Positions 1 through 64,000 of a DNA stretch of 64,000 nt are shown piece after piece. Both the position numbers and the translations under genes were made by a program. The stretch covers positions 124,001-188,000 of the forward strand of contig NZ_CP018151.1 in NCBI RefSeq assembly GCF_001889265.1. Reading direction: 5' to 3'. Below the pieces are notes generated by a model. It was given only the letters and a program-made list of their open reading frames with translations. It had not been told where the DNA came from and made no database searches. Origin of the DNA: Microbacterium sp. 1.5R. GTDB taxonomy: Bacteria; Actinomycetota; Actinomycetes; Actinomycetales; Microbacteriaceae. The first letter of the stretch is position 1, and every line of letters begins with the position of its first letter.

Positions 1-33
1 CCTTCTGGAGATAAGGAGCGGGTCACCGATGTT

Positions 34-47
34 CTGATACATCGACT
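34..47 (-). promoter_or_regulatory. Candidate sigma-dependent promoter motif, left copy
   Basis: Read leftward this is AGTCGATGTATCAG. It matches 13 of 14 bases of AGTCCATGTATCAG upstream of the sigma-factor gene at 5461-5474. An A-rich block (GAAACTTTT, positions 52-60) lies upstream in the same orientation, like the -35 side of the other copy. It sits just past the CHAT stop codon and points out of the window, so it could drive a further gene to the left. The function is inferred from the repetition only. Confidence 0.45.
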
Positions 48-58
48 GGAGAAAAGTT

Positions 59-2488
59 TCAGAGTCCGCTTCCGTGGCACTGGAAAGGCGCGCTGAGGCC
101 TGTGGATTCGGATGCCGCGGCCAGCGCGTCCGCGGGTCTGGCACCGGTGGCCAGCTCGGAGTGCACGGCCCCGAGCAGCTCGCAGGCGACGTCGTCGGCG
201 ACCACGACAGGGGCGGCGATGACGCAGCCGGTGCCGGCGTGCAGCCAGACGCGCGTCATGCCCAGCGCCTCCTCGCCCCAGCGCACCGACGAGCGGCCGA
301 GTTCGCACGCCGAGAGCACGACGGTCTCGGGCGGGCGCGAGATCAGGTCGACGTCGTACCCGAACAGGGTGCCGTCGACGAGTTCGAACCCTGAGAACAG
401 CGGGTTGTCGACCGCATGACGACCGTGGGCGGCGATGTGCAGCACGTCGACCTGCTCGGCGAGCTCGGTGACGGCACTGACCCGCGCGCTGTCGCCGGTC
501 AGCATCCTGGCGCCTGCCCACGCTGCGGCGGCCCGGCGCACCTCCTCTTCGGCGCGCGCGACGCGGGGGCCGGTCGCGAAACCTGCCCGGGAGGCCTGTG
601 GCGGGCGGCGATCGGAGCCGCCGAGCAGGCGAGACACCGACGTCGCGATGGTGAACGGAGTTCCGCGCATTCCCGGGAGCATCGCCCACGGGATGCCGCC
701 CAGGATGCCGGGCACCGTCAGGGCCAGACGTGCCGCTCCTCCCGACGCCGCGCGCGCCGGTGCCAGGAGGGCCTCGTCGAGTCGTCGCAGTCTGTCGTCG
801 AGCGAACGCGCCACGACGTGCGCCATCGGCCCGCCGTGGGTCAGAGCCGCCACGTCGAGGTCGGCGCGGAGTCCGTCGAGCGCGGCCTCGATGCGCGGCA
901 GCGCCAGCTCGACGATCGACGAGCCGGATGTCGTCACGACGACGCACAGCAGCTCCTCGCGCGTGAAGACGTAGGCGAGGATCGCTGTGTCCTCGTCGAG
1001 TCGCGCTCGGGTCTCGGAGAGACCCAGGCGTTCGTGGCTCTCGCCGACGCCGGTCGACGACCACTGGCGGTCACGTACTCGATCCCGCAGCTCGCGCACC
1101 CGGGCATCCGTCGTCCAGTCCGACCCCGCGAGGTCGGCGCGCAGCATCCGCAGCTCGGCGAGGTCGGCCGACAGTTCGGCATCGTGCGGCGGGCGCACCG
1201 GTGCGACCTGCTGGCTGAGATGCCTGGCACGCTCGGACCACTCGAACAGCACCTCGGGATCGCGCGATCGCGCGGCCGCGGCGAGACCGGCGAACATCAG
1301 CTCGGTGCCGTGCATGGCCACCGACGCCTGCAGGTCGAGCGCTCCGAACGACTGCTGCCACGTGGTGAGCAGGTCGAGCCCCTCGGCGGCGGCCCGGCGA
1401 GCATCGGCATCCCTGCCCCGTGCGGCGGCACGCACCGCACGCACCTCGTGCGCGCGCAGACGCAGCGGCGTCGGGGCGTCAGGGGTGAGTCGGGGCAGGC
1501 GACCTCCGTCGGCCAGCCGAGCGGTAAGTGACACCGCAGCCGCTTCGGTGCGGAATCCTCCCCGGGTGAGCGCGTCCACCGTGCGAGAGAAGTCCTCGGC
1601 GGCCGGCGGCTTCTGAGGTCGGGTTCGCAGCTGCGCCTCCAGCCGCACCGCGTCGGCGCGGGCGGCCCAGCTCGCGCTTCCCAGGGTGGCGAAGCGACGG
1701 GATGCGGTCGCCGCGGCACGCTCGGCCGACGAGGCGTCGTGCCGCAGCAGCGATCGGGCGAGATGGAACTCGGCCTCACCTCGCGCCTGCCGCATCCGCT
1801 GTGCGCCGAATCGCACCGCGACCGTGCCGAGCAGTTCTTCGGCCTCGGTCGTGAGGCCGGCATCGCGCAGCACCTCGGCCCGATCGAGGTCGCTGATCGC
1901 GGCGGCGAGGTCGCTGGTCGCGGCGAGGATCGGACGCGATCGGGTCATCAGCCCGAGTGCGGTGACGAGGTCGCCGCCGAGCAGCGCGGCGTAGCCGAGA
2001 TTGTGGCGCGCTTCGGCCAGCGGCTCCTCGGCCCCGTGGGCCTCATAGGCCGCGATGGCCCGCTGCAGATCGGCCGTGCAGGCGTCGAGCCGGTGCCTCT
2101 GCATACTGACGATCGACCGGCTCATCAGGCAGTTGGCGCTCTCGATCGAGCCCTCGTCGAGGCCGTCTATCGCCCTGGTGAGGAACAGGTCGGCGTCGTC
2201 GAGCCGTCCGCCGTGCATGAGCAACGTGCCGAGTTGGCCGTTCGCGAGGGCGACTGTCTCGTCGCTGAGGCCCGGCCGTGACAGCGCTTCGCGCGACAGT
2301 CGCTCGGCTTCCACCGGCTGGCCCGTCTGAGCGAGCACGTAGGCCATGGTCCCGTCGATGCGGGCACGCAGATCGGCGTCGTCCGTGCGCGCCGATGCGG
2401 CGGTCAGCGCACGCCGCGCCTGGGCGAACCGTCGGGAGTTGGCTGCGTCGACGCCGCGCTGATGCAGCTCGAGAGCAGACAGGGGCAT
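59..2488 (-). CDS. TPR-CHAT caspase-like protease
   Basis: An 809-residue protein predicted to be cytosolic. Roughly the first 330 residues are helical, TPR-like repeats rich in Ala, Leu and Arg. The C-terminal third is a CHAT domain (caspase family, clan CD). The catalytic pair is visible: His688 in HIAAHGR and Cys728 in LSACELG, separated by the usual spacing. CHAT proteins are effector proteases in bacterial conflict systems, for example the TPR-CHAT protease of type III-E CRISPR, but no CRISPR genes are present here. It is the last gene of a leftward set after a sigma factor, a small Ig-like protein and a subtilase, 61 bp after the subtilase stop. A CATTCT hexamer ending 6 bp before the ATG may give it its own leaderless transcript. 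The domain call is firm, while substrate and trigger are unknown. Confidence 0.9.
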   Translation of the reverse strand: MPLSALELHQRGVDAANSRRFAQARRALTAASARTDDADLRARIDGTMAYVLAQTGQPVEAERLSREALSRPGLSDETVALANGQLGTLLMHGGRLDDADLFLTRAIDGLDEGSIESANCLMSRSIVSMQRHRLDACTADLQRAIAAYEAHGAEEPLAEARHNLGYAALLGGDLVTALGLMTRSRPILAATSDLAAAISDLDRAEVLRDAGLTTEAEELLGTVAVRFGAQRMRQARGEAEFHLARSLLRHDASSAERAAATASRRFATLGSASWAARADAVRLEAQLRTRPQKPPAAEDFSRTVDALTRGGFRTEAAAVSLTARLADGGRLPRLTPDAPTPLRLRAHEVRAVRAAARGRDADARRAAAEGLDLLTTWQQSFGALDLQASVAMHGTELMFAGLAAAARSRDPEVLFEWSERARHLSQQVAPVRPPHDAELSADLAELRMLRADLAGSDWTTDARVRELRDRVRDRQWSSTGVGESHERLGLSETRARLDEDTAILAYVFTREELLCVVVTTSGSSIVELALPRIEAALDGLRADLDVAALTHGGPMAHVVARSLDDRLRRLDEALLAPARAASGGAARLALTVPGILGGIPWAMLPGMRGTPFTIATSVSRLLGGSDRRPPQASRAGFATGPRVARAEEEVRRAAAAWAGARMLTGDSARVSAVTELAEQVDVLHIAAHGRHAVDNPLFSGFELVDGTLFGYDVDLISRPPETVVLSACELGRSSVRWGEEALGMTRVWLHAGTGCVIAAPVVVADDVACELLGAVHSELATGARPADALAAASESTGLSAPFQCHGSGL

Positions 2489-2549
2489 TGCACCAGAATG
2501 CCGGTATGTCTGGCCTCAGGGAAGGTGTGCTGTGATCCGACGCGCGCGG

Positions 2550-4124
2550 CTACCCTCCCGTCACGGGTGAAGGCAGGGTTTTGAGCACGGCGGAGACGGC
2601 CTTGGCCGCAGCATCCGCCGTGACGCCCTGTGCCGGCACGGAGCCCCACTGTGCCGCGATGCGCCCCGCGACATACGGAGCCGCGAACGACGTGCCGCTC
2701 CAGATCGAGAAGCCTCCGCGGTAGTCGTCCGGGTCGATCGTCTCGCGCCGCAGTCCGTCGACGTCCGCTCTGGTCGTCGCCTGCTCGCCTCCGACGAAGG
2801 CCGGTGACGTGCTCACGACGGCGGCGCCGGGGGCGTAGACCTGCACCCAGGGGCCGACGTTCGAGAACAGCGCGACCGACCGGCCCGACGGATTGAGAGC
2901 CCCGACCGACACATGCGGCGCAGCGTGATCACGGGAGATGCCGTTGTCGGCACCGGGCCACGGCCACAGCGATGCCGGGAACGACGGTCGGTCGATCGCG
3001 TCGTTGCCCGCCGAGCACACCACCACGCATCCCAGCTCTCGCGCCGCGGTGAGCAGCGCGTCGAGGGTCCGGCTGAACTGACCGTCGACCGGGGTCTCGT
3101 GGTAGTACCCGAGCGACAGGTTGAGCACGTCGATCGGATGCCCGGTCGACGGGTCCTCGCGGTGTCGCCGCAGCAGCTCGACGACCTGCGCGACGGTCGT
3201 CAGGAAGCTGCTCTCGTCGATCACGCCCAGTGCGCCGGCCATGCGGATCGACAGGATGTCGGCATCCGGCGCCGTCTGGCGGATGATGCCCGCGATGAAC
3301 GTGCCGTGCCCGGCGACGGCGTCGATCTCGCCGTCGAGCTGCCCGTAGAGATCCGGATAGACCTCGGGGTCTGCGTCGTCGGTGAGTCCGATCGGCATGC
3401 CGTCGATCTCGATGTGCCGGGTGACGATGTCGTCCGGCAGCCAGTCGTGCGCACCGCATCCCGTGTCGAGCACCGCCACCACCGGACGTCGGCCGCGCTT
3501 CGGGTCCGCCGTGCGCCGGGGAGCCGGTCCGAGCCAGGTCACCGGCTGGCGCGCGCCGCGCCCGGGCTCGAGGTAGTCGTCGCTGCCTCCGGCCCCTCCG
3601 CCCGCGCCGCGCACCGGGTTGGTGCGGCTGAACGGGTTGGTGCGGCTGAAGGGATTCGTTCGGCTGAACGGGTTGAGTCCGACGGGGTCGATCGACAGCA
3701 CATGCTCGAGGCTGGTTCGCGGCATCGACGTGCCGGAGCTGCGCCGCGCGCGCTGCAGCACGCGCCAGGCGTCCGGCGGCACCGGGGACTCGCCGCGGGT
3801 CGGCTCGTCGGGAGTGGTCAGGCGAGCGCGCAGGAACCCCGGCACGCCGGGGACCAGCGGATCAGCCGCGCGCAGAGCATCCGGCGAATCGATCTCGAGC
3901 ATCCAGCCGAACGAGCCGGCTGCATCGCGCAACTCGCGGATCTCCTCGTCGTACTCCTCCTGACCGTTCTCCTGATCCTGCGTGATCAGCAGCCGCTCCT
4001 GCAGATACGCGGTGGGGAACGCCCTGACGCCCTCGACGGGTTCGACCGACGGGTCCAGCGCCGTCCCCCGTCTGATCGATCCCTCGGCCCGGTCCTGCCA
4101 GCTCCACCCCTTGGGCTGCTCCAT
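2550..4124 (-). CDS. Intracellular S8 family serine peptidase (subtilase)
   Basis: A 524-residue subtilisin-fold protease. The catalytic triad is visible as Asp220 (VLDTG), His273 (GHGT) and Ser479 (SGTSFAAP), with oxyanion Asn374 in SAGN. There is no signal peptide or membrane segment, so it probably acts in the cytosol. Residues 1-145 resemble a non-catalytic prodomain, followed by three exact NPFSRT repeats (151-168) and a Gly-rich linker. The ATG at 4124 is chosen because AGGAGAGGA precedes it by about six bases. The longer open frame up to 4241 runs through a GC-rich hairpin repeat and has no ribosome site. It lies between the Ig-like/sigma pair and the CHAT protease, so two different proteases share one operon. 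Fold and triad are certain, while the role in a signalling or defence cascade is inferred. Confidence 0.92.
   Translation of the reverse strand: MEQPKGWSWQDRAEGSIRRGTALDPSVEPVEGVRAFPTAYLQERLLITQDQENGQEEYDEEIRELRDAAGSFGWMLEIDSPDALRAADPLVPGVPGFLRARLTTPDEPTRGESPVPPDAWRVLQRARRSSGTSMPRTSLEHVLSIDPVGLNPFSRTNPFSRTNPFSRTNPVRGAGGGAGGSDDYLEPGRGARQPVTWLGPAPRRTADPKRGRRPVVAVLDTGCGAHDWLPDDIVTRHIEIDGMPIGLTDDADPEVYPDLYGQLDGEIDAVAGHGTFIAGIIRQTAPDADILSIRMAGALGVIDESSFLTTVAQVVELLRRHREDPSTGHPIDVLNLSLGYYHETPVDGQFSRTLDALLTAARELGCVVVCSAGNDAIDRPSFPASLWPWPGADNGISRDHAAPHVSVGALNPSGRSVALFSNVGPWVQVYAPGAAVVSTSPAFVGGEQATTRADVDGLRRETIDPDDYRGGFSIWSGTSFAAPYVAGRIAAQWGSVPAQGVTADAAAKAVSAVLKTLPSPVTGG
3621..3674 (-). repeat. Three tandem 18-bp repeats encoding NPFSRT
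   Basis: Three consecutive 18-bp units encode NPFSRT three times in the linker between the N-terminal region and the catalytic domain of the subtilase. A fourth, incomplete NP follows. The units differ at a few third positions, so they are not a fresh duplication. The linker may be a processing site or docking motif (inferred). Confidence 0.85.
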
Positions 4125-4140
4125 CGTCGATCCTCTCCTC

Positions 4141-4304
4141 GCGGGCGGACCCGCGTCCTCTGCGGGATGAGCCCGCGTCCTGTGCGGGGGACCCCGCGGT
4201 GTGTGCGGGTCGGCCCGCTTCCGGTGAGTGAGGTCCTGCATGGTGCGGGAGTCGCCCAGCGGTGGTGTGCACGGGTCGCCCCGTCATGCGCGGGTCGCCC
4301 CGCG
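4141..4304 (-). repeat. Row of seven small GC hairpins in an operon gap
   Basis: The 185-bp gap between the Ig-like gene and the subtilase holds seven short inverted repeats of the form CGGG-N4-CCCG. They start near 4141, 4162, 4184, 4205, 4244, 4271 and 4289, mostly 19-27 bp apart. The rest of the operon is overlapping or tightly packed, so this gap is unusual. It could be a transcript-processing, attenuation or mRNA-stability element that sets protease output against the upstream genes (inferred). Confidence 0.6.
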
Positions 4305-4309
4305 GTGGA

Positions 4310-4792
4310 TCACAACTCGAACTGCGGCGTCGACAGGGTGCGCTCCTGGTCGCCGACCGTGGTGCTCAGGCGCACGCGGGTCAATCCGTCGGGCACGTCG
4401 TCGAACAGGAAGCGGCCGGTGTCGTTCGCGGTCGTCGTGCGGATGCTCTCGCCCTGAGCCAGTTCGATCGCACCCGAGATCGAGTCGACCCAGCCGTCGA
4501 CCCGGTGCGCACCGCTCGCCGTGCGCGTGACGTGCAGCAGGATGCTGGTCGTGCCGTCGCTGAACTGCAGGGTGAGCGCGTCGGCGTCGCCGCGAACGGC
4601 TCCGAGCGGTTCCTCGATGAGGGTGAGCAGCGCGTACTCCTCCGACAGCCCCTCGGCTGCCACAGCCGCGATCATGCGGTCGATGAGGGCGGCCGGCATC
4701 GGATCGACGTCACGCCAGAGCGAACGCAGCTGCGCGAACAGCTCGGCATCCTCATGGTTGTCGCCGCCGTTGGCGCGATCGTTCTCGCTCAT
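4310..4792 (-). CDS. Small acidic protein with Ig-like/carboxypeptidase-regulatory C-terminus
   Basis: A 160-residue protein of unknown function. The start MSENDRAN is fixed by GGAGGG seven bases upstream and by an ATGA overlap with the sigma-factor stop, so the two are translationally coupled. Residues 1-50 are helical (LWRDVDPMPAALIDRMI), a pattern seen in short cytoplasmic anti-sigma-like proteins. Residues 60-160 look like a beta-sandwich resembling carboxypeptidase-regulatory or Ig-like folds (IRTTTANDTGRFLFDDVPDG). There is no signal peptide, membrane span or zinc-binding HxxxCxxC motif. Position and size suggest a regulator or partner of the sigma factor and a possible substrate of the two downstream proteases. 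This role is inference only. Confidence 0.75.
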   Translation of the reverse strand: MSENDRANGGDNHEDAELFAQLRSLWRDVDPMPAALIDRMIAAVAAEGLSEEYALLTLIEEPLGAVRGDADALTLQFSDGTTSILLHVTRTASGAHRVDGWVDSISGAIELAQGESIRTTTANDTGRFLFDDVPDGLTRVRLSTTVGDQERTLSTPQFEL

Positions 4793-5424
4793 GAGCTGCC
4801 CTCCGTTCGTGGTGTCGGTGCGTCGAGCAGCTCGCGCAGCTTCGCGAGGCAGCGCTGGCGGGTGGGGCCGATGCTGCCGACCGGCATCGCGAGATCGGCG
4901 GCGAGGCGGGCGTAGTCCGGTCGCTCCTCGAAGGCGATCACTCGCAGCAGTCGCTGGCATCGGTCGGCGAGGAGGCGAACCGCTGCCCACAGCCGTCGCT
5001 TCTCGTCGCCGACGGTGGCGTGGTGCTCGGCCGACTGCTGCGTGGGAAGCAGTGCGTCGAGAGCATCCGACTCGGTCGTGTCGACCCTGTTCTGGGCCTT
5101 CCCGGCACGCCAGGCCTCGCGGCGAGCGGTGGTCGTCAGCCAGGCCGACACGGCTTTCGGATCACTGATCGAGCGGTGCCCGCGAACCAGCTGCAGCCAC
5201 GTGGTCTGGACGACGTCTTCGGCCAGTGTGCGGTCGAGTCCGTAGGCGCGCACGACATGCCAGAGCACAGGCGTCATCAGCCGCACGAGGTCGTCCATCG
5301 CGCGGCTCTCGCCGTCCCGCCATGCGTCGAAGAACTCGGCGGCACGCCTCCAGCGTGCTGCTCCGTCGTCCGGTGCAGGATCGAGGGCGGCGCCGTCGGG
5401 TGCGCCGTCGATCATGAGTCCCAT
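4789..5424 (-). CDS. ECF-like RNA polymerase sigma factor
   Basis: A 211-residue sigma-70 family protein. Region 2 (about residues 25-80) includes the segment RTLAEDVVQTTWLQLVRG, typical of ECF factors. Region 4 (about 145-200) carries a helix-turn-helix around YARLAADLAMPVGSIGPTRQRCL. The start is uncertain: ATG codons lie at 5424 and 5415. A longer frame starting at 5469 is unlikely because its first codons overlap the candidate -10 motif at 5461-5474. It is first in a leftward operon with the small Ig-like protein, subtilase and TPR-CHAT genes, and probably controls that operon and itself. The sigma identity is strong, the regulon is inferred. Confidence 0.85.
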   Translation of the reverse strand: MGLMIDGAPDGAALDPAPDDGAARWRRAAEFFDAWRDGESRAMDDLVRLMTPVLWHVVRAYGLDRTLAEDVVQTTWLQLVRGHRSISDPKAVSAWLTTTARREAWRAGKAQNRVDTTESDALDALLPTQQSAEHHATVGDEKRRLWAAVRLLADRCQRLLRVIAFEERPDYARLAADLAMPVGSIGPTRQRCLAKLRELLDAPTPRTEGSS

Positions 5425-5460
5425 TGTGATCACACCGGTAAGGAGCACGGCAAGAGGCTC

Positions 5461-5474
5461 CTGATACATGGACT
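5461..5474 (-). promoter_or_regulatory. Candidate autoregulated sigma promoter, right copy
   Basis: Read leftward this is AGTCCATGTATCAG, preceded by an A-rich block (CGAAAAAAC, about 5482-5490). The core GTATCAG and A-rich upstream element recur in the same orientation at 34-60. It lies about 35-50 bp before the sigma-factor start, the right place for an ECF-type promoter. Assignment to this sigma factor is inferred. Confidence 0.5.
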
Positions 5475-5556
5475 CGGTATGTTTTTTCGGGGTTCTGGCG
5501 GGATTCCGTCCCGGGGAGACGGATGCCGGGTGTCCGGCGACTCGTGCCGCGGGCGT

Positions 5557-5562
5557 TAGCGT
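5557..5562 (+). promoter_or_regulatory. -10 hexamer TAGCGT of a leaderless promoter
   Basis: TAGCGT ends exactly 6 bp before the GTG at 5569. The same spacing recurs at six other genes in this window, which supports leaderless transcription and the choice of start. Confidence 0.5.
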
Positions 5563-5568
5563 GGAGTG

Positions 5569-5787
5569 GTGATCGCTCTCGCCGTCGTGCTCTTCCTCAA
5601 CGCCGCCTTCAACGTGCTGGTGTGGCCCCGTTTCTACAAGCGCGTCGCGACCGACCCGCGGGCACGGGATGCCGACGGCAAGGCGACGGCGTTCCTCAAG
5701 GTGCACGCCGTGCTGATCGCGATCGCCCTGGTGCTCGCGCTCGTCTCGGTGATCGTCGGCATCGCGGCGCTCGCCGGAGCGCTCTGA
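5569..5787 (+). CDS. SCO4848-like small membrane protein
   Basis: A 72-residue protein with two hydrophobic segments (about residues 2-22 and 45-70) flanking a short charged loop that contains WPRFYKRVATDPRA. It resembles the SCO4848 family of actinobacterial membrane proteins of unknown function. The GTG at 5569 lies 6 bp after the -10 hexamer TAGCGT; another GTG one codon upstream is possible. It is divergent from the sigma operon and ends 3 bp from the convergent GyrI-like gene. Confidence 0.75.
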   Translation: MIALAVVLFLNAAFNVLVWPRFYKRVATDPRARDADGKATAFLKVHAVLIAIALVLALVSVIVGIAALAGAL

Positions 5788-5790
5788 CGA

Positions 5791-6249
5791 TCAGCTGCGG
5801 GCGACCGGCTGCTGGAGCTCGGTGATCCAGTCGGCCTGATCTTCGGACTCCGACTGCAGATAGACCTCACGGCAGGCACCCTGCGCCGTCGCCCCCTGCG
5901 CGGCGATCGCCTGGTTCAGCGCATGCCAGCTGTCATCGATCGTCGCCATGGTGCCGAGGTGCGTGGCGGTGAACGCATCGTCGACGGCGGGAAGCTCGAC
6001 GATGACGAGGCCGTCGATCGCCGGCCCGTCATAGGTGAAGCCGACCGTGATGCGCACGCCGTGCTTGTTCATGTCGTACTCCGCGATCGGGAGCCCCGGC
6101 TCTCCGCCCGACGCGACGATCGCATCGGCCACCTGATCGAACAGCGGACCCACCACCCCCGCGACCTCGGGCTGTGAGGCGACGCTCTGGGTCAGCGCCG
6201 CGAGGCGGACGTAGGGAAGGGGCTTCTCGGTGATCTGCTCGGCGGACAT
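5791..6249 (-). CDS. GyrI-like effector-binding domain protein
   Basis: A 152-residue stand-alone GyrI-like/SOUL-type small-molecule binding domain, related to the effector-binding half of AraC and MerR regulators but with no DNA-binding domain. Recognisable parts are the N-terminal strand PYVRLAAL, the central GVRITVGFTYDGP and the C-terminal acidic segment CREVYLQSE. The ATG at 6249 follows GAGGAGACGACG, a good ribosome site; the longer frame upstream has none. Ligand and role are unknown. Confidence 0.8.
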   Translation of the reverse strand: MSAEQITEKPLPYVRLAALTQSVASQPEVAGVVGPLFDQVADAIVASGGEPGLPIAEYDMNKHGVRITVGFTYDGPAIDGLVIVELPAVDDAFTATHLGTMATIDDSWHALNQAIAAQGATAQGACREVYLQSESEDQADWITELQQPVARS

Positions 6250-6345
6250 CGTCGTCTCCTCAGGTCGTGGGTGCGTGCCGCCGATCCTACGCAGGGGCAC
6301 GGACATCGGCTACCGTCGTCGATCCTGGTCGCTCGTCGGATCCGA

Positions 6346-7482
6346 CTATCCCGCCTCGTCGTCCGACTCGTCCTCGTCTTCGTCCTCGTCGCGGTGGCCG
6401 CTGAGGATCAGGATGCGCCGCAGGTGCATGGCCGCGAGCACTCCCGGCCCCATCGAGCGGCGGGCGTCGATGGTCCGGTCGTCGACGGTCTCGAGCAGCA
6501 GCCTCACGGCGCGCGCGGCCTCACCCCTGACCCGGTGATCCTCGGGCGACAGGGGATCCTCTTGGGCGATCACCTCGGCGACGGCATGGCACGCGTTCGA
6601 CAGCGGTTCGGGCAGCGCCGCGTCGAGCACCAGAGCCCCTGGGCGATCCCAGATGGTGTCGGCGATCTCGTCCGAGATGTCGCGGATCAGATGCGCGATC
6701 CTGTCGAGCCGGGCGAGCTCGGCGTGGATGTGTCGCGTCTCCCCCCGTCGTCCCAGCGCCCGTGGGTTGCCTCGCCGGCTGTCGTCGGCCTCCGACAGGG
6801 CCGTGCGCAGCTCCGCCGTCGTGTCGGCGAGTGAGGCCGCATCATCGGCCCACTGCTGGTGCTCGGGCGGCCATGACTCCGAGACCGCCGACCCGATGTC
6901 GTGCAGGTGCTCGCTCAGCTGCGTGCGGAACGCGTCGACCTTGGCCGCGGCGGCGAGGGTCAGCGGCGCCGGCGCGATCACCAGGTTGACGAGGAGTCCG
7001 ACGACGACGCCGACCGCCGTCTGCACCAGGTACCCGATCGAGTAGTCGTCAGCATTCTGGCCGCCGATGATCAGCACGAAGAGCGCGGCCATGGGCACGT
7101 ACTCGCGGCCGACGCCGAACCACCCCGTTCCCGAGACCAGCACGCCGATGCCGACCACGGCCGGGATGGTCCACCACGTCGGGCCGACGGTGAGCACGAC
7201 GATCGCTGCCAGCCCGATGCCGGTGGCGAGTCCGAGCAGGGTCTGCAGCCCCGACCGCACCGACCCCATCAGCGTGGGATACATGCTCACGAGGGCGCCG
7301 AGCGGCGCGTAGTACGGGTACTCGTCGGTGACGCCGGGCATGTGCGGGGCGATCAGCCACGCGAGTCCGACAGCCAGAGCGGTCTTGGCCACGAGCAGCA
7401 GCCGGGCCGGGTCGACCGCCTCGCGCAGTGAGCGCACGATGCCGGGACGGCGCGCGCGCATTCGTGTCCTGATGTTCGTCAC
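6346..7482 (-). CDS. FUSC family/aromatic acid exporter-like membrane protein
   Basis: A 378-residue protein. Its N-terminal half (about 25-185) has six hydrophobic segments with the FUSC-like region YYAPLGALVSMYPT. Its C-terminal half is soluble and helical and ends in an unusual acidic tail (DEDEDEDESDDEAG). FUSC proteins are proton-driven exporters of aromatic acids and similar compounds. The GTG start is preceded by AGAGGATGCC. It stands alone: the next gene upstream ends beyond a terminator-like hairpin at 7587-7625. The substrate cannot be read from the sequence. Confidence 0.82.
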   Translation of the reverse strand: MTNIRTRMRARRPGIVRSLREAVDPARLLLVAKTALAVGLAWLIAPHMPGVTDEYPYYAPLGALVSMYPTLMGSVRSGLQTLLGLATGIGLAAIVVLTVGPTWWTIPAVVGIGVLVSGTGWFGVGREYVPMAALFVLIIGGQNADDYSIGYLVQTAVGVVVGLLVNLVIAPAPLTLAAAAKVDAFRTQLSEHLHDIGSAVSESWPPEHQQWADDAASLADTTAELRTALSEADDSRRGNPRALGRRGETRHIHAELARLDRIAHLIRDISDEIADTIWDRPGALVLDAALPEPLSNACHAVAEVIAQEDPLSPEDHRVRGEAARAVRLLLETVDDRTIDARRSMGPGVLAAMHLRRILILSGHRDEDEDEDESDDEAG

Positions 7483-7586
7483 GGCATCCTCTCGTCATCC
7501 TCCCCGAAGGGTGACGCTAGCCGCTCGGCATCCGTTCACGCATGTGCTTGCGTCCGGCGGCGAGGGCGAGTAGCGGTCGCGACGCG

Positions 7587-7625
7587 TCGACGCCGGCCGC
7601 CCCTCTTCGGAGCGACCGGCGTCGA
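7587..7625 (-). terminator. Terminator-like hairpin after the GntR-ABC operon
   Basis: TCGACGCCGG (7587-7596) pairs with CCGGCGTCGA (7616-7625) around a 19-base loop, just past the stop of the last gene of the leftward ABC operon. There is no T-run. Confidence 0.6.
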
Positions 7626-7640
7626 GTGATCAGCGGGCGA

Positions 7641-8327
7641 TCAGGGGATGGCCCGGCGGAACGCGAGGAACGAGATGCCCGCCAGCACCGCGGTCACGAC
7701 GAGACCCCACAGTGCGAGACCGAGAGCTCCGGCGTCGAGGATGCCCCGCCACACCTCGTCCCACAGCTCGAGCCTCGTCGCGAGGAACGCGAGACCCACG
7801 AGCACGAGACCGAGCCCGACGCCCGCGATCGTGAGCACGGTGGGTCCCCAGCTCTTGTAGATCGTCGCACCGGTGAAGCCGACCACGAACAGGAACAGGG
7901 CGAGCGTGAAGTAGACGGTGAACGCTCCGAGCGGACCCGCCTCCCACAGCCACGGCAGGTAGAACACGTAGCCGTTCACGCCGTAGCCGTTCGTCAGCGT
8001 CTCGATTCCGCCGCCGATCAGGAAGACGACGCCCATGAGCGCACTGCCGAGGATCGCGGTGAGCAGCGTGCCGAAGAAGAAATCGCGCCGCGTGATGCTC
8101 ATCGCCTGCGAGAACGGGAAGGTGAGTGTCATGGCCGAGAGGCCGATCGCGAAGAAGTACCAGAGCGGAGCCTGGCCGCCACCGCCGTACTTGGGGGTGT
8201 CGACGGGGATCATCGCGTAGATCAGCACCGAGATCACGACCGCGGAGCCGAGGATGATCAGCGGCACCCAGATGAACGTCTGACGGTTGATGAGCTGCAG
8301 ACGGATGACGTTGAGTGTGCGTCGCAT
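7641..8327 (-). CDS. ABC transporter permease (ABC-2 type)
   Basis: A 228-residue membrane protein with about six hydrophobic segments. The first is WVPLIILGSAVVISVLIYAM (about 20-39). The organisation matches ABC-2 export permeases. Its start overlaps the stop of the ATP-binding gene by one base, so the two are coupled. With the upstream GntR regulator it forms a YtrA-type operon, a class often induced by cell-envelope stress or antibiotics. The substrate is unknown. Confidence 0.85.
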   Translation of the reverse strand: MRRTLNVIRLQLINRQTFIWVPLIILGSAVVISVLIYAMIPVDTPKYGGGGQAPLWYFFAIGLSAMTLTFPFSQAMSITRRDFFFGTLLTAILGSALMGVVFLIGGGIETLTNGYGVNGYVFYLPWLWEAGPLGAFTVYFTLALFLFVVGFTGATIYKSWGPTVLTIAGVGLGLVLVGLAFLATRLELWDEVWRGILDAGALGLALWGLVVTAVLAGISFLAFRRAIP

Positions 8328-9244
8328 CAGCGCACCTCCTCTTTCGCGACGGAGGCCCTGGTGGCTGCGCCCGCCTCGGCCTTCTGGGTGAGACGGACGA
8401 TCAGCTGCTGCAGCGACACCGGAGCCAGATCGAGACCGGATGCCGTGAGCTCGGCGCGCTCGGCGGCCGACAGCGCCCCGAGCACGGTGACGGATGCCAC
8501 TCGGCCGAGCGCCTCGCGGTGCAGGACCTCACGGTCTGCCGCCCACGCGTCGACCTTGACCGCATCGCCGACCACGGTGACGGCGCGGTCGCGCACGGCA
8601 TCCGTGTCTTCGTTGAGGAGGATCTTGCCGTTGTCGATCACGATGACCTTCTCGATGAGGTTCGAGACCTCGTCGATCAGGTGCGACGAGAGGACGATCG
8701 TGCGCGGATGCTCGGCGTAGTCCTCGAGCAGGCGGTCGTAGAAGATCTGCCTGGCGACCGCGTCGAGCCCCAGGTACGGTTCGTCGAAGAAGGTGAGCTC
8801 GGCGCGCGACGCCAGGCCGATGATGACCCCGACGGCCGAGAGCTGTCCGCGGGAGAGCTTCTTGATGGTCTGCTTCATCGGCAGCTGGAACTGCTCGATG
8901 AGCTCGTCGGCCAGCTCCTGGTTCCAGTTGCGGAAGAACAGGCTCGCCGCCTTGAACGCGTGACGCGGGTAGGCGTCATCCGGATACTTCTGGCTCTCGC
9001 GCACGAAGCAGATCCGGTTGAGGACGTGCGTGTTCTCGTAGGGGTGCTCGCCGAAGACGCGCACGGTGCCGGACGACTCGAAGTTCTGCGCGGTCAGGAT
9101 CGACATGAGCGTGGTCTTGCCCGCGCCGTTGCGGCCGAGCAGTCCGTAGATCGCGCCGCCCTCGAGGCTGAGCGACACGTCGTCGAGCGCGTTCTTCTCC
9201 TTGTAGTGCTTGGTGAGGTTCTGGACCTCGATGACGGCGGTCAT
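8327..9244 (-). CDS. ABC transporter ATP-binding protein
   Basis: A 305-residue nucleotide-binding subunit. The Walker A motif GRNGAGKTT lies near residues 36-44. The signature is a variant, LSRGQLSAVG. The Walker B region is LTFFDEPYLGLD and the H-loop is VLSSHLID. About 90 residues follow the catalytic domain. Its start overlaps the GntR stop (ATGA) and its stop meets the permease start, giving the order regulator, ATPase, permease. It probably powers export through the downstream permease (family knowledge). Confidence 0.92.
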   Translation of the reverse strand: MTAVIEVQNLTKHYKEKNALDDVSLSLEGGAIYGLLGRNGAGKTTLMSILTAQNFESSGTVRVFGEHPYENTHVLNRICFVRESQKYPDDAYPRHAFKAASLFFRNWNQELADELIEQFQLPMKQTIKKLSRGQLSAVGVIIGLASRAELTFFDEPYLGLDAVARQIFYDRLLEDYAEHPRTIVLSSHLIDEVSNLIEKVIVIDNGKILLNEDTDAVRDRAVTVVGDAVKVDAWAADREVLHREALGRVASVTVLGALSAAERAELTASGLDLAPVSLQQLIVRLTQKAEAGAATRASVAKEEVR

Positions 9245-9639
9245 GCGGTGGTCTTCCCTTCTGTCTGGTCGTTCTGCTGTGTCTGGGTCGCGCGCTCGTG
9301 CAGCAGCGCGACGAGGTCGTCGGAGCCGAGGCCCAGTGTGCGGGCCTCCGCGATGAGCGGTTCGATGTAGCGGTCGGCGAATGCGGCACGGCGCTCGCCG
9401 AGCAGCAGATCCTTCGCCCCGGCGGCGACGAACATGCCGATGCCGCGGCGCTTGTAGAGCACTCCCTTGTCGGTGAGCATGGCGACTCCCTTCGCTGCCG
9501 TCGCGGGGTTGATCCGGTAGAAGCCGGCGAGCTCGTTCGTCGAGGGCGCCTGCGATTCCTCCTCGAGAGAGCCGTCGAGGATCGAGTCCTCGATCTGCTC
9601 GGCGATCTGGAGGAAGAGCGGCTTGCCTTCTTCGATCAC
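9241..9639 (-). CDS. GntR family regulator, YtrA subfamily
   Basis: A 132-residue regulator with an N-terminal winged helix (about 8-75, containing STNELAGFYRINPATAAKGVAML) and a short C-terminal dimerisation helix in place of a ligand domain, the hallmark of YtrA-type GntR proteins. The GTG start at 9639 follows GGAGGACT. It is the first gene of an operon with an ABC ATPase and permease. It probably represses the operon through the palindrome at 9661-9682. The inducer is not identifiable. Confidence 0.9.
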   Translation of the reverse strand: MIEEGKPLFLQIAEQIEDSILDGSLEEESQAPSTNELAGFYRINPATAAKGVAMLTDKGVLYKRRGIGMFVAAGAKDLLLGERRAAFADRYIEPLIAEARTLGLGSDDLVALLHERATQTQQNDQTEGKTTA

Positions 9640-9660
9640 GAGTCCTCCGCTGGTTGGTGG

Positions 9661-9682
9661 GTTAGTTACTAGAGTAGGTAAC
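9661..9682. promoter_or_regulatory. Operator-like palindrome of the GntR operon
   Basis: A 22-bp palindrome of the form GTTA-N2-TACT-N2-AGTA-N2-TAAC, 22 bp upstream of the GntR start. It covers the expected -10 region of the promoter whose -35 is TTGACA (9704-9699 on the minus strand). Binding here would block RNA polymerase (inferred). Confidence 0.7.
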
Positions 9683-9698
9683 CACTGAACCGCGGGTG

Positions 9699-9704
9699 TG
9701 TCAA
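9699..9704 (-). promoter_or_regulatory. Consensus -35 box TTGACA
   Basis: A perfect TTGACA on the minus strand. A spacer of 17 bp leads to TTACCT inside the palindrome at 9661-9682, giving a promoter for the GntR-ABC operon. Confidence 0.6.
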
Positions 9705-9713
9705 CAGTTGTTT

Positions 9714-9741
9714 CAGGCAGGCAGGCAGGCAGGCAGGCAGG
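9714..9741. repeat. Seven exact tandem copies of CAGG
   Basis: A 28-bp tetranucleotide tract, (CAGG)x7, lies 9 bp upstream of the -35 box of the GntR operon and 15 bp past the stop of the neighbouring permease. Tetranucleotide tracts of this length are prone to slipped-strand change. Here a length change would alter the region just upstream of the promoter. Confidence 0.95.
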
Positions 9742-9756
9742 TGCGGTGAGGAGCGC

Positions 9757-10557
9757 TCAGCCGCGCAGGTCCCGGGCGCGCAGCGCGACGGCCGAAGCTG
9801 CGGCGAGGACCACGGCCAGGCCCCAGGTGAGCGCGAGTCCACCGGCATCCACGCCCTCGGCGAGGGGCGGCTGACGGTACACCCAGGCGTAGGGCGAGAG
9901 CGCGTTCAGCCACTCGAGGTCATCGGACTGCTTCGCCAACGCCTGCAGGATGTATCCGAGCACGGCGATCCCTGCGCCGGCGCCGGTCGCCCAGATGCGG
10001 CGACCCGTCGCTGCGCCGGCGAGCAGGGCGGCGGATGCCGTGAGGAACGAGAGTCCGGTGAGCGCGGCGCTCGCTCCGACGATGCGCCAGCCGTCGAGGC
10101 CGAGCTCGGCCGAGTCGTTCAACGCCCAGACGACGAGCCCCGAGAAGACGCCGAGCCACAGCAGTCGCACGAGCACGGCGAAGGCCGACTCCAGCGCATA
10201 CCGGCCGCGGCCGATCCCGTGCGCGAGGTCGAGTTCGGCCCGTCCGCTCTCCTCCGCGCCGGCGATGGCCGCCGACCCCCACGTCACTGCTGCGATCGTC
10301 AGCAGAAGGAAGCCGATCAGGCCGAAGAACGTGCTCTGCGCGTATCCGGCGCCGGTCGCGATCTGGTCGTACCCGAGGGTGTCGACGAGTTCCTTCGGCA
10401 GCGACGAGATCATGGCCTCGAGCTGGCCGTCTCCGGCGAGGCTCGGGTACAGCGGCAGATAGAGGAACAGCACCGCGGCGAGGCCGGCGGTCCATCCGAG
10501 CAGGCTTCGCCAGGACTCGCGCAGGCTGCGTCGGAACACGGGCAGGATGCCGTTCAT
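9757..10557 (-). CDS. ABC transporter permease
   Basis: A 266-residue export permease with about six hydrophobic segments. The first (about 19-38) is followed by an extracytoplasmic loop (SSLPKELVDTLGYDQIATGAG), and the last lies near residues 240-260. It resembles ABC-2 permeases of the antibiotic-export type. Its start overlaps the stop of the upstream ATPase (ATGA). It closes a three-gene operon with a TetR regulator and ATPase. The substrate is unknown, although drug export is typical for this arrangement. Confidence 0.87.
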   Translation of the reverse strand: MNGILPVFRRSLRESWRSLLGWTAGLAAVLFLYLPLYPSLAGDGQLEAMISSLPKELVDTLGYDQIATGAGYAQSTFFGLIGFLLLTIAAVTWGSAAIAGAEESGRAELDLAHGIGRGRYALESAFAVLVRLLWLGVFSGLVVWALNDSAELGLDGWRIVGASAALTGLSFLTASAALLAGAATGRRIWATGAGAGIAVLGYILQALAKQSDDLEWLNALSPYAWVYRQPPLAEGVDAGGLALTWGLAVVLAAASAVALRARDLRG

Positions 10558-11537
10558 CGCTGCTCCCCCCTGTCGCGCCGCGATCGTCGGGTCGCGGGTC
10601 GGGCCGACGCCGGAGTGACAGAGGAGCCGTACAGACGCAGCACGGACTCTTCGAGGTCCGGCTCCTCGACGGTGAGGTCGCGCACCTCGAACGGCGCGAG
10701 CGCCTTGATGAACGGGTCGATCGCGCCGTCGACCGTGCCGGACAGGTGCAGGATCCCGTCGGCATCGTGCGCGTCGATGCCGGTGAGCCCCGGCACCCGG
10801 TCGAAGCCGGCGCGCGCGGCCGCGGCATCCGTCGTCGCGAGCTCGACGCGCACCCGGCGAATCGAGCCCAGTCGCAGCGAGGCGACGTCGCCGTCGGCGA
10901 CGACCCGTCCGTTCGCGAGGACGGCGACTTCGTCGGCGGTCTGCTGGATCTCGCTGAGCACATGCGAGCTCAGCAGCACGGTCTGCCCGGCATCCTTCGC
11001 CTCGCGGACCATCTGCAGGAACTCCCGCTGCACGAGAGGATCGAGGCCGCTGGTGGGCTCATCGAGGATCAGCAGCTCCGGACGATGCATGAACGCCTGG
11101 ATCAGCCCCACCTTCTGCTTGTTGCCCTTCGACAGGGTGCGCACCGGACGTGACAGATCGACGCCGAGACGGTCGCCCAGGTCGCGTGCCGTATGCAGGG
11201 TCGCGGCGGAGTCCCGTGAACCCGAGACCTGGGCGTAGAACGCCAGCATCCGGTGCCCGCTCGTGCGCCCCTCGAGGTGCAGCTCGCCCGGCACGTAGCC
11301 GATGCGCCGCCGCAGAGCGGCACCGCCGTGACGCGGGTCCTCGCCGAGGATGCGCACTGTGCCGGAGGACGGACGGATGATGTCGACCAGTGTGCGGAGC
11401 GCGGTGGTCTTGCCCGCGCCGTTCGGTCCGATGAGCCCGAACACGGTTCCCGGACGAACTCGGAGGTCGAGCTCGTGCAGCGCGACGCGGCTGCCGAAGC
11501 GCTTGTGCAGACGTTCGATCTCGATGGTGTCGGTCAT
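10554..11537 (-). CDS. ABC transporter ATP-binding protein
   Basis: A 327-residue ATPase with Walker A GPNGAGKTT (about 36-44), a variant signature LSKGNKQKVGL, Walker B LLILDEPTSGLD and H-loop LLSSHVLSE. About 95 residues follow the catalytic core, as in drug-exporter ATPases. It overlaps the TetR stop upstream and the permease start downstream by four bases each, so the three proteins are probably made in matched amounts. Its role is to power the adjacent permease (family knowledge). Confidence 0.92.
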   Translation of the reverse strand: MTDTIEIERLHKRFGSRVALHELDLRVRPGTVFGLIGPNGAGKTTALRTLVDIIRPSSGTVRILGEDPRHGGAALRRRIGYVPGELHLEGRTSGHRMLAFYAQVSGSRDSAATLHTARDLGDRLGVDLSRPVRTLSKGNKQKVGLIQAFMHRPELLILDEPTSGLDPLVQREFLQMVREAKDAGQTVLLSSHVLSEIQQTADEVAVLANGRVVADGDVASLRLGSIRRVRVELATTDAAAARAGFDRVPGLTGIDAHDADGILHLSGTVDGAIDPFIKALAPFEVRDLTVEEPDLEESVLRLYGSSVTPASARPATRRSRRDRGEQR

Positions 11538-12190
11538 GATGCGTCTCCTTCCGGGGTGGGACCCTCTGTTCCGAGGGCTTCGCGCGCACCGTCGAGCAGC
11601 GCGGTCGTCGAATAGATGCCGTGGGTGAGCAGCTCGAGTGTGGGCAGCGTCGTGCGTCGCAGCCCGGCCGGGCTCAGTTGATCGGTGCCCAGGGCCCGGG
11701 CGATCTGAGCGCGCATCACGACCGGCGCCAGGCCGATCAGGGTGAGTGTCAGCGTCGTCATCTCGGGGTCGCTCATCGGCTCGAGCATCCCCGCCTCGCG
11801 CTGCTCGGCCAGCACATCGCGCGTCCTCGCGAGGAAGCTGTCGAACAGCCGATCCGCTGCCGGAGAGCCGTCGATCAGCATCCGGGCGAGGTAGTCGATA
11901 TAGGGCCCGAATCGGCCGAGGTCGTTCAGCGCGGTGCGGATGCGGTCGCCGGTCGGGGCCGTGATGAGGTCGTGCTCCTCATCGGTGAAGACGCCGACGA
12001 CATAGTCGTCGCACTCCGTGCGCAGGGCGTTCTTGTCGCCGAAGTGATGCACGATCAGCGCGGCGCTGACTCCGGCCTCGGTGGCGATCGCGCGAAGGCT
12101 GGTGGCATCGAAGCCGCTGCGCGCGAAGGCGGCGATGGCAGTGTCGCGGATGCGGGCACGAGCGGTGAGATCGTCGGAAGCTGAACGCAT
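11534..12190 (-). CDS. TetR/AcrR family regulator of the ABC exporter
   Basis: A 218-residue regulator with an N-terminal helix-turn-helix (about 10-55: RDTAIAAFARSGFDATSLRAIATEAGVS) and a variable ligand domain. The ATG at 12190 is preferred over a longer frame because a TAGTGT hexamer lies 7 bp before it and the operator-like palindrome at 12201-12216 would otherwise be coding. It overlaps the ATPase gene. It is probably an autorepressor of the exporter operon (inferred from family and palindrome). Confidence 0.88.
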   Translation of the reverse strand: MRSASDDLTARARIRDTAIAAFARSGFDATSLRAIATEAGVSAALIVHHFGDKNALRTECDDYVVGVFTDEEHDLITAPTGDRIRTALNDLGRFGPYIDYLARMLIDGSPAADRLFDSFLARTRDVLAEQREAGMLEPMSDPEMTTLTLTLIGLAPVVMRAQIARALGTDQLSPAGLRRTTLPTLELLTHGIYSTTALLDGAREALGTEGPTPEGDAS

Positions 12191-12200
12191 GTACAGCACA

Positions 12201-12216
12201 CTAAACAGATGTTCAG
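12201..12216. promoter_or_regulatory. TetR operator-like palindrome
   Basis: A 16-bp palindrome CTAAACAGATGTTCAG (arms CTrAACA and TGTTyAG) lies directly upstream of the TetR gene and overlaps its probable promoter. It is also only 24 bp from the -10 of the divergent methyltransferase gene. Confidence 0.6.
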
Positions 12217-12239
12217 CCGCGGTCAAGAGGGGTCGCTCG

Positions 12240-12245
12240 TACTCT
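12240..12245 (+). promoter_or_regulatory. -10 hexamer TACTCT of a leaderless promoter
   Basis: TACTCT ends exactly 6 bp before the GTG at 12252. The GGAGGA between them is too close to the start to serve as a ribosome site, so leaderless translation is likely. Confidence 0.5.
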
Positions 12246-12251
12246 GGAGGA

Positions 12252-13373
12252 GTGGACTTCCCCTACAGCCGCCTGAGCCGCTGGCCCGACGTCGAGGCCG
12301 ACAATCTGCAGGCGCACGACGCGACCGACCTGCTGCTCGTCGAGCGCGCGCTGGCGCCGGACTTCTCCGGTCTCTCGGGGCGCGAGATCGCGGTGATCGG
12401 CGACGAATACGGGGCGATCACGCTCGCGCTGACGGCCGGCGGACTCGACGGCATCCGCGTGCATCAGGACCTCGCGACCGGGCGACGCGCGCTCGCCCGC
12501 AACGCCGAGGAGCTCGGGCTGACGGGATTCTCCACTCACGAGCTCGACGCCGCTCTGCTCGACGGCGCGCGGCTCGTGCTGCTGCAGCTGCCCAAGGCGC
12601 TCGCCGAGCTCGAGGAGATCGCGGATGCCGTATCGCGTTGGGCCGCCCCGGATGTGGTGCTCGTCGCAGGCGGGCGCGTGAAGCACATGACCATCACGCA
12701 GAACGAGGTGCTCGCGCGGAGCTTCGAGACGGTGCAGGCGCAGCGCGCCGAGCGGAAGTCGCGGCTGGTGGTCGCGTCCGAGCCGCGGCCGGCCCCCGCT
12801 GAGTCGCCGTTCCCGGTCACGGAGCGGCATGACGGGCTCGTGCTCGTCGCGCACGGCGGCGCGTTCGCGGGGGCGAAACTCGACATCGGCACGCGGGTTC
12901 TGCTCGAGGTGCTCGGTCTCGATGAACAGCCGAGCCCGGCTCCGATCGTCGTCGACCTGGGCTGCGGGACCGGCGCGCTCGCCGCCTCCTACGCCCTCGC
13001 GCACCCGGAAGCCCGCGTGATCGCCACCGACCGATCTGCGGCGGCCGTCGCCTCGGCCCGCGCCACGATGGTCGCGAACGGCGTCGACGATCGAGTCGCC
13101 GTCATGCACGACGACGCCGGCTCGGAGATCGCCGACGCGACCGCCGACGTCGTGCTGCTCAATCCGCCCTTCCACCTCGGCAGCAGCGTGCACACCGGGG
13201 CAGCGACCCGACTGTTCGAGGCCGCCGCCCGCATCCTCCGCCCGGGCGGAGAGCTCTTCACGGTCTTCAACTCGTCGCTCGGGTACCGCGCCGAACTGAC
13301 CCGGCTCGTCGGGGCGACCGAGCAGCTCGCGCGCACCCCGAAGTTCACGGTCACGCGCAGCATCCGGCGCTGA
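12252..13373 (+). CDS. RlmG/RsmC-like class I SAM-dependent methyltransferase
   Basis: A 373-residue protein with two Rossmann-like halves. The N-terminal half (about 30-170) is degenerate. The C-terminal half (about 190-370) is catalytic, with the SAM motif VVDLGCGTG and the N-methyltransferase motif NPPFH. This matches the RsmC/RlmG family, which methylates guanine N2 in 16S or 23S rRNA. The target base cannot be fixed from sequence alone. The GTG at 12252 follows a -10 hexamer by 6 bp. It is divergent from the TetR exporter operon and stands alone. Confidence 0.85.
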   Translation: MDFPYSRLSRWPDVEADNLQAHDATDLLLVERALAPDFSGLSGREIAVIGDEYGAITLALTAGGLDGIRVHQDLATGRRALARNAEELGLTGFSTHELDAALLDGARLVLLQLPKALAELEEIADAVSRWAAPDVVLVAGGRVKHMTITQNEVLARSFETVQAQRAERKSRLVVASEPRPAPAESPFPVTERHDGLVLVAHGGAFAGAKLDIGTRVLLEVLGLDEQPSPAPIVVDLGCGTGALAASYALAHPEARVIATDRSAAAVASARATMVANGVDDRVAVMHDDAGSEIADATADVVLLNPPFHLGSSVHTGAATRLFEAAARILRPGGELFTVFNSSLGYRAELTRLVGATEQLARTPKFTVTRSIRR

Positions 13374-13557
13374 TCCGTCGCCGACTGGGCGTCGTTCGGT
13401 CACACTCACTTCCCGCGGCCGAATGCTCGGGATCGGGCCGACGCAGGCGCGAACGGCCGACCGAAATCGCCGACCAGAACCGCGCCGCGACCGCGTCCGA
13501 AACCCGCGCAATCCCCCGGTCAGCCGACGAAACTGAACGGCACTAGGGATCGTGGAT
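13374..13557. other. Intergenic stretch with nothing recognised
   Basis: About 180 bp between the methyltransferase stop and the proV promoter. It is GC-rich, with no clear hairpin terminator, gene or repeat seen. Confidence 0.5.
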
Positions 13558-13586
13558 TTGCCCCTGACCGGCCATTTCGTTACGTT
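13558..13586 (+). promoter_or_regulatory. Promoter of the proVWX operon
   Basis: TTGCCC (13558-13563), a 17-bp spacer and TACGTT (13581-13586). Transcription would start near 13593, leaving a leader of about 210 bases before proV. Confidence 0.6.
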
Positions 13587-13592
13587 GGTTGG

Positions 13593-13806
13593 TGGGCCTG
13601 ACGGCCCGAAGACCAGTCCGCGACCACGTCCTTCTTTCGAATGTGCTGTGCTGCGAAGAGGCGTGGACGTACGGTCGATGCTCTATCGCGGTGGATCCGA
13701 AATCCGCCGTCCGCGCCGCCACAGCTCCAACTCGAAACGGCCGGGAGGATCACCCGGGCGCAACCGAAGCAGGCTCAGCCACCCGAAGGCGAGCCGCAGG
13801 GGAAAC
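13593..13806 (+). promoter_or_regulatory. Long 5' leader of proVWX
   Basis: About 210 bases with no gene. It begins with a GGGCC-TGAC-GGCCC hairpin (13594-13607). Osmolyte importers in other bacteria are controlled by c-di-AMP or by RNA leaders, but the conserved ydaO/yuaA riboswitch core could not be made out here. The stretch is open in the proV frame, yet its codon use and Arg/Ser-rich translation do not look coding. Confidence 0.4.
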
Positions 13807-15110
<1,304 letters not shown>

Positions 15111-15111
<1 letters not shown>

Positions 15112-16139
15112 TGGATGGTTTCCGCATTCCTCTCGGCAGCTGGGTCGCAACGGGAGTCGACTGGATCAAGACGAACCTCGACGGTCTGCTCGACGTCATC
15201 TCGTTCGTGGTCAGCTTCCTGGTCGACGGCCTCACCCGCGCCCTGCTGAGCCCGCATTTCGTGGTCATCATCCTGATCGCGGCGTTCATCGCGTGGCTCG
15301 TGCGCTCGTGGCAGCTCGCGATCGGGACGATCGTCTCGTTCGGTCTGATCGTGGCCATGGGCCTCTGGGTCCCCGCGATGCAGACCCTCGCCCTCGTGCT
15401 CGTCGCCGCGGTGATCGCTGTGCTGATCGCGGTGCCGCTGGGCATCTGGTCGGCCCGCAACGCCACCGTGCGCGCGGTGCTCAAGCCCGTGCTCGACTTC
15501 ATGCAGACGATGCCGGCGTTCGTCTACCTGATCCCGGCGATCGTGTTCTTCAGCATCGGCGTCGTGCCCGGTCTCGTCGCCACCGTCATCTTCGCGCTGC
15601 CTCCGGGTGTGCGACTGACCGAGCTCGGCATCCGCGGAGTCGACTCCGAGACCGTCGAGGCCGGTCAGGCGTTCGGCGCCAAGCCGGGTCAGATCCTGCG
15701 CGGCATCCAGCTCCCGCTCGCGATGCCGACGATCCTCGCCGGCGTCAACCAGGTCATCATGCTCGCGCTGTCGATGGCGGTCATCGCCGGTATGGCGGGC
15801 GCCGACGGCCTCGGGAAGATCGTCGTCGAGGCGATCTCGACCATCAACATCGCCAAGGGCGTCGAGGCCGGTCTGGGCGTCGTGCTCATCGCCGTCTTCC
15901 TCGACCGGGTCACCGCGGCCCTCGGCGACCTGGGCAGCAACCGCTCGTCGCTGCTCGGGATGCTGGCGCGTCGCCGCACGCAGAAGCGTCTCGATGCCGC
16001 ATCCGCCGAGGCGGACACGACGGCGACGGCATCCGCTCCCCCATCGGCCGACGCGGCCGACGCGCTGGATGCCGACGCCGAGGCCGAGCGACTGAAGGCC
16101 TCCCCGCGCCGCGCCCCTGTCGGCGGCGGCGTGCACTGA
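15111..16139 (+). CDS. proW: Glycine betaine/proline ABC transporter permease
   Basis: A 342-residue permease with about six hydrophobic segments between residues 30 and 275. The cytoplasmic EAA-type loop (VEAGQAFGAKPGQILRGIQLP, about 183-203) docks to ProV. The C-terminal 60 residues are hydrophilic and Ala/Asp-rich. The start overlaps the proV stop, and TGCGCTG with GGAGG lies just upstream. It moves the osmolyte delivered by ProX across the membrane (family knowledge). Confidence 0.92.
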
Positions 16140-16215
16140 CTCATCCCTTCCGCACAAGAGAACACGCAGTACACAGCAACACAGCACCTATATATACGGA
16201 ACGAGAGACATACAC

Positions 16216-17133
16216 ATGAAGAAGAAGATCCTGACCATCGCGGCGATCGGCGCCGCAGCGACACTGACCCTCGCCGGCTGCAGCGGTGACGGCATGGGCG
16301 GAACCGGCGGAGACACCGGCGGCAGCGAGTCCGGTTCGGGCGACAAGGGCACGATCACCCTCGGGTTCCTGCCCTCGTGGACCGACGGACTCAGCACCGC
16401 ATACCTGCTGCAGGACCAGCTCGAGAAGATCGGCTACACGGTCGAGATGAAGACGCTGACCGAGGCGGGTCCGCTGTACACCGGTCTGGCGCAGGGCGAT
16501 GTCGACATGTACCCGTCGGCCTGGCCCGAGCTGACGCACGCCGAGTACATGGAGACGTACGGCGACGACATCGAGGACCTCGGCGCGTACTACGACAACG
16601 CGAAGCTGACCCTCGCGGTTCCGGAGTACTCCGACCTGAACTCGATCGAGGACCTCGCGGGCAAGGGCGCAGAGCTCGACGGCAAGATCTACGGCATCGA
16701 GCCGGGTGCCGGCCTCACCGCGCAGACCCAGAAGATGATGCCGGAGTACGGTCTCGACGGCGAGTACGAGCTCGTCACCTCGTCGACCGCGGCGATGCTC
16801 ACCGAGCTGAAGTCGGCGACCGACAAGCAGGAGGACATCGTCGTGACGCTGTGGCGTCCGTTCTGGGCCAACGACGCCTTCCCCGTGAAGGACCTCGAAG
16901 ACCCCAAGGGTGCGATGGGCGAGTCCGAGGCCCTGCACTTCCTCGGCACGAAGGGCTTCGCGGAGGAGTTCCCCGAGGCCGCCGAGCTGATCGAGCAGAT
17001 CAAGCTCGACGACGAGCAGTACGGTTCGCTCGAGGACATGGTCGTGAACGAGTACGGCGAGGGCAAGGAAGCGGATGCCATCGACGCGTGGCTCGAGGAG
17101 AACGGCGACCAGTTCGACTGGGTCGTCAGCTGA
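16216..17133 (+). CDS. proX: Glycine betaine/proline-binding lipoprotein
   Basis: A 305-residue substrate-binding lipoprotein. It has an N-terminal signal with lipobox LAGC (Cys at about 19), a Gly/Ser-rich linker, then an OpuAC-type domain with aromatic residues (FLPSWTDG, DMYPSAWPEL, LWRPFWAND) of the kind that form a cage around quaternary amines. The 76-bp gap after proW is AT-rich (tatatata near 16190) and may hold an extra promoter, common before abundant binding proteins. A strong hairpin terminator follows at 17181-17219. Confidence 0.93.
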   Translation: MKKKILTIAAIGAAATLTLAGCSGDGMGGTGGDTGGSESGSGDKGTITLGFLPSWTDGLSTAYLLQDQLEKIGYTVEMKTLTEAGPLYTGLAQGDVDMYPSAWPELTHAEYMETYGDDIEDLGAYYDNAKLTLAVPEYSDLNSIEDLAGKGAELDGKIYGIEPGAGLTAQTQKMMPEYGLDGEYELVTSSTAAMLTELKSATDKQEDIVVTLWRPFWANDAFPVKDLEDPKGAMGESEALHFLGTKGFAEEFPEAAELIEQIKLDDEQYGSLEDMVVNEYGEGKEADAIDAWLEENGDQFDWVVS

Positions 17134-17180
17134 CCTGACTCACGGGAACGAGTCCGTCCGCACGCGGGTGGACTCCCCTC

Positions 17181-17219
17181 CGATGGGCGGAGGATCTGTC
17201 ACGGATCCTCCGCCCATCG
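17181..17219 (+). terminator. Terminator hairpin after proX
   Basis: Two perfect 16-bp arms (17181-17196 and 17204-17219; CGATGGGCGGAGGATC and its complement) around a 7-base loop, 48 bp after the proX stop. There is no T-run. Confidence 0.85.
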
Positions 17220-17421
17220 CTGTGTCTGGGCGGGTGTATTGATGTACCGAAACAGCGGCCATGCACCCCCGTCACGATGTCGCGAGCCCCACGTCTTGTG
17301 AGTGCCGTCGAAAGATCGACGACACCCCAGACATGCTTCGCCGGGGCTGATTGCCATGCGCATCGGTCCGTTGCTCGGATCCCGGAACTCCTGCGAGATG
17401 TCCCTGTGATTCGAGGACCTC

Positions 17422-19722
17422 ATGACAGCACCCGCATCGGCATCCGCACGCGTACCCCGAGGGCGCCGTCGCCTCCGAACGATCCTCGGAGTCGCGCTCA
17501 TGGGCGCGATCCTGCTCGCCGGCGGGCTGCCGATGACGCAGCAGCCGGCAGAGGCCATCGAGGAAGCGCTGAGCACGACGCGCACCGCGACGAGCGCGAC
17601 CATGAACTACCGCGGCGGAGTCACGGCCACACTGACGGTGAACCCGGCGACCACGAAGTCGGGCTCGGCCGGCGTGCAGTTCCTGGCGACCACGCCGCAC
17701 AACGGATACGGCGCGACCAACGCGATGTTCGCGCCCGGCCTGGACGTCGCGACCACGCCGACGGTAGGACTCGAGGCGGGCGCCGGCATGTGCGACGGCC
17801 TGGACTTCTCCGGCTACTGCGCGAACAAGAACGGCACCCTCACGGTGGCATTCAGCCGCGCGGTCACGGATCCGATCATCGACATCTCCGGTCTCGGCGG
17901 CTACGCGCAGTGCGTGGAGGAGCGCAATACAGCCGACACGTTCTGCGAGATCATCACCGGCAACGGATTCACGATGAAGACGGATGCCGATGGTGACCGC
18001 ACAGCCGCGGGCTGGATCGCCATGCAGATGGACATCGTGACACCCGGAGTGACGTTCGCTCCGATCGCCGGCGCGCAGAACCTCAGCGTCACCCCCACCA
18101 CGCTCACCGCTGCGACGAAGACGAGCAGCTCGCGGTGCAACACCATGCTCCCCACTGCGGCCGAGCTGGCTGGGCGGACGATGACCAGCACCGCGCTCGC
18201 CGGCTGCGGCTCCGTCGTGCTGAAGGGCACCTTCCAGACGGTCACCATGAATCTCGGCACGCACATCCAGCGGGCGCCGGCGGCGGATGGCTGGGCGAAC
18301 GGGTACAACACCTACGACCCGGGCAAGAGCCTCGGCGACCTGATCCGACTCTCGATCCGGCTGCACGAGGACATGGGCGACGCGCCGAGCAGCTACGACG
18401 CCGCTCAGGCCGCGGTGCACGTCCAGGGGCCGCTGCGCCTCGGTGCGGGCATCACGTCGGATGCCGACGCGACGGCCAAGCCGACGCTCTCGCCGAACGC
18501 CGGTGCAGGAGCCTCGCTCGACACGGATGACGCGATCGCCGACGGCATCCGGGCTCCGCGCGCGATCCGCGGCACCGCGTACTCGCTGCCGATCCCGCTG
18601 TCGGGCACCACGTCGCCCGGCACGGTCGCCGGATGGATCGACTTCAACAAGAACGGCATCTTCGATGCGACCGAGCGGGTGCAGGCCGCCTTCCTCGCCG
18701 GTGCGACCTCGGTGAACCTCGCGTGGACGGTGCCGGGGACGGCCGTCGTGGGTGACACGTACCTGCGTCTGCGCACGTCGTTCACCGCTGCGGAAGTGGC
18801 TGACCCGCGAGGCATCTCGCAGTCCGGTGAGGTCGAGGACTACATCCTCACCCTCGCCGCGGCGGCACCCGCGATCGAGGTCGTCAAGCTCGTGAACGGC
18901 GACGACGCGAACACCGCGCCGGGAGTCGCCGTCGACGCCGGATCGGCGATGAGGTTCGAGTTCCGGGTCACGAACACGGGCAATGTCGTGCTGACCGCCG
19001 TGCAGCTCGCGGATGACGTCATCGCGGCCGCCTCGATCCTTCCCGTCGGCGCGTGGGACGGCACGCTCGATCCGGGAGAGTCGGTCGTGTTCACCGCGAC
19101 CTACCCCGCCCCGACCACGGGCGGCGTGCTGCACAAGAACACGGCGACCGCCTCAGGGCAGCCGGCGTCGGGCGGGGCTCGGGTCACGGACACCGATCCG
19201 GCCCACGCGACCACGCGTGAGGTGCTGGCCTCGCTCATCGTCGAGAAGCTCGGCGAAGACGTCAACGGCGACTGGGTGCGGATGGACGGGTCGGGCTTCC
19301 GGCTGCTCGCCGACGCCGCGGGGGTTCCCGGTGCGCCGGTGACTCCCGGGCTGATCGCCGGGGCCGAGGTCGGGCTGTTCACCGCCGCTGGCCTGCGCCC
19401 TGGCACGTACTGGCTCGAAGAGACGACGGCTCCGGAAGGGTTCTCACTCCTCGCCGAGCCGGTGAAGATCATCGTGTCGGCGGCCGGTGTGCTGTCGATC
19501 GCCGACGGGCAGTCGAGTCCGCAGGTCACCCTCGCCGGCAGCACGGTGTCGGTGCGGGACGTCCCGGTGTTCGAGCTGCCGGCCGCGGGCGGAACGGGGT
19601 CGCACGGCTTCACGCTCACCGGAGGTCTGCTGATCGCGCTCGCGATCGCGGGCGTGGTCGCGCTGGAGATCCGTCGCGCACGGCGTGGGCGTCGCGAGGA
19701 AGTGCTCGACGCCGTCAGCTGA
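17422..19722 (+). CDS. Cell-wall anchored surface protein (GEVED, DUF11-like and SpaA-like domains)
   Basis: A 766-residue secreted protein. It has a signal peptide (about 1-45, with an Arg-rich start and a hydrophobic core ending near AEA). Residues about 55-310 form an adhesin-like region containing several Cys. A GEVEDY-type domain ends near residue 475. A DUF11/DUF7507-like repeat spans about 485-590, and a SpaA/Cna-B-like fold with GTYWLEETTAPEGF lies near 600-715. The C-terminus is a sorting signal: LPAAGGTG, a hydrophobic helix and an Arg-rich tail. GAGGACCTC precedes the ATG. It is probably attached to peptidoglycan by a class E-type sortase (family knowledge). No sortase gene lies nearby. 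Confidence 0.85.
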   Translation: MTAPASASARVPRGRRRLRTILGVALMGAILLAGGLPMTQQPAEAIEEALSTTRTATSATMNYRGGVTATLTVNPATTKSGSAGVQFLATTPHNGYGATNAMFAPGLDVATTPTVGLEAGAGMCDGLDFSGYCANKNGTLTVAFSRAVTDPIIDISGLGGYAQCVEERNTADTFCEIITGNGFTMKTDADGDRTAAGWIAMQMDIVTPGVTFAPIAGAQNLSVTPTTLTAATKTSSSRCNTMLPTAAELAGRTMTSTALAGCGSVVLKGTFQTVTMNLGTHIQRAPAADGWANGYNTYDPGKSLGDLIRLSIRLHEDMGDAPSSYDAAQAAVHVQGPLRLGAGITSDADATAKPTLSPNAGAGASLDTDDAIADGIRAPRAIRGTAYSLPIPLSGTTSPGTVAGWIDFNKNGIFDATERVQAAFLAGATSVNLAWTVPGTAVVGDTYLRLRTSFTAAEVADPRGISQSGEVEDYILTLAAAAPAIEVVKLVNGDDANTAPGVAVDAGSAMRFEFRVTNTGNVVLTAVQLADDVIAAASILPVGAWDGTLDPGESVVFTATYPAPTTGGVLHKNTATASGQPASGGARVTDTDPAHATTREVLASLIVEKLGEDVNGDWVRMDGSGFRLLADAAGVPGAPVTPGLIAGAEVGLFTAAGLRPGTYWLEETTAPEGFSLLAEPVKIIVSAAGVLSIADGQSSPQVTLAGSTVSVRDVPVFELPAAGGTGSHGFTLTGGLLIALAIAGVVALEIRRARRGRREEVLDAVS

Positions 19723-19739
19723 CCCGGGTCGAGTCGTCT

Positions 19740-19800
19740 GCGATCGGGAGGAGATCGGCGCTCGGGAGGGGGGTCCCCGGTGGATCCTCCTCCCGATCGC
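19740..19800. repeat. Palindromic element, GCGATCGGGAGG family, copy 1
   Basis: Arms GCGATCGGGAGGAG (19740-19753) and its complement (19787-19800) flank a loop that repeats parts of the arm. The core recurs at 21440-21456. It sits 17 bp after the surface-protein stop and may act as its terminator. Confidence 0.75.
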
Positions 19801-19900
19801 CGTTCACCTCCCGATCGCTGGTCGTCTCCCGACACGGCGACTCCCGACACGGCGCCACCCGGCACGCGCAACCCCCTCTTCGACCTGTCGCACCCGGGGT

Positions 19901-19906
19901 TAGCCT
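19901..19906 (+). promoter_or_regulatory. -10 hexamer TAGCCT of a leaderless promoter
   Basis: TAGCCT ends exactly 6 bp before the GTG at 19913, the same geometry as at other leaderless-looking genes here. Confidence 0.5.
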
Positions 19907-19912
19907 GTGGCC

Positions 19913-21385
19913 GTGGACGGGTTCGCGGCGGTCGACTTCGGGTTCGCCCGCGAGGTCCTGCAACGGGGCGTCGCGGCGCTCTATCTCGTCGCGTTCATCT
20001 CGACTCTGAACCAGTTCCGACCGCTGCTCGGCGAGCACGGGCTGCTGCCGGCACCGGCGCTGCTCGACTGGATCGGGCAGAAGGAGTCACGACGGCGGAT
20101 GCTGCATCCGACCCTCTTCCTCCGCGTCCGGTACTCCGACCGCAGGCTCGGACTGCTGTGCGGGGCAGGGATCGTCGTGTCCGCGGCGCTGGTCGTCGGC
20201 ATCCCGCAGTGGGGTCCGCCGTGGGTGCCGATGCTGTGCTTCCTCGCGCTGTGGCTCGGATACATGTCGGTGGTCAGTATCGGTCAGACCTTCTATTCGT
20301 TCGGCTGGGAGATGCTGCTGCTCGAGGCGGGGTTCCTGGCCGCCTTCCTCGGTTCGAACGATCAGCCTCCGCCGACCGTCGTGATCGTGCTGTTCTGGTG
20401 GCTGCTGTTCCGTGTCGAGTTCGGTGCCGGCATGATCAAGATCCGCGGCGGGCGGGAGTGGCGTGACCTCACGGCGCTGATGTACCACCACGAGACGCAG
20501 CCCATGCCGGGGCCGCTCAGCAGGCAGGCCCATCTGCTGCCACGGTGGTTCCATCGCGCCGAGGTCGTCGGCAACCACGTCGCGCAGCTCGTCGTGCCCT
20601 TCTTCGTGTTCGCTCCGCTGCTGTCGGTCTGGATTCCCGGTCCCGTGCCCCAGATCGTCGGGGCGGTGGCCGCGACGATCATGATCGCGACCCAGGTGTG
20701 GCTCGTCGCGACAGGCAACTTCGCCTGGCTGAACTGGGTGACGATCGTGATCGCCTTCTCGGCGATCGGACTGCCGGGGGTGGGCGCGGCACCGCGCGAC
20801 GATGCGATGGACGACACGCTGTGGCCCGGCATCCCGCTGTACTGGTTCGTGCTCACGGCCGCCGTGGGCGTGCTCGTCGTGGCGCTGAGCGGGCCCGCCC
20901 TGCGCAACCTGTTCGCGCGGCGGCAGCTGATGAACGCGAGCTTCAACCGGTGGCAGATCGGCAACGCCTACGGAGCGTTCGGCACGGTCACGAAGCAGCG
21001 GGTCGAGATCGTCGTCGAGGGATCGGTCGACGACGACGGTCTGCTGTGGCGCGAGTACGAGTTCAAGGGAAAACCGGGCGACGTGCGACGCATCCCGGGG
21101 CAGTTCGCGCCGTACCACCTTCGCCTCGACTGGCTGATGTGGTTCCTGCCGCTCGGCCGTTCGCTCGACGACTGGTTCACGGTCTTCCTGCTGCGACTGC
21201 TCGAGGCCGATGCTCCGACGCTCGCTCTGCTGCGGTCCGACCCGTTCGACGGTGAGCCGCCGCGGTGGGTGCGCGCCGTGTCATACCGCTACCGCTTCGC
21301 GACGCGGGCCGAACGGCGCGACGGCGCCGGGGTGTGGGTGCGCACGCGCCAGTCCGTCGTGCTCGGCCCCCTCGGGCTGCGGTAG
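19913..21385 (+). CDS. Lipase maturation factor family membrane protein
   Basis: A 490-residue protein of the lipase maturation factor (LMF) family. It has about eight to nine hydrophobic segments between residues 15 and 325, then a soluble domain of about 160 residues. Family features visible are the N-terminal RGVAALYLVAFISTLNQF, the segment GAGMIKIRGGREWRDLTAL with MYHHETQPMPGP, and the C-terminal YEFKGKPGDVRRIPGQFAPYH. Bacterial LMF proteins have no well-established substrate. The start at 19913 fits a leaderless transcript; GTG at 19907 is the alternative. A strong palindrome follows at 21433-21497. Confidence 0.88.
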   Translation: MDGFAAVDFGFAREVLQRGVAALYLVAFISTLNQFRPLLGEHGLLPAPALLDWIGQKESRRRMLHPTLFLRVRYSDRRLGLLCGAGIVVSAALVVGIPQWGPPWVPMLCFLALWLGYMSVVSIGQTFYSFGWEMLLLEAGFLAAFLGSNDQPPPTVVIVLFWWLLFRVEFGAGMIKIRGGREWRDLTALMYHHETQPMPGPLSRQAHLLPRWFHRAEVVGNHVAQLVVPFFVFAPLLSVWIPGPVPQIVGAVAATIMIATQVWLVATGNFAWLNWVTIVIAFSAIGLPGVGAAPRDDAMDDTLWPGIPLYWFVLTAAVGVLVVALSGPALRNLFARRQLMNASFNRWQIGNAYGAFGTVTKQRVEIVVEGSVDDDGLLWREYEFKGKPGDVRRIPGQFAPYHLRLDWLMWFLPLGRSLDDWFTVFLLRLLEADAPTLALLRSDPFDGEPPRWVRAVSYRYRFATRAERRDGAGVWVRTRQSVVLGPLGLR

Positions 21386-21432
21386 GCCGCGGCATCCGGC
21401 GTCCGGCGCCAGGCATCCCCCACCATCGTTCC

Positions 21433-21497
21433 GGAGGAGATCTGCGATCGGGAGGGCATATTGCCGAGACTCATCCTCCGAATCGCAGATCTCCTCC
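21433..21497. repeat. Palindromic element, GCGATCGGGAGG family, copy 2
   Basis: Perfect 16-bp arms GGAGGAGATCTGCGAT (21433-21448) and their complement (21482-21497) surround CGGGAGG...CCTCCG, which can extend the stem. It lies between the convergent LMF and ABC permease genes and is well placed as a two-way terminator. Confidence 0.8.
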
Positions 21498-21579
21498 CGC
21501 ATGAAGGCACGCCGAGCGCGGCGAAACGCCCCGGCCGGGCGCGGGGCCCGGACGGAGCGTTCCGTCTCACTGCAGACGT

Positions 21580-22347
21580 TCAACTGACCTTCTTGCGGTA
21601 CGAGATGATCGCGAACACATAGGCGACGACCAGGATGCCGACGCACCAGGCGAGAGCGACCCAGATGTCGGTGCCGACCGGCTGCTCGGCGAACAGCGCC
21701 TGGATGGTGTCGACGATCGAGGTGACCGGCTGGTTCTCGGCGAACCACTGCACCGGACCCGGCATCGTGTCGGTCGGCACGAAGGCCGAGCTGATGAACG
21801 GCAGGAAGATCAGCGGATACGAGAACGCGCTCGCCCCGTCGACCGTCTTGGCGTTGAGCCCCGCGATGATCGCGAGCCACGTGAGCGCCAGGGTGAACAG
21901 CATCAGGATGCCGATGACGGCGAGCCAGGCCCAGACGCTCGCCCCGGTGCGGAATCCCATCACGAACCCGACCGCGAAGATGATCGCGAGGGTGATGGCG
22001 TTCGCGGTGAGTGATGTGAGCACGTGCGCCCACAGCACGCTCGATCGGGCGATCGGCATGGAGTGGAAGCGCTCGAAGATGCCGCTCTGCATGTCGGTGA
22101 AGAGCCGGAACGCCGTGTAGGCGATGCCGGACGCGATCGCGATCAGCAGGATGCCCGGAAGCAGATAGTTCACGTAGTTGTCGACCCCGGTGCTCGTCTG
22201 CAGAGCCCCGCCGAAGACGTAGACGAACAGCAGCATCAGGGCGATCGGGGTGACCGCCGTCGTGATGATCGTGTCGGGGCTGCGGAAGATGTGCCGCATC
22301 GAGCGGCCGGTGAGTGTCGCCGTATCGGCGGCGAAGTGCGTGCTCAT
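21580..22347 (-). CDS. DrrB-like ABC exporter permease
   Basis: A 255-residue ABC-2 permease of the daunorubicin-resistance type with six hydrophobic segments. The N-terminal region contains LTGRSMRHIFRSPDTIITTAVTPI, typical of DrrB proteins, and a SGIFERFHSMPIARSSVL loop follows TM2. Its start overlaps the ATPase stop (ATGA). It is the last gene of a PadR-DUF1048-ATPase-permease operon. Likely role: export of hydrophobic drugs or lipids (family knowledge). Confidence 0.9.
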   Translation of the reverse strand: MSTHFAADTATLTGRSMRHIFRSPDTIITTAVTPIALMLLFVYVFGGALQTSTGVDNYVNYLLPGILLIAIASGIAYTAFRLFTDMQSGIFERFHSMPIARSSVLWAHVLTSLTANAITLAIIFAVGFVMGFRTGASVWAWLAVIGILMLFTLALTWLAIIAGLNAKTVDGASAFSYPLIFLPFISSAFVPTDTMPGPVQWFAENQPVTSIVDTIQALFAEQPVGTDIWVALAWCVGILVVAYVFAIISYRKKVS

Positions 22348-23129
22348 GCTGCGTTCTCCTTTCCGGTGGTCGAACCCGACTTCGGTCCGATGAGAGTGAG
22401 GAAGATCTCCTCGAGGGTGGGCTGCTTCTCGACGTACTCGACCTTCGCCGCGGGCAGCAGCCGCTTGAGGTCGGCGAGGGTGCCGTTGGCGATGATCCGA
22501 CCCTCGTGCAGGATCGCGATGCGGTCGGCCAGCTGCTCGGCCTCATCGAGGTACTGCGTGGTGAGCAGCACGGTGGTGCCGGTGTTCGCGAGCTTCTTCA
22601 CCACGTCCCACACCTCGATGCGGGCCTCGGGGTCGAGACCGGTGGTCGGCTCGTCGAGGTAGATCACCTCGGGATTCCCGACGAGGCTCATCGCGATGTC
22701 GAGTCGGCGACGCATACCGCCGGAGTAGGTGCCGACCTTGCGGCCCCCGGCATCCGTCAGCCGGAACGTCGCGAGCAGTTCGTCGGCCACCGTTCCGGGG
22801 TCGGGCAGGTGGCGCAGCTGGGCGACGAGCACGAGGTTCTCGCGTCCGGTGAGGATCTCGTCCACTGCGGCGAACTGACCGGTGAGGCTGATGCGCTGAC
22901 GGACGCCGAGGGGGTCGGCGGCCACGTCGATCCCCTGCACGGTGGCTGCACCGGCATCAGACTTCAGCAGCGTCGAGAGGATGCGGACCATCGTCGTCTT
23001 GCCGGCGCCGTTCGAGCCGAGGAGGGCGAAGATCGTCCCTTTCTCGACCTCGAAGTCGACGCCTCGCAGCACGTGGAGGTCCTTGTAGGACTTCTCGATG
23101 CCGCGAACGGCGATCGCTGGTGCGTTCAT
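22344..23129 (-). CDS. DrrA-like ABC exporter ATP-binding protein
   Basis: A 261-residue ATPase with Walker A GSNGAGKTT, signature YSGGMRRRLDIAMSLVG, Walker B VIYLDEPTTGLDP and the DrrA-type LLTTQYLDEAEQLADRI. The ATG at 23129 overlaps the DUF1048 stop (ATGA) and has AGGAG ten bases upstream. The longer open frame upstream is a shadow of DUF1048. It is paired with the DrrB-like permease. Confidence 0.92.
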   Translation of the reverse strand: MNAPAIAVRGIEKSYKDLHVLRGVDFEVEKGTIFALLGSNGAGKTTMVRILSTLLKSDAGAATVQGIDVAADPLGVRQRISLTGQFAAVDEILTGRENLVLVAQLRHLPDPGTVADELLATFRLTDAGGRKVGTYSGGMRRRLDIAMSLVGNPEVIYLDEPTTGLDPEARIEVWDVVKKLANTGTTVLLTTQYLDEAEQLADRIAILHEGRIIANGTLADLKRLLPAAKVEYVEKQPTLEEIFLTLIGPKSGSTTGKENAA

Positions 23130-23497
23130 GATCGTGACTCCTTCTTCTTCGCGTCGTCGACCGCCGTGACGAGGCGGGCGCGCTCCTTGTCGATCCAGTG
23201 GGTTCCGCCGTACGCCTCGGCGTAGGTCTCGGCGAACGAGACGGGGTCGTCGCCGACGATGTCGTCGATCGGGGTGCCGTCTATGGCGGCGCGCTCCCAC
23301 AGATCGGCGAGGTCGAGGAAGATCTGCACGAGGATGTCGCCGTCGGTGATGCCCCCGTAGTACATCGTGTAGCGGTGCTGGGCGTTGGCGACCGTGCGAT
23401 ACGGCTCGGGGAGGGCGTCGATGCGCTTCTTCGCATCGCGGTACTGCTTCTTCTGCTCGAGCGATCCGGTGAGCGCTTCGATCCACTTGGCGGCCAT
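23126..23497 (-). CDS. DUF1048 domain protein
   Basis: A 123-residue helical protein of the DUF1048 family with the recognisable segments KQYRDAKKRIDALP and YRTVANAQHRYTMYYGG. Members usually sit beside PadR regulators and ABC exporters, as here, but their function is not established. AAGGAG lies before the ATG. The PadR stop is one base upstream and the ATPase start overlaps its stop, so all four genes are probably co-translated. Confidence 0.85.
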   Translation of the reverse strand: MAAKWIEALTGSLEQKKQYRDAKKRIDALPEPYRTVANAQHRYTMYYGGITDGDILVQIFLDLADLWERAAIDGTPIDDIVGDDPVSFAETYAEAYGGTHWIDKERARLVTAVDDAKKKESRS

Positions 23498-23498
23498 G

Positions 23499-23858
23499 TC
23501 AGTTCTCCTTGTTGTTCGTGTTCGTGCTGTTCGTGCTGTTCGTGTTCAGCTGTTCGATGTGCTCGGAGAGGAAGCTCCACGTCTTCCAGAACTCCTCGAG
23601 CTCCTGCGTGCCTGCGGCGTTCAGGGAGTACACCTTGCGGGGCGGTCCCTTCTCGCTCGGCACCTTCTCGACGTCGACGAGCTTCTTCTGCTCGACGCGC
23701 ACCAGCAGTGCGTAGATCGTGCCCTCGGCGATGTCGGTGAATCCGTGGTCGCGCACGCGGCTGGTGATCTCGTAGCCGTAAGCCGGCTGCTCGGCGAGGA
23801 GTGCCAGGACGATGCCCTCGAGTGTGCCCTTGAGCATCTCGGTCATCTGCTTGCCCAT
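23499..23858 (-). CDS. PadR family transcriptional regulator
   Basis: A 119-residue PadR protein with a winged helix (about 10-75, LEGIVLALLAEQPAYGYEITSRV and GTIYALLVRVEQKKLV) and a short C-terminal dimerisation helix. Its last 16 residues are almost only Asn, Thr and Ser (NTNSTNSTNTNN), encoded by near-repeats of GAACAGCAC. GGAGG precedes the ATG. It heads the DUF1048-DrrAB operon and probably represses it through the paired palindromes at 23881-23932. Confidence 0.9.
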   Translation of the reverse strand: MGKQMTEMLKGTLEGIVLALLAEQPAYGYEITSRVRDHGFTDIAEGTIYALLVRVEQKKLVDVEKVPSEKGPPRKVYSLNAAGTQELEEFWKTWSFLSEHIEQLNTNSTNSTNTNNKEN

Positions 23859-23880
23859 GAGAGCCTCCTTTCGTTGGTTC

Positions 23881-23932
23881 GGTACTCAGTGTTGCTGGGT
23901 ACCGGTACAAAGTAACACTGAGTACCGGTACT
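23881..23932. promoter_or_regulatory. PadR promoter with paired palindromic operators
   Basis: GTACCGGTAC occurs twice (23899-23908 and 23922-23931), centres 23 bp apart. Wider arms GGTACTCAGTGTT (23881-23893) and AACACTGAGTACC (23914-23926) form a second nested palindrome. On the minus strand TTGCTA, a 17-bp spacer and TTACTT form a promoter that runs through these sites. Occupancy would block transcription of padR and the exporter (inferred). Confidence 0.65.
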
Positions 23933-24044
23933 TAGCAACACCGAATACTGAACTTTCTCGGAAGCCGCCCGGTGGCCGCGTTGACGGTCGCGCTTCGTGC
24001 TGCGCGGGCTGCTGCCGCCCGGGTGGCTGAGCGATCCGCGGCCG

Positions 24045-24078
24045 GGCTCAGTCGCGAGCGCGGCTCAGTCGCGAGCGC
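24045..24078. repeat. Exact 17-bp tandem duplication at the ThrE stop
   Basis: GGCTCAGTCGCGAGCGC occurs twice back to back. The second copy contains the ThrE stop codon, so the first copy is a 3' non-coding duplicate of the gene end. It looks like a recent slippage or duplication event. Confidence 0.9.
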
Positions 24079-25381
24079 GCCGCCAGGGCAGCAGCCGGTC
24101 GAGGAACCGCCGCGGCGCCTCGGACACCACCGTGGGCGGAGCGACGGCGAACTGCACGATCTCCTCGGCCCCGTGGTGCACCACCCGATACAGCGCGGTG
24201 CCGATGAGCACTCCGAGCGCGATCGACATGATCGACAGCAGTGCCGCCATGAAGTCGGCGAGGCCGCTGTCGGTGGCGACGGCCTCGGTGAGTCCGACGA
24301 GTCCCGCAGCGCCCGGGACGAGCAGCCAGAACGCGGGAAGGAACGTGATCTGCGCCGGGACACCGCGGCGCAGCGAGGCGATCCAGAACACCACGAGTGC
24401 CATCGCCACGGCCCCGACGAATCCGCCCAGGGTCGCGCCGAGCAGCGCGGTGCCGACCCACTGTCCGATGTACGCGACGACGAGCGCCAGCAGCACCCAC
24501 CCGAATGTCGAGGTGGGGGCCGAGAAGTGCAGATAGTTGCCGAGCGCGAACACCAGGATGCCGATCAGCGCGACCCACCACGGTAGGAAGGATGCCGCTT
24601 CGAGCGGCTCGTAGGAGCGCGATTCGACACCCACGACGGTGCCTGCCGCCAGGATGCCGAATGCCAGCAGGGCGAGCTGCACGAAGCCGTAGATCAGACG
24701 CGAGGCGCCCGAGATCATCTGCCCCGCCGCGAGCTCGACGGTCGCGGTCGTCAGCACGCCTCCGGGCAGGAAGGTGACCAGCGGGGCGATGAGCAGCCGG
24801 ATCGGATCGCCGATCTCGATGACCTCGGCGAGCAGGAACACCGCGGCGGCGCACACGAACGCCGCGGCGATCGGCATCACGAGCTGCAGGGTGGGCGAGC
24901 GCACGAGCTTGAGCAGCCCGATGCCCGCACCCAGCACGAAGGCGACGATCGCGCCCTGCCAGGTGGGGGCGAGCAGCAGCGCCAAGCCGGTCGTCAGCAC
25001 GGCATGCCCGAACGTGCGGGTGACCCAGCCCAGCCGTGGACGCATCGCCCCGATCTCGTTCAGGCGACGGATGCCGTCGAGCGGCGACACCGAGGCGGTG
25101 CGCGCCTGCGCGATCAGCTCGTACAGGGCCGCGATCTGGTCGAAGCGGAACGAGGCGTTGGTCGCCGACCGGATCGCGACTCGCGACTCCTCGTCGTCGC
25201 CGGTCTCCACCAGGATGATGGTCGGCAGCACGACGAAGTCGGTGTCGTCACCGCCATAGGCCTCGACGACCTCTGTCATCGTGTCGCGGATGCGGTCGAC
25301 CGACTCGGCCGAGGCGTTCATGCCCTGCGCCACTCCCAGAAGGAACTGGCGCAGGGCCGAGCGGTCGAGCACGTCCGGCAT
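24065..25381 (-). CDS. Threonine/serine exporter family protein (ThrE-like)
   Basis: A 438-residue protein. Its N-terminal cytosolic domain (about 1-125) belongs to the ThrE/DUF1212 type, with FLLGVAQGMNASAESVDRI. About ten hydrophobic segments follow. Corynebacterium ThrE exports threonine and serine by proton antiport. It starts 17 bp after a Dcu-type transporter gene and shares its operon with peptidase E, which suggests disposal or exchange of amino acids released by peptide breakdown. The substrate is inferred from family. Confidence 0.88.
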   Translation of the reverse strand: MPDVLDRSALRQFLLGVAQGMNASAESVDRIRDTMTEVVEAYGGDDTDFVVLPTIILVETGDDEESRVAIRSATNASFRFDQIAALYELIAQARTASVSPLDGIRRLNEIGAMRPRLGWVTRTFGHAVLTTGLALLLAPTWQGAIVAFVLGAGIGLLKLVRSPTLQLVMPIAAAFVCAAAVFLLAEVIEIGDPIRLLIAPLVTFLPGGVLTTATVELAAGQMISGASRLIYGFVQLALLAFGILAAGTVVGVESRSYEPLEAASFLPWWVALIGILVFALGNYLHFSAPTSTFGWVLLALVVAYIGQWVGTALLGATLGGFVGAVAMALVVFWIASLRRGVPAQITFLPAFWLLVPGAAGLVGLTEAVATDSGLADFMAALLSIMSIALGVLIGTALYRVVHHGAEEIVQFAVAPPTVVSEAPRRFLDRLLPWRRARD

Positions 25382-25398
25382 GTCAGCGCGCGCTCACG

Positions 25399-26754
25399 TC
25401 ACGAGAACAGGAACGACAGGGTCACGCCGACGACGATCGCGACGCCGATGTAGACGAGGTTGGGCAGCTGGAACGAGTGGTCGAAGACGAACCTGCCCAT
25501 CTTCGTCGTGCCGGTCTGGTCGAATGCGACGGTGGCGACCTGACTGCCGTTGGCCGGCAGCGTGTAGATGCCCATGGTCGACGGCCACAGCCCGACGAGC
25601 AGCGGTGCGGGCAGCCCGATGGTGATGCCGATCGGGACGATCGCGTTGGTCGCGCTCGATTGGCTCGTGGTCAGCATCGCGACAGCGAACAGCGCGAGGG
25701 CGAACAGCAGTGCTCCGAGGAACGCCGACGATCCCGACACCACCGAGCCGAGGCCGTCGACGATCAGCGTCTGGTTGGCGGCGACGAAGGTGTTGGCGAG
25801 CCACGCGATGCCGAACAGGGCGATCGCGCCGACGATGCCGGCGGGGAACGTCGGCTGCTTCGGCACATCCGCGGCCTTGACCTTGCAGAACACGAAGATG
25901 AGAGCGGCGATGACACCCATCACGACCTCGATGATCACGGTCACGCTCAGACGCACCGGGTCGCCGGCGTCGTCGGTGCCGATCACGGGGCGCAGCCCCT
26001 CGAAGAGCCCGAAGAGCACGATGACGCCGACGCCGATCAGGAAGAGCGTGGCAGACAGCACTGCGGTGCGCGGAAGCCTGCTGTCGTGCGCGTCGACCGT
26101 GGGCGGCTGGATCTGGTGGCTCTCGAGGCGCCGCTGGAACTCGGGGTCGTCTTCGAGGTCCTTGCCGTGGCGCATCATGACGAGCGCGGCGACGAAGAGC
26201 CCGGCGATCGACGCGGGCCACATGATCAGCAGCAGTCCGCCGAGATCGACTCCCTGCGGCGCGAGGAGCACCACCATCGACGCGGTCGCTGCCGAGACGG
26301 GGGAGCAGAGGATGCCGACCTGCGACGCGACCGCCGAGACGGAGAGCGCTCGTTCGGGGCGGATCTTCTGCTGGTACGACACGTCGTAGATCACCGGCAG
26401 CAGCGGGTAGAAGATGTTGCCCGTGCCGGCGCCGACCGTGAAGAGGAACGACATCGCCGGGGCGAGGAAGACCACGGACTTCGGCTTGCGTCTGATCACC
26501 TTGGCGGCGATAGACACCATCCAGTCGATGCCGCCGGCCGCCTGCATGGTGGATGCGGCCGTGATCACCGTGATGACGATGAAGACGGCATCCACCGGGG
26601 CGTTGCCGGGAGCCTCTCCGAACACGAAGATGAGCACGGCGACGCCGACGAGTCCCCACACGCCCAGGCCGATCCCGCTGGTGCGGGTGCCCATGTAGAT
26701 CGCGAGGATGACGACGATCAGTTGGGCGATCAGGATCCACACGTTGTCGTTCAC
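25399..26754 (-). CDS. Anaerobic C4-dicarboxylate transporter (DcuA/DcuB family)
   Basis: A 451-residue membrane protein with about eleven hydrophobic segments. Family features include GIGLGVWGLVGVAVL near the start, TVGAGTGNIFYPLLPVI, and QVGILCSPVSAATASMV. Dcu carriers exchange or take up aspartate, fumarate and succinate. The start overlaps the peptidase E stop (ATGA), a pairing that makes sense because peptidase E releases N-terminal aspartate from dipeptides. The direction of transport in this organism is not known. Confidence 0.9.
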   Translation of the reverse strand: MNDNVWILIAQLIVVILAIYMGTRTSGIGLGVWGLVGVAVLIFVFGEAPGNAPVDAVFIVITVITAASTMQAAGGIDWMVSIAAKVIRRKPKSVVFLAPAMSFLFTVGAGTGNIFYPLLPVIYDVSYQQKIRPERALSVSAVASQVGILCSPVSAATASMVVLLAPQGVDLGGLLLIMWPASIAGLFVAALVMMRHGKDLEDDPEFQRRLESHQIQPPTVDAHDSRLPRTAVLSATLFLIGVGVIVLFGLFEGLRPVIGTDDAGDPVRLSVTVIIEVVMGVIAALIFVFCKVKAADVPKQPTFPAGIVGAIALFGIAWLANTFVAANQTLIVDGLGSVVSGSSAFLGALLFALALFAVAMLTTSQSSATNAIVPIGITIGLPAPLLVGLWPSTMGIYTLPANGSQVATVAFDQTGTTKMGRFVFDHSFQLPNLVYIGVAIVVGVTLSFLFS

Positions 26755-27491
26755 GTCGACGGCCCCTTCGTGATCGGGGCGGATGCCGTGAGGATCTCGG
26801 TCGCGAGCTCGGTCTCGACGATCCTGCCGCCGATCGCCTCGACGCGCAGCGCGAGCGGGTTCTCGACCGGGCTGATCGCCGTGACGAAGTCGGAGTTCTC
26901 GAAGTGCAGCGACTGCAGGTTGCCGACCGCGTATCCGGTCGCGAGCTCACCGCTGAGCAGCGACGCGTGGAAGAGCGGTCGCCGCTGATCCTCGGCGTCG
27001 TAGTGCGGACAGAAGCTGCCATGCAGGAATCCGAGCCCCTCGGGCAGCACCTGCAGGGTCGGACCGTAGCTGTCGGTCGTGCCGCCCTCGAACCAGCAGA
27101 TGCCGCCGGCGCTGCCTCCGGTGAACACGACGTTCGAGTTCGGGTCCTCCCACATCTCGCGCATGACCTCGTCGAGGCCCTGGCGTTTCCAGACGTCGAG
27201 CATGTTCGCGGTGTTGCCGCCGCCGACATGGATGACGTCGAACCCCTTCACGAAATCGGCGAGGTCGTCGACCGATCGGTGGAAGAGGGGCAGATGATGC
27301 GGTGCGCAGCGGTCCGAGTCGTACGTCGCGTAGAAGCTCACGATGTATGCCGCGTCATCGCCCGTCGCCGTGCCGACGAACAGCACTCGAGGTCTCTTCT
27401 TGCGGGTGAGCCCGAGGATGTAGTCGTGCGTCGGATCGTTCCGCCGCTCCATCATGGCCTTGCCTGCGCCCGTCGCCACCACATGAGACAC
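26751..27491 (-). CDS. pepE: Peptidase E (S51, alpha-aspartyl dipeptidase family)
   Basis: A 246-residue cytosolic serine peptidase. The nucleophile is Ser127 in the elbow GGSAGG. Family sequences HVGGGNTANML and PHYDAEDQRRP are present. S51 peptidases cleave Asp-X dipeptides. The start is a GTG at 27491. It is first in an operon with the Dcu transporter (4-bp overlap) and the ThrE exporter. Some PepE homologues instead act as cyanophycinase-like enzymes, but the length and motifs favour peptidase E. Confidence 0.87.
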   Translation of the reverse strand: MSHVVATGAGKAMMERRNDPTHDYILGLTRKKRPRVLFVGTATGDDAAYIVSFYATYDSDRCAPHHLPLFHRSVDDLADFVKGFDVIHVGGGNTANMLDVWKRQGLDEVMREMWEDPNSNVVFTGGSAGGICWFEGGTTDSYGPTLQVLPEGLGFLHGSFCPHYDAEDQRRPLFHASLLSGELATGYAVGNLQSLHFENSDFVTAISPVENPLALRVEAIGGRIVETELATEILTASAPITKGPST

Positions 27492-27595
27492 GTCGCCACC
27501 CCCGCTGTCGTCTGCGAATGCGCTCAGCGTATTGGGGTTCGGGGCGCTGCGGGGGGTGATCTCACCCGGGCGGGGCGACCGCCGCGATCAGCCGT

Positions 27596-28327
27596 TCAGC
27601 CGTTCAGGCGCGCCATCGCGACCTGCGCCTCGAGCAGCGGCAGGGTGCGATCGGCCTCGGGCTGCGGGCAGATGTCGAGGGCGTTCGCGAGTTCGAGAGC
27701 CAGCGCGGCGTGACCGGCGGCGTTCGGATGGAACGGGTCGCCCATCAGCCCCCACGGAACACCGCCGTTGCCCAGCTCGATGAAGCGCGCGTGCTGGTCG
27801 ACGAGGATCACGTCCTCGGATGCCGCGACGGTGCGCACGGCATCCGCGAACTCGGCGATCCTCTCGCGACCGGGGGCGTTCACGATGTCGATCGCGGGTG
27901 GGGTCTGCAGCACGACGACGGCGCCGGTGGCACGGACGCGCGACACGAACTCGCGCAGTGACGCGGCGAAGTCGCCGGGTTCGACGGTGACCTGGCCGGG
28001 GCCGGTCGCCAGGTCGTTCGTGCCGATCATCAGCGTCACGACGTCGGGGTGCCACGATGCGACACGACGGTCCCAGTCGTTCAGGATGTCGGTGATGCGG
28101 TGCCCGCTGATGGCGCTGTTGATGACGACATCACGGGTGCGCCCGAGCTCGCCACGGATCAGCTCGTGCAGATGTTCGGAGTAGCTGCGCCCGCCCTGCG
28201 TGTGCAGCAGGCCGTGCGTGATCGAGTCTCCGGTGATGACCCAGTTCAGCGGCTCGACGCCGGCGAGGGAGGCCGCGATGCGGCGGAGGTCGGATGCGGC
28301 GGAGGCGGGGGAGTCAGCATTCGGCAC
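27596..28327 (-). CDS. SGNH/GDSL hydrolase
   Basis: A 243-residue hydrolase with the four SGNH blocks: GDSITHG (nucleophile Ser35), a Gly block around SAISGHRI, GTND and DPFHPN (Asp/His). There is no signal peptide, so it is probably a cytosolic esterase or deacetylase. The GTG start lies 7 bp after a TAGGCT hexamer, as in a leaderless gene, and is divergent from the acidic protein gene at 28369. The natural ester substrate is unknown. Confidence 0.88.
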   Translation of the reverse strand: MPNADSPASAASDLRRIAASLAGVEPLNWVITGDSITHGLLHTQGGRSYSEHLHELIRGELGRTRDVVINSAISGHRITDILNDWDRRVASWHPDVVTLMIGTNDLATGPGQVTVEPGDFAASLREFVSRVRATGAVVVLQTPPAIDIVNAPGRERIAEFADAVRTVAASEDVILVDQHARFIELGNGGVPWGLMGDPFHPNAAGHAALALELANALDICPQPEADRTLPLLEAQVAMARLNG

Positions 28328-28356
28328 GCCCTAGAGCCTAGCGGCGGCGAGAGTGG

Positions 28357-28362
28357 AAGACT
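28357..28362 (+). promoter_or_regulatory. -10 hexamer AAGACT of a leaderless promoter
   Basis: AAGACT ends exactly 6 bp before the ATG at 28369. It departs from TAnnnT at the first base, so this is the weakest of the group. Confidence 0.35.
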
Positions 28363-28368
28363 GGTGCC

Positions 28369-28902
28369 ATGTCCTCCCCACTGCTCGACACTCTCCTCGC
28401 CCGCATCGTCGACAGCGGACTGCTCGATGATCCGGTCGCCGAGAACGGTCTCGTCTACGGACGGGCCACCATCGATGCCGCCGGCGCGGTCGTCACCGTC
28501 AACGTCGACCCCGAGCTGGAGGACGACGAGGAGACCCTCGACGACGACGCGCTGATCGCGGCGATCACCCGCATCCTGTCGGTGTCCGAGACCCGGTGGC
28601 GGGCGGTGATCGACGAGGTCGCCGACGACATCGACGAGGCCGTCGACGACGAGCCGGTGATCGAGCAGGTCGACCTGCGCGACGACCTCGAAGCCACCTC
28701 GGTGGTGGTGTTCGCCGATGCCGTGCTGATCGCCTTCGATGCGCCCAAGCAGTTCCCGGACTCACGGATCCTGGTGCAGCTCGACGACGACCTCGAAGTC
28801 GCGAACATCGAGGTGCGCGACCGGGATGCCGCTGACGTCGAGGTCCTGGAGTTCGACGATCTCGACGAGCTGCTCGACAGGCTCAGCGGCGACGACCGCT
28901 GA
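28369..28902 (+). CDS. Hypothetical highly acidic protein
   Basis: A 177-residue cytosolic protein not recognised. It is extremely rich in Asp and Glu (for example DPELEDDEETLDDDAL) with alternating strands and helices and no Cys. There is no signal or membrane segment. Codon use and GC3 match its neighbours, so it is a real gene. It is divergent from the SGNH hydrolase and ends 12 bp from the convergent corA gene. Confidence 0.75.
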   Translation: MSSPLLDTLLARIVDSGLLDDPVAENGLVYGRATIDAAGAVVTVNVDPELEDDEETLDDDALIAAITRILSVSETRWRAVIDEVADDIDEAVDDEPVIEQVDLRDDLEATSVVVFADAVLIAFDAPKQFPDSRILVQLDDDLEVANIEVRDRDAADVEVLEFDDLDELLDRLSGDDR

Positions 28903-28914
28903 GCCCGCCGCGGG

Positions 28915-29916
28915 TCACAGCCACTTCTTGTACTTGAACACCCCGTAGAGGGCGACCGCGAAGGCGGCCATCGCGCCGATCGCCATCGGATAGCCGTGCG
29001 CCCAGTGCAGCTCGGGCATGACGTCGAAGTTCATGCCGTAGACCGTGCCGACGAGGGTGGGCGCGAAGATGATCGCCGCCCACGACGAGATCTTCTTGAT
29101 CTCGTCGTTCTGGGCGAGGCTCGCATCCGACTGCCGGCGTGCGACGAGAGCCGACTGCACCGTGAGGGCGTTCTCGAGGATCGCGCGGAACGAGTCGACC
29201 CGCTCGTTCACGCGGATGACGTGGTCGAGCACGTCGCGGAGTGAGCGCTGCAGCTCTTCGTCGATGCGGTACTTCTCGGATCCGCGGCGCAACCATTCCA
29301 GCATCCCGGCGAGGGGGTGCACCGCGCGCTGGAAGTTGATGACCTCGCGCGAGAGCTCGTAGATGCGCCGCGAGAGGGCGTCGTCGTCGCTGTCGCCGAA
29401 GAGCTGGTCCTCGATCTCGTCGATGTCGTTCAGCAGGCCCGTGACGATGGGCTCATAGCCGTCGACGACCTCGTCGAGGATCGCGTAGAACACGGCCTCG
29501 GGGCCCATCGCGAGCAGGTCGGGGTGCGCCTCCATGCGACGACGCACGCCCACGAGGTCGGGCGACTCGGCGTGCCGGATGGTCACAACGAAGTCGGGGC
29601 CGACGAACAGGTGCAGCTCGCCGAACTCGATCGACTCCTGCTCGTCGCGATAGCGGGCGGGGCGCAGCACGGCGAAGAGCGTGTCACCGTAGCGCTCGAC
29701 CTTCGACCGCTGGTGACCCGAGAGGGCATCCTCGACGGCGAGCGGATGCAGGTCGAACTCGCGCGCGACCGAGGCGACCTCCTGAGGGCTCGGTCGGTAG
29801 AGGCCGATCCAGGCGATGCCGCCGTGGGCATCGAGGGACCGGTAGGTCTCGTCGAGGTTCTTCGGGGTCTCCACGCGACGTCCGTGGACGTACACGCCGT
29901 TGTCGATGAGGGCCAT
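28915..29916 (-). CDS. corA: Magnesium/cobalt transport protein CorA
   Basis: A 333-residue CorA family channel. It has a large N-terminal cytosolic domain, a long helix (about 200-280) and two C-terminal membrane helices with the signature GMNFDVMPEL between them. A Lys-rich end (FKYKKWL) follows TM2. It forms pentamers for Mg2+ or Co2+ uptake in the inner membrane (family knowledge). It is a single gene; about 335 bp upstream is free of genes and holds a possible palindrome at 30127-30140. Confidence 0.93.
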   Translation of the reverse strand: MALIDNGVYVHGRRVETPKNLDETYRSLDAHGGIAWIGLYRPSPQEVASVAREFDLHPLAVEDALSGHQRSKVERYGDTLFAVLRPARYRDEQESIEFGELHLFVGPDFVVTIRHAESPDLVGVRRRMEAHPDLLAMGPEAVFYAILDEVVDGYEPIVTGLLNDIDEIEDQLFGDSDDDALSRRIYELSREVINFQRAVHPLAGMLEWLRRGSEKYRIDEELQRSLRDVLDHVIRVNERVDSFRAILENALTVQSALVARRQSDASLAQNDEIKKISSWAAIIFAPTLVGTVYGMNFDVMPELHWAHGYPMAIGAMAAFAVALYGVFKYKKWL

Positions 29917-30251
29917 GGCTGGCTCCGTTCTCGCAGGCGCACGCCGGGTCAGAGGGGGCGTGCGCAGTATTCGTCAGGGGGCGGAAGACGCCGCCGACGG
30001 CTGCGGAGCAGGACGTGCAGGTGCGGAGCCGGAGCTCAACGCACGGATGCCGTCAGACGCGACGCAACGAAGGCGGCGTCGCAACTATCACCGGACATCG
30101 CCATCACCGCCTCTCGCGCTCTGAAGGGGTCATGTGACCCGGTGTGCCAGCATACTCCTGCCTGCTGGGGGTCGATCCACCGGTCCGGCTGCGTCCGCTC
30201 GTGGTTCCGGTCGCAACACAGCGGGGCGAACGGCCGGCGATCAGGATGCGG
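29917..30251. other. Long region upstream of corA
   Basis: 335 bp without a gene. It contains GGGTCA-TG-TGACCC (30127-30140), an operator-like inverted repeat, and on the minus strand TATGCT near 30155-30160 as a possible -10. No known magnesium riboswitch could be recognised. Confidence 0.4.
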
Positions 30252-31094
30252 TCAGGCGGCGTCGATCCCGACGAGTTCGGCGCTCTTCTGCCACAGGGCC
30301 TCGGCCAGTGCGGCATCCTCGATCATCGGGTTCACCCGCCGGGTCAGAACGCGTTCGTCGTAGTACTCGCCCGAGATCCAGGTCTCATCCGGGGTGCCCT
30401 CGACGAACCAGCTGAGCGTGCTGCCGCCCTTCTCGCTGCTGATGAGCAGCAGGCGCTTGAGCGGGGTGCGGTAGACGAACCGCATGAGCGTGTTCGAGTC
30501 CGAGGCGAAGTTGGTCTGCACGGTGCCGGGGTGGAAGGCGACCGAGCTGAGTCCCTCTCCGTGGAACTTCGTGTGCAGGCTCTTCGTGAACAGCACGTTC
30601 GCGAGCTTCGCATCGCCGTAGGCGCGGTTCGCGCTGAAGTCCTTGCGGTTGTCGAGGTCGTCGATGTCGAGCTTGGCGAACAGCCGGTGCGCGACGCTCG
30701 AGGTGTTGATGATCGCCGCGCGACCGGTGCGCAGCTGCGGCAGCAGCAGGTTCGTCAGCAGGAACGGCGCCAGGTGATTGACCTGCAGCGTCTTCTCGAA
30801 GCCGTCGACCGTCGGCGTCTGATCGCCGAAGATGCCGCCGGCGTTGTTCGCGAGCACGTCGATGCCGCCGCCGCCCACGGCATCCGCGATCTTCGTCGCG
30901 AGTTCGCGCACGTCGTCGAGTCGCGCGAAGTCGGCGGTGAACCACTCGGCCCCGGTGTCCGCGGCCACAGCGCGTGTCTTCTCGACCGATCGTCCGACGA
31001 CGATGAGTCGGTGGCCGGATGCCGCGAGCTGGCGTGCCGATGCCGCACCGATCCCGTCGGATGCGCCGGTGAGGACCACCGTCTTCGGGGTCAC
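30252..31094 (-). CDS. SDR family NAD(P)-dependent oxidoreductase
   Basis: A 280-residue short-chain dehydrogenase. The cofactor motif is TGASDGIG (residues 9-16), followed by NNAG, a catalytic Ser (INTSSVAH) and YGDAK (Tyr and Lys of the YxxxK motif). It resembles retinol-dehydrogenase-like SDRs. The Arg in VVGRS after beta-2 suggests NADP(H) preference. Its start overlaps the stop of the spermidine-synthase-like gene. The substrate is unknown. Confidence 0.88.
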   Translation of the reverse strand: MTPKTVVLTGASDGIGAASARQLAASGHRLIVVGRSVEKTRAVAADTGAEWFTADFARLDDVRELATKIADAVGGGGIDVLANNAGGIFGDQTPTVDGFEKTLQVNHLAPFLLTNLLLPQLRTGRAAIINTSSVAHRLFAKLDIDDLDNRKDFSANRAYGDAKLANVLFTKSLHTKFHGEGLSSVAFHPGTVQTNFASDSNTLMRFVYRTPLKRLLLISSEKGGSTLSWFVEGTPDETWISGEYYDERVLTRRVNPMIEDAALAEALWQKSAELVGIDAA

Positions 31095-31816
31095 GACGTC
31101 GGCTCCGCTGCGCCGCGGCTGCGCCCGACGTACACGGTGTTGGACGACGTCCCACCGGTGACCGCGTTCGCGAAGTCGACCACGTGGGCGACGGCGTCGT
31201 CGAACACGGCACGCATCTCGTCCATGAAGGCATCGTCGGGCGGATCATCCGACCACAGTGCGAAGACGCCACCGGAGGCGAGGTGCCGGTCGAGGGCGCG
31301 CAGGCCGGCCGCGGTATAGAGGTCGGCGTGCGTGGGGTCGAGCTGGTGGCGCGGCGAGTGGTCGACATCGAGCAGGATCGCGGAGTAGCCGCGGTGGCCC
31401 TCCGGGGGCGCTGCGCGGACCACGGCGAAGAAGTCGTCCTCGACCAGGCTCGTGCGCGGGTCGTCGACGAGTTCCGCCGACACGGGCAGCAACTTCCGTC
31501 GGTGCCATCCGATCACCGCGCCGAGCCGGTCGACCACGGTGAGCGACGCCACACGGTCGTCACGGAGCGCCGTGACCGCCGTGTATCCGAGCCCCAGGCC
31601 GCCGACCAGCACAGAGAGGTCGTCGCCGGCGACAGCGGCCAGGCCGAGATTCGAGAGCTCCTCCTCCGCCACCGTGAACAGGCTCGACATCAGGTATTCG
31701 TCACCGAGCTTGACCTCGTAGATCTCCTGGCCGACAGCGGGTTCGGTGCGGCGACGCAGCGTCAGCTCGCCGATGGGGGTCTCCTGCCAGTCGAGCTCTT
31801 CGAATCTCGTGATCAT
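31091..31816 (-). CDS. Spermidine synthase-like protein
   Basis: A 241-residue Rossmann-fold protein of the polyamine aminopropyltransferase type. Visible parts are LVGGLGLGYTA (SAM-derivative binding, near residue 70), VVDRLG, and LLDVDHSP in place of the catalytic Asp loop. It lacks the typical N-terminal beta domain, and no speE-type partner genes are nearby, so true polyamine synthesis is uncertain. Its ends overlap both neighbours (SDR and one-TM protein), indicating one operon. Confidence 0.75.
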   Translation of the reverse strand: MITRFEELDWQETPIGELTLRRRTEPAVGQEIYEVKLGDEYLMSSLFTVAEEELSNLGLAAVAGDDLSVLVGGLGLGYTAVTALRDDRVASLTVVDRLGAVIGWHRRKLLPVSAELVDDPRTSLVEDDFFAVVRAAPPEGHRGYSAILLDVDHSPRHQLDPTHADLYTAAGLRALDRHLASGGVFALWSDDPPDDAFMDEMRAVFDDAVAHVVDFANAVTGGTSSNTVYVGRSRGAAEPTS

Positions 31817-32730
31817 CGGGGATTCTCGCCGTCGTCGTTCGTGTTCGCGCGCAAGGGTGCAGACGCGTCAGTCCGGGCCGGGGAGTCGGGAGCCGTCGTC
31901 GGCGACGGCAGCCGGATCTTCTCGGGCTCCGGATCGGAGACGGCCCCGGCGCGGGCGGGCGTCGTCGATGCGGCATCCGTGACGGTGCCCGCTGATGGAT
32001 GTGCGGGGAGCTCGCGCGCGACCTGCTTCTCGAGCACCTGCACGGCCTCGTCGCTCAGCAGGATCAGGCCCTCGAGCTCGTCGCGCACGCGTCGGTAGGC
32101 GACGTTGCGCTCGGCCTGGGTGGCCGACTCGTCGACGGCGACCTTGAGCAGCTGCTGCGCGCGGTCGAGGCGCTTGCGCTCGGGTTCGGTGAAGGTCGAG
32201 TCGCGCAGCCGCCGGGCATCCTTCTCGGCGATCTCGAACGCGACGGCGTACGCGCCGACGGCGTCGAGGTACTCCGACACCTGCTGCTCCGTCACGGCTG
32301 CGTCAGCGGAGAGCGGGCGCAGCGCATCCGCCGTCCTCTTGGCCCGAAGGAACGCCGCGACCAGAGGCTGGCGTCCGTCGCTCATGGCGGGGAAGGCGAT
32401 GAGCTTCGCGACGTCGAGCTCGTAGTCGAGCCACCGCGCGGTGATCTCGTCGTGCTCGGAGAAGAGCCGCTCGAGCAGGGTGTTCGGTGCGACGGAAGCA
32501 CGAGTGTCGACGAACGCCGGTCCCGCCTGCCTCGCCCTTCCGGTGCGGGCTTCGAGCTGAGCCGTCTTGATCTCGGCCTTCAGTCGCAGGGTCTCGATGC
32601 GACGTTCGTGGCGACGCTTCGAGTTGCGCTCCCACGCCTTCGCGGCGCCGCCGGCCATGCCCATGATGGGGAAGACGAGCCACCAGTAGTGCCCCGCGAA
32701 GTTCCAGAAGCCCTGGATGAACTCGTCCAT
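31813..32730 (-). CDS. One-TM coiled-coil protein of unknown function
   Basis: A 305-residue protein not recognised. A single N-terminal membrane helix (about 13-31, containing WWLVFPIMGMAGGAA) is followed by a basic stretch and a long helical, coiled-coil-like cytosolic region (35-240), then a disordered Ala/Pro/Thr-rich tail. It is first in an operon with the spermidine-synthase-like and SDR genes (4-bp overlaps). A scaffold or envelope role is possible but unsupported. Confidence 0.75.
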   Translation of the reverse strand: MDEFIQGFWNFAGHYWWLVFPIMGMAGGAAKAWERNSKRRHERRIETLRLKAEIKTAQLEARTGRARQAGPAFVDTRASVAPNTLLERLFSEHDEITARWLDYELDVAKLIAFPAMSDGRQPLVAAFLRAKRTADALRPLSADAAVTEQQVSEYLDAVGAYAVAFEIAEKDARRLRDSTFTEPERKRLDRAQQLLKVAVDESATQAERNVAYRRVRDELEGLILLSDEAVQVLEKQVARELPAHPSAGTVTDAASTTPARAGAVSDPEPEKIRLPSPTTAPDSPARTDASAPLRANTNDDGENPR

Positions 32731-32790
32731 GATGCCCTCAGCCTACTTCTCGGGCTGTGTGGCGTGGGCGGCCGGGGTTGCGTGCGCGTG

Positions 32791-32900
32791 TGCTCCACAA
32801 CTCCGGAGATCCGGACTGGCAGGCGACCACGTTCGTTCGCAAGCGCCGAGAAGACGGGCGGCCCTCGCGGGGGTGCACAGGATCTCCGGAGTTATGGAGC
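32791..32900. repeat. Palindromic element, ACAACTCCGGA family, copy 1
   Basis: Left arm GCTCCACAACTCCGGAGATC (32792-32811) matches 19 of 20 bases of the complement of the right arm (32881-32900). The loop is about 69 bases. It lies between two leftward genes. The same core recurs at 60185-60282 and, decayed, at 53120-53200. Confidence 0.85.
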
Positions 32901-32914
32901 CCCCGGGGCGCCGA

Positions 32915-33265
32915 TCAGAGGCCGAGCTTCTCCGCGCAGGCGACGCAGTGCGTGGCGAACGGGCGCACCTCGAGTCGCGCCTCGGGAATCGGCCTGCCGC
33001 AGTGCGCGCAGACGCCGTAGGTGCCGGCATCCAGTCGTGCGATCGCGTCGTCGACCTGCTGGAGTTCGGATGCCGCCGCATCGGCGAGCCCGGTCAGCCG
33101 TGACCACTCGGACGAGAGCGTGACGCCCTCGGGGTCGTGCTCGTCGTCGTCGTTCGAGCCTTCGCGATCGTGCATCAGCTCGGCGAGGGTCGCCGCCGTG
33201 GATGCGACGCGCGCCGTCGCCTCGGCGCGCAGCATCTCGAGGCGTGAGCGGGCATCCGACGTCAT
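32915..33265 (-). CDS. TraR/DksA family zinc-finger protein
   Basis: A 116-residue protein. An N-terminal coiled coil has an acidic turn (EGSNDDDEHDPEG). A C4 zinc finger follows: CAHC and CVAC about 17 residues apart. DksA/TraR proteins bind the secondary channel of RNA polymerase and modulate initiation, though many actinobacterial members are uncharacterised. The ATG at 33265 is preferred over a GTG two codons earlier because TAGAGT ends 6 bp before it. Confidence 0.87.
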   Translation of the reverse strand: MTSDARSRLEMLRAEATARVASTAATLAELMHDREGSNDDDEHDPEGVTLSSEWSRLTGLADAAASELQQVDDAIARLDAGTYGVCAHCGRPIPEARLEVRPFATHCVACAEKLGL

Positions 33266-33271
33266 CCGCAC

Positions 33272-33277
33272 ACTCTA
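33272..33277 (-). promoter_or_regulatory. -10 hexamer TAGAGT of a leaderless promoter
   Basis: On the minus strand TAGAGT ends exactly 6 bp before the ATG at 33265. Confidence 0.5.
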
Positions 33278-33412
33278 GGCGGCACCTCCGACACCAGCCG
33301 TTCACTCAGCGTTCCGTTTCGAGTACGGCGGTCTCGTAATTGCCTGTCACCTTCGCGAGTTGGAATACCCATGTTCTCGGAATTCGGGAACGCCTCCTCC
33401 CGAAAGGTCATC

Positions 33413-34315
33413 ATGCGCCGCCTCACCCTGCCCGCCGTCGGCCTCCTCGGCGTCGCCGCCCTCGCCCTGACCGGCTGCCAGAGCCCGTCCGCCGAAGCGG
33501 CCCCCGCCGACCCGAACGCTCCTCTCACGATCGCGACGATCCCGGTCGGTGACGACCCCACAGCCGAGAACCCCGTCGAGGTCTTCGCCGAGCTGCTCGA
33601 AGACGCCACCGGCCGCGACGTCGAGATCACCGATGTTCCCGACTACCTCAGCGTCGTCGAGGCGATCCGCGCCGACCACGTCGACATCGGCATCATGAGC
33701 GGCTTCCCCTCGGCGCTCGCCGTGAACACGGGCGAGGTCGACGCGCTCGTCGCCTTCCAGGGCGACGGCAAGCCCGTCTCGACCTGTGTGGTGCTGAACG
33801 ACTCGCCGATCCAGACCGTCGAGGACCTCGAGGGCAAGACCGTCGCCTTCGCCGACCAGGCGTCGAGCTCGGGCTACTTCATGCCGGTGTACATGCTGCA
33901 TGAGGCGGGCCTCGAGCAGGGCACCGACTACGAGGCGATCTTCGCCGGCGGACACGAAGGCAGCTTCGCCGCGCTCGAGCAGGGACAGGTGGATGCCGCC
34001 TGCACTGCCGTCATGCTGACCGAGCTCGGCGCGCCGATGTTCCCGTTCGCCGACGGGGAGTGGCGTGCGGTGGGTGAGAGCCCGGCGATGGACATCCAGG
34101 GTGCTGTGCTCGGACGTCAGTCGCTCGACGCCGAGACCCGCAAGGTCATCCAGGAGGGCATCGCCGAAGTCTTCTCGCCCGAGAACGCCGAGCGCCTCGG
34201 AGCGTACGGCGCCTTCGCCGCCGCCGAGCAGACCGTCGACCCCGACGGTTCGTCGTTCGCCTCGTTCGCCGAGATCGCCGCGGTCGCCGGTGTCGAGCTC
34301 AAGGACCTCAAGTGA
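33413..34315 (+). CDS. Phosphate/phosphite/phosphonate ABC transporter binding lipoprotein (PhnD-like)
   Basis: A 300-residue lipoprotein with lipobox LTGC (Cys at about 22) and a PhnD-type two-lobe domain. Family segments include VPDYLSVVEAIRADHVDIG, FADQASSSGYFMP and GGHEGSFAALEQGQVDA. The ATG at 33413 starts the signal peptide; an earlier in-frame ATG at 33371 would spoil it. TTGCCT with a 17-bp spacer to GAATAC lies upstream as a promoter. It is first in an operon with phnC-, phnE-, phosphatase and TetR genes. The ligand could be phosphonate, phosphite or a phosphoester. Confidence 0.88.
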   Translation: MRRLTLPAVGLLGVAALALTGCQSPSAEAAPADPNAPLTIATIPVGDDPTAENPVEVFAELLEDATGRDVEITDVPDYLSVVEAIRADHVDIGIMSGFPSALAVNTGEVDALVAFQGDGKPVSTCVVLNDSPIQTVEDLEGKTVAFADQASSSGYFMPVYMLHEAGLEQGTDYEAIFAGGHEGSFAALEQGQVDAACTAVMLTELGAPMFPFADGEWRAVGESPAMDIQGAVLGRQSLDAETRKVIQEGIAEVFSPENAERLGAYGAFAAAEQTVDPDGSSFASFAEIAAVAGVELKDLK

Positions 34316-35232
34316 CGAGTCCCGCACCCGTCGTCGCTTCGCTGGAGAACGCGCGCGGTGCGTCCGCCGGTCGGCATGTCGCCTCCCGACGCGCCGAGAC
34401 GGCATCCGATGGTCTGGGATCTCCGACGGCGGAAGAGCTCCGCACCCCCACCGCCGCGCTCCGCCAGGCCCTGCCGCTCGTCACGGTGCGCGACCTCAGC
34501 GTGGCGTATGACACCACCACCGTGCTCGACCGCGTCGATCTCGACCTGTTCCCGGGCGAGATGGTCGCGCTGCTGGGCGCCTCGGGGTCGGGCAAGTCCA
34601 CCCTGATGCGCAGTCTCACGGGCTTCGCGCCGATCTCGGCAGGGTCGGCGCGGGTCGCCGGCCACGACGTCACCAATCTCGCGCGCGGCGAGCTGCGCAC
34701 CCTGCGGTCGGATGTCGGCCAGGTGTTCCAGCAGTTCAACCTCATCCCGCGCCTGAGCGTCATGACGAACGTGCTGGCCGGAGCCCTGCACGGCGCGGGC
34801 TCCATCAATCTGGTCGGCGGCTTCTCGAGCGCGCACCGTCGCCGCGCACTCGAGCTGCTCGATCGCGTCGGCATCGCGCACAAGGCCAACGAGCCTGCTC
34901 GCTCGCTGTCGGGCGGACAGCAGCAGCGCGTCGCGATCGCCCGCGCTCTCATGCAGCAGCCGAAGGTGATCCTCGCCGACGAACCGGTCGCGTCGCTCGA
35001 CCCGAAGCTCGCCGACTCCGTGCTCGGTCTGCTGCGCGAGATCGCCACCGAAGACGGCATCCCCGTGCTCGTCAGCCTGCACGTGCTGCCGCTGGCCCTC
35101 GCGCACAGCGACCGCATCATCGGCCTGCGGCACGGACGGATGCTGGTCGCCGGCGCCACTTCGCAGCTGGATGCCGCGGCCCTTGCGCCGCTCTACGACG
35201 ACGAGGAGCACGACGATGACGCTCACCACTGA
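34312..35232 (+). CDS. Phosphonate-type ABC transporter ATP-binding protein (PhnC-like)
   Basis: A 306-residue ATPase with Walker A GASGSGKST, signature LSGGQQQRVAIARALM and Walker B VILADEPVASLDP. The domain begins only near residue 60. The first 60 residues are an unusual extension rich in Ala and Ser. A start inside this extension cannot be excluded, but the GTGA overlap with the binding-protein gene supports the long form. It overlaps the permease gene downstream by 17 bp. Confidence 0.88.
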   Translation: MTSPAPVVASLENARGASAGRHVASRRAETASDGLGSPTAEELRTPTAALRQALPLVTVRDLSVAYDTTTVLDRVDLDLFPGEMVALLGASGSGKSTLMRSLTGFAPISAGSARVAGHDVTNLARGELRTLRSDVGQVFQQFNLIPRLSVMTNVLAGALHGAGSINLVGGFSSAHRRRALELLDRVGIAHKANEPARSLSGGQQQRVAIARALMQQPKVILADEPVASLDPKLADSVLGLLREIATEDGIPVLVSLHVLPLALAHSDRIIGLRHGRMLVAGATSQLDAAALAPLYDDEEHDDDAHH

Positions 35233-36106
35233 CCCCCGCTCCACGGCAGGGTCGGCAGGCTCAGCCGGCCCCGCCGCCGGCACGACCGACCGCTCGATCT
35301 CGAGGCCGACCCTCGACCCTGCCGAGCGCTCGCGGCTCGAGCGGGCGTTCCGGGTGCCGCGCGCGAGGTTCCTGCTCGGGCTGCCGATCGCCGCCCTGCT
35401 GCTGATCTGGTCGTTCAACGGCGCCGAGTTCAACTTCATCAAGCTGGGCGACGGCGCGGTCAACATGGGCGAGTTCCTGTCGCGCCTGTTCCCGCCGGAC
35501 TTCTCGAAGATCGGCACGATCCTCGCGTTGCTGCTCGAGACCTTCCAGATGGCGGTGGTCGGCACCGTGCTCGGAGCCGTGCTCTCGCTGCTCGTCGCCT
35601 TCGGGGCATCGTCGAACATCGCGCCGAAGTGGGTCTACTACCCGACGCGCTGGGTGATGAACATCATCCGCTCGGTGCCCGACCTGGTGTTCGCGCTCAT
35701 GTTCGTCTCGGCCGTCGGACTCGGTCCGTTCGCCGGCATCCTGGCCATGACCCTCGGCTCGATCGGGTCGATCGGCAAGATCTTCGCCGAGGCCATGGAG
35801 CAGGTCGACCGCGGACCCGTCGTCGCCATGGAGGCGGTCGGTGCCTCGAAGCGTCAGGTCATCCAGTACGGCATCCTGCCGCAGAGCGCACCGCTGCTCA
35901 CGTCCTACACGCTGCTGCTGTTCGAGGGCAACGTGCGCGGCGCGACCATCCTCGGCCTCGTCGGCGCCGGTGGCATCGGCCTCGAGCTGACCACCGCCAT
36001 GCGCATGTACGACTACGGCCACCTCAGCGCCATCATCATCTGCATCATCGTGCTCGTCACGGCGATCGACCAGGGCAGCGCCCTCATCCGAAGGAGAATC
36101 ACATGA
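35216..36106 (+). CDS. Phosphonate-type ABC transporter permease (PhnE-like)
   Basis: A 296-residue permease. It has an Ala/Gly/Thr-rich N-terminus, then about six hydrophobic segments. The cytoplasmic coupling loop is AMEAVGASKRQVIQYGILPQSAP. ATG 35216 follows GAGGAG. Its stop overlaps the phosphatase start by four bases. It completes a binding protein, ATPase and permease set for an oxidised-phosphorus compound. Confidence 0.9.
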   Translation: MTLTTDPRSTAGSAGSAGPAAGTTDRSISRPTLDPAERSRLERAFRVPRARFLLGLPIAALLLIWSFNGAEFNFIKLGDGAVNMGEFLSRLFPPDFSKIGTILALLLETFQMAVVGTVLGAVLSLLVAFGASSNIAPKWVYYPTRWVMNIIRSVPDLVFALMFVSAVGLGPFAGILAMTLGSIGSIGKIFAEAMEQVDRGPVVAMEAVGASKRQVIQYGILPQSAPLLTSYTLLLFEGNVRGATILGLVGAGGIGLELTTAMRMYDYGHLSAIIICIIVLVTAIDQGSALIRRRIT

Positions 36107-36870
36107 CCATCGCCGACATCGACCTGGTGCTCAGCGCCCCCGTGAACCTGCGCGACCTCGGCGGCATCCCGATCGAGGGGGGAGTACTGCGGGAGGGTCT
36201 CGCGATCCGCACGGATGACCTCGCCTACGTCACGACCGAGATCGCGTCGCAGCTCGTAGCCGCAGGGCTCACCGCGATCATCGACCTGCGCTCGCCGCTC
36301 GAGGTCTCGGTCACGGGGCGGGGTCCGCTCGCCGACTACCCGGTCGCGTACCACCACCTGCCGCTGATCGCGGATGTCGGGGAGTCGATGAACCGCGACG
36401 CTCCCGAGCTCAGCCACGACGCCATGGGCCGGATGTACCTGCGCATGGTCGAGGTCGCCGCACCCCAGCTCGTCACCGCGCTGAACGTGATCGCCTACAC
36501 GCCGGGAACCGCGGCGTTCCACTGCGCGGCCGGGCGCGACCGCACCGGAGTCGTGGCGGCGATGCTGCTGCTCGCCCTCGGCGCGGCTGATGATGACATC
36601 GTCGCCGACTACGCCCTCACCGGCGGCAACATGGTCGCGATCATGCAGCGCACCGCACCCGTGATGGGCGCGATGTGGAAGGCGCTCGGCTTCGACGCGG
36701 ATGCCGCCGGTGCGACATCGTCGCTGTTGGAGGGTTCGATGGAGGTGTCGATGCGCACCCTGCTCGACACCCTCCGCGCGCAGCACGGCGATGCACTCGC
36801 TCCGCTGAGAGCGGCGGGACTGTCGGATGCGACTGTCGCGCGGCTCCGTGAGCGGGCGCTCGCCGCGTGA
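36103..36870 (+). CDS. IphP-type tyrosine/dual-specificity phosphatase
   Basis: A 255-residue cytosolic phosphatase. The P-loop is HCAAGRDRTG, with nucleophile Cys141 and Arg147 (CX5R). The N-terminal NLRDLGG is typical of the IphP group. AAGGAG lies eight bases before the ATG. It is embedded between phnE- and tetR-like genes by 4-bp overlaps on both sides. This suggests that the importer brings in a phosphoester which this enzyme hydrolyses, rather than a role in protein phosphotyrosine signalling (inferred). Confidence 0.87.
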   Translation: MTIADIDLVLSAPVNLRDLGGIPIEGGVLREGLAIRTDDLAYVTTEIASQLVAAGLTAIIDLRSPLEVSVTGRGPLADYPVAYHHLPLIADVGESMNRDAPELSHDAMGRMYLRMVEVAAPQLVTALNVIAYTPGTAAFHCAAGRDRTGVVAAMLLLALGAADDDIVADYALTGGNMVAIMQRTAPVMGAMWKALGFDADAAGATSSLLEGSMEVSMRTLLDTLRAQHGDALAPLRAAGLSDATVARLRERALAA

Positions 36871-37616
36871 CGACCGTGGAGCTGGAGGCTCGCGTCGCGA
36901 GCGCGGGTGACGCTGTCGGTGCCGCTCCGGTCGCCGTCGGAACTGCGGGCTCGACGTCTGCGGGCGCGAAGTCTGTGGGCTCGAAGTCTGCGGGCGCGTC
37001 GGATGCCGGGGCTGCGGTCCGCCGCCGCCCCGGCCGTCCGCGCGATGAGGACATGGACGGGCAGATCGTCGCCGCGACGCTCGAGATCATCGATGCGGGC
37101 GAGGACGTCACGGTCAGTCGTGTCGTCGCGCGGAGCGGAGTCAGTCGCGCTGCCCTGTATCGGCGGTGGCCGTCGCTCACGACGCTGATCGCGGCGGCGC
37201 TCGACGTCGGACGCACCATCCCGCCCGAATACCCGGACCATATCGACCTGCGCGAGGCGCTGTTCGACGGGTTCGGTCTCGGTGACACCGGGGTGGCGCT
37301 GTCTGTCGCGGCATCCGGCTATGCGGAGGAACGATTCCGGCAGCGCATCCGACTCGTCATGTCGGATCGCGCACTGCAGAAGGCGTACTGGCAGTCGCAC
37401 GTGTCGCGGCGACGAGTGCCGCTCCTGAACGCGTTGCGCGCGGGAATCTCCCGTGGCGAGCTGCGGGCCGACCTCGACGTCGAGGCGTGCTTCGATGCGA
37501 TAGCCGGCACCGCGTACTACCAGATCGTCGTGCGCGGCGACCGGATGGACGACCCTGCGGTGGCCGCTCGCCTGCGGGCTGCGGTCGAGACGATCTGGCG
37601 CGGGATGGTCGCCTGA
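36867..37616 (+). CDS. TetR/AcrR family regulator
   Basis: A 249-residue regulator with an unusual 50-residue Ala/Gly/Ser-rich N-terminal extension (SAGAKSVGSKSAGAS repeats). A basic RRRPGRPRDE segment follows, then a helix-turn-helix (about 70-115, with GVSRAALYRRWPSL) and a TetR C-terminal domain. The GTG start overlaps the phosphatase stop. It is probably the regulator of the importer-phosphatase operon. No clear operator was identified. Confidence 0.85.
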   Translation: MTTVELEARVASAGDAVGAAPVAVGTAGSTSAGAKSVGSKSAGASDAGAAVRRRPGRPRDEDMDGQIVAATLEIIDAGEDVTVSRVVARSGVSRAALYRRWPSLTTLIAAALDVGRTIPPEYPDHIDLREALFDGFGLGDTGVALSVAASGYAEERFRQRIRLVMSDRALQKAYWQSHVSRRRVPLLNALRAGISRGELRADLDVEACFDAIAGTAYYQIVVRGDRMDDPAVAARLRAAVETIWRGMVA

Positions 37617-38102
37617 CCCACGCGTCCCGGCACCCCGGCCATCCGGGTGAGGTGATGCAGACGGCATGCTGGGTCACGAATGGCGGGAGCATCGCCCTCA
37701 GGAGATCTCACGCACGGAAGGAGATCTCACGTACCGAAGGAGATCTCACGCATCGAAGGAACATTCCTCGGATGGGCTCCTTCGTTGTGCGAGATCTCCT
37801 TCGCAGGGACGCCGAGCGGCTGTCACCGCCGCGACGTCAGCGGAAGGAGATCTCACATACCGAAGGGATCTCACGCACCGAAGGAGATCTCACATACCGA
37901 AGGGATCTCACATACCGAAGGGATCTCACGCACCGAAGGAGATCTCACCTACCGAAGGGATCTCACATACCGAAGGGATCTCACATACCGAAGGAGATCT
38001 CACGCACCGAAGGAGCATTCCTCGGATGGGCTCCTTCGTTGTGCGAGAGCTCCTTCGCAGGGACGCCGAGCGGCACGCCGAGCGGCAGTCACCGCCGCGA
38101 CG
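37617..38102. repeat. Two hairpin elements with an expanded 18/19-bp arm array
   Basis: The 486-bp gap between the convergent tetR and MMPL genes carries two copies of one element. Each has tandem units GGAGATCTCACGCACCGAA (19 bp) or the 18-bp form lacking one base pair (GGGATCTC...): three units at 37701-37757 and nine at 37846-38011. A loop and an inverted arm follow (37776-37803 and 38030-38057). The last unit pairs with that arm: 37989-38016 against 38030-38057, 28 bp each, mismatched mainly in the central six. A shared tail (GCCGAGCGG, CGCGACGTCAGCG) reaches the MMPL stop. Open frames across it are an artefact of repeat length. Confidence 0.9.
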
Positions 38103-40643
38103 TCAGCGCGCCTCAGGCGTCTCCGAGCTCGCCACGAGCTGCACCGTGTCGGTCCTGACTCCCGGGTGCTCGCGCTCGAGCGCAGCACCCTCCATGTCGA
38201 CGTTCGGAAGGATGCGGTCGAGCCACCGCGGCAGCCACCAGGCCGACCGGCCGAGCAGGTGCATGAGCGCCGGCATGAGCAGCATCCGGACGACGAAGGC
38301 GTCGAGCAGCACACCGAACGCCAGGCCGAAGCCGATCGAGCGGATGATGGTCGACTCCGAGAAGATGAATCCGCCGAAGACCGACACCATGATGAGTGCC
38401 GCGGCGACGACGACCGAACGTCCGGCCCGGAAGCCCTGCGCGACGGCATCCCGTGCCGAGGCTCCGTGCACGTACGCCTCGCGCATCCCCGAGGCGAGGA
38501 AGAGCTGGTAGTCCATCGCCAACCCGAACAGGATGCCGACGAGGATCACGGGCAGGAAGCTGAGGATGGGCCCCGGGCTGTCCAGGCCGATGAGGTCGGC
38601 GCCCCAGCCCCACTGGAACACGGCGACGATCAGGCCGTAGGTCGCGAACAGCGAGAGCACGAAGCCACCGGTGGCGATGATCGGCACGAGCAGCGAGCGG
38701 AACACGACGATCATGATGAGCAGCGAGAGCCCGACCACGACCACGAGGTAGAGCGGCAGGACGGCGGCCAGCGCCTCGGAGATGTCGATGTTGGTCGCGG
38801 CCTGCCCGGCGACGCCGAGGGTGATGCCGCCGTCGAGCTGCGGCAGGGCGCGGATGTCCTGCACGAGCTTCTCGGTCGATGCGCTGTTCGGGCCTTCGGC
38901 GGGGAGCACCTGGAACGCGAGCAGGGTGTTGTCGTCGGAGTTCGCGATCGGGGCGACACCCACGACGTCGTCCTGGTCGGCGATCTTCTGGGCGATCTCG
39001 ACCTGCGTGGCGAGCAGGTCGTCGTCGCTCACCGCGTCGTCGAGGGTGGCTGTGACGAGCAGCGGACCGTTCGCCCCTTCGCCGAACTGCTCGTCGACGA
39101 TGTGGAAGGCGCGGTAGCTGGTCGAATCCGACGGTTCGCTCGCGCCGTCGGGCAGTCCGAGGCGCATCGACATCGACGGGATCGCGACGATCAGCAGTGC
39201 GATCACGCTGACGAGCACGGTGACGATCGCGCGGAGCGTGGACATCCGCTTCACGGGCTTGCCCGCGGCGTGCGGCTGGCCGATCGTGGCGCGAGCCTTG
39301 CCGCTGAGCAGTCGTGTGCCGACGAGCCCGAGGATCGCGGGGGCGAGCGTGATGGCGACGAGCACGGCGACGCCGACGCAGACCGCGCCGACCGTGCCCA
39401 TGAGTCCGAGGAACGGAACGCCGGTGACGTTGAGGGCCAGCAGCGCGACGATCACCGTGGTGCCGGCGAACACCACGGCCGTTCCCGAGGTGCCGGTGGC
39501 GAGGCCGATGGATTCGCGAACCGGAACACCATTGAGCAGCTGCTTGCGGTGCCGGTTCACGATGAAGAGCGAGTAGTCGATGCCGACGGCGAGACCGAGC
39601 ATGACGCCGAGCACGGGGGTGACGGATGCCATGTCGACGACGCCCGAGAAGGCGAGAGATGCGGTCACGCCGACGCCCACGCCGACGACGGCCGTCACGA
39701 TCGGCAGTGCTGCGCCGATGAGTGTGCCGAGCATGACGATCAGCACGACGGCGGCGAATGCGAGTCCGATCGCTTCGCCGACGCCGAAGATCTCGGGCAC
39801 GCCCTGCGCGATGTCGGTGCCGAAGTCGACCTCGACGCCCTCGATCGGCGAGGACTCGAAGTGCTCGATCGTGCCCTGCTTGACCTCTTCGGAGAGTTCG
39901 AGACGGGGGTCTTCGAACGAGACGTTGACGATGGCCGTCGAGCCATCCTCCGAGACGACGCCGATGCCGTTCGTGAGGTCGAGGAGCGTGGAACCGAGGT
40001 CGACCTTCTCGGCGTTCGCATCGAGTTCGGCGCGCGAGTCGTCGATGGTCTTCTGCTGCGCATCGAGCTGGGCTGCCTGCGCGTTCAGAGCTTCGATCTG
40101 CGCATCCAGTGCTGCGAGCTGCTGGGCCGGAGCGCCGCCCGCTTCTGCCTGCGACCGAGCCGTGGTCAGCTGGTCGAGCCCGGCCTCGAGCTGCGTGCGA
40201 CCCTCGTCGAGCTGCGCCTGACCGGCGTCGAGCTGCGCCCGGCCGCCCTCGATCTGGTCCTTGCCGTCGGCGAGATCCTGCGCCTGCACGGCCTGCTGCT
40301 GCTGCGCGTCGAACGGGTCGATCACGGATGCCACGCCGTCGAGGTCTTCGGCGCTCTTCGCGAGCGCGGAGATCTCCTGCTTCTGCTGCTCCGTGAAAGC
40401 CGAGCCGTCGGTCGTCTGATAGACCACCGTGCCCGTGCCGCCGGCGGTGTCGGGCAGCTTCTCGGCGAGCTGGTCGGTCACAGCGCCCGAGGCGGTGCCG
40501 GGGATGTCGAAGCTGTTGCTCAGCGTGCCGCCGAGCGTGAGGAACGCGCCGACACCCAGGCCGAGGATGACGACCCACGAGACGATCACCGTCCACGCCT
40601 TGCGTGCAGCCAACGAACCCAGGCGGAACAGCAGTGAAGCCAA
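38103..40643 (-). CDS. MMPL family transporter
   Basis: An 846-residue RND-type exporter with about twelve membrane segments in two halves and two large extracytoplasmic loops. The first loop holds a long coiled coil with QLDAG/QLDEG repeats (about 100-185), a feature shared with YhgE/Pip-like proteins. Asp-containing TM motifs such as GLAVGIDYSLFIV and GLAMDYQLFL are typical MMPL sequences. The start is probably the TTG at 40643, six bases after AAGGAG. A divergent TetR gene lies 69 bp away and probably controls it. The substrate may be lipids or drugs (family knowledge). Confidence 0.9.
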   Translation of the reverse strand: MASLLFRLGSLAARKAWTVIVSWVVILGLGVGAFLTLGGTLSNSFDIPGTASGAVTDQLAEKLPDTAGGTGTVVYQTTDGSAFTEQQKQEISALAKSAEDLDGVASVIDPFDAQQQQAVQAQDLADGKDQIEGGRAQLDAGQAQLDEGRTQLEAGLDQLTTARSQAEAGGAPAQQLAALDAQIEALNAQAAQLDAQQKTIDDSRAELDANAEKVDLGSTLLDLTNGIGVVSEDGSTAIVNVSFEDPRLELSEEVKQGTIEHFESSPIEGVEVDFGTDIAQGVPEIFGVGEAIGLAFAAVVLIVMLGTLIGAALPIVTAVVGVGVGVTASLAFSGVVDMASVTPVLGVMLGLAVGIDYSLFIVNRHRKQLLNGVPVRESIGLATGTSGTAVVFAGTTVIVALLALNVTGVPFLGLMGTVGAVCVGVAVLVAITLAPAILGLVGTRLLSGKARATIGQPHAAGKPVKRMSTLRAIVTVLVSVIALLIVAIPSMSMRLGLPDGASEPSDSTSYRAFHIVDEQFGEGANGPLLVTATLDDAVSDDDLLATQVEIAQKIADQDDVVGVAPIANSDDNTLLAFQVLPAEGPNSASTEKLVQDIRALPQLDGGITLGVAGQAATNIDISEALAAVLPLYLVVVVGLSLLIMIVVFRSLLVPIIATGGFVLSLFATYGLIVAVFQWGWGADLIGLDSPGPILSFLPVILVGILFGLAMDYQLFLASGMREAYVHGASARDAVAQGFRAGRSVVVAAALIMVSVFGGFIFSESTIIRSIGFGLAFGVLLDAFVVRMLLMPALMHLLGRSAWWLPRWLDRILPNVDMEGAALEREHPGVRTDTVQLVASSETPEAR

Positions 40644-40700
40644 AACGATCTCCTTCAGACGCATAGATCATACGGGGCGTCTCGTCTAGTGTTCTGTGGT

Positions 40701-40706
40701 TATCCT
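40701..40706 (+). promoter_or_regulatory. -10 hexamer TATCCT of a leaderless promoter
   Basis: TATCCT ends exactly 6 bp before the GTG at 40713. A TATGAT on the minus strand (about 40667-40672) may be the -10 for the MMPL gene, so the two promoters are back to back. Confidence 0.5.
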
Positions 40707-40712
40707 GAACGT

Positions 40713-41285
40713 GTGGTGAACGAGCATCGGAGCGGACCCGTGCGCAGCACGGCTGCCCGCGAAGCGATCCTCGACGCCACCGCTCGCCTCTTCCATAACC
40801 AGGGGTACGACCGTCTCACGATCGAGGGAATCGCGAAAGAGGCCGGCGTCGGCAAGCAGACCATCTATCGGTGGTGGCCGTCGCGCGGAGCCCTCATCGG
40901 TGAATGCCTCGTCGAGGGCCGCCTGATCCCCGTCGACTTCGTGGTTCCCGACACGGGAGACCTCGCCGACGATGTCGAGACCTGGCTGCGCAGCGTGCTG
41001 TCCATCCTCGAAGCGCCGGAGGGAGGGGCACTTCTCCGCTCGCTCGTGGCAGCTGCCACCGAGGACGCCGGAGTCGGCGCGCACCTCGGTGAGAGCCTCG
41101 GCGTCGAGAAGTACCTCGCCGAGCGCATTCGCGGCGGCATCCGCGACGGGCAGCTCGCCCCGGACGCACCGGTCGAGCAGCTGGGACGGGCGATCCTCGG
41201 GGCGATCATCGTCGAGTCCCTCGTTCGAGACGAGCACGACACCGACGCGATCGTTCGGCTGACGCGCTTCCTCTTCTCGCGATAG
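40713..41285 (+). CDS. TetR/AcrR family regulator, divergent from MMPL
   Basis: A 190-residue regulator with a helix-turn-helix (about 12-58, FHNQGYDRLTIEGIAKEAGVGKQTIYRWWPS) and a C-terminal domain of the TetR_C_11-like type. The GTG at 40713 fits the leaderless geometry; the next codon is also GTG. It is divergent from the MMPL exporter, the usual arrangement for a repressor that senses the exported compound. No clear operator palindrome was found in the 69-bp gap. Confidence 0.87.
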   Translation: MVNEHRSGPVRSTAAREAILDATARLFHNQGYDRLTIEGIAKEAGVGKQTIYRWWPSRGALIGECLVEGRLIPVDFVVPDTGDLADDVETWLRSVLSILEAPEGGALLRSLVAAATEDAGVGAHLGESLGVEKYLAERIRGGIRDGQLAPDAPVEQLGRAILGAIIVESLVRDEHDTDAIVRLTRFLFSR

Positions 41286-41306
41286 CAGCAGCGGGCGCGT
41301 GCGTGG

Positions 41307-42017
41307 TCATCGCGGCGAGACCGCTCTGCCGCCGCCGGTCTGGGCCTCCAGGCCCGAACGGTGGCCGTGCGCGAAGGAGCCGGGATCCGCGCCGCGGCGT
41401 CGCCGGGCGTGTGTCGTCGCCATCTCGTCGACCGCCTCGTCCACTCGGCTCCGGCGCGAGGTGAGAACGAGCTCGGTCCCCGAGCCGCTCTCTTCGACCG
41501 CAGCGCGGCGACTCTGCACGATCCGGTTCATGGCGCCCGCGGCGAACCCCCGGAGGAAGCCGCTGCGCGCTCGACGTCTCACCCCTTCGCGATGGCCGGC
41601 ATACAGATCGCGATGCGCGATCCACCACGCGCGCATCGCGACCGTGGCCTGCACCTGCAGACTGGCGGTCAGCGTCTGCACCTGCGTCACATCCGACGAG
41701 TGCCCGACCAGAAGCAGGCCGGCGATCGGCGGGTACTCCGCCAGGATCGGGCGCACCGCGCCCAGCCCGTAGGCCACGCCGATGCCGATTTCACGAAGGT
41801 CCTTCGCGTAGACGCCGCGGAACAGCATCCTCTCGGTGACGATCTGCTCGCGCGTCTGCCCCAGGAGTCCCCGTCTTTCGTCGATCTGCGCCTGCTCGAT
41901 CCCGTACTTCACGATCAGGCGCTCGGCGTGCTCGGTCAGAGCCTCGGCCTCTTCGGGCGTCGTGCTCTCGGCCTTGGCGAGCAGTTTGGCGATCAGGTCG
42001 AGCTTGGCTTCGGTCAT
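41307..42017 (-). CDS. DUF2786 domain protein
   Basis: A 236-residue protein with an N-terminal DUF2786 motif (about 5-45: LIAKLLAKAESTTPEEAEALTEHAERLIVKYGI). A central domain (about 50-150) follows and then a basic C-terminal tail (RRRARSG, SRRSRVDEA). DUF2786 is frequent in actinobacteria and phages, with no assigned function. The ATG at 42017 follows GGGGGATGCC. It is convergent with the TetR gene. A nucleic-acid-binding role is possible from the basic tail only. Confidence 0.8.
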   Translation of the reverse strand: MTEAKLDLIAKLLAKAESTTPEEAEALTEHAERLIVKYGIEQAQIDERRGLLGQTREQIVTERMLFRGVYAKDLREIGIGVAYGLGAVRPILAEYPPIAGLLLVGHSSDVTQVQTLTASLQVQATVAMRAWWIAHRDLYAGHREGVRRRARSGFLRGFAAGAMNRIVQSRRAAVEESGSGTELVLTSRRSRVDEAVDEMATTHARRRRGADPGSFAHGHRSGLEAQTGGGRAVSPR

Positions 42018-42260
42018 GGCATCCCCCAATGGATCTGTGATGCCTCGGATCCTTCGCGGGGGCGCCTACATTGCGAGGCCGAGTTCCGGGGACTGTGAAG
42101 AAACCCGGATGACGGATGCCGGTGCAGAGGTGGATGCCGCGAGGCCGGCCGGGCTCAGGTTCGGACCCGGTCGCCGACACGCAGCCACAGGGCCGGGGTC
42201 GCCGGAGTGCCGCCGGGCACCCCGAACCAGCGTCGGAAAGAGACCCGAGAAGAACTCGAC

Positions 42261-42404
42261 TCAGCCCAGGATCAGCGTGATGACGGTCGCGCCGCCGCCA
42301 CCCAGGATGAGGGCGATGATGACGGTCCAGGCGACGATGCGCATGCGGCGATTGCGCTTCTCGCCGAGATCGCCGTAGTCCTCGCTCAGACCGTCGCCGC
42401 TCAT
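42261..42404 (-). CDS. 47-residue membrane protein coupled to purL
   Basis: A short gene: a polar, charged N-terminus ([20 protein letters not shown]) then one membrane helix (about 22-46, [19 protein letters not shown]). Its ATG overlaps the purL stop (ATGA), so it depends on purL translation. It is not recognised and could be a tail-anchored small protein. Coupling and a clean helix argue that it is real. Confidence 0.7.
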
Positions 42405-44734
42405 GCGCTGACCGGCTCGGTGACCGTGGGGCCGAAGGCGGCGGGCAGGGTGGCCTGCGAACGCTCGCGGATCTCGGCGATCGGCACGGTGAAGACGTCC
42501 TGCACCTCGAGCTTGTCGCCCTCGGAGTCGGTCACGCCGATGCGCATCACCGGGTAGTCGCGGCCTTCGCAGAGTCCGCGGAACTTGACGTCGTCTTCCC
42601 GCGGAACGGTCACGATGACGCGGCCCGTCGACTCCGAGAAGAGGGCGGATGCCGCGTCCACACCGTCGCGCTCGATGATCTCGTTCAGCCAGACGCGTGC
42701 GCCGACGCCGAAGCGCGAGACGCCCTCGGCGAGGGCCTGCGCGAGGCCACCCTCCGACACGTCGTGCGCCGACGAGATCAGCCACTCGTCACGGGCGGCT
42801 CCGAGCAGACCCGCGAGGCGCTTCTCGCCCGCGAGGTCGACCTTCGGGGGCAGTCCGCCGAGGTGCTGGTGCACGGTCTCGGCCCACGCCGAACCCGAGA
42901 GCTCGGTCGAGGTCGTGCCGAGCAGGTAGATGTTCTGACCCTCGTCCTGCCATCCCGAGGGGATGCGGCGCGAGACGTCGTCGATGATGCCGAGCACGCC
43001 GACGAGCGGGGTCGGGTGGATCGGCACGTCGCCGGTCTGGTTGTAGAACGAGACGTTGCCGCCGGTGACCGGGGTGCCGAGTTCGTAGCATCCGTCGGCG
43101 AGACCGTCGACGGTCTGCCCAAACTGCCACATGACCTCGGGGTTCTCGGGAGAGCCGAAGTTCAGGCAGTCGGTGATCGCGGTGGGAACGGCACCCGTGA
43201 CGGCGACGTTGCGGTACGCCTCGGCGAGTGCGAGCTGCGCACCGGCGTACGGGTCGAGCTGGCAGTAGCGTCCGTTGGCGTCGGTCGAGATCGCGAAGCC
43301 GAGTCCCGACTCCTCGTCGACGCGGATCATGCCGGCGTCATCGGGGAACGACAGGGCCGTGTTGCCGAGCACGTAGTAGTCGTACTGGTTGGTGATCCAG
43401 CGGGTATCGGCGAGGTTCGGCGAGGCGACCAGGTCGAGGAACTGCTCGCGAAGCACCTCGGGGTCGTTCGACCGCGGAAGGTTCTCAGCGGCATCCGCCT
43501 GCAGTGCGTCGATCCACGTGGGGTACGCGACCGGGCGGTCGTAGACCGGGCCGTCGACCGCGACGGTCGAGGGGTCGACGTCGACGATGCGCTCGCCCTG
43601 CCAGTCGATGATGAGGCGGCCGTCGCCGGTGACCTCACCGAGGACCGACGTCTCGACGTCCCACTTCTGAACGACGGCGAGGAACGCGTCGAGCTTCTCG
43701 GGAGCGACGATCGCCATCATGCGCTCCTGCGACTCCGACATGAGGATCTCCTCGGCCGTGAGCGACGGGTCGCGCAGCAGCACGTTGTCGAGCGAGACCT
43801 TCATGCCGCTGTTGCCGTTGGCCGCGAGCTCGCTGGTCGCGCACGAGATGCCGGCAGCACCGAGGTCCTGGATCGCCTCGACCAGCTCGTCACGGTACAG
43901 CTCGAGGCAGCACTCGATGAGCACCTTCTCGGCGAACGGGTCGCCCACCTGCACCGCGGGGCGCTTGGTGGGTCCGGTGCTGTCGAACGAGTCGGATGCC
44001 AGGATGCTGGCACCGCCGATGCCGTCGCCGCCCGTGCGGGCGCCGAACAGCACGACCTTGTTGCCGACTCCTGTCGCGTTGGCGAGCTTGAGGTCCTCGT
44101 GGCGGAGCACGCCGACCGCGAGCGCGTTGACGAGCGGGTTGGCCTGGTAGACGGAGTCGAAGACCGTCTCGCCCCCGATGTTCGGCAGACCCAGGCAGTT
44201 GCCGTAGAAGCTGATGCCGCTGGTGACGCCGTGCACGACGCGAGCGGTGTCGGGGTGGTCGATCGCGCCGAAGCGGAGGGCGTCCATGACCGCGACCGGA
44301 CGTGCGCCCATCGAGATGATGTCGCGGACGATGCCGCCGACGCCGGTCGCGGCGCCCTGGAACGGCTCGATGAAGCTGGGGTGGTTGTGGCTCTCGGCCT
44401 TGAAGGTGACGGCCCAGCCCTCGCCGACGTCGATGACGCCCGCGTTCTGGCCCATGCCCACCATGAGGCGTTCCTTCATCTCGTCGGAGACCTTCTGGCC
44501 GAAGCGGCGCAGGTAGTTCTTCGACGACTTGTACGAGCAGTGCTCCGACCACATGACCGAGTACATCGCCAGCTCGCCGGAGGTCGGGCGGCGGCCCAGG
44601 ATCTCCTTGATGCGGGCGTACTCGTCGTCCTTGAGGCCCAGCGCTGCGTACGGCTGCTCCTTCTCCGGAGTCGCGGTGGCGTTCTCGACGGAGTCGGGGA
44701 CGTGCTTGTGGGCAGGTGCAGGGGCGGTGGTCAC
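42401..44734 (-). CDS. purL: Phosphoribosylformylglycinamidine synthase subunit PurL
   Basis: A 777-residue small-type PurL that converts FGAR, ATP and glutamine-derived ammonia to FGAM in purine synthesis, together with PurQ and PurS (not in this window). Visible are the catalytic [18 protein letters not shown]-like nucleotide motifs (GGDGIGGAS), [14 protein letters not shown] and [14 protein letters not shown]. The GTG at 44734 is five bases after AGGAG; a GTG two codons earlier is less well placed. A small membrane-protein gene overlaps its stop. Confidence 0.96.
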
Positions 44735-44818
44735 GCGCACTCCTAGATGAGGGGCCGGCGGGGCATGGCCAGTCTACCGGGGGATGCCGTGGCCATCGGC
44801 CCGGACGGACTGCGGGGT

Positions 44819-45502
44819 CTACGTCAGGAGCGGCCCGAGCTCCCGTGCAGCCGCGATGAGGGAGAGCGCGATCGAGTCGGAGCTGTCGATCTGCCGGCGC
44901 GGGCCCGAGTAGGAGAGCGCTCCGGCGAGCGTGCCGGAGGCATCGGTGATCGGCGCGACCAGGCAGCCGCGCTGACCGTCGCGGGCGCGGATCACCCCCT
45001 GCGAGCGGAGTTCGGAGACCAGGTCACCGGCGGCGGTCTCCCCGCGCACGACCAGGGGCAGCAGGCCGAGGGCGTAGCGGGTGGGCTCCTGCTGCAGGCC
45101 CTGCCGATTCGAGAGGGGGAAGTCGGGGTCCTCATCGGCGACGACGACCCGGTCGTCACGATAGAGCACGAGGTGGATGCCGCCCCTCGCGCTCGCCCTG
45201 GTGCGCTCGAGCACGTCCCGTGCGGCGCGCGGGATGCGTTCGACGCCGATGCTGCCGGCCAGCAGCGCCACCTTCGTGCCCAGGGCGAATCCGGTGAGAT
45301 CCGGCGTCCGGACGAGGTACTCGTCCTGCACCAGCAGGTTGAGCAGGCGATAGGTGGTCGCACGCGGCATCCCGAGCCGCTCGGCCAGCTGCCGCGCTGT
45401 GACGCCGGCACCCATCGCAGCGACGGCCTCCAGCATCGACAGTGCGCTGTGGATGGCGGCGGGCTGTCGGGCCGTGATCGATACCGCGTCGCCAGCCGTC
45501 AT
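44819..45502 (-). CDS. IclR family transcriptional regulator
   Basis: A 227-residue regulator with an N-terminal winged helix (about 14-70, ALSMLEAVAAMGAGVTARQLAERLGMPRATTYRLL) and an IclR effector domain (about 80-225). ATG 45502 overlaps the permease stop (ATGA), so regulator and permease are one leftward operon. It is likely to control this permease and the divergent amine-oxidation operon through repeats at 47070-47150 (inferred). Confidence 0.87.
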   Translation of the reverse strand: MTAGDAVSITARQPAAIHSALSMLEAVAAMGAGVTARQLAERLGMPRATTYRLLNLLVQDEYLVRTPDLTGFALGTKVALLAGSIGVERIPRAARDVLERTRASARGGIHLVLYRDDRVVVADEDPDFPLSNRQGLQQEPTRYALGLLPLVVRGETAAGDLVSELRSQGVIRARDGQRGCLVAPITDASGTLAGALSYSGPRRQIDSSDSIALSLIAAARELGPLLT

Positions 45503-47010
45503 CCGTCGGCGTCCCCCGGTTCGCCCCGGTGTGCGCTGCCGCCGCCGGTGCGGGCCACGCCGCCGAGAACGTGGGCGGCGACCGGCTCGTCGTAGCGCCC
45601 GACCTCGCCGAGAGGCGAGCGCCGTCGCCACCGGATCAGTACCGCGGCGATCAGGGCGAAGCCGAGGGCGAACCAGACCCCGGGGTTTCCCGCGGCCGCC
45701 TCCGCGACGAGATAGACCGTCAGGCATGCCGCAAGCGCCGCCGCCGCGCTGACGGCGGCGATGATGGAACCGACGGTGACCTCCCCGATACGGCGCAAGA
45801 ACAGGGGAGCGGCGATGCAGACCAGCACGTAGGCGACGATGTAGCCCGCTGCCGAGATCAGCAGGACGGCCTTCATCGCGTCCCACGGTGATACGCCGGC
45901 CGCGACGATCACGAGCGGTGCGAGGACGATCGGCGGGACCGCGACGACGACCGCGCCGATCGGGGTGCCGTGGCGCCCGTGCGTGCGGCCGAGTCGGGCG
46001 GGGAGGACACCGTCGCGGGCGAGCGCGAACACGATACGGGTGAGAGCGGTCGTCGAGGCGATCGCGCAGGCCAGACCCGAGGTGGCGATGCCGACGTCCG
46101 CCACGGCGGCCCATGCGGAGAGGCCGAAACGCGACGCGAGATCGTCGAGGAGCGCGACCGATGCCGTCCCCCCGATCGCGGCGGCTCCTGCGATCTGCGT
46201 GTAGGCGGCGATGAGGTAGAACACTCCGGCGACGCCGACGCTCCACACGATGGCGCGAGGGATGTTCTTCAGCGGCGAGCGGGCCTCGACGCCGAGCGTC
46301 GCGGAGCTCTCGAACCCCACGAACGCCGTGATCGCGAGAACGGCACCGCCGGCGACGCCGGCCACGGAGATGCCGTCGGCCGAGAAGATCGCCGCCGGTT
46401 GGAGCGGCCCGATGTGCACGAGGAGCACGATCATCAGAGACAGGATCAGCGCGACGGAGATGAGTTCGACGACGAGTGCGACCCGGGATGAGAGGCGGAT
46501 GCCGCGCACGAGGACGATCGTGAGCACCGCTGCTTCGACGACGAGAGCGCCCAGGGCGATCGGCGTCGCGGCGAGCTGAGGCCACAGTCGGGTCACGAGC
46601 ATGGTCGCATAATGGGCGCCGCCCAGAAGAGCGAAGATCGAGATGAAGGCATACCCGACGAGGATCGCTGCACCGGTCGCGAGTCCGCCCGCCGCGCCGA
46701 GTCCGCGCGCCGCGTAGGTGTACAGGGAGCCGCTGGCGGCGAACCGACGAGTGAACTGGTTGATCGTCCGAGCGACCAGGAACGTGATGATCATGGCGAG
46801 GGCCATCACGAGCACGGTGGCGCCGCCCGCCAGGTCCGCCACCAGCAGCACCGCCATCGCCGAGGCGGCGGCTGGGGCGACGGCCGCGACCGATTGCGCG
46901 AGGATGTCGGCGAAACCCACCGTGTGTCTGTCCAGTCCGTGCAACGGCGAGCGGGCGGCGAACGAGCGCACGGTCTGCGGGCGCTCGATCGCCTCTTCCA
47001 GTGCAGACAT
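45499..47010 (-). CDS. APC family amino acid/amine permease
   Basis: A 503-residue transporter with about twelve membrane helices. The APC pattern includes a TM1 region SVAAVAPAAASAMAV, the TM6 region ITAFVGFESSATLGVEARSP and RIVFALARDGVLPA. GGAGG lies just before the ATG. It shares an operon with the IclR regulator and is divergent from a second APC permease. The substrate is probably an amino acid or amine, judging from the neighbouring oxidase and RidA genes. Confidence 0.88.
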   Translation of the reverse strand: MSALEEAIERPQTVRSFAARSPLHGLDRHTVGFADILAQSVAAVAPAAASAMAVLLVADLAGGATVLVMALAMIITFLVARTINQFTRRFAASGSLYTYAARGLGAAGGLATGAAILVGYAFISIFALLGGAHYATMLVTRLWPQLAATPIALGALVVEAAVLTIVLVRGIRLSSRVALVVELISVALILSLMIVLLVHIGPLQPAAIFSADGISVAGVAGGAVLAITAFVGFESSATLGVEARSPLKNIPRAIVWSVGVAGVFYLIAAYTQIAGAAAIGGTASVALLDDLASRFGLSAWAAVADVGIATSGLACAIASTTALTRIVFALARDGVLPARLGRTHGRHGTPIGAVVVAVPPIVLAPLVIVAAGVSPWDAMKAVLLISAAGYIVAYVLVCIAAPLFLRRIGEVTVGSIIAAVSAAAALAACLTVYLVAEAAAGNPGVWFALGFALIAAVLIRWRRRSPLGEVGRYDEPVAAHVLGGVARTGGGSAHRGEPGDADG

Positions 47011-47069
47011 GGGGCCTCCGCCTGTCTCGTGATGGGAGGAGGCTACGAGCGGCCTGTTGCCGGAGCGCG

Positions 47070-47150
47070 TCTGCGATGTTTCACGCAGATGTCACCCGAA
47101 TGAGACGGCCGGAGTTCGGGCGTCCCGTTCGCGGCGAACGCAGACGTCAC
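47070..47150. promoter_or_regulatory. Candidate IclR operators between divergent permease operons
   Basis: TCTGCG-N8-CGCAGA (47070-47089) is an inverted repeat. ACGCAGAyGTCAC occurs twice as a direct repeat (47083-47095 and 47138-47150), 55 bp apart. Both lie in the 220-bp gap between the IclR/APC operon and the APC-oxidase operon. The assignment to IclR is inferred. Confidence 0.5.
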
Positions 47151-47230
47151 TCCGGCGAGACGGGTGGGAAATCCCGCCGCGGCAGGGTGGGGGAACCGCT
47201 CCACTCCGCTTCTCTCAGAAGGGTTTGCAC

Positions 47231-48703
47231 ATGGTCCAGATTCAACCCAGCGCCACCGAGACCTCCCCGAAGAAGGTCCTGTCGGGATCGCTCGGTGCTA
47301 CCGCGATCGTCTTCATGGTGGTCGCCGCCGCCTCGCCCCTGACTGTCATCGGCGGGTCCGCCCCACTCGGCATCCTGCTCGGCAACGGGGCGGGCTTCCC
47401 GGCGCTGTATGCGATCAGCGCCGTCGTTCTCGTGCTCTTCGCCGTCGGCGTCTCCGCGATGGCCAAGCACGTCCCCAACCCCGGGGCGTTCTTCACCTAC
47501 GTCGGATACGGCCTCGGACGCTCGACCGGTCTCGCGTCCGCCTGGATCGCGATGCTCACGTATACGACGATCCAGGTGTCCGTGTACGGGTACATGGGCT
47601 ACGTGCTGAGCTTCACTTTCGAGGGGTTCGGCATCACGCTCCCGTGGTGGCTGTACTCGATCGCCGTCGTCGCGCTCGTCGGGTTCCTCGGCTATCGCCA
47701 CATCGATCTGTCCAGCAAAGTGCTCGGCGTCCTGCTCTGCGCCGAGGTCGGAATCGTCCTCCTTCTCGTAGCGGCGGTCGTGATCTCCGGCGGCCCTGAA
47801 GGTCTGAGCCTGGCTCCGTTCGAGCCGAAGAACGTCGCGAGCGGCTCCCCCGGCGTCGGCCTCATGATGGCGATCGCCGCCTTCATCGGGTTCGAGGCGA
47901 CCGCCGTCTTCCGCAGCGAGGCGCGCGATCCCGACCGCACGATCCCCCGCGCCACCTATATGGCCGTGATCGGCGTCGGCGTGTTCTACACGCTCGCCTC
48001 ATGGGGCCTCGTCATGGCGTGGGGTCCCTCGAACATCCTGGAGGAGGCCGCGGCCGACCCGGGAACGCTCATCCTCCGCACGATGTCGGCGTACCTCGGC
48101 GCCACCGGCGAGATCATCACGAACATCCTCCTCATCACCGCGATGTTCGCCTGCGTGCTGTCGTTCCACAACGTCGTCGCCCGTTACCAGTACTCCATGT
48201 CAGGCGCCGGCGTGCTGCCCGACCGGGTGGGCGCCGTGCACCCCCGGCACATGTCTCCGCACGTGTCCTCGCTCGTGCAGAGCATCACCGCGATCGTCCT
48301 CGTCGCGCTGTTCGCCGTTCTGCAGCTCGACCCGGTGCTGCAGGTGTTCACCTGGTTCGCCGGGGTCGCGACCGTGGCGATCGCCCTCCTGATGGCGGTC
48401 ACCTCGATCGCGGTCATCGTCTACTTCGCGAGGACACGCAAGGACCGGAGGATCTGGAACACCGTGATCGCCCCCGTGCTCGGTTTCATCGGCCTGGTGC
48501 TCTCCGTGGTCATGATCGTCGTCTACTTCCCGATCATGGTCGGCGATGCGGATGCCACAGGCGCGCCCGTGTTCGGCGCGGTCAGCTGGAGTCTGCTCGG
48601 GCTGGTGATCGTCTTCCCCCTCATCGGGTACGCCCAGGCCGCGTGGATCAGAGCCCGCCGGCCCGCGGCATACGTCAAGCTCACCGACGCCATCGCCGGC
48701 TGA
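47231..48703 (+). CDS. APC family amino acid/amine permease
   Basis: A 490-residue transporter with about twelve membrane helices. Family segments are MVVAAASPLTVIGGSAPLG (TM1), MMAIAAFIGFEATAVFRSEARDPDRTIPRA (TM6) and RYQYSMSGAGVLPDRVGAVHP. ATG 47231 has AGAAGG upstream; the longer frame lacks a start signal. It opens an operon with an ornithine-cyclodeaminase-like protein, an FAD oxidase and a RidA protein, so it probably imports the amine or amino acid they degrade. Confidence 0.9.
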   Translation: MVQIQPSATETSPKKVLSGSLGATAIVFMVVAAASPLTVIGGSAPLGILLGNGAGFPALYAISAVVLVLFAVGVSAMAKHVPNPGAFFTYVGYGLGRSTGLASAWIAMLTYTTIQVSVYGYMGYVLSFTFEGFGITLPWWLYSIAVVALVGFLGYRHIDLSSKVLGVLLCAEVGIVLLLVAAVVISGGPEGLSLAPFEPKNVASGSPGVGLMMAIAAFIGFEATAVFRSEARDPDRTIPRATYMAVIGVGVFYTLASWGLVMAWGPSNILEEAAADPGTLILRTMSAYLGATGEIITNILLITAMFACVLSFHNVVARYQYSMSGAGVLPDRVGAVHPRHMSPHVSSLVQSITAIVLVALFAVLQLDPVLQVFTWFAGVATVAIALLMAVTSIAVIVYFARTRKDRRIWNTVIAPVLGFIGLVLSVVMIVVYFPIMVGDADATGAPVFGAVSWSLLGLVIVFPLIGYAQAAWIRARRPAAYVKLTDAIAG

Positions 48704-48711
48704 GGCGCACC

Positions 48712-49902
48712 ATGAGCGCGACCGACACACTCTCCCCCACCCCCTCGACGAGAAGGACCGACATGCCCCTGCCCCACGTGGATTTCCTCTACCTCTCCGA
48801 AGCCGACATGATCGCGGCCGGAGTGACCGATATGCACCAGTGCGTCGACACCATGGAGGAGATGTTCGCACTGTTCGCCGCCGGCGACTACCGCATGACC
48901 GGTGAGAGCAACGACTCGCACGGCGCGATGATGACGTTCCCTGAGGCGTCGCCGTTCCCGAACATGCCGGTGCCCACTGAGGACCGACGGTTCATGGCGA
49001 TGCCGGCGTACCTCGGCGGAGACTTCCAGACGACTGGCGTCAAGTGGTACGGATCCAACATCGCCAACCGCGAGAAGGGTCTGCCGCGGTCGATCCTCAT
49101 GTTCACGCTCAACGACACCGACACCGGGGCGCCACTCGCGTTCATGTCGGCGAACCTGCTGTCGGCATACCGGACCGGCGCCGTGCCGGGGGTCGGTGCG
49201 CGGCACTTCGCCCGCAAGGACTCGCGCGTCGCGGGGATCGCCGGGCCCGGCGTCATGGCACGTACGGTGCTCCTGGCCTTCATGGATGCGTGCCCGCTGA
49301 TCGACACGCTGAAGGTCAAGGGGCGAGGGGCGGAGAGCCTCGCGCGCTTCCAGGAGTGGGTGCGCGAGGAGTTCCCGACGATCACCACGATCGAAGTCGT
49401 CGACTCGATCGAAGACGTCGTCCGGGGCAGCGACCTGGTGAGCTTCTGCACCACGGGCACCGGTGCCGGCGGCTCGGAGAGCTACCCCACGATCCAGCGG
49501 GAGTGGATCACGCCGGGGGCGTTCTTCGCGATGCCGTCCCTGTGCAACACCGACGACTCGCTGCTGGACAGCGACATCACGAAGGTCGTCGATGCGTACG
49601 GGTTGTACGAGACCTGGTACGAGGAGTTCCCGAAGCCGTCGTTCGAGTACATTCCGATGGTCGGGCAGAGGTGGATGGATCTCGTGAAGGCCGGGGAGCT
49701 CTCACGTGACGAGCTCGTCGACATCGGCGATGTCGTCTCCGGAAAGCGGCCCGGTCGGCAGAGCGACGACGAGATCGTCATCATGTCGGTCGGCGGGATG
49801 CCGGTGGAGGACGTCGCGTGGGGGACGAAGGTGTATCGCAACGCCCTTGAGCGCGGCATCGGCCAGAAGCTGAACCTGTGGACCGAGCCGGCTCTCGCAT
49901 GA
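48712..49902 (+). CDS. Ornithine cyclodeaminase/mu-crystallin family protein
   Basis: A 396-residue Rossmann-type protein of the ornithine cyclodeaminase/mu-crystallin group. The dinucleotide-binding turn is VAGIAGPGVMART (about 176-188), and FMAMPAYLGG and SANLLSAYRTGAVPG are typical of the family. Close relatives in actinobacteria are annotated as tyramine oxidase subunit B, which suits the adjacent FAD oxidase. The start at 48712 has GAGG upstream and lies 8 bp from the permease stop; an ATG at 48763 with AGAAGG is a good alternative. Its stop overlaps the oxidase start. Confidence 0.82.
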   Translation: MSATDTLSPTPSTRRTDMPLPHVDFLYLSEADMIAAGVTDMHQCVDTMEEMFALFAAGDYRMTGESNDSHGAMMTFPEASPFPNMPVPTEDRRFMAMPAYLGGDFQTTGVKWYGSNIANREKGLPRSILMFTLNDTDTGAPLAFMSANLLSAYRTGAVPGVGARHFARKDSRVAGIAGPGVMARTVLLAFMDACPLIDTLKVKGRGAESLARFQEWVREEFPTITTIEVVDSIEDVVRGSDLVSFCTTGTGAGGSESYPTIQREWITPGAFFAMPSLCNTDDSLLDSDITKVVDAYGLYETWYEEFPKPSFEYIPMVGQRWMDLVKAGELSRDELVDIGDVVSGKRPGRQSDDEIVIMSVGGMPVEDVAWGTKVYRNALERGIGQKLNLWTEPALA

Positions 49903-51110
49903 GTGCGGCAGAGGTCATCCGGACCGTCGACGTCGCGGTGGTGGGTGCAGGCTCCATGGGATCGATGGCGCTGTGGCACCTCGCGAGATCGACGGGGATG
50001 TCCGTGCTGGGCATCGAGCAGTACGGACCGGCGCACGGCCACGCGGCATTCGCCGGCGAGTCGCGTCTGTTCCGTGCGGCGAACAAGGAGGGCGCGCTCT
50101 ACACGGCCGCTGCTCTCGAGGCCAGGGCGCTGTGGACCGAGCTGGAGCGTGAGACCGGCCGCCAGCTGCTGCTGAAGACCGGCGTCCTCGCGATCGCGCC
50201 GGAGGGTCATCCCTTCCTCGAGTCCACGCAGCGGTCGATCGTGGAGGGCGATCTGCCGCACCGGTTCCTCGATGCCGCAGAGCTCCGCCGGGAGTATCCG
50301 CAGTTCACCGTCGAGGACGGCGACATCGGGATCATGGACCTGCTGGGCGGCGGCTTGCGCTCGGAGCTGGCGGTGGCGACCGCGCAGCGGGCCGCGATCA
50401 GGCGCGGGGCGGAGATCCTGTACAACACTCCGGTGCTCGGCATCGATGAGCACGAGAGCGGTGTCGTGATCTCGACATCCGAGGGGATCGTCCACGCGCA
50501 GAAGGTGATCGTGACGACCGGTGCGTGGACGACGAGGATCGTGCCGGAGGTGCGCGATCTGGTGAGCGCCATCGCCATACCGCTCACGTGGTTCATGCCG
50601 GAGGACATCAGCCAGTTCACCCCGGACCGCTTCCCATGCTGGATGCGGGACCTGGACGGCGACCATGCCTTCGGCGTCCCCACACTCGACGGCTACTCGG
50701 TCAAGATCGCCCCCACGACCCGCATCGACACGATCGAGGACCCCGACACAGATCCCCGCGATCTGTCGCGTGAGCAACTGCGGAGATGCACGGCGATCGC
50801 CACCCGGATGTTCCCCGGCATCCTTCCCGAGGTGGTCCGGTCGTCCATCCACCCGGAATCGGCGACGGCCGATCATGTCCCGATCCTCGACGTCTCCGAG
50901 TCGGGCCGGACCATCATCGGAGCCGGATTCTCCGGCAACGGCTTCAAGTTCTCGCCCGCCTACGGGCGAGTGTTGGCGCAACTCGCCGAGAGCGGGTCGA
51001 GCGCGCTGCAGCACCCCCTGTTCACGCTCGGTCACCACCGGCGTCGTGCTCAGGCGCGCGCCGACGATCTTGTCCTCGCAGACGACTATCCGGTCCTCCA
51101 GGGCCACTGA
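49899..51110 (+). CDS. FAD-dependent amine/amino-acid oxidase (SolA/monomeric sarcosine oxidase-like)
   Basis: A 403-residue DAO-family flavoprotein. The FAD motif VVGAGSMGSMALWHLA lies at about 11-26. GEQYG-like and ESRLFR segments, and C-terminal GAGFSGNGFKFSP near 350, match N-methyltryptophan and sarcosine oxidases. It would oxidise a primary or secondary amine to an imine with H2O2. The ATG overlaps the upstream stop. The next gene encodes RidA, which hydrolyses imines. The exact substrate is not readable from sequence. Confidence 0.87.
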   Translation: MSAAEVIRTVDVAVVGAGSMGSMALWHLARSTGMSVLGIEQYGPAHGHAAFAGESRLFRAANKEGALYTAAALEARALWTELERETGRQLLLKTGVLAIAPEGHPFLESTQRSIVEGDLPHRFLDAAELRREYPQFTVEDGDIGIMDLLGGGLRSELAVATAQRAAIRRGAEILYNTPVLGIDEHESGVVISTSEGIVHAQKVIVTTGAWTTRIVPEVRDLVSAIAIPLTWFMPEDISQFTPDRFPCWMRDLDGDHAFGVPTLDGYSVKIAPTTRIDTIEDPDTDPRDLSREQLRRCTAIATRMFPGILPEVVRSSIHPESATADHVPILDVSESGRTIIGAGFSGNGFKFSPAYGRVLAQLAESGSSALQHPLFTLGHHRRRAQARADDLVLADDYPVLQGH

Positions 51111-51127
51111 CACGAAAGACGGAACCG

Positions 51128-51538
51128 TTGATAATCACCAGCGTGAAGAGCGGCAGCAAGTTCGAGACCCTCGCAAGCTATTCGCGGGCCGTCGCGATCG
51201 GCGACTGGATCTTCGTCTCGAACACCGCCGGCATCGATTACGAGACCAGGACCCTGCCGGACACGGCGGCAGAGCAGCTGCGTCTCGCGATCGCCACCGT
51301 CGCGCGGGCGCTCGCCGCCGTGGATTCATCGCTCTCCGATGTCGTCCGGATCCAGGTCTTCGTTCCGGATGCGTCCGATCAGAACGAGACGATCGAAGTG
51401 CTCGGCGAGGAGTTCCGCGGCATCGACCCGGCACTCACCATGACGCGCAGCCCGCTCGCGGGCGAGTACAAGGCCGAGATCGAGGTGACCGCGCACCGCG
51501 GGGCGGGGGCGGCGAGGCGCACGCAGATCGATCTGTGA
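51128..51538 (+). CDS. RidA family imine deaminase
   Basis: A 136-residue RidA/YjgF protein. Family parts are SRAVAIGDWIFVSNTAG, an AEQLRLAIATVARALAA helix and VVRIQVFVPD. RidA proteins hydrolyse reactive imines and enamines, the expected product of the preceding FAD oxidase. The start is probably the TTG at 51128; a GTG at 51143 would remove five residues. The normal Arg in the RidA active-site strand is replaced by the local context IQVFVPDAS, so activity should be viewed with care. Confidence 0.85.
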   Translation: MIITSVKSGSKFETLASYSRAVAIGDWIFVSNTAGIDYETRTLPDTAAEQLRLAIATVARALAAVDSSLSDVVRIQVFVPDASDQNETIEVLGEEFRGIDPALTMTRSPLAGEYKAEIEVTAHRGAGAARRTQIDL

Positions 51539-51587
51539 GCACTCGGCGACTCGGAGTGCGGGGTCTCGGATACGGTCAGGCCTGACC
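51539..51587. terminator. Paired hairpins between convergent genes
   Basis: GCACTC-N9-GAGTGC (51539-51559) directly follows the RidA stop, and GGTCAGGCCTGACC (51574-51587) is a perfect 14-bp palindrome just before the WYL regulator stop. Together they may end transcription from both sides. Confidence 0.6.
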
Positions 51588-51590
51588 CGG

Positions 51591-52544
51591 TCAGCGGGCC
51601 TCGCCCGCGCCGGACAGGCGTCGCGAGAGGGCGGTCGCGGCGTCCGCCAGCGCGGGCGGTCCGACGACGCGGAACGGCGCGTCGAAGCGGGCGATCGACG
51701 CGAGGATGCCGACCCACGACCACGATCCGAGGGTCACGCGGCACGAGGTCTCGTCGATCGGCTCGACGGTGCCGTCGCGGCCGATCCAGTGCGCCACCTC
51801 GCGGGCGGGCAGATCGAGCACGAGCTCTCCGATGCACGGCCAGTGGTCTGCGGCATCCGATCCCTTCGCCCGAGCTGCGAGGTAGGTCTGGGCGTCGGCG
51901 GCGGGCAGCTCGCGTGGCGTGAAAGCGGGGCCGGTCGGGATGCGCGGTGTCATCCGGTCGAGTCGGAAGGTGCGCCAGTCATCGGCCTCGAGGTCCCAGG
52001 CGAGCAGGTACCAGCGGCCCTCCCGGGCGACGACCGCGTGGGGCTCGGTGCGCCGCGCCGGGCGGTCATGGTTCTCTCCGTAATCGAAGCGCAGCACGTG
52101 GTGGTCTCGCACCGCACCGCTGACGGCTTCGAGCACCGCCGGATCCACGCGCGTCTCGTTCTCGACCCCGGCGAAGCGGATGCCGTCGACCCGGTGCCGC
52201 AGGCGCGACGGCATCACCTGGCGCACGGTGGCCAGCGCACGAGCCGCGCCCTCGTCGATGTCGATCCCCGTGGCCGGCACGCTCTGCAGCGCGACGGCGA
52301 TCGCGACGGCCTGCTCGTCGTCGAAGAGCAGCGGCGGCAGCTCGGAACCGGCGGCGAGGCGGTATCCGCCGTCGGGGCCCTTGATCGCGCTGATGCGGTA
52401 GCCGAGCTCGCGCAGTCGGTCGACGTCTCGTCGCACCGTGCGGGGTGTGACGTCGAGGCGGTCGGCGAGCACCTGCCCCGGCCAATCGCGAGCCGTCTGC
52501 AGCAGGGACAGCAGGGCGAGCATGCGAGAGGAGCTGCCGGTCAT
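51591..52544 (-). CDS. WYL domain transcriptional regulator (YafY type)
   Basis: A 317-residue regulator with an HTH_11-type winged helix (about 5-60, DRLDVTPRTVRRDVDRLRELGY) and a WYL domain (about 135-215, with GRWYLLAWDLEADDWRTFRLDRM). A C-terminal WCX-like segment follows. WYL domains bind ligands or nucleic acid ends. The ATG has GGAGTC upstream. It is divergent from the VOC protein gene, a common pairing in actinobacteria, and probably controls it. Confidence 0.88.
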   Translation of the reverse strand: MTGSSSRMLALLSLLQTARDWPGQVLADRLDVTPRTVRRDVDRLRELGYRISAIKGPDGGYRLAAGSELPPLLFDDEQAVAIAVALQSVPATGIDIDEGAARALATVRQVMPSRLRHRVDGIRFAGVENETRVDPAVLEAVSGAVRDHHVLRFDYGENHDRPARRTEPHAVVAREGRWYLLAWDLEADDWRTFRLDRMTPRIPTGPAFTPRELPAADAQTYLAARAKGSDAADHWPCIGELVLDLPAREVAHWIGRDGTVEPIDETSCRVTLGSWSWVGILASIARFDAPFRVVGPPALADAATALSRRLSGAGEAR

Positions 52545-52644
52545 GACTCCATTGTGCTCGGAGTAGAGGACCGAAACTGACCTCTTCTGCTGTGAGTGTT
52601 GGTCTCACCGGCATCCGCCGCCCACACAGATCCGAGGAGATCCC

Positions 52645-53106
52645 ATGACCATCGCGACCACCACCCACCTGAACTTCCGCGGCACCGCGCACCAGGCGCT
52701 CGACTTCTACCAGTCCGTCTTCGGCGGCGAGGTCACGCGGGCGACCTATGCGGATTTCGGCATGCCGGCGGGAGTTCCCGGTGCCGACAAGATCGTGTTC
52801 GGTCAGGTCGAGAACGCCGACGGCTTCCGGCTGATGGCATACGACATCCCCGGCGCCGACGACGCTGACGCCACCGCGGGAACCACCTCGAGGCAGAACG
52901 GGACGACCGTCACCGACCGCACGTTCTTCCAGTCGCTGCGCGCCGATTCGCTCGACGAGCTCACCGGGTACTGGGACGCCCTCGCGGACGGCGCCTCGAT
53001 CGTCGAGCCGCTGGCCGCATCGGCGTGGTCACCCGGATTCGGCATGCTGACCGACCGATTCGGCGTCACCTGGGTGCTCGACGTGCGCGCCGCCTACGCG
53101 GGCTGA
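52645..53106 (+). CDS. VOC family protein (PhnB-like)
   Basis: A 153-residue glyoxalase-fold protein of the PhnB/3-demethylubiquinone-type group, with LNFRGTAHQALDFYQSVFGG at the start and FGMLTDRFGVTWVLDV at the end. CGAGGAGATCCC precedes the ATG. Function within the fold is not predictable. It is divergent from the WYL regulator. Confidence 0.87.
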   Translation: MTIATTTHLNFRGTAHQALDFYQSVFGGEVTRATYADFGMPAGVPGADKIVFGQVENADGFRLMAYDIPGADDADATAGTTSRQNGTTVTDRTFFQSLRADSLDELTGYWDALADGASIVEPLAASAWSPGFGMLTDRFGVTWVLDVRAAYAG

Positions 53107-53212
53107 GGCGGTCGCCGTTCATGACTCAGGAAGATTCGCGCTCGATCGGGCCGGAACCAGCGGTCTCGGCGCGATCGGCCGCGTTCTTCCGGAGTTGCGG
53201 ACCGCGACGCGC
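53107..53212. repeat. Decayed palindromic element, ACAACTCCGGA family
   Basis: ACTCaGGAAGAttCGCG near 53125 and its partner CGCGttCTTCCgGAGT near 53181-53196 form an imperfect stem that shares ACTCCGGAAGA with the element at 60185. It lies between the convergent VOC and kinase genes. Confidence 0.55.
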
Positions 53213-54706
53213 CTAGCCCTTGTCCGGCTTGCCCTTGTCGCCCTTGCCGGAGTTCCCGTTGTTCCCGGAGTTCCCGGAGTTCCCGGAGTTCCCGGAGTTG
53301 CCGGAGTTGCCCGAGTTCCCGGAGTTCCCGTTGTTGCTCGGGTCCACGGGCTCTGTGACCACCTCGACGGGCGCTGCGGGGGTGTCGATGGGGGAGGTCT
53401 CCGCCGGGGTCGACGCCGTGCGGGCGACGACGCCTGAGGCGGTGCGTCCCAACTCGGATGCCGGTGGCGCGCTGAACGCCGCGATGCCGGTGACGATCGC
53501 ACCGGCGGCAAGAAGCCCCGCGGCGCCGGCGATCACGCGGGCGCGGGTGCGTGTGCCGGGGCGGGTGCGGTCACGGGTCCGCAAGCGGGGTGCGGGATCC
53601 GTGACCTCGGTCGCAGGGATCACAGCGGTCGCTCCGGTCGGCGCGGAACCAGCGTCGAGGGCCGACGACTCCGCGTCGACGCTCGCGGATGAGGCGGCGG
53701 ATGCGGGACGCGGCTGAATTCCCGCGCCCGCGTCTGGCGCGGCGGCGACGGCATCCGATTCCGCGCCCGCCACCCCCGGTGTCGCGTCGACCGCCGGCTC
53801 CGTGCCGGCCGATGCGACGATGGCCGCAGCCGCCGCGGCGACGGCGGTGCCGTTGCTGTTCGCGGCGTAGTCGCGCAGCAGAGCCCGGGCGGCGCGCGCC
53901 ACCTCGACGGCGGTCGGGCGTTCCTCGGGCTCGAGCCGTGTCATGCGGGTGAGGAGGTCGCGCCACTCGTCGGGAACCGTGTCGGAGATGGTCGGCGGGT
54001 TGAGCAGGCGAGCGACCGCCGCCGCGCGCCCGGAAGCGAGGGAGGGGTAGCCGGGGTATCCGCTGAGCGCCTCGAGAGCGACGAGTCCGAGCGAGAAGAT
54101 GTCGACCGGGGTTCCGGGGTCGGCGTCGCGCAGCTGCTCCGGCGCCATATACGTGAGTGTGCCGAGCACGATCCCCGGCGTCGTGAGGCGGGTGTCCTCG
54201 ATGGAGCAGGCGATGCCGAAGTCCGCAAGTTTCGCCGCGACCGGGCGGCCTGAGCGGGCGTGCGCGAGCAGCACGTTCGACGGTTTGATGTCGCGATGCA
54301 CGATGCCAGCCGCGTGCACGGCGGTGAGTCCCTCGGCGAGATCGCGGACGATGCGGGCCACGTCGCGCGGCGTCATCGGGCTTTCGGCCATGCGCGCGCC
54401 GAGGGTGGGCCCGTCGACGAACTCCATCACCAGGTACTGCGGACGACCGGGCACGAGCTGCGCGTCGTACAGCGTCACGAGCGACGGGTGGCTCAGCGAG
54501 GCGAGCAGCGCCTTCTCGGTATGCGCGCGCTCGATCGAGGCGACCGGACCGTCGCTCTCGTGGATCATCTTGATCGCGACGATGCGTCCGAGGTGGGTGT
54601 CCTCGGCGCGGTACACGGTCGCCATGCCGCCTCGTCCGACGCGGTCGTGCAGTACGTACCGTCCGTCGAGCAGTGCCGCCGTCGGCGACATCACTTCCAG
54701 CGTCAT
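53213..54706 (-). CDS. PknB-like Ser/Thr protein kinase with NSG-repeat tail
   Basis: A 497-residue membrane kinase. The catalytic domain (about 15-270) has GRGGMATVYRAED, VAIKMIH (Lys), HRDIKPSNVLLA, ADFGIAC and MAPEQLR. An Ala/Pro-rich juxtamembrane region follows, then one membrane helix (about 393-418). The extracytoplasmic tail has no PASTA domain but about ten Asn-Ser-Gly units and KGDKGKPDKG. The tail is encoded by near-perfect 9-bp repeats. ATG 54706 is six bases after AAGGAG. It probably senses an envelope signal. Confidence 0.92.
   Translation of the reverse strand: MTLEVMSPTAALLDGRYVLHDRVGRGGMATVYRAEDTHLGRIVAIKMIHESDGPVASIERAHTEKALLASLSHPSLVTLYDAQLVPGRPQYLVMEFVDGPTLGARMAESPMTPRDVARIVRDLAEGLTAVHAAGIVHRDIKPSNVLLAHARSGRPVAAKLADFGIACSIEDTRLTTPGIVLGTLTYMAPEQLRDADPGTPVDIFSLGLVALEALSGYPGYPSLASGRAAAVARLLNPPTISDTVPDEWRDLLTRMTRLEPEERPTAVEVARAARALLRDYAANSNGTAVAAAAAAIVASAGTEPAVDATPGVAGAESDAVAAAPDAGAGIQPRPASAASSASVDAESSALDAGSAPTGATAVIPATEVTDPAPRLRTRDRTRPGTRTRARVIAGAAGLLAAGAIVTGIAAFSAPPASELGRTASGVVARTASTPAETSPIDTPAAPVEVVTEPVDPSNNGNSGNSGNSGNSGNSGNSGNSGNNGNSGKGDKGKPDKG
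53245..53340 (-). repeat. 9-bp tandem repeats encoding Asn-Ser-Gly
   Basis: About ten near-identical 9-bp units (GTTCCCGGA on the plus strand) encode NSG or NNG at the kinase C-terminus. Copy changes keep the frame, so tail length can vary without loss of the kinase. Confidence 0.88.
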
Positions 54707-54923
54707 CACTTGCTCCTTGCAGATGCACCCGGGTCATGCATCGTTCGACATAACCACGGCTGACGGGAGTGCGTCATCGGGGTTGACGTATGGACGAAGA
54801 AGTGGATGCGGTCGATGATTCGCGTGCTCTCGCGCCGGGCGAGCGCGTGCGCGGAGGCTGTCAAGGCCCTCCTCGAGCGTCGGCGGCCTCGGGTAGAAAA
54901 GAGTCAGATCGAAAGGATGTGGC

Positions 54924-55151
54924 ATGGCCGCAGGTGACATCGAGACGTTCCAGCGAGACGGGATCTGGTTCAACCGCATCGAGGGCGAATCCCGCACTCT
55001 GGGGTCCAGCTTCGAGACCGAGGCCGAGGCGGTTCGAGTTGGTCGGGGTGCCGCGACGGCACGTCAGGTCAAGCACACCGTGCGTGTTGAAGAGGGGCCT
55101 TCGGGCACGGGCAACCTCTACGACTGGCACCCGCGCGATCTCATGAACTGA
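54924..55151 (+). CDS. DUF2188 domain protein
   Basis: A 75-residue protein with the DUF2188 pattern: a strand RDGIWFNRIEGESR, the ETEAEAVRVGRGAA helix and a final strand HTVRVEEG. AAAGGA precedes the ATG. Function unknown. It is followed after 6 bp by the BKACE gene. Confidence 0.75.
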   Translation: MAAGDIETFQRDGIWFNRIEGESRTLGSSFETEAEAVRVGRGAATARQVKHTVRVEEGPSGTGNLYDWHPRDLMN

Positions 55152-55157
55152 GGGCCG

Positions 55158-55904
55158 GTGACCGGCAACGACAGACACGGGCGGATGCTGTTGCAGGCGT
55201 GCCTCAACGGTGCGCGACCCGCAGCGCAGCATCCTGCCCTCACCGCCGACACGACCCTCGCCGGCGCCGACGCCGCGCGTGCCGTCGCGGCGGGTGCCCG
55301 CGAGATCCACGTGCACCCGAAGGATGCCGCGGGCGACGACAGTCTGCGTGCCGCCGATGTCGACCGGTGGGTGAGAGCACTGCGCTCGGCGTGCCCTGGC
55401 GTGCAGGTCGGGGTGACGACCGGTGCATGGATCGAGCCCGATGTCGGGGAGCGCCTCGCGGCGATCCGCGAATGGAGCGTCGTGCCCGACTTCGCTTCGG
55501 TGAACTGGCACGAAGCCGGTGCTGACGAGGTCGCGGCGCTGCTCGTGAGCCGCGGTATCCGCGTGGAGGCGGGCATCTGGGATGCCACCGGACTCGACGC
55601 CTGGCAGCGCTCGCCCGTTCACGACGACACGCTGCGGGTGCTGGTCGAGCTGCCTGACGAGGCGGCGGATGTCGTGCGGCGGCACGCCGAGGGGCTGATC
55701 GCGCACGTGCGCCTCGACGACCCGGAGATTCCGATCCTGCTGCACGGCGAGCAGCGGTCCGCCTGGCCGGCGTTCACCCTGGCGGTCGAGCTGGGCCTCG
55801 ATTCGCGCATCGGCCTCGAAGACACCCTGCAGCTGCCCGATGGACGGACGGCACCCGACAACGCGGCCCTGGTGCGAGCGGCTGTGGCTTTCATCAACGC
55901 CTGA
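55158..55904 (+). CDS. 3-keto-5-aminohexanoate cleavage (BKACE) family protein
   Basis: A 248-residue TIM-barrel protein of the short BKACE type. Zinc ligands are probably in EIHVHPKD (HxH, about 47-54). FASVNWHEAG and ILLHGEQ are the later motifs. Family members condense or cleave beta-keto acids with acetyl-CoA. The GTG start follows the DUF2188 stop by 6 bp. Substrate is unknown, since lysine-fermentation partners are absent nearby. Confidence 0.83.
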   Translation: MTGNDRHGRMLLQACLNGARPAAQHPALTADTTLAGADAARAVAAGAREIHVHPKDAAGDDSLRAADVDRWVRALRSACPGVQVGVTTGAWIEPDVGERLAAIREWSVVPDFASVNWHEAGADEVAALLVSRGIRVEAGIWDATGLDAWQRSPVHDDTLRVLVELPDEAADVVRRHAEGLIAHVRLDDPEIPILLHGEQRSAWPAFTLAVELGLDSRIGLEDTLQLPDGRTAPDNAALVRAAVAFINA

Positions 55905-56018
55905 GTCGGGGTCCGGGGTCGGCTCGCCCTGCAGCCTCATCGTCACCCGCCGTCATGCGACTCGCGACCGATCCGCCGCTTCCTTAGGGTGGAAGCTCCC
56001 GCTGAGAAGGAGTACGCG

Positions 56019-56075
56019 TGTCCGAGATCCAGACCCGCCGCGCCGGTGCCGTTCGATGTCGGCTCGTGGGCTGAG
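56019..56075 (+). CDS. 18-codon leader ORF before the C-S lyase gene
   Basis: GTG start with a strong GAAGGAG five bases upstream encodes MSEIQTRRAGAVRCRLVG. It ends 11 bp before the MalY/PatB start, so ribosomes could re-initiate or be stalled. A Cys codon occurs near the end. Cysteine-responsive leader peptides are known in mycobacteria, but this one has a single Cys, so a regulatory role is only suggested. Confidence 0.45.
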
Positions 56076-56086
56076 GGACGTCTGCC

Positions 56087-57271
56087 ATGACCGACCACCG
56101 CGCGCCCGCTGACCCGCACCCGTTCGACTCCCGCACGAGGCTCGACCTCGACCGGCCCGAAAGCCGCAAGTGGAGCCTGCACCCCGGCCACATCGGCGCG
56201 TGGGTGGCGGAGATGGACTTCGGCGTCGCGCCGGTGATCGCCGACGCCATGCACCGGGCGATCGACGAGGAGAACCTCGGATACCTGTCGCCGCCGCTCG
56301 CCGCCCGACTCGGCGACGCGACGTCCGAGTGGATGCGCAGCGAATACGGCTGGGCCGTCGATCCGGAACGCGTGCATCCGGTCTCCGACGTGATGGCGGC
56401 CCTGAGAGTTGCGGTCGAGGAGTATGCCCCCGCCGGATCGCCCGTGATCGTGCCGACTCCCGCATATATGCCGTTCCTGACATACCTGCCGACCGTCGGG
56501 CATCCGGTGATCGAGATCCCCGGCGTCGACATCGACGGACGCTGGCACCACGACCTGCAGCGCATCGACGAGGCGTTCGCCGCCGGTGCCCGTACGCTCG
56601 TGCTCTGCAACCCGCACAACCCCACCGGCACGGTCGTGGACCGCTCCGAGCTCGAGGCGCTCGCGGAGATCGTCGAACGCCACGGCGGACGGGTGTTCGC
56701 GGACGAGATCCATGCGCCGCTGCGCTTCGACGGGAGACCGTTCATCCCCTATGCGTCGGTGTCCGAGGCGACCGCCGCCCACACGGTCACCGGCACCAGC
56801 GCGTCGAAGGCGTGGAACATCCCCGGCCTCAAGACCGCGCAACTGATCACCTCGAACGACGCCGACCAGGAGCTGTACCGCCGCTTCGGGTTCTCGGTGC
56901 AGCACGGTGCAGCGACGCTCGGTGTCGTGGCGTCGACGGCGGCATATTGGGAGGGCAAGCCGTGGCTCGACGGCGTGCTCGGGTATCTCTCGGAGTCGCG
57001 CCGCCTTGTCGGCGACCTCATCACGGAGCACCTGCCCGGCGCGGTGTATCGCGAGCCTGAGGCGACCTACATCGGATGGATCGACACGACGGCGCTCGAG
57101 ATCCCCGGCCCGCCGGCCGCGTACTTCCGCGAGGAGGCCGGCGTCGTGCTGACCGAGGGCGCGCTGCTCGGACGGGGATACGAGAACTTCGTGCGGATCG
57201 TGTTCGCGACGCCTCGCCCGGTCCTGCGAGAGGCCTTCGCGGCGATGGGGGATGCCGTTCGCGCTCGGTGA
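56087..57271 (+). CDS. MalY/PatB family cystathionine beta-lyase/aminotransferase, copy 1
   Basis: A 394-residue PLP enzyme, fold type I. Motifs are WVAEMDFGVAP, TPAYMPFL, CNPHNPTG and the PLP lysine in TSASKAWN. C-terminal Arg-containing NFVRIVFATPRPVL binds the carboxylate. MalY/PatB proteins cleave cystathionine or cysteine S-conjugates to pyruvate, ammonia and a thiol. GAGGGACG precedes the ATG. It is convergent with a paralogue at 57417-58583, with one palindromic element between them. Confidence 0.9.
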   Translation: MTDHRAPADPHPFDSRTRLDLDRPESRKWSLHPGHIGAWVAEMDFGVAPVIADAMHRAIDEENLGYLSPPLAARLGDATSEWMRSEYGWAVDPERVHPVSDVMAALRVAVEEYAPAGSPVIVPTPAYMPFLTYLPTVGHPVIEIPGVDIDGRWHHDLQRIDEAFAAGARTLVLCNPHNPTGTVVDRSELEALAEIVERHGGRVFADEIHAPLRFDGRPFIPYASVSEATAAHTVTGTSASKAWNIPGLKTAQLITSNDADQELYRRFGFSVQHGAATLGVVASTAAYWEGKPWLDGVLGYLSESRRLVGDLITEHLPGAVYREPEATYIGWIDTTALEIPGPPAAYFREEAGVVLTEGALLGRGYENFVRIVFATPRPVLREAFAAMGDAVRAR

Positions 57272-57299
57272 TGCGTCGTTCGTCGCACCGTGAGGGCAG

Positions 57300-57387
57300 G
57301 TGCGGGGTCAGTTCCGCATCTCCTGGCGGGTGCGTGGTCAAAAACGCACCGGAAACGCTGAGTTCCGATGCGTTATTGACCCCGCAC
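57300..57387. repeat. Palindromic element, GTGCGGGGTCA family, single copy
   Basis: GTGCGGGGTCA (57300-57310) and TGACCCCGCAC (57377-57387) flank about 66 bases between the two convergent C-S lyase genes. The same 11-bp arm recurs in the array at 58657-58966 on the other side of the second lyase gene. Confidence 0.85.
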
Positions 57388-57416
57388 GCGCCGGGGGCCG
57401 GCGGGCCGAAGGCGGC

Positions 57417-58583
57417 TCAACCTCGGTCGCGCAGCGCCGAAGCGATCCGTTCGACCGCTTCGACCAGCACCGGACGGGGCATCGCGAAGACGAAGCGCGT
57501 GTACCCGATCGCGGCCACACCGCATGCGGCGCCATCCGTCATCGCGACTCCGGCGTGCTCGCGGAACCACTCGCCGAGATCGCCCGTCAGCCCGGTCTCG
57601 CGGAAGTCGAGCAGGGCGATGTAGCTGCCCTCCGGCACGACCATCCGCACGCCGGGGAGCTTCTCGTCGACGAGCTGCGCCAGCGTCCGCCGGTTGCCGT
57701 CGAGGTAGTCGACCACGTCGTCGAGCCATTCGCGCCCGCCGGTGTAGGCGGCGATGTTCGCGATGACGCCGAGCGTCGATGTGCCGTGTCCGGCCCAGAA
57801 TCCCAGGCTCTCCCAGAGCTCGGCGTCGGCGTCGTTCGAGAGGATGATCTGCGCGCACTTGAGGCCCGCGAGGTTCCACGCCTTCGAGGCGGAGGTCGCG
57901 GTGAGGGTGTGGGCTGCGGCGGCATCCGACACCGAGGCGTAGGGGATGTGACGGGCCGGAGAGTAGACGACGGGCGCGTGGATCTCATCGGCGAACACGC
58001 GTCCGCCGGCATCCGTCACGACCGACGCGATGGCGAGCAGCTCGTCGCGGGTCGCGACTGTGCCGAGCGGATTGTGCGGGTTGCAGAGCACCAGCATCTC
58101 GCCGCCGTCGCGGAAGGCCTGGGCGACGGCATCCAGGTCCATGACCCAGCGTCCGTCGACCTCGATGCTCGGTACCTCGATGACCCGACGGTCGCGCATC
58201 GGCGGCACCAGCAGGAACGGCATGTATGCAGGAGTCGGCACGATCACGGCCGAACCCGGACTGGTGAAGTGCTCGATCGCCAGCTCGAACGCGGCGATCA
58301 CATCGGGCACGTGGTGCACGCGCTCGGCGGGGATCTCCCACCCGTACGAGTCGGAGTACCAGCGCGCCGTGGCCGCCGAGAGGTCCTTCGCGAGCTTCTC
58401 GGGCAGGTACCCGGTCACGCCGAGGTCGAGGGCATCCTTCACCGCGCTGGTGATAGCGGGGGCGAGGCCGAAGTCCATCTCGGCGACGAACGCGCCGATC
58501 GTGTCGGGGAAGGCCGTCCATTTGACGCTGCCCGCAGCGCGCAGGTCGTCTTGCGTGATCTGGTCGAACGCGGGGGAAGTCAT
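57417..58583 (-). CDS. MalY/PatB family cystathionine beta-lyase/aminotransferase, copy 2
   Basis: A 388-residue PLP enzyme, paralogous to the gene at 56087. It shares VAEMDFGLAP, VIVPTPAYMPFL, LCNPHNPLG, VFADEIHAPVVY and the PLP lysine in TSASKAWN, with clear divergence elsewhere, so the pair is an old duplication or separate acquisition. It is flanked on both sides by GTGCGGGGTCA repeats. Its promoter must lie in or next to the 71-bp array. Confidence 0.9.
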   Translation of the reverse strand: MTSPAFDQITQDDLRAAGSVKWTAFPDTIGAFVAEMDFGLAPAITSAVKDALDLGVTGYLPEKLAKDLSAATARWYSDSYGWEIPAERVHHVPDVIAAFELAIEHFTSPGSAVIVPTPAYMPFLLVPPMRDRRVIEVPSIEVDGRWVMDLDAVAQAFRDGGEMLVLCNPHNPLGTVATRDELLAIASVVTDAGGRVFADEIHAPVVYSPARHIPYASVSDAAAAHTLTATSASKAWNLAGLKCAQIILSNDADAELWESLGFWAGHGTSTLGVIANIAAYTGGREWLDDVVDYLDGNRRTLAQLVDEKLPGVRMVVPEGSYIALLDFRETGLTGDLGEWFREHAGVAMTDGAACGVAAIGYTRFVFAMPRPVLVEAVERIASALRDRG

Positions 58584-58656
58584 GTCTCAATCCTTCCACC
58601 CGTCGGCGACACCGGGCTCGCGCGCGGCTCCGGATGCTGGGAGCGGGCACCGTCCC

Positions 58657-58966
58657 GTGTGCGCAACTGACCCCGCACGGAGTCGAGCCGCGTGCGGGGT
58701 CACTTCGGCATCCGAAATCGCCGTTTCGGGTGCGCAACTGACCCCGCACGGAGTCGAGCCACGTGCGGGGTCACTTCGGCATCCGAAATCGCCGTTTCGG
58801 GTGCGCAACTGGCCCCGCATGGAGTCGTGCCGCGTGCGGGGTCACTTCGGCATCCGAAATCGCCGTTTCGGGTGCGCAACTGGCCCCGCATGGAGTCGTG
58901 CCGCGTGCGGGGTCACTTCGGCATCCGAAATCGCTGTTTCGGGTGCGCAACTGGCCCCGCACGACC
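58657..58966. repeat. Tandem array of a 71-bp unit, about 4.3 copies
   Basis: GTGCGCAACTG recurs at 58659, 58730, 58801, 58872 and 58943, a strict 71-bp period. Each unit has inverted arms GTGCGGGGTCA and TG(A/G)CCCCGCA, and an inner hairpin CCGAAATCGCCGTTTCGG. Copies differ at only a few bases (GAGCC versus GTGCC, CACGG versus CATGG). It fills much of the gap between the divergent lyase and 6-phosphogluconate dehydrogenase genes. Because 71 is not a multiple of three, open frames across it are accidental. Confidence 0.95.
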
Positions 58967-59079
58967 CCGCGCACCCCCCGCACGACCCCACGCCACCCCG
59001 CAACACCATTGAGCGTCATCAGTACCCGTGCCAGGATTGCCCCGACTCGGCCCACCGGGGCTGAGACGAAGGGATTCTC

Positions 59080-60141
59080 ATGCAGCTGGCGATGATCGGA
59101 CTCGGCCGGATGGGCGCCAACATCGTGCGCCGCCTCATGCGGGCGGGGCACGAATGCGTGGTCTATGACGTCAACACGGATGCCGTGCAGGCGCTGGTCG
59201 CCGAGGGAGCCACCGGCGCCGACAGCATGGCCGACCTGGTGTCGAAGCTCGAGGCGCCGCGGGCCGTGTGGATGATGGTGCCCGCATCGCTCACGGGCAT
59301 GGTGGCCGATCAGGCGGCGGAGGTGCTCGATGAGGGCGACATCCTGATCGACGGCGGCAACTCGAACTACCGCGACGACGTCCGCCGGGCGAAGGCTTTC
59401 CGCGAGCGCGGCATCCACTATGTCGATGTCGGCACGAGCGGTGGGGTGTTCGGACTCGACCGCGGATACTGCCTGATGGTCGGCGGACCCGATGAGGCCG
59501 TGCAGCGCATCGAGCCGGTGCTGCGCACGATCGCTCCGGGTGTCGGCGAGATCGAGCGCACGCCGGGCCGCACCGGAGACCTCACCCCCGAGGAGCAGGG
59601 CTACCTGCACTGCGGACCGTCGGGTGCGGGGCACTTCGTGAAGATGGTGCACAACGGCATCGAATACGGCATCATGGCGTCGATCGCCGAGGGGCTGAAC
59701 CTGCTGCACAACGCGGATGCCGGGGTGCGCGAGGCCGAGCACTCGGCGGAGATCGCTCCGCTGGAAGAGCCGGAGTTCTACCAGTTCCCGATCGACACGT
59801 CGAAGGTCGCCGAGCTGTGGCGCCGGGGGTCGGTGATCTCGTCGTGGCTGCTCGATCTGACCGCTGCCGCGCTCGCCGAGAATCCGCACCTCGACGGTCT
59901 GGCCGGCCGGGTCTCCGATTCGGGCGAGGGCCGCTGGACGGTCAAGGCCGCCGTCGATGTCGGCGTGCCCGTGCCGGTGCTCGCGGCGTCGCTGTTCGAG
60001 CGCTTCGCCTCACGCGATGAAGACAAGTTCGCCAACCAGGTGCTGTCGGCGATGCGTCTGCAGTTCGGCGGGCACCAGGAACTGCCGGCCGGAGACGTGC
60101 TCGAGGCTGGATCGCGCAAGGCGGATTCCGACAGTGCCTGA
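59080..60141 (+). CDS. gnd: 6-phosphogluconate dehydrogenase, decarboxylating (short NAD-type)
   Basis: A 353-residue enzyme that oxidises 6-phosphogluconate to ribulose 5-phosphate in the pentose phosphate pathway. It has GLGRMGANIVRRL (NAD binding), DGGNSNYRDD, DVGTSGGVFG, GPSGAGHFVKMVHNGIEYG (substrate and catalytic Lys). The length matches the short, dimeric GndA/YqeC type rather than the 470-residue type. ACGAAGG precedes the ATG. It is a single gene beside the 71-bp array. Confidence 0.93.
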   Translation: MQLAMIGLGRMGANIVRRLMRAGHECVVYDVNTDAVQALVAEGATGADSMADLVSKLEAPRAVWMMVPASLTGMVADQAAEVLDEGDILIDGGNSNYRDDVRRAKAFRERGIHYVDVGTSGGVFGLDRGYCLMVGGPDEAVQRIEPVLRTIAPGVGEIERTPGRTGDLTPEEQGYLHCGPSGAGHFVKMVHNGIEYGIMASIAEGLNLLHNADAGVREAEHSAEIAPLEEPEFYQFPIDTSKVAELWRRGSVISSWLLDLTAAALAENPHLDGLAGRVSDSGEGRWTVKAAVDVGVPVPVLAASLFERFASRDEDKFANQVLSAMRLQFGGHQELPAGDVLEAGSRKADSDSA

Positions 60142-60184
60142 TCGCGTTCTCGCGGATCATCGAGCGGGGCCGACGCAGGTTCAC

Positions 60185-60282
60185 GTTCACAACTCCGGAA
60201 GAAGCGGGTGCGTCCGCCGACTCGGCCCCGGAATCCCGGGGAACCGATGCGTCGGCCCGCTCGCTCCTCCGGAGTTGTGAAC
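60185..60282. repeat. Palindromic element, ACAACTCCGGA family, copy 2
   Basis: Perfect 15-bp arms GTTCACAACTCCGGA (60185-60199) and their complement (60268-60282). Loop of 68 bases includes CCCCGGAATCCCGGGG as an inner hairpin. Located after gnd. Confidence 0.88.
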
Positions 60283-60338
60283 CGGCGGAACCGCCGCATC
60301 CGCCAGAGACGAAGCCCTCGACCCCAGAAAGGCATCCG

Positions 60339-60809
60339 ATGACCGCCGCCACACGTCGAGCCACCCCGCACGACGCCGCCCGTCTCGCCGAACTCCTGCA
60401 CGCCTTCAACACGGAGTTCGACACCGAGACTCCGGGGGTCGAGGTGCTCGCCGAGCGGTTGCGCACGCTGCTGGGCGGAACCTCCACTTTCGCAGTGCTC
60501 GGCGGTGATCCTGCGGTCGGTCTCGCGCTCGTGACCCTGCGTCCGAATGTGTGGTCGGAGGGGCCGGTCGCGCTGCTCGATGAGATGTACGTCGAGCCCG
60601 CGCGCCGCGGTGGTGGTGTCGGCGGCGCGGTCCTCCGGCACATGGTCGAGATCTGCCGGGAACTCGGCGTCGCGGCGATCGAGATCAACGTCGATGAATC
60701 GGATGCCGCGGCGATGCGCTTCTACGAACGGCACGGATTCAATGGCGTCGACCCCGATTCCGGCGAGCGGGCGCTCTACTTCTATCGGTCGCTGGAAGTC
60801 GGGGACTAG
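60339..60809 (+). CDS. GNAT family N-acetyltransferase
   Basis: A 156-residue acetyltransferase with DEMYVEPARRGGGVGGAVLRHMV, the acetyl-CoA binding motif A, and MRFYERHGF near the C-terminus. Probably acts on a small amine or protein N-terminus. AGAAAGG lies before the ATG. Confidence 0.88.
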   Translation: MTAATRRATPHDAARLAELLHAFNTEFDTETPGVEVLAERLRTLLGGTSTFAVLGGDPAVGLALVTLRPNVWSEGPVALLDEMYVEPARRGGGVGGAVLRHMVEICRELGVAAIEINVDESDAAAMRFYERHGFNGVDPDSGERALYFYRSLEVGD

Positions 60810-60844
60810 CTGCCGGGACTAGAGGCGCCGCGCACCCCGGTGAC

Positions 60845-60850
60845 TATCCT
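60845..60850 (+). promoter_or_regulatory. -10 hexamer TATCCT of a leaderless promoter
   Basis: TATCCT ends exactly 6 bp before the ATG at 60857, identical to the hexamer at 40701. Confidence 0.55.
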
Positions 60851-60856
60851 GACGCC

Positions 60857-61021
60857 ATGGATCCTTTCCTCACCATCGTCCTCTTCTACGTCGCCGGGTT
60901 CCTGATCGGCATCCTGATCCTGTGGCTCGTGATCTACACGGCCGTGCGGTCGGCCTTGACGTCTCATCGTCAGGCGCTGGCGGAAGAGGGACGACCGGCG
61001 CAGCGCTACTCCGGGCGCTGA
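60857..61021 (+). CDS. 54-residue single-TM protein
   Basis: A small membrane protein: one hydrophobic helix (about residues 4-28, FLTIVLFYVAGFLIGILILW) then a basic and polar tail (AEEGRPAQRYSGR). The ATG sits 6 bp after TATCCT, supporting a real leaderless gene. It is not recognised. Confidence 0.65.
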   Translation: MDPFLTIVLFYVAGFLIGILILWLVIYTAVRSALTSHRQALAEEGRPAQRYSGR

Positions 61022-61024
61022 GGA

Positions 61025-61120
61025 ATGGTCTCTGTCATGACCCTCTCGGGGTCGGACGCGGCAGGGCTCGACCGCGAGATCCTCGAGGCCTGGGCTGAGG
61101 CCTTCGGCCCGGTGGACTAG
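61025..61120 (+). CDS. Possible 31-residue ORF
   Basis: ATG at 61025 (or 61037) to TAG at 61118. It starts 3 bp after the previous stop with GAGG close by. The translation (ending ILEAWAEAFGPVD) is helical and acidic with good codon use, but it is too short to be sure. It could be a coupled small protein or chance. Confidence 0.3.
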   Translation: MVSVMTLSGSDAAGLDREILEAWAEAFGPVD

Positions 61121-61123
61121 CGC

Positions 61124-62089
61124 TCAGTCGCAGGCGATGCCGTCTCCGTCGCGGTCGAGGTCGTAGATGTCCGAGCCGACGACCTGCACGGGGCCCTGCA
61201 CATATCCGGGTCCGTCTCCGCTGCCGCCGGCGCAATCGACGTCGCTAGAGATCGGGACACACGCTCCCGTGTAGTTCGAGTCGCACCCTCCGCCACCCTG
61301 CTGCACGAGCGGCACGGGGGCGGGAGCGGGTGCCGGAGCCGCGACCGGTGCCGGCGCTTTGCTTCCGATCGCCGTGACCTCGTTCACCGGCTGCACGGAG
61401 ATCGCCTCGCTGACAACCTCGCGCGACACCTCGACGCCGTCGATCAGAGTCAGGCGATAGGTGATCACCTTCACGCCGTTCACGCCCGCGGCGACGAGCG
61501 CCGTGGCGCCCTGGTCGAGCTGCGGGTCGTCGACCGTGGTCGCCGTGAACGGCACGGGCACCTCTTCGGTCGCGGTCTCGAACGTCGTCGGCGTGGGAGT
61601 GGGCGTCGGCGTCGGCGCCGACGTCGTCACCGCGGCGAAGGTCTGAGGTTCGGATGCCGTCGGGGCGGTGCCGCTGCTGGCACTCGCGATTCCGCCGCCG
61701 GTGACGAGCAGAGCGGCCAGGCCGAGGGCGATCACGCCCGACATCCGCGATCGGAGTCCCAGAGCCGGGAGGGGGCGCGCGATCATGACATAGAGAGCGA
61801 TGCCGACGACGGCGGTGGCGACGAGCAGGATCGCGATCGGCGACAGGCGGGCGAGCACGCCGCCGACGACGAGTGCGGCGACGATGATCCCGGCAGTGCG
61901 CCAACCGGTCTTGCGCTTCGCGGGTGCGGGTGCGGGTGCGGATGCCGGCGCGGTGGCGGACGCGATCTGCGTCGTCGCGACAGCCGCCGGGGACGGAGCG
62001 GTCGAGGCGGTCCATCGATGGCCGTCCCACCAGCGCAGCTGATGCGGATTCTCCGGATCGGGATGCCAGGCGGCAGGCGGCTGTGACAT
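61124..62089 (-). CDS. DUF2510-G5-excalibur membrane protein
   Basis: A 321-residue protein. N-terminal DUF2510 (about 5-32, AAWHPDPENPHQLRWWDGHRW), three hydrophobic segments (about 62-145), a Thr/Pro linker, a G5 domain (about 165-240) and a C-terminal excalibur motif DLDRDGDGIACD (calcium-type DxDxDG). G5 domains bind N-acetylglucosamine in cell walls. Four Cys in the tail probably form disulfides outside the cell. GGGGAACTC precedes the ATG. Confidence 0.88.
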   Translation of the reverse strand: MSQPPAAWHPDPENPHQLRWWDGHRWTASTAPSPAAVATTQIASATAPASAPAPAPAKRKTGWRTAGIIVAALVVGGVLARLSPIAILLVATAVVGIALYVMIARPLPALGLRSRMSGVIALGLAALLVTGGGIASASSGTAPTASEPQTFAAVTTSAPTPTPTPTPTTFETATEEVPVPFTATTVDDPQLDQGATALVAAGVNGVKVITYRLTLIDGVEVSREVVSEAISVQPVNEVTAIGSKAPAPVAAPAPAPAPVPLVQQGGGGCDSNYTGACVPISSDVDCAGGSGDGPGYVQGPVQVVGSDIYDLDRDGDGIACD

Positions 62090-62273
62090 GAGAGTTCCCC
62101 CCGACGATGAGGCGACGAATCGCCGGCGCCCCCAGAGCGCCTCGACCTGTATATCGGTTCAGATCGCCGGGCGGCAACAGCCGAATCTGAAACGTGACAA
62201 TGGCCTGTCCGGGTAGGGCGCCGAGCAGCAACGGCACACAGGGGTTGGTCGCATCACAGCTCGAGAAGCCGTG

Positions 62274-62657
62274 TCACGCCGTCGGGCGCTCCCAGCCCAC
62301 CCAGTCCGGCCGGTCCACGACGCAGAACCGGTTCCCCTCGGGGTCCTCCATGATCACGTAGTCGGCATCGTCCGGCAGGTTGTCCCAGTGCACCTCCCGA
62401 GCGCCGAGCTCGGTGAGGCGGTGCACCTCGGCATCCTGATCCTCGGCATAGATGTCGAGGTGGATGCGCGGAGGCAGCACCCGCTCGGAGTGGTGAGCGT
62501 CGAGGGCGATGCAGGGAGCGTCGGCATCGCGCGGCTTGAGCACGACCCAGTCATCGGCTGCCGGGTCTCGCTCGACATAGTCGAGGGCCGCCTGCCAGAA
62601 GCGGGACTGCGCCGGGAGGTCGTTCACGCGGATCACGATCGACACGATCTTCAACAT
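62274..62657 (-). CDS. VOC family protein (glyoxalase-like)
   Basis: A 127-residue vicinal-oxygen-chelate protein with paired beta-alpha-beta modules: VSIVIRVNDLPAQSRFWQAAL at the start and YVIMEDPEGNRFCVVDRP near the end. The short form is typical of resistance or unknown-function members. A single gene. Substrate unknown. Confidence 0.85.
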   Translation of the reverse strand: MLKIVSIVIRVNDLPAQSRFWQAALDYVERDPAADDWVVLKPRDADAPCIALDAHHSERVLPPRIHLDIYAEDQDAEVHRLTELGAREVHWDNLPDDADYVIMEDPEGNRFCVVDRPDWVGWERPTA

Positions 62658-62766
62658 GCGGGTCAGGTTAAGGCCCGCGGCGGCGCCCGCGGAGGGGATT
62701 GACCAGGGCCTGGTGCCCGTGGTGCCGACCTGGCTCGCGAGCCTCTGCAGACCAGGCCAGGTGCGC

Positions 62767-63768
62767 TCAGATGGTCAGCGGCACGACCTCGCCCGACGCC
62801 CTCCCGTCGGCATGCAGCAGGTGCCCGAGGTGCTTCGTCGTCCGCAGCACGACAGACCGGTCGGCGATGCTGACGCCGGGCAGGCGCTCCTCGATGATCG
62901 CCTCCATGCGTCCGACGTCCTGCAAGGTGCGCAGCCAGACGGCCATGATCACGTTGTACTCGCCGACCGTGTTCGCGACGAGGCGCACTTCTTCGATCCG
63001 CCCGAGCTGTGCGCCGATGCGCGACGCCATCGCCGCCGGCACCCGCAGGAAGTACCACGCGTAGATCGGCCAGGGCGTGTAGCGGCGGGCGACGTCGACG
63101 CGGATCGCCAGCCGACCGGATTCGCGCATCTCGGCGATAGCGTCGCGCACGCGCCGCGGAGCCATCCCCAGTCGCGAGGCGAGCTCGGTGATCCCGACGC
63201 GGCCGTCGTAGGCGAGCTCGGCGGCGATGGCGTTCCGCTGGTCGACCGACATGCGCACGGATGCCGCGGGCGCGCGTCGTTCCAGGCCTTCGATCTGCGT
63301 CACCTCCTGTGTCGTGAGCGCGCGGAGACGCCAACCCCGCGCGTCGCGGACCGTCTCCGACACGAGGTGGGTGCGCATGGAGCGGACGCCGGAGACCCCG
63401 CGGATGCGTTCCAGCGTCCACACGGCGAGCGCCTCGGCATCCGGCACCGCGAGCGTGACGAAGATGTCGCGCCCTCCCGCGGTGAGGTCGATCGTGAACG
63501 CCTCGGGGTCCTGTCCGAGGGTCTCGGCGACGGCGAGCGTCTCGCCTGGACTGCACTCGATCTCGATCAGCACGAGCGTCGACGGCGCCGCTGAGCCGTA
63601 TGCCGTGACGTAGACGATCCCCTGGTCGACGAGCCGTGTCCACCGGCGCGAGAGGGTGACCGGGTCGGCGCCGACGATCGGGGCGAGGGCGCTCCAGCTC
63701 GCGCGTGGGCTGACCTGCACGGCGTGGATCAGTCGCTGATCGAGGTCGTCCAGTCCGATTTCCTGCAT
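62767..63768 (-). CDS. Lrp/AsnC family regulator with two tandem modules
   Basis: A 333-residue protein, about twice the usual Lrp length. Two helix-turn-helix regions are visible (about 5-45, LDQRLIHAVQVSPRASWSALAPIVGAD; and 175-220, DGRVGITELASRLGMAPRRVRDAIAEMRESG). Each is followed by an AsnC-type ligand-binding domain. Tandem-module Lrp proteins are frequent in actinobacteria. It is divergent from the MFS gene and probably controls it. Confidence 0.88.
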   Translation of the reverse strand: MQEIGLDDLDQRLIHAVQVSPRASWSALAPIVGADPVTLSRRWTRLVDQGIVYVTAYGSAAPSTLVLIEIECSPGETLAVAETLGQDPEAFTIDLTAGGRDIFVTLAVPDAEALAVWTLERIRGVSGVRSMRTHLVSETVRDARGWRLRALTTQEVTQIEGLERRAPAASVRMSVDQRNAIAAELAYDGRVGITELASRLGMAPRRVRDAIAEMRESGRLAIRVDVARRYTPWPIYAWYFLRVPAAMASRIGAQLGRIEEVRLVANTVGEYNVIMAVWLRTLQDVGRMEAIIEERLPGVSIADRSVVLRTTKHLGHLLHADGRASGEVVPLTI

Positions 63769-63884
63769 TCGCTACACCTCTGCATCCGATTTCAGGCACC
63801 TGACCGCGATCGTACAGCCCCGTTCCTAGAGTCGCTGCAACCCGATCCGCTCTTGCTCCACCCGATCCCTCTCAAGGAGTCCTC

Positions 63885-64000
63885 ATGGCCGTCCCCGCAC
63901 CGCCTGGCAAGACCATCTCCGGCCGCTCCGCTGTGCGCGGCGCCGTCGGCTTCCTCGTCATCATGGAGCTCGGCTCCGGCATGCTCCAGGGCTGGTACCC
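63885..64000 (+). CDS. MFS transporter, N-terminal fragment (runs off the window)
   Basis: The first 38 codons of a gene cut by the window edge. AAGGAG lies before the ATG. The start has a polar N-terminus then a first membrane helix (GFLVIMELGSGMLQGWY), resembling TM1 of major facilitator transporters. The family is suggested, not certain. Confidence 0.55.
   Translation, partial: MAVPAPPGKTISGRSAVRGAVGFLVIMELGSGMLQGWY

Follow-up and report, generated by a model that had tools for sequence, protein, structure and literature searches.

In type III-E CRISPR, as described in PMC10028731, the TPR-CHAT protease Csx29 belongs to the system and cleaves Csx30 within a C-terminal-domain loop, the cut falling between residues 427 and 429. 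For the ECF54 group of sigma factors (Huang 2015 and Casas-Pastor 2021, as cited in PMC8999054), the account in PMC8999054 describes a conserved neighbourhood that encodes carboxypeptidase, subtilase and CHAT domains but no anti-sigma factor, and proposes proteolytic control; the reference sigma factor, SFT86700.1, comes from the actinobacterium Geodermatophilus amargosae (PMC8999054). In the EACC2/TRADD-N system, compared here by its description only, a caspase-fold protease, a TPR protein and an ECF sigma factor likewise occur in one neighbourhood, and proteolytic signalling has been proposed; however, the TPR protein is of the DUF1822 type, and a subtilase and a counterpart of the small protein SML (see below) are absent from the description. 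DdvA of Myxococcus is a further point of comparison. The title of PDB entry 8rot describes it as an anti-sigma factor that spans the membrane and carries a CHAT domain, whereas the proteins considered here have no clear membrane segment.

The window, a stretch of 64,000 nucleotides from Microbacterium sp. 1.5R (contig NZ_CP018151.1), holds on its minus strand the four genes considered here, and all coordinates below refer to it. They encode an ECF-type sigma factor (SIG, 4789..5433), a small protein of 160 aa (SML, 4310..4792), an S8 subtilase of 524 aa counted from its ATG (S8, 2550..4124) and a TPR-CHAT protease of 809 aa (CHAT, 59..2488). As a preliminary description had it, the genes run leftward and the first two are coupled through ATGA: the SIG and SML ORFs overlap at 4789-4792, and on re-reading of the translations all four ORFs are free of internal stops. 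The likely SIG start is the GTG at 5433, perhaps on a leaderless transcript; it appears likelier than the alternative ATG at 5424, because a promoter element directly precedes it. The unit behind CHAT runs past the left end of the window and for this reason lay out of reach of the preliminary description; the neighbours of the locus, judged by eye, resemble metabolism and transport genes.

With a subtilase and CHAT next to the sigma gene, the gene set fits the published ECF54 neighbourhood, with the reservation that SML resembles CarboxypepD_reg only at E 0.02, below the cut-off, and it is less novel than earlier assumed. G. amargosae does not appear among the best 80 of at least 586 relatives of the sigma factor. 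The locus adds separable modules, a pair of promoter elements, a structured RNA, an invariant linker Arg in SML and repeats in S8, none of which figures in the ECF54 description in PMC8999054; the first three also go beyond the preliminary description. Literature searches on CHAT with subtilase, ECF, anti-sigma or small RNA returned nothing further on the four-gene system.

Compared with type III-E CRISPR (CASP), the locus has a TPR-CHAT protease of the Csx29 fold with its His and Cys, but S8 is an additional component, and the presumed cleavage residue in SML differs from that in Csx30. The Cas7-11 effector consists of fused RAMP domains. No RAMP domain (PF03787) was found in the organism's own genome (the control matched in 4 of 14 genomes), and no CRISPR-array-like repeat was found in the 17 kb around the locus, in agreement with the earlier remark that a sigma factor, a small protein and a TPR-CHAT protease occur here together without CRISPR genes.

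Proteins of the locus

S8 matches Peptidase_S8 (Pfam, E 1.1e-24), and its catalytic residues D220, H273 and S479 lie at the positions first reported and are invariant in 41/41 aligned relatives, drawn from 57 matches. The CHAT domain is recognised at E 1.2e-28 (Pfam). A helical part (residues ~1-480) precedes a separase/Csx29-like caspase fold (~490-809), in which the previously named H688 and C728, together with G689 and D765 (C+37), are invariant in all 41 relatives aligned from 58 matches. In structure comparisons, the CHAT model matches the Csx29 and separase folds, and its helical part resembles the peptide-binding LGN. The invariant D765 probably lies near the location that binds the P1 Arg in separase (Asp2070/Asp2151). 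CHAT may share a preference for Arg; its identity to separase is 9-14%. The highest 19-residue hydropathy mean is at most 1.4 in SIG, SML and S8 and 1.73 at CHAT residue 755, inside the protease core; hydropathy, the sole check made, agrees with the earlier view that neither protease is secreted.

Three NPFSRT hexapeptide repeats (3621..3674, minus strand) lie within the S8 gene, in the linker after the N-domain and directly ahead of the catalytic domain, and are homogenised. Of the 41 S8 proteins in the alignment, 26 carry such repeats, as does 1 of 118 further proteins belonging to the system. As Arg cleavage sites they were ruled out, since many lineages have no Arg there.

SIG matches Sigma70_r2 (Pfam, E 6e-10). 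Its profile retrieved only generic ECF structures from the PDB sequences, and a kinship with CASP-sigma was not seen in that search. SML gives only SdrD_B and CarboxypepD_reg in Pfam (both E ~0.02, under cut-offs), which leaves its initial label, 'Ig-like', fair but weak; some of its relatives are labelled 'carboxypeptidase regulatory-like' in databases. A domain scan of the four proteins and two neighbours gave no anti-sigma family match for SML. Its structure model comprises a helical hairpin, a low-confidence linker and a beta sandwich. Foldseek found no solved fold for this model at E <= 0.001 (best E 0.022), and among PDB sequences, solved Csx30 included, there was no match at E <= 0.001 and four chance-like ones up to E 1.

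The linker of SML contains an invariant Arg, Arg67 (R68 in the 161-residue translation used for alignments; codon 4592..4594, minus strand), which is a candidate cleavage site. It is present in 66/66 aligned sequences (the window and 65 of 68 other matches) and in 68/68 SMLs from loci found through the sigma factor (the best 80 of at least 586 relatives), where a small residue follows it except for N or R in two of the 68. Separase sites have an acidic P4, whereas most SMLs carry A, V or G at the corresponding place; the Arg may also be structural.

Two separable modules

Among the other genomes of the family, ten have a genuine SML match; all ten keep the four genes in this order, nine of them contiguously; in genome G106, 4 kb of other genes separate S8 from CHAT, the order being otherwise kept. 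Such grouping is more than chance. SIG-SML and S8-CHAT are nevertheless two separable modules. SML accompanies the sigma gene in 68 of 71 loci and is present in 68 of 80 sigma-signature loci (the best 80 of at least 586 relatives), 11 of which hold none of SML, S8 and CHAT; 24 of 70 sigma matches were aligned. S8 and CHAT remain together in 15 of the 16 cases of separation from SIG-SML, and all 13 genomes without a local CHAT encode one elsewhere. CHAT was found in 1 of 32 SML-less genomes (45 were searched, and 13 drawn from CHAT-negative genomes were left out). The linkage of the four families across genomes, on which the preliminary description turned, is strong and holds in trans too. Within Microbacterium, 61 of 119 species are CHAT-positive, and the four-part system appears to occur in much of Actinomycetota.

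A paired promoter element and a structured RNA

Two copies of a promoter element flank the locus on the minus strand. Element 1, TGTATCAG-N14-GCTCC, stands in front of SIG (5442..5468), which suggests autoregulation; element 2, TGTATCAG-N14-GCTC, lies 17 nt behind the CHAT stop (16..41). The stricter form of the element has three matches in the organism's own genome, two of them at the locus. When the pattern is loosened, 1.05 Mb of loci contain 62 matches to it and none to its reversed version; 20 of the 62 are in front of SIG, and many members have no element there. The pattern GTATCAGN{12,15}SCTCY has 159 matches in 49 system-bearing genomes versus 95 for the backwards pattern, with at least one in 47 of the 49, and 43 versus 80 in 31 SML-less genomes. 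Of the 159, 49 fall within the analysed locus regions, and the 110 elsewhere show no clear excess over the 95 of the backwards control; we therefore claim no regulon outside the loci. The element may be used by SIG.

Behind the second copy, 18 of the 119 Microbacterium species, every one of them CHAT-positive, have a structured RNA whose loops read CUGGGGA; the RNA model finds no match in 43 of the 61 CHAT-positive genomes. In the window only the 5′ end of this RNA is present (1..11, minus strand), the rest continuing beyond it (match G000:C1:123896-124011). Inspection of element 2 and the RNA covered 36 loci, one of them ending before the CHAT end, and the RNA alignment holds the 13 of 28 RNAs that were alignable. 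In eight regions compared with Rfam, no family reached its gathering score. The 6C RNA was considered as a partner of the G-rich loops and set aside, the organism's own genome having no 6C match. Because G-loop hairpins upstream of sigma genes in general numbered only 27 versus 9 in 70 loci, the RNA claim is restricted to Microbacterium. In other genera, the adjacent candidate targets would be small proteins, a peptidase or regulators.

A possible protease-controlled switch

We tentatively suggest that the locus encodes a sigma-factor switch under protease control, a counterpart of Csx29-Csx30-sigma that works without CRISPR, in which CHAT cuts SML and SIG drives the operon and a local target. 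SML, a candidate sigma-holding partner, would keep SIG inactive through its N-terminal helical hairpin. A stimulus would act on the TPR half of CHAT, and the separase-like, Arg-directed half would cleave SML after Arg67, parting the hairpin from the beta sandwich and freeing SIG. The freed SIG would then start transcription of its own operon, and of a single neighbouring target, at TGTATCAG-N14-GCTCY, the target in Microbacterium being the structured RNA, whereas S8 would likely serve a second step that amplifies the response, clears fragments or ends it. The preliminary description had proposed a proteolytic signalling unit of this kind, or else a defence system; linkage, the CHAT model match, and the architecture and Arg of SML favour the former, while a defence role finds little support.

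A bolder version of the switch, which we consider doubtful, is that of a widespread, CRISPR-independent 'bacterial separase' pathway, in which a separase/Csx29-like protease would cut one invariant Arg bond of the partner protein and so free the sigma factor, whose main product in Microbacterium would be a regulatory RNA, the one with repeated CUGGGGA loops, which would pair with C-rich RNAs or capture a G-loop-binding protein.

An alternative that takes up the ECF54 proposal in PMC8999054 is that S8 and CHAT keep the system off by degrading SIG, with SML as an adaptor or cofactor. SML has no known anti-sigma domain, which would fit; however, no partner has a closer link to the sigma gene than SML (68/71 loci, and 68/80 among the best 80 of at least 586 relatives), and its constant linker Arg, taken with a separase-like CHAT, suggests SML as the substrate. 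We think this alternative unlikely. Similarly improbable is that S8 is the main effector and CHAT acts on S8 rather than SML, the repeats docking on the CHAT TPR part or being cut to activate a zymogen. The joint retention of S8 and CHAT in 15 of 16 splits would suit this idea, as would repeats before the catalytic domain in 26 of 41 S8 proteins and an LGN-like helical part in CHAT; but 15 of the 41 have no repeats, and the repeats themselves lack a constant residue such as Arg.

Finally, an antiviral or cell-death system, in which phage sensing activates CHAT or S8 to kill the cell and the sigma factor only boosts expression, is highly improbable. In its favour, a TPR-CHAT protease is part of type III-E CRISPR (PMC10028731), presence is patchy (61/119 Microbacterium species) and PADLOC relates S8 partially to IetS/subtilase (best E 2.7e-8), but PADLOC matches none of SIG, SML and CHAT and recognises no known defence system, and recorded phages and plasmids offer little: at an E limit of 1e-10, the 50,697 phage records yield a single partial CHAT match that covers 24% of the query, and at 1e-20 the 72,556 plasmid records likewise yield one, covering 50% and found in a record of 11.85 Mb, so that neither set contains a match over 80% of the query. 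In addition, the neighbours look by eye like metabolism and transport genes, and both modules are retained when split.

Control of a sigma factor by a TPR-CHAT protease has been described experimentally for type III-E CRISPR (PMC10028731), and the same logic apparently runs without CRISPR here. The locus offers a single-residue candidate cleavage site, a promoter element for use in a reporter and an RNA read-out. It could thereby make the proteolysis proposed for ECF54 experimentally addressable, and it may bear on the origin of the CRISPR version.

Linkage of the four genes

At the window's left edge, on the minus strand, are genes for SIG, an ECF-type sigma factor (4789-5433 or 4789-5424, there being alternative starts); SML, a small protein of 160 residues whose gene overlaps that of SIG by ATGA (4310-4792); S8, a subtilase (2550-4124); and CHAT, a TPR-CHAT protein of 809 residues (59-2488). 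The active-site residues named for both proteases in the preliminary description were correct; for each protease 41 relatives were aligned, and all 41 keep these residues. The CHAT family matched once in the strain's own genome (3.62 Mb, single contig), and the closest named relatives of SML come from Microbacterium, which is accordingly taken as the genus of the window.

Of 249 species of the family searched with SML, this strain among them, 11 had a match, and the order SIG, SML, S8, CHAT is kept in all 10 others. The exception to contiguity is genome G106, with 4 kb of other genes between S8 and CHAT. These genes appear unrelated (L016:5240-9360), and the four genes and the RNA discussed below are all retained; an additional 40-residue SML match in G106 (L013) was spurious. 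In the class, the SML profile matched 86 of 394 genomes.

Among 71 regions fetched, SIG and SML are both present in 68, S8 in 57 and CHAT in 58, with S8 and CHAT in variable order and orientation. Because these regions were selected through SML, a second entry was made with the sigma signature GSIGP[TIL]RxRC, whose best 80 loci, of at least 586 relatives, include Motilibacter, Solirubrobacter, Dactylosporangium, Catellatospora, Lentzea, Terrabacter, Acidimicrobiia and others. Of these best 80, 68 contain SML, 54 CHAT and 49 S8; 44 have all three and 11 have none of them. The four genes are almost certainly a real, single functional unit. In one family (L075-L086), SIG-SML adjoins a recurring set of genes: DUF5998, CoA ligase-acetyltransferase, phosphodiesterase and thymidine kinase. 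At G717:C1:1121131-1123586, the CHAT match is broken into four pieces and contains a TGA; this is probably a decaying copy.

The unit can also be divided into two modules, SIG-SML and S8-CHAT. CHAT is absent from 13 of the 71 regions. All 16 genomes searched (these 13 and three more with SML) encode a CHAT orthologue (E 1.8e-122 or better), which in G323 is split over contigs. S8 lies beside this CHAT in 15 of 16 fetched places, and in the sixteenth the contig ends there. The control was a set of 32 genomes in which SML gave no match (20 searched by profile, 12 by single sequence), excluding 13 further genomes chosen beforehand as CHAT-negative; full-length CHAT occurs in one of the 32, G497. 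The promoter element described below lies ~1.5 kb from that gene (C14:188221-192308 for the two), and G497 may therefore be a diverged member with a hidden, diverged SML. Co-occurrence in trans is a stronger sign of joint function than neighbourhood alone, although most of the control genomes belong to the same family and order as the window.

A very probable promoter element and candidate targets

Upstream of SIG is the sequence TGTATCAG-N14-GCTCC, and the element recurs 17 nt past the CHAT stop codon. Relaxing the pattern (NGTATCA, 13-16 nt, SCTCY) yields 62 matches in the 71 regions (1.05 Mb), 20 of them before SIG, versus none in reversed sequence. A slightly wider form gave 67 matches versus 3 in the control in the other 80 loci (best of at least 586 relatives). 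The element can also precede S8, as in separate S8 units of L104, L107 and L111. In about half of 70 SIG upstream regions no such element was found. The strain's own genome has three strict matches, two of them at this locus; away from the loci, the element shows no clear excess over its backwards control. We consider it very likely that the promoter element is real. The spacing between the element and SIG points to a leaderless GTG start. ECF factors usually regulate their own transcription, and from this and the association we infer that SIG uses the element.

Outside the genus, functions of candidate targets were read by eye. The second element precedes small proteins in L019-L021 and L022-L023, and response regulators in L089. 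The proteins at L019:7229-7627 and L020:7373-7792 (minus) have 132-139 residues, are convergent to CHAT and share a GFDCP..WDDD.SP stretch. L023:13438-13617 and a divergent ORF in L022 encode 59-residue peptides (HPPLPxExPGGLPELI..DGxIYPA), which the element would express in the direction opposite to sigma. The element also precedes a papain-like protein (L088:5128-5838, minus) and a large 893-residue ATPase regulator (L094:5097-7778, with a similar gene in L097), which are possible lineage-specific targets.

A predicted structured RNA behind CHAT

In the window's genus, the element lies 14-73 nt past the CHAT stop in 28 of 36 CHAT loci (one incomplete), and in the loci read no same-strand protein gene separates it from the convergent neighbour. 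The 110-150 nt past it would form a G+C-rich RNA with CUGGGGA hairpin loops; across the 28 RNAs CTGGGG was counted 41 times, versus 5.2 (sd 2.2) in dinucleotide shuffles. Thirteen alignable RNAs share 22 pairs in four helices with 86.5% of cells paired, a structure favoured by being derived from the same sequences, versus 22-53% when it is slid. Cells with double changes number 20, versus 7.4 (sd 2.1) in shuffles, and one helix has none.

A model of the 13 sequences detects the RNA once in each of 18 genomes, out of 119 searched in the genus. CHAT matches occur in 61 of the 119, which include all 18; the other 58 gave no RNA match. Six of the 18 contributed no sequence to the model (G106, G411, G632, G636, G703 and G741), and in G411, G632, G636 and G741 the RNA is 1.5-10 kb from CHAT. 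The model misses 43 CHAT-positive genomes, where some loci (e.g., L015, L168, L170) have a similar, diverged RNA. No Rfam family matches. A structured RNA behind CHAT is predicted with good confidence from sequence. About 400 nt upstream of sigma in L075, L077, L078, L082 and L086 are a GTATCTG variant of the element, a short Arg-rich reading frame and then GGGGGG stretches, and L084 has five G-loop hairpins within 600 nt; these regions may contain a relative of the RNA in another family.

Relation to known systems and possible mechanism

The four-gene set itself is not first discovered here, because sigma group ECF54 is described with conserved neighbours having carboxypeptidase, subtilase and CHAT domains, and is classed under proteolysis (PMC8999054). 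Searches of the open-access literature gave nothing else relevant on ECF54 and nothing on this gene set with CHAT. None of the split modules, paired elements, structured RNA, linker Arg or S8 hexapeptide repeats came up in these searches or in the available part of PMC8999054.

SML is a reasonably probable candidate for the direct partner of the sigma factor. The favoured, though tentative, scenario is that CHAT cuts SML, freeing SIG to transcribe its own operon and the adjacent target; the specific cleavage, with invariant linker Arg67 as the candidate site, is slightly more doubtful than this chain. In DdvA (PDB 8rot), a CHAT domain is located inside a transmembrane anti-sigma factor, which suggests that CHAT folds have met sigma control more than once.
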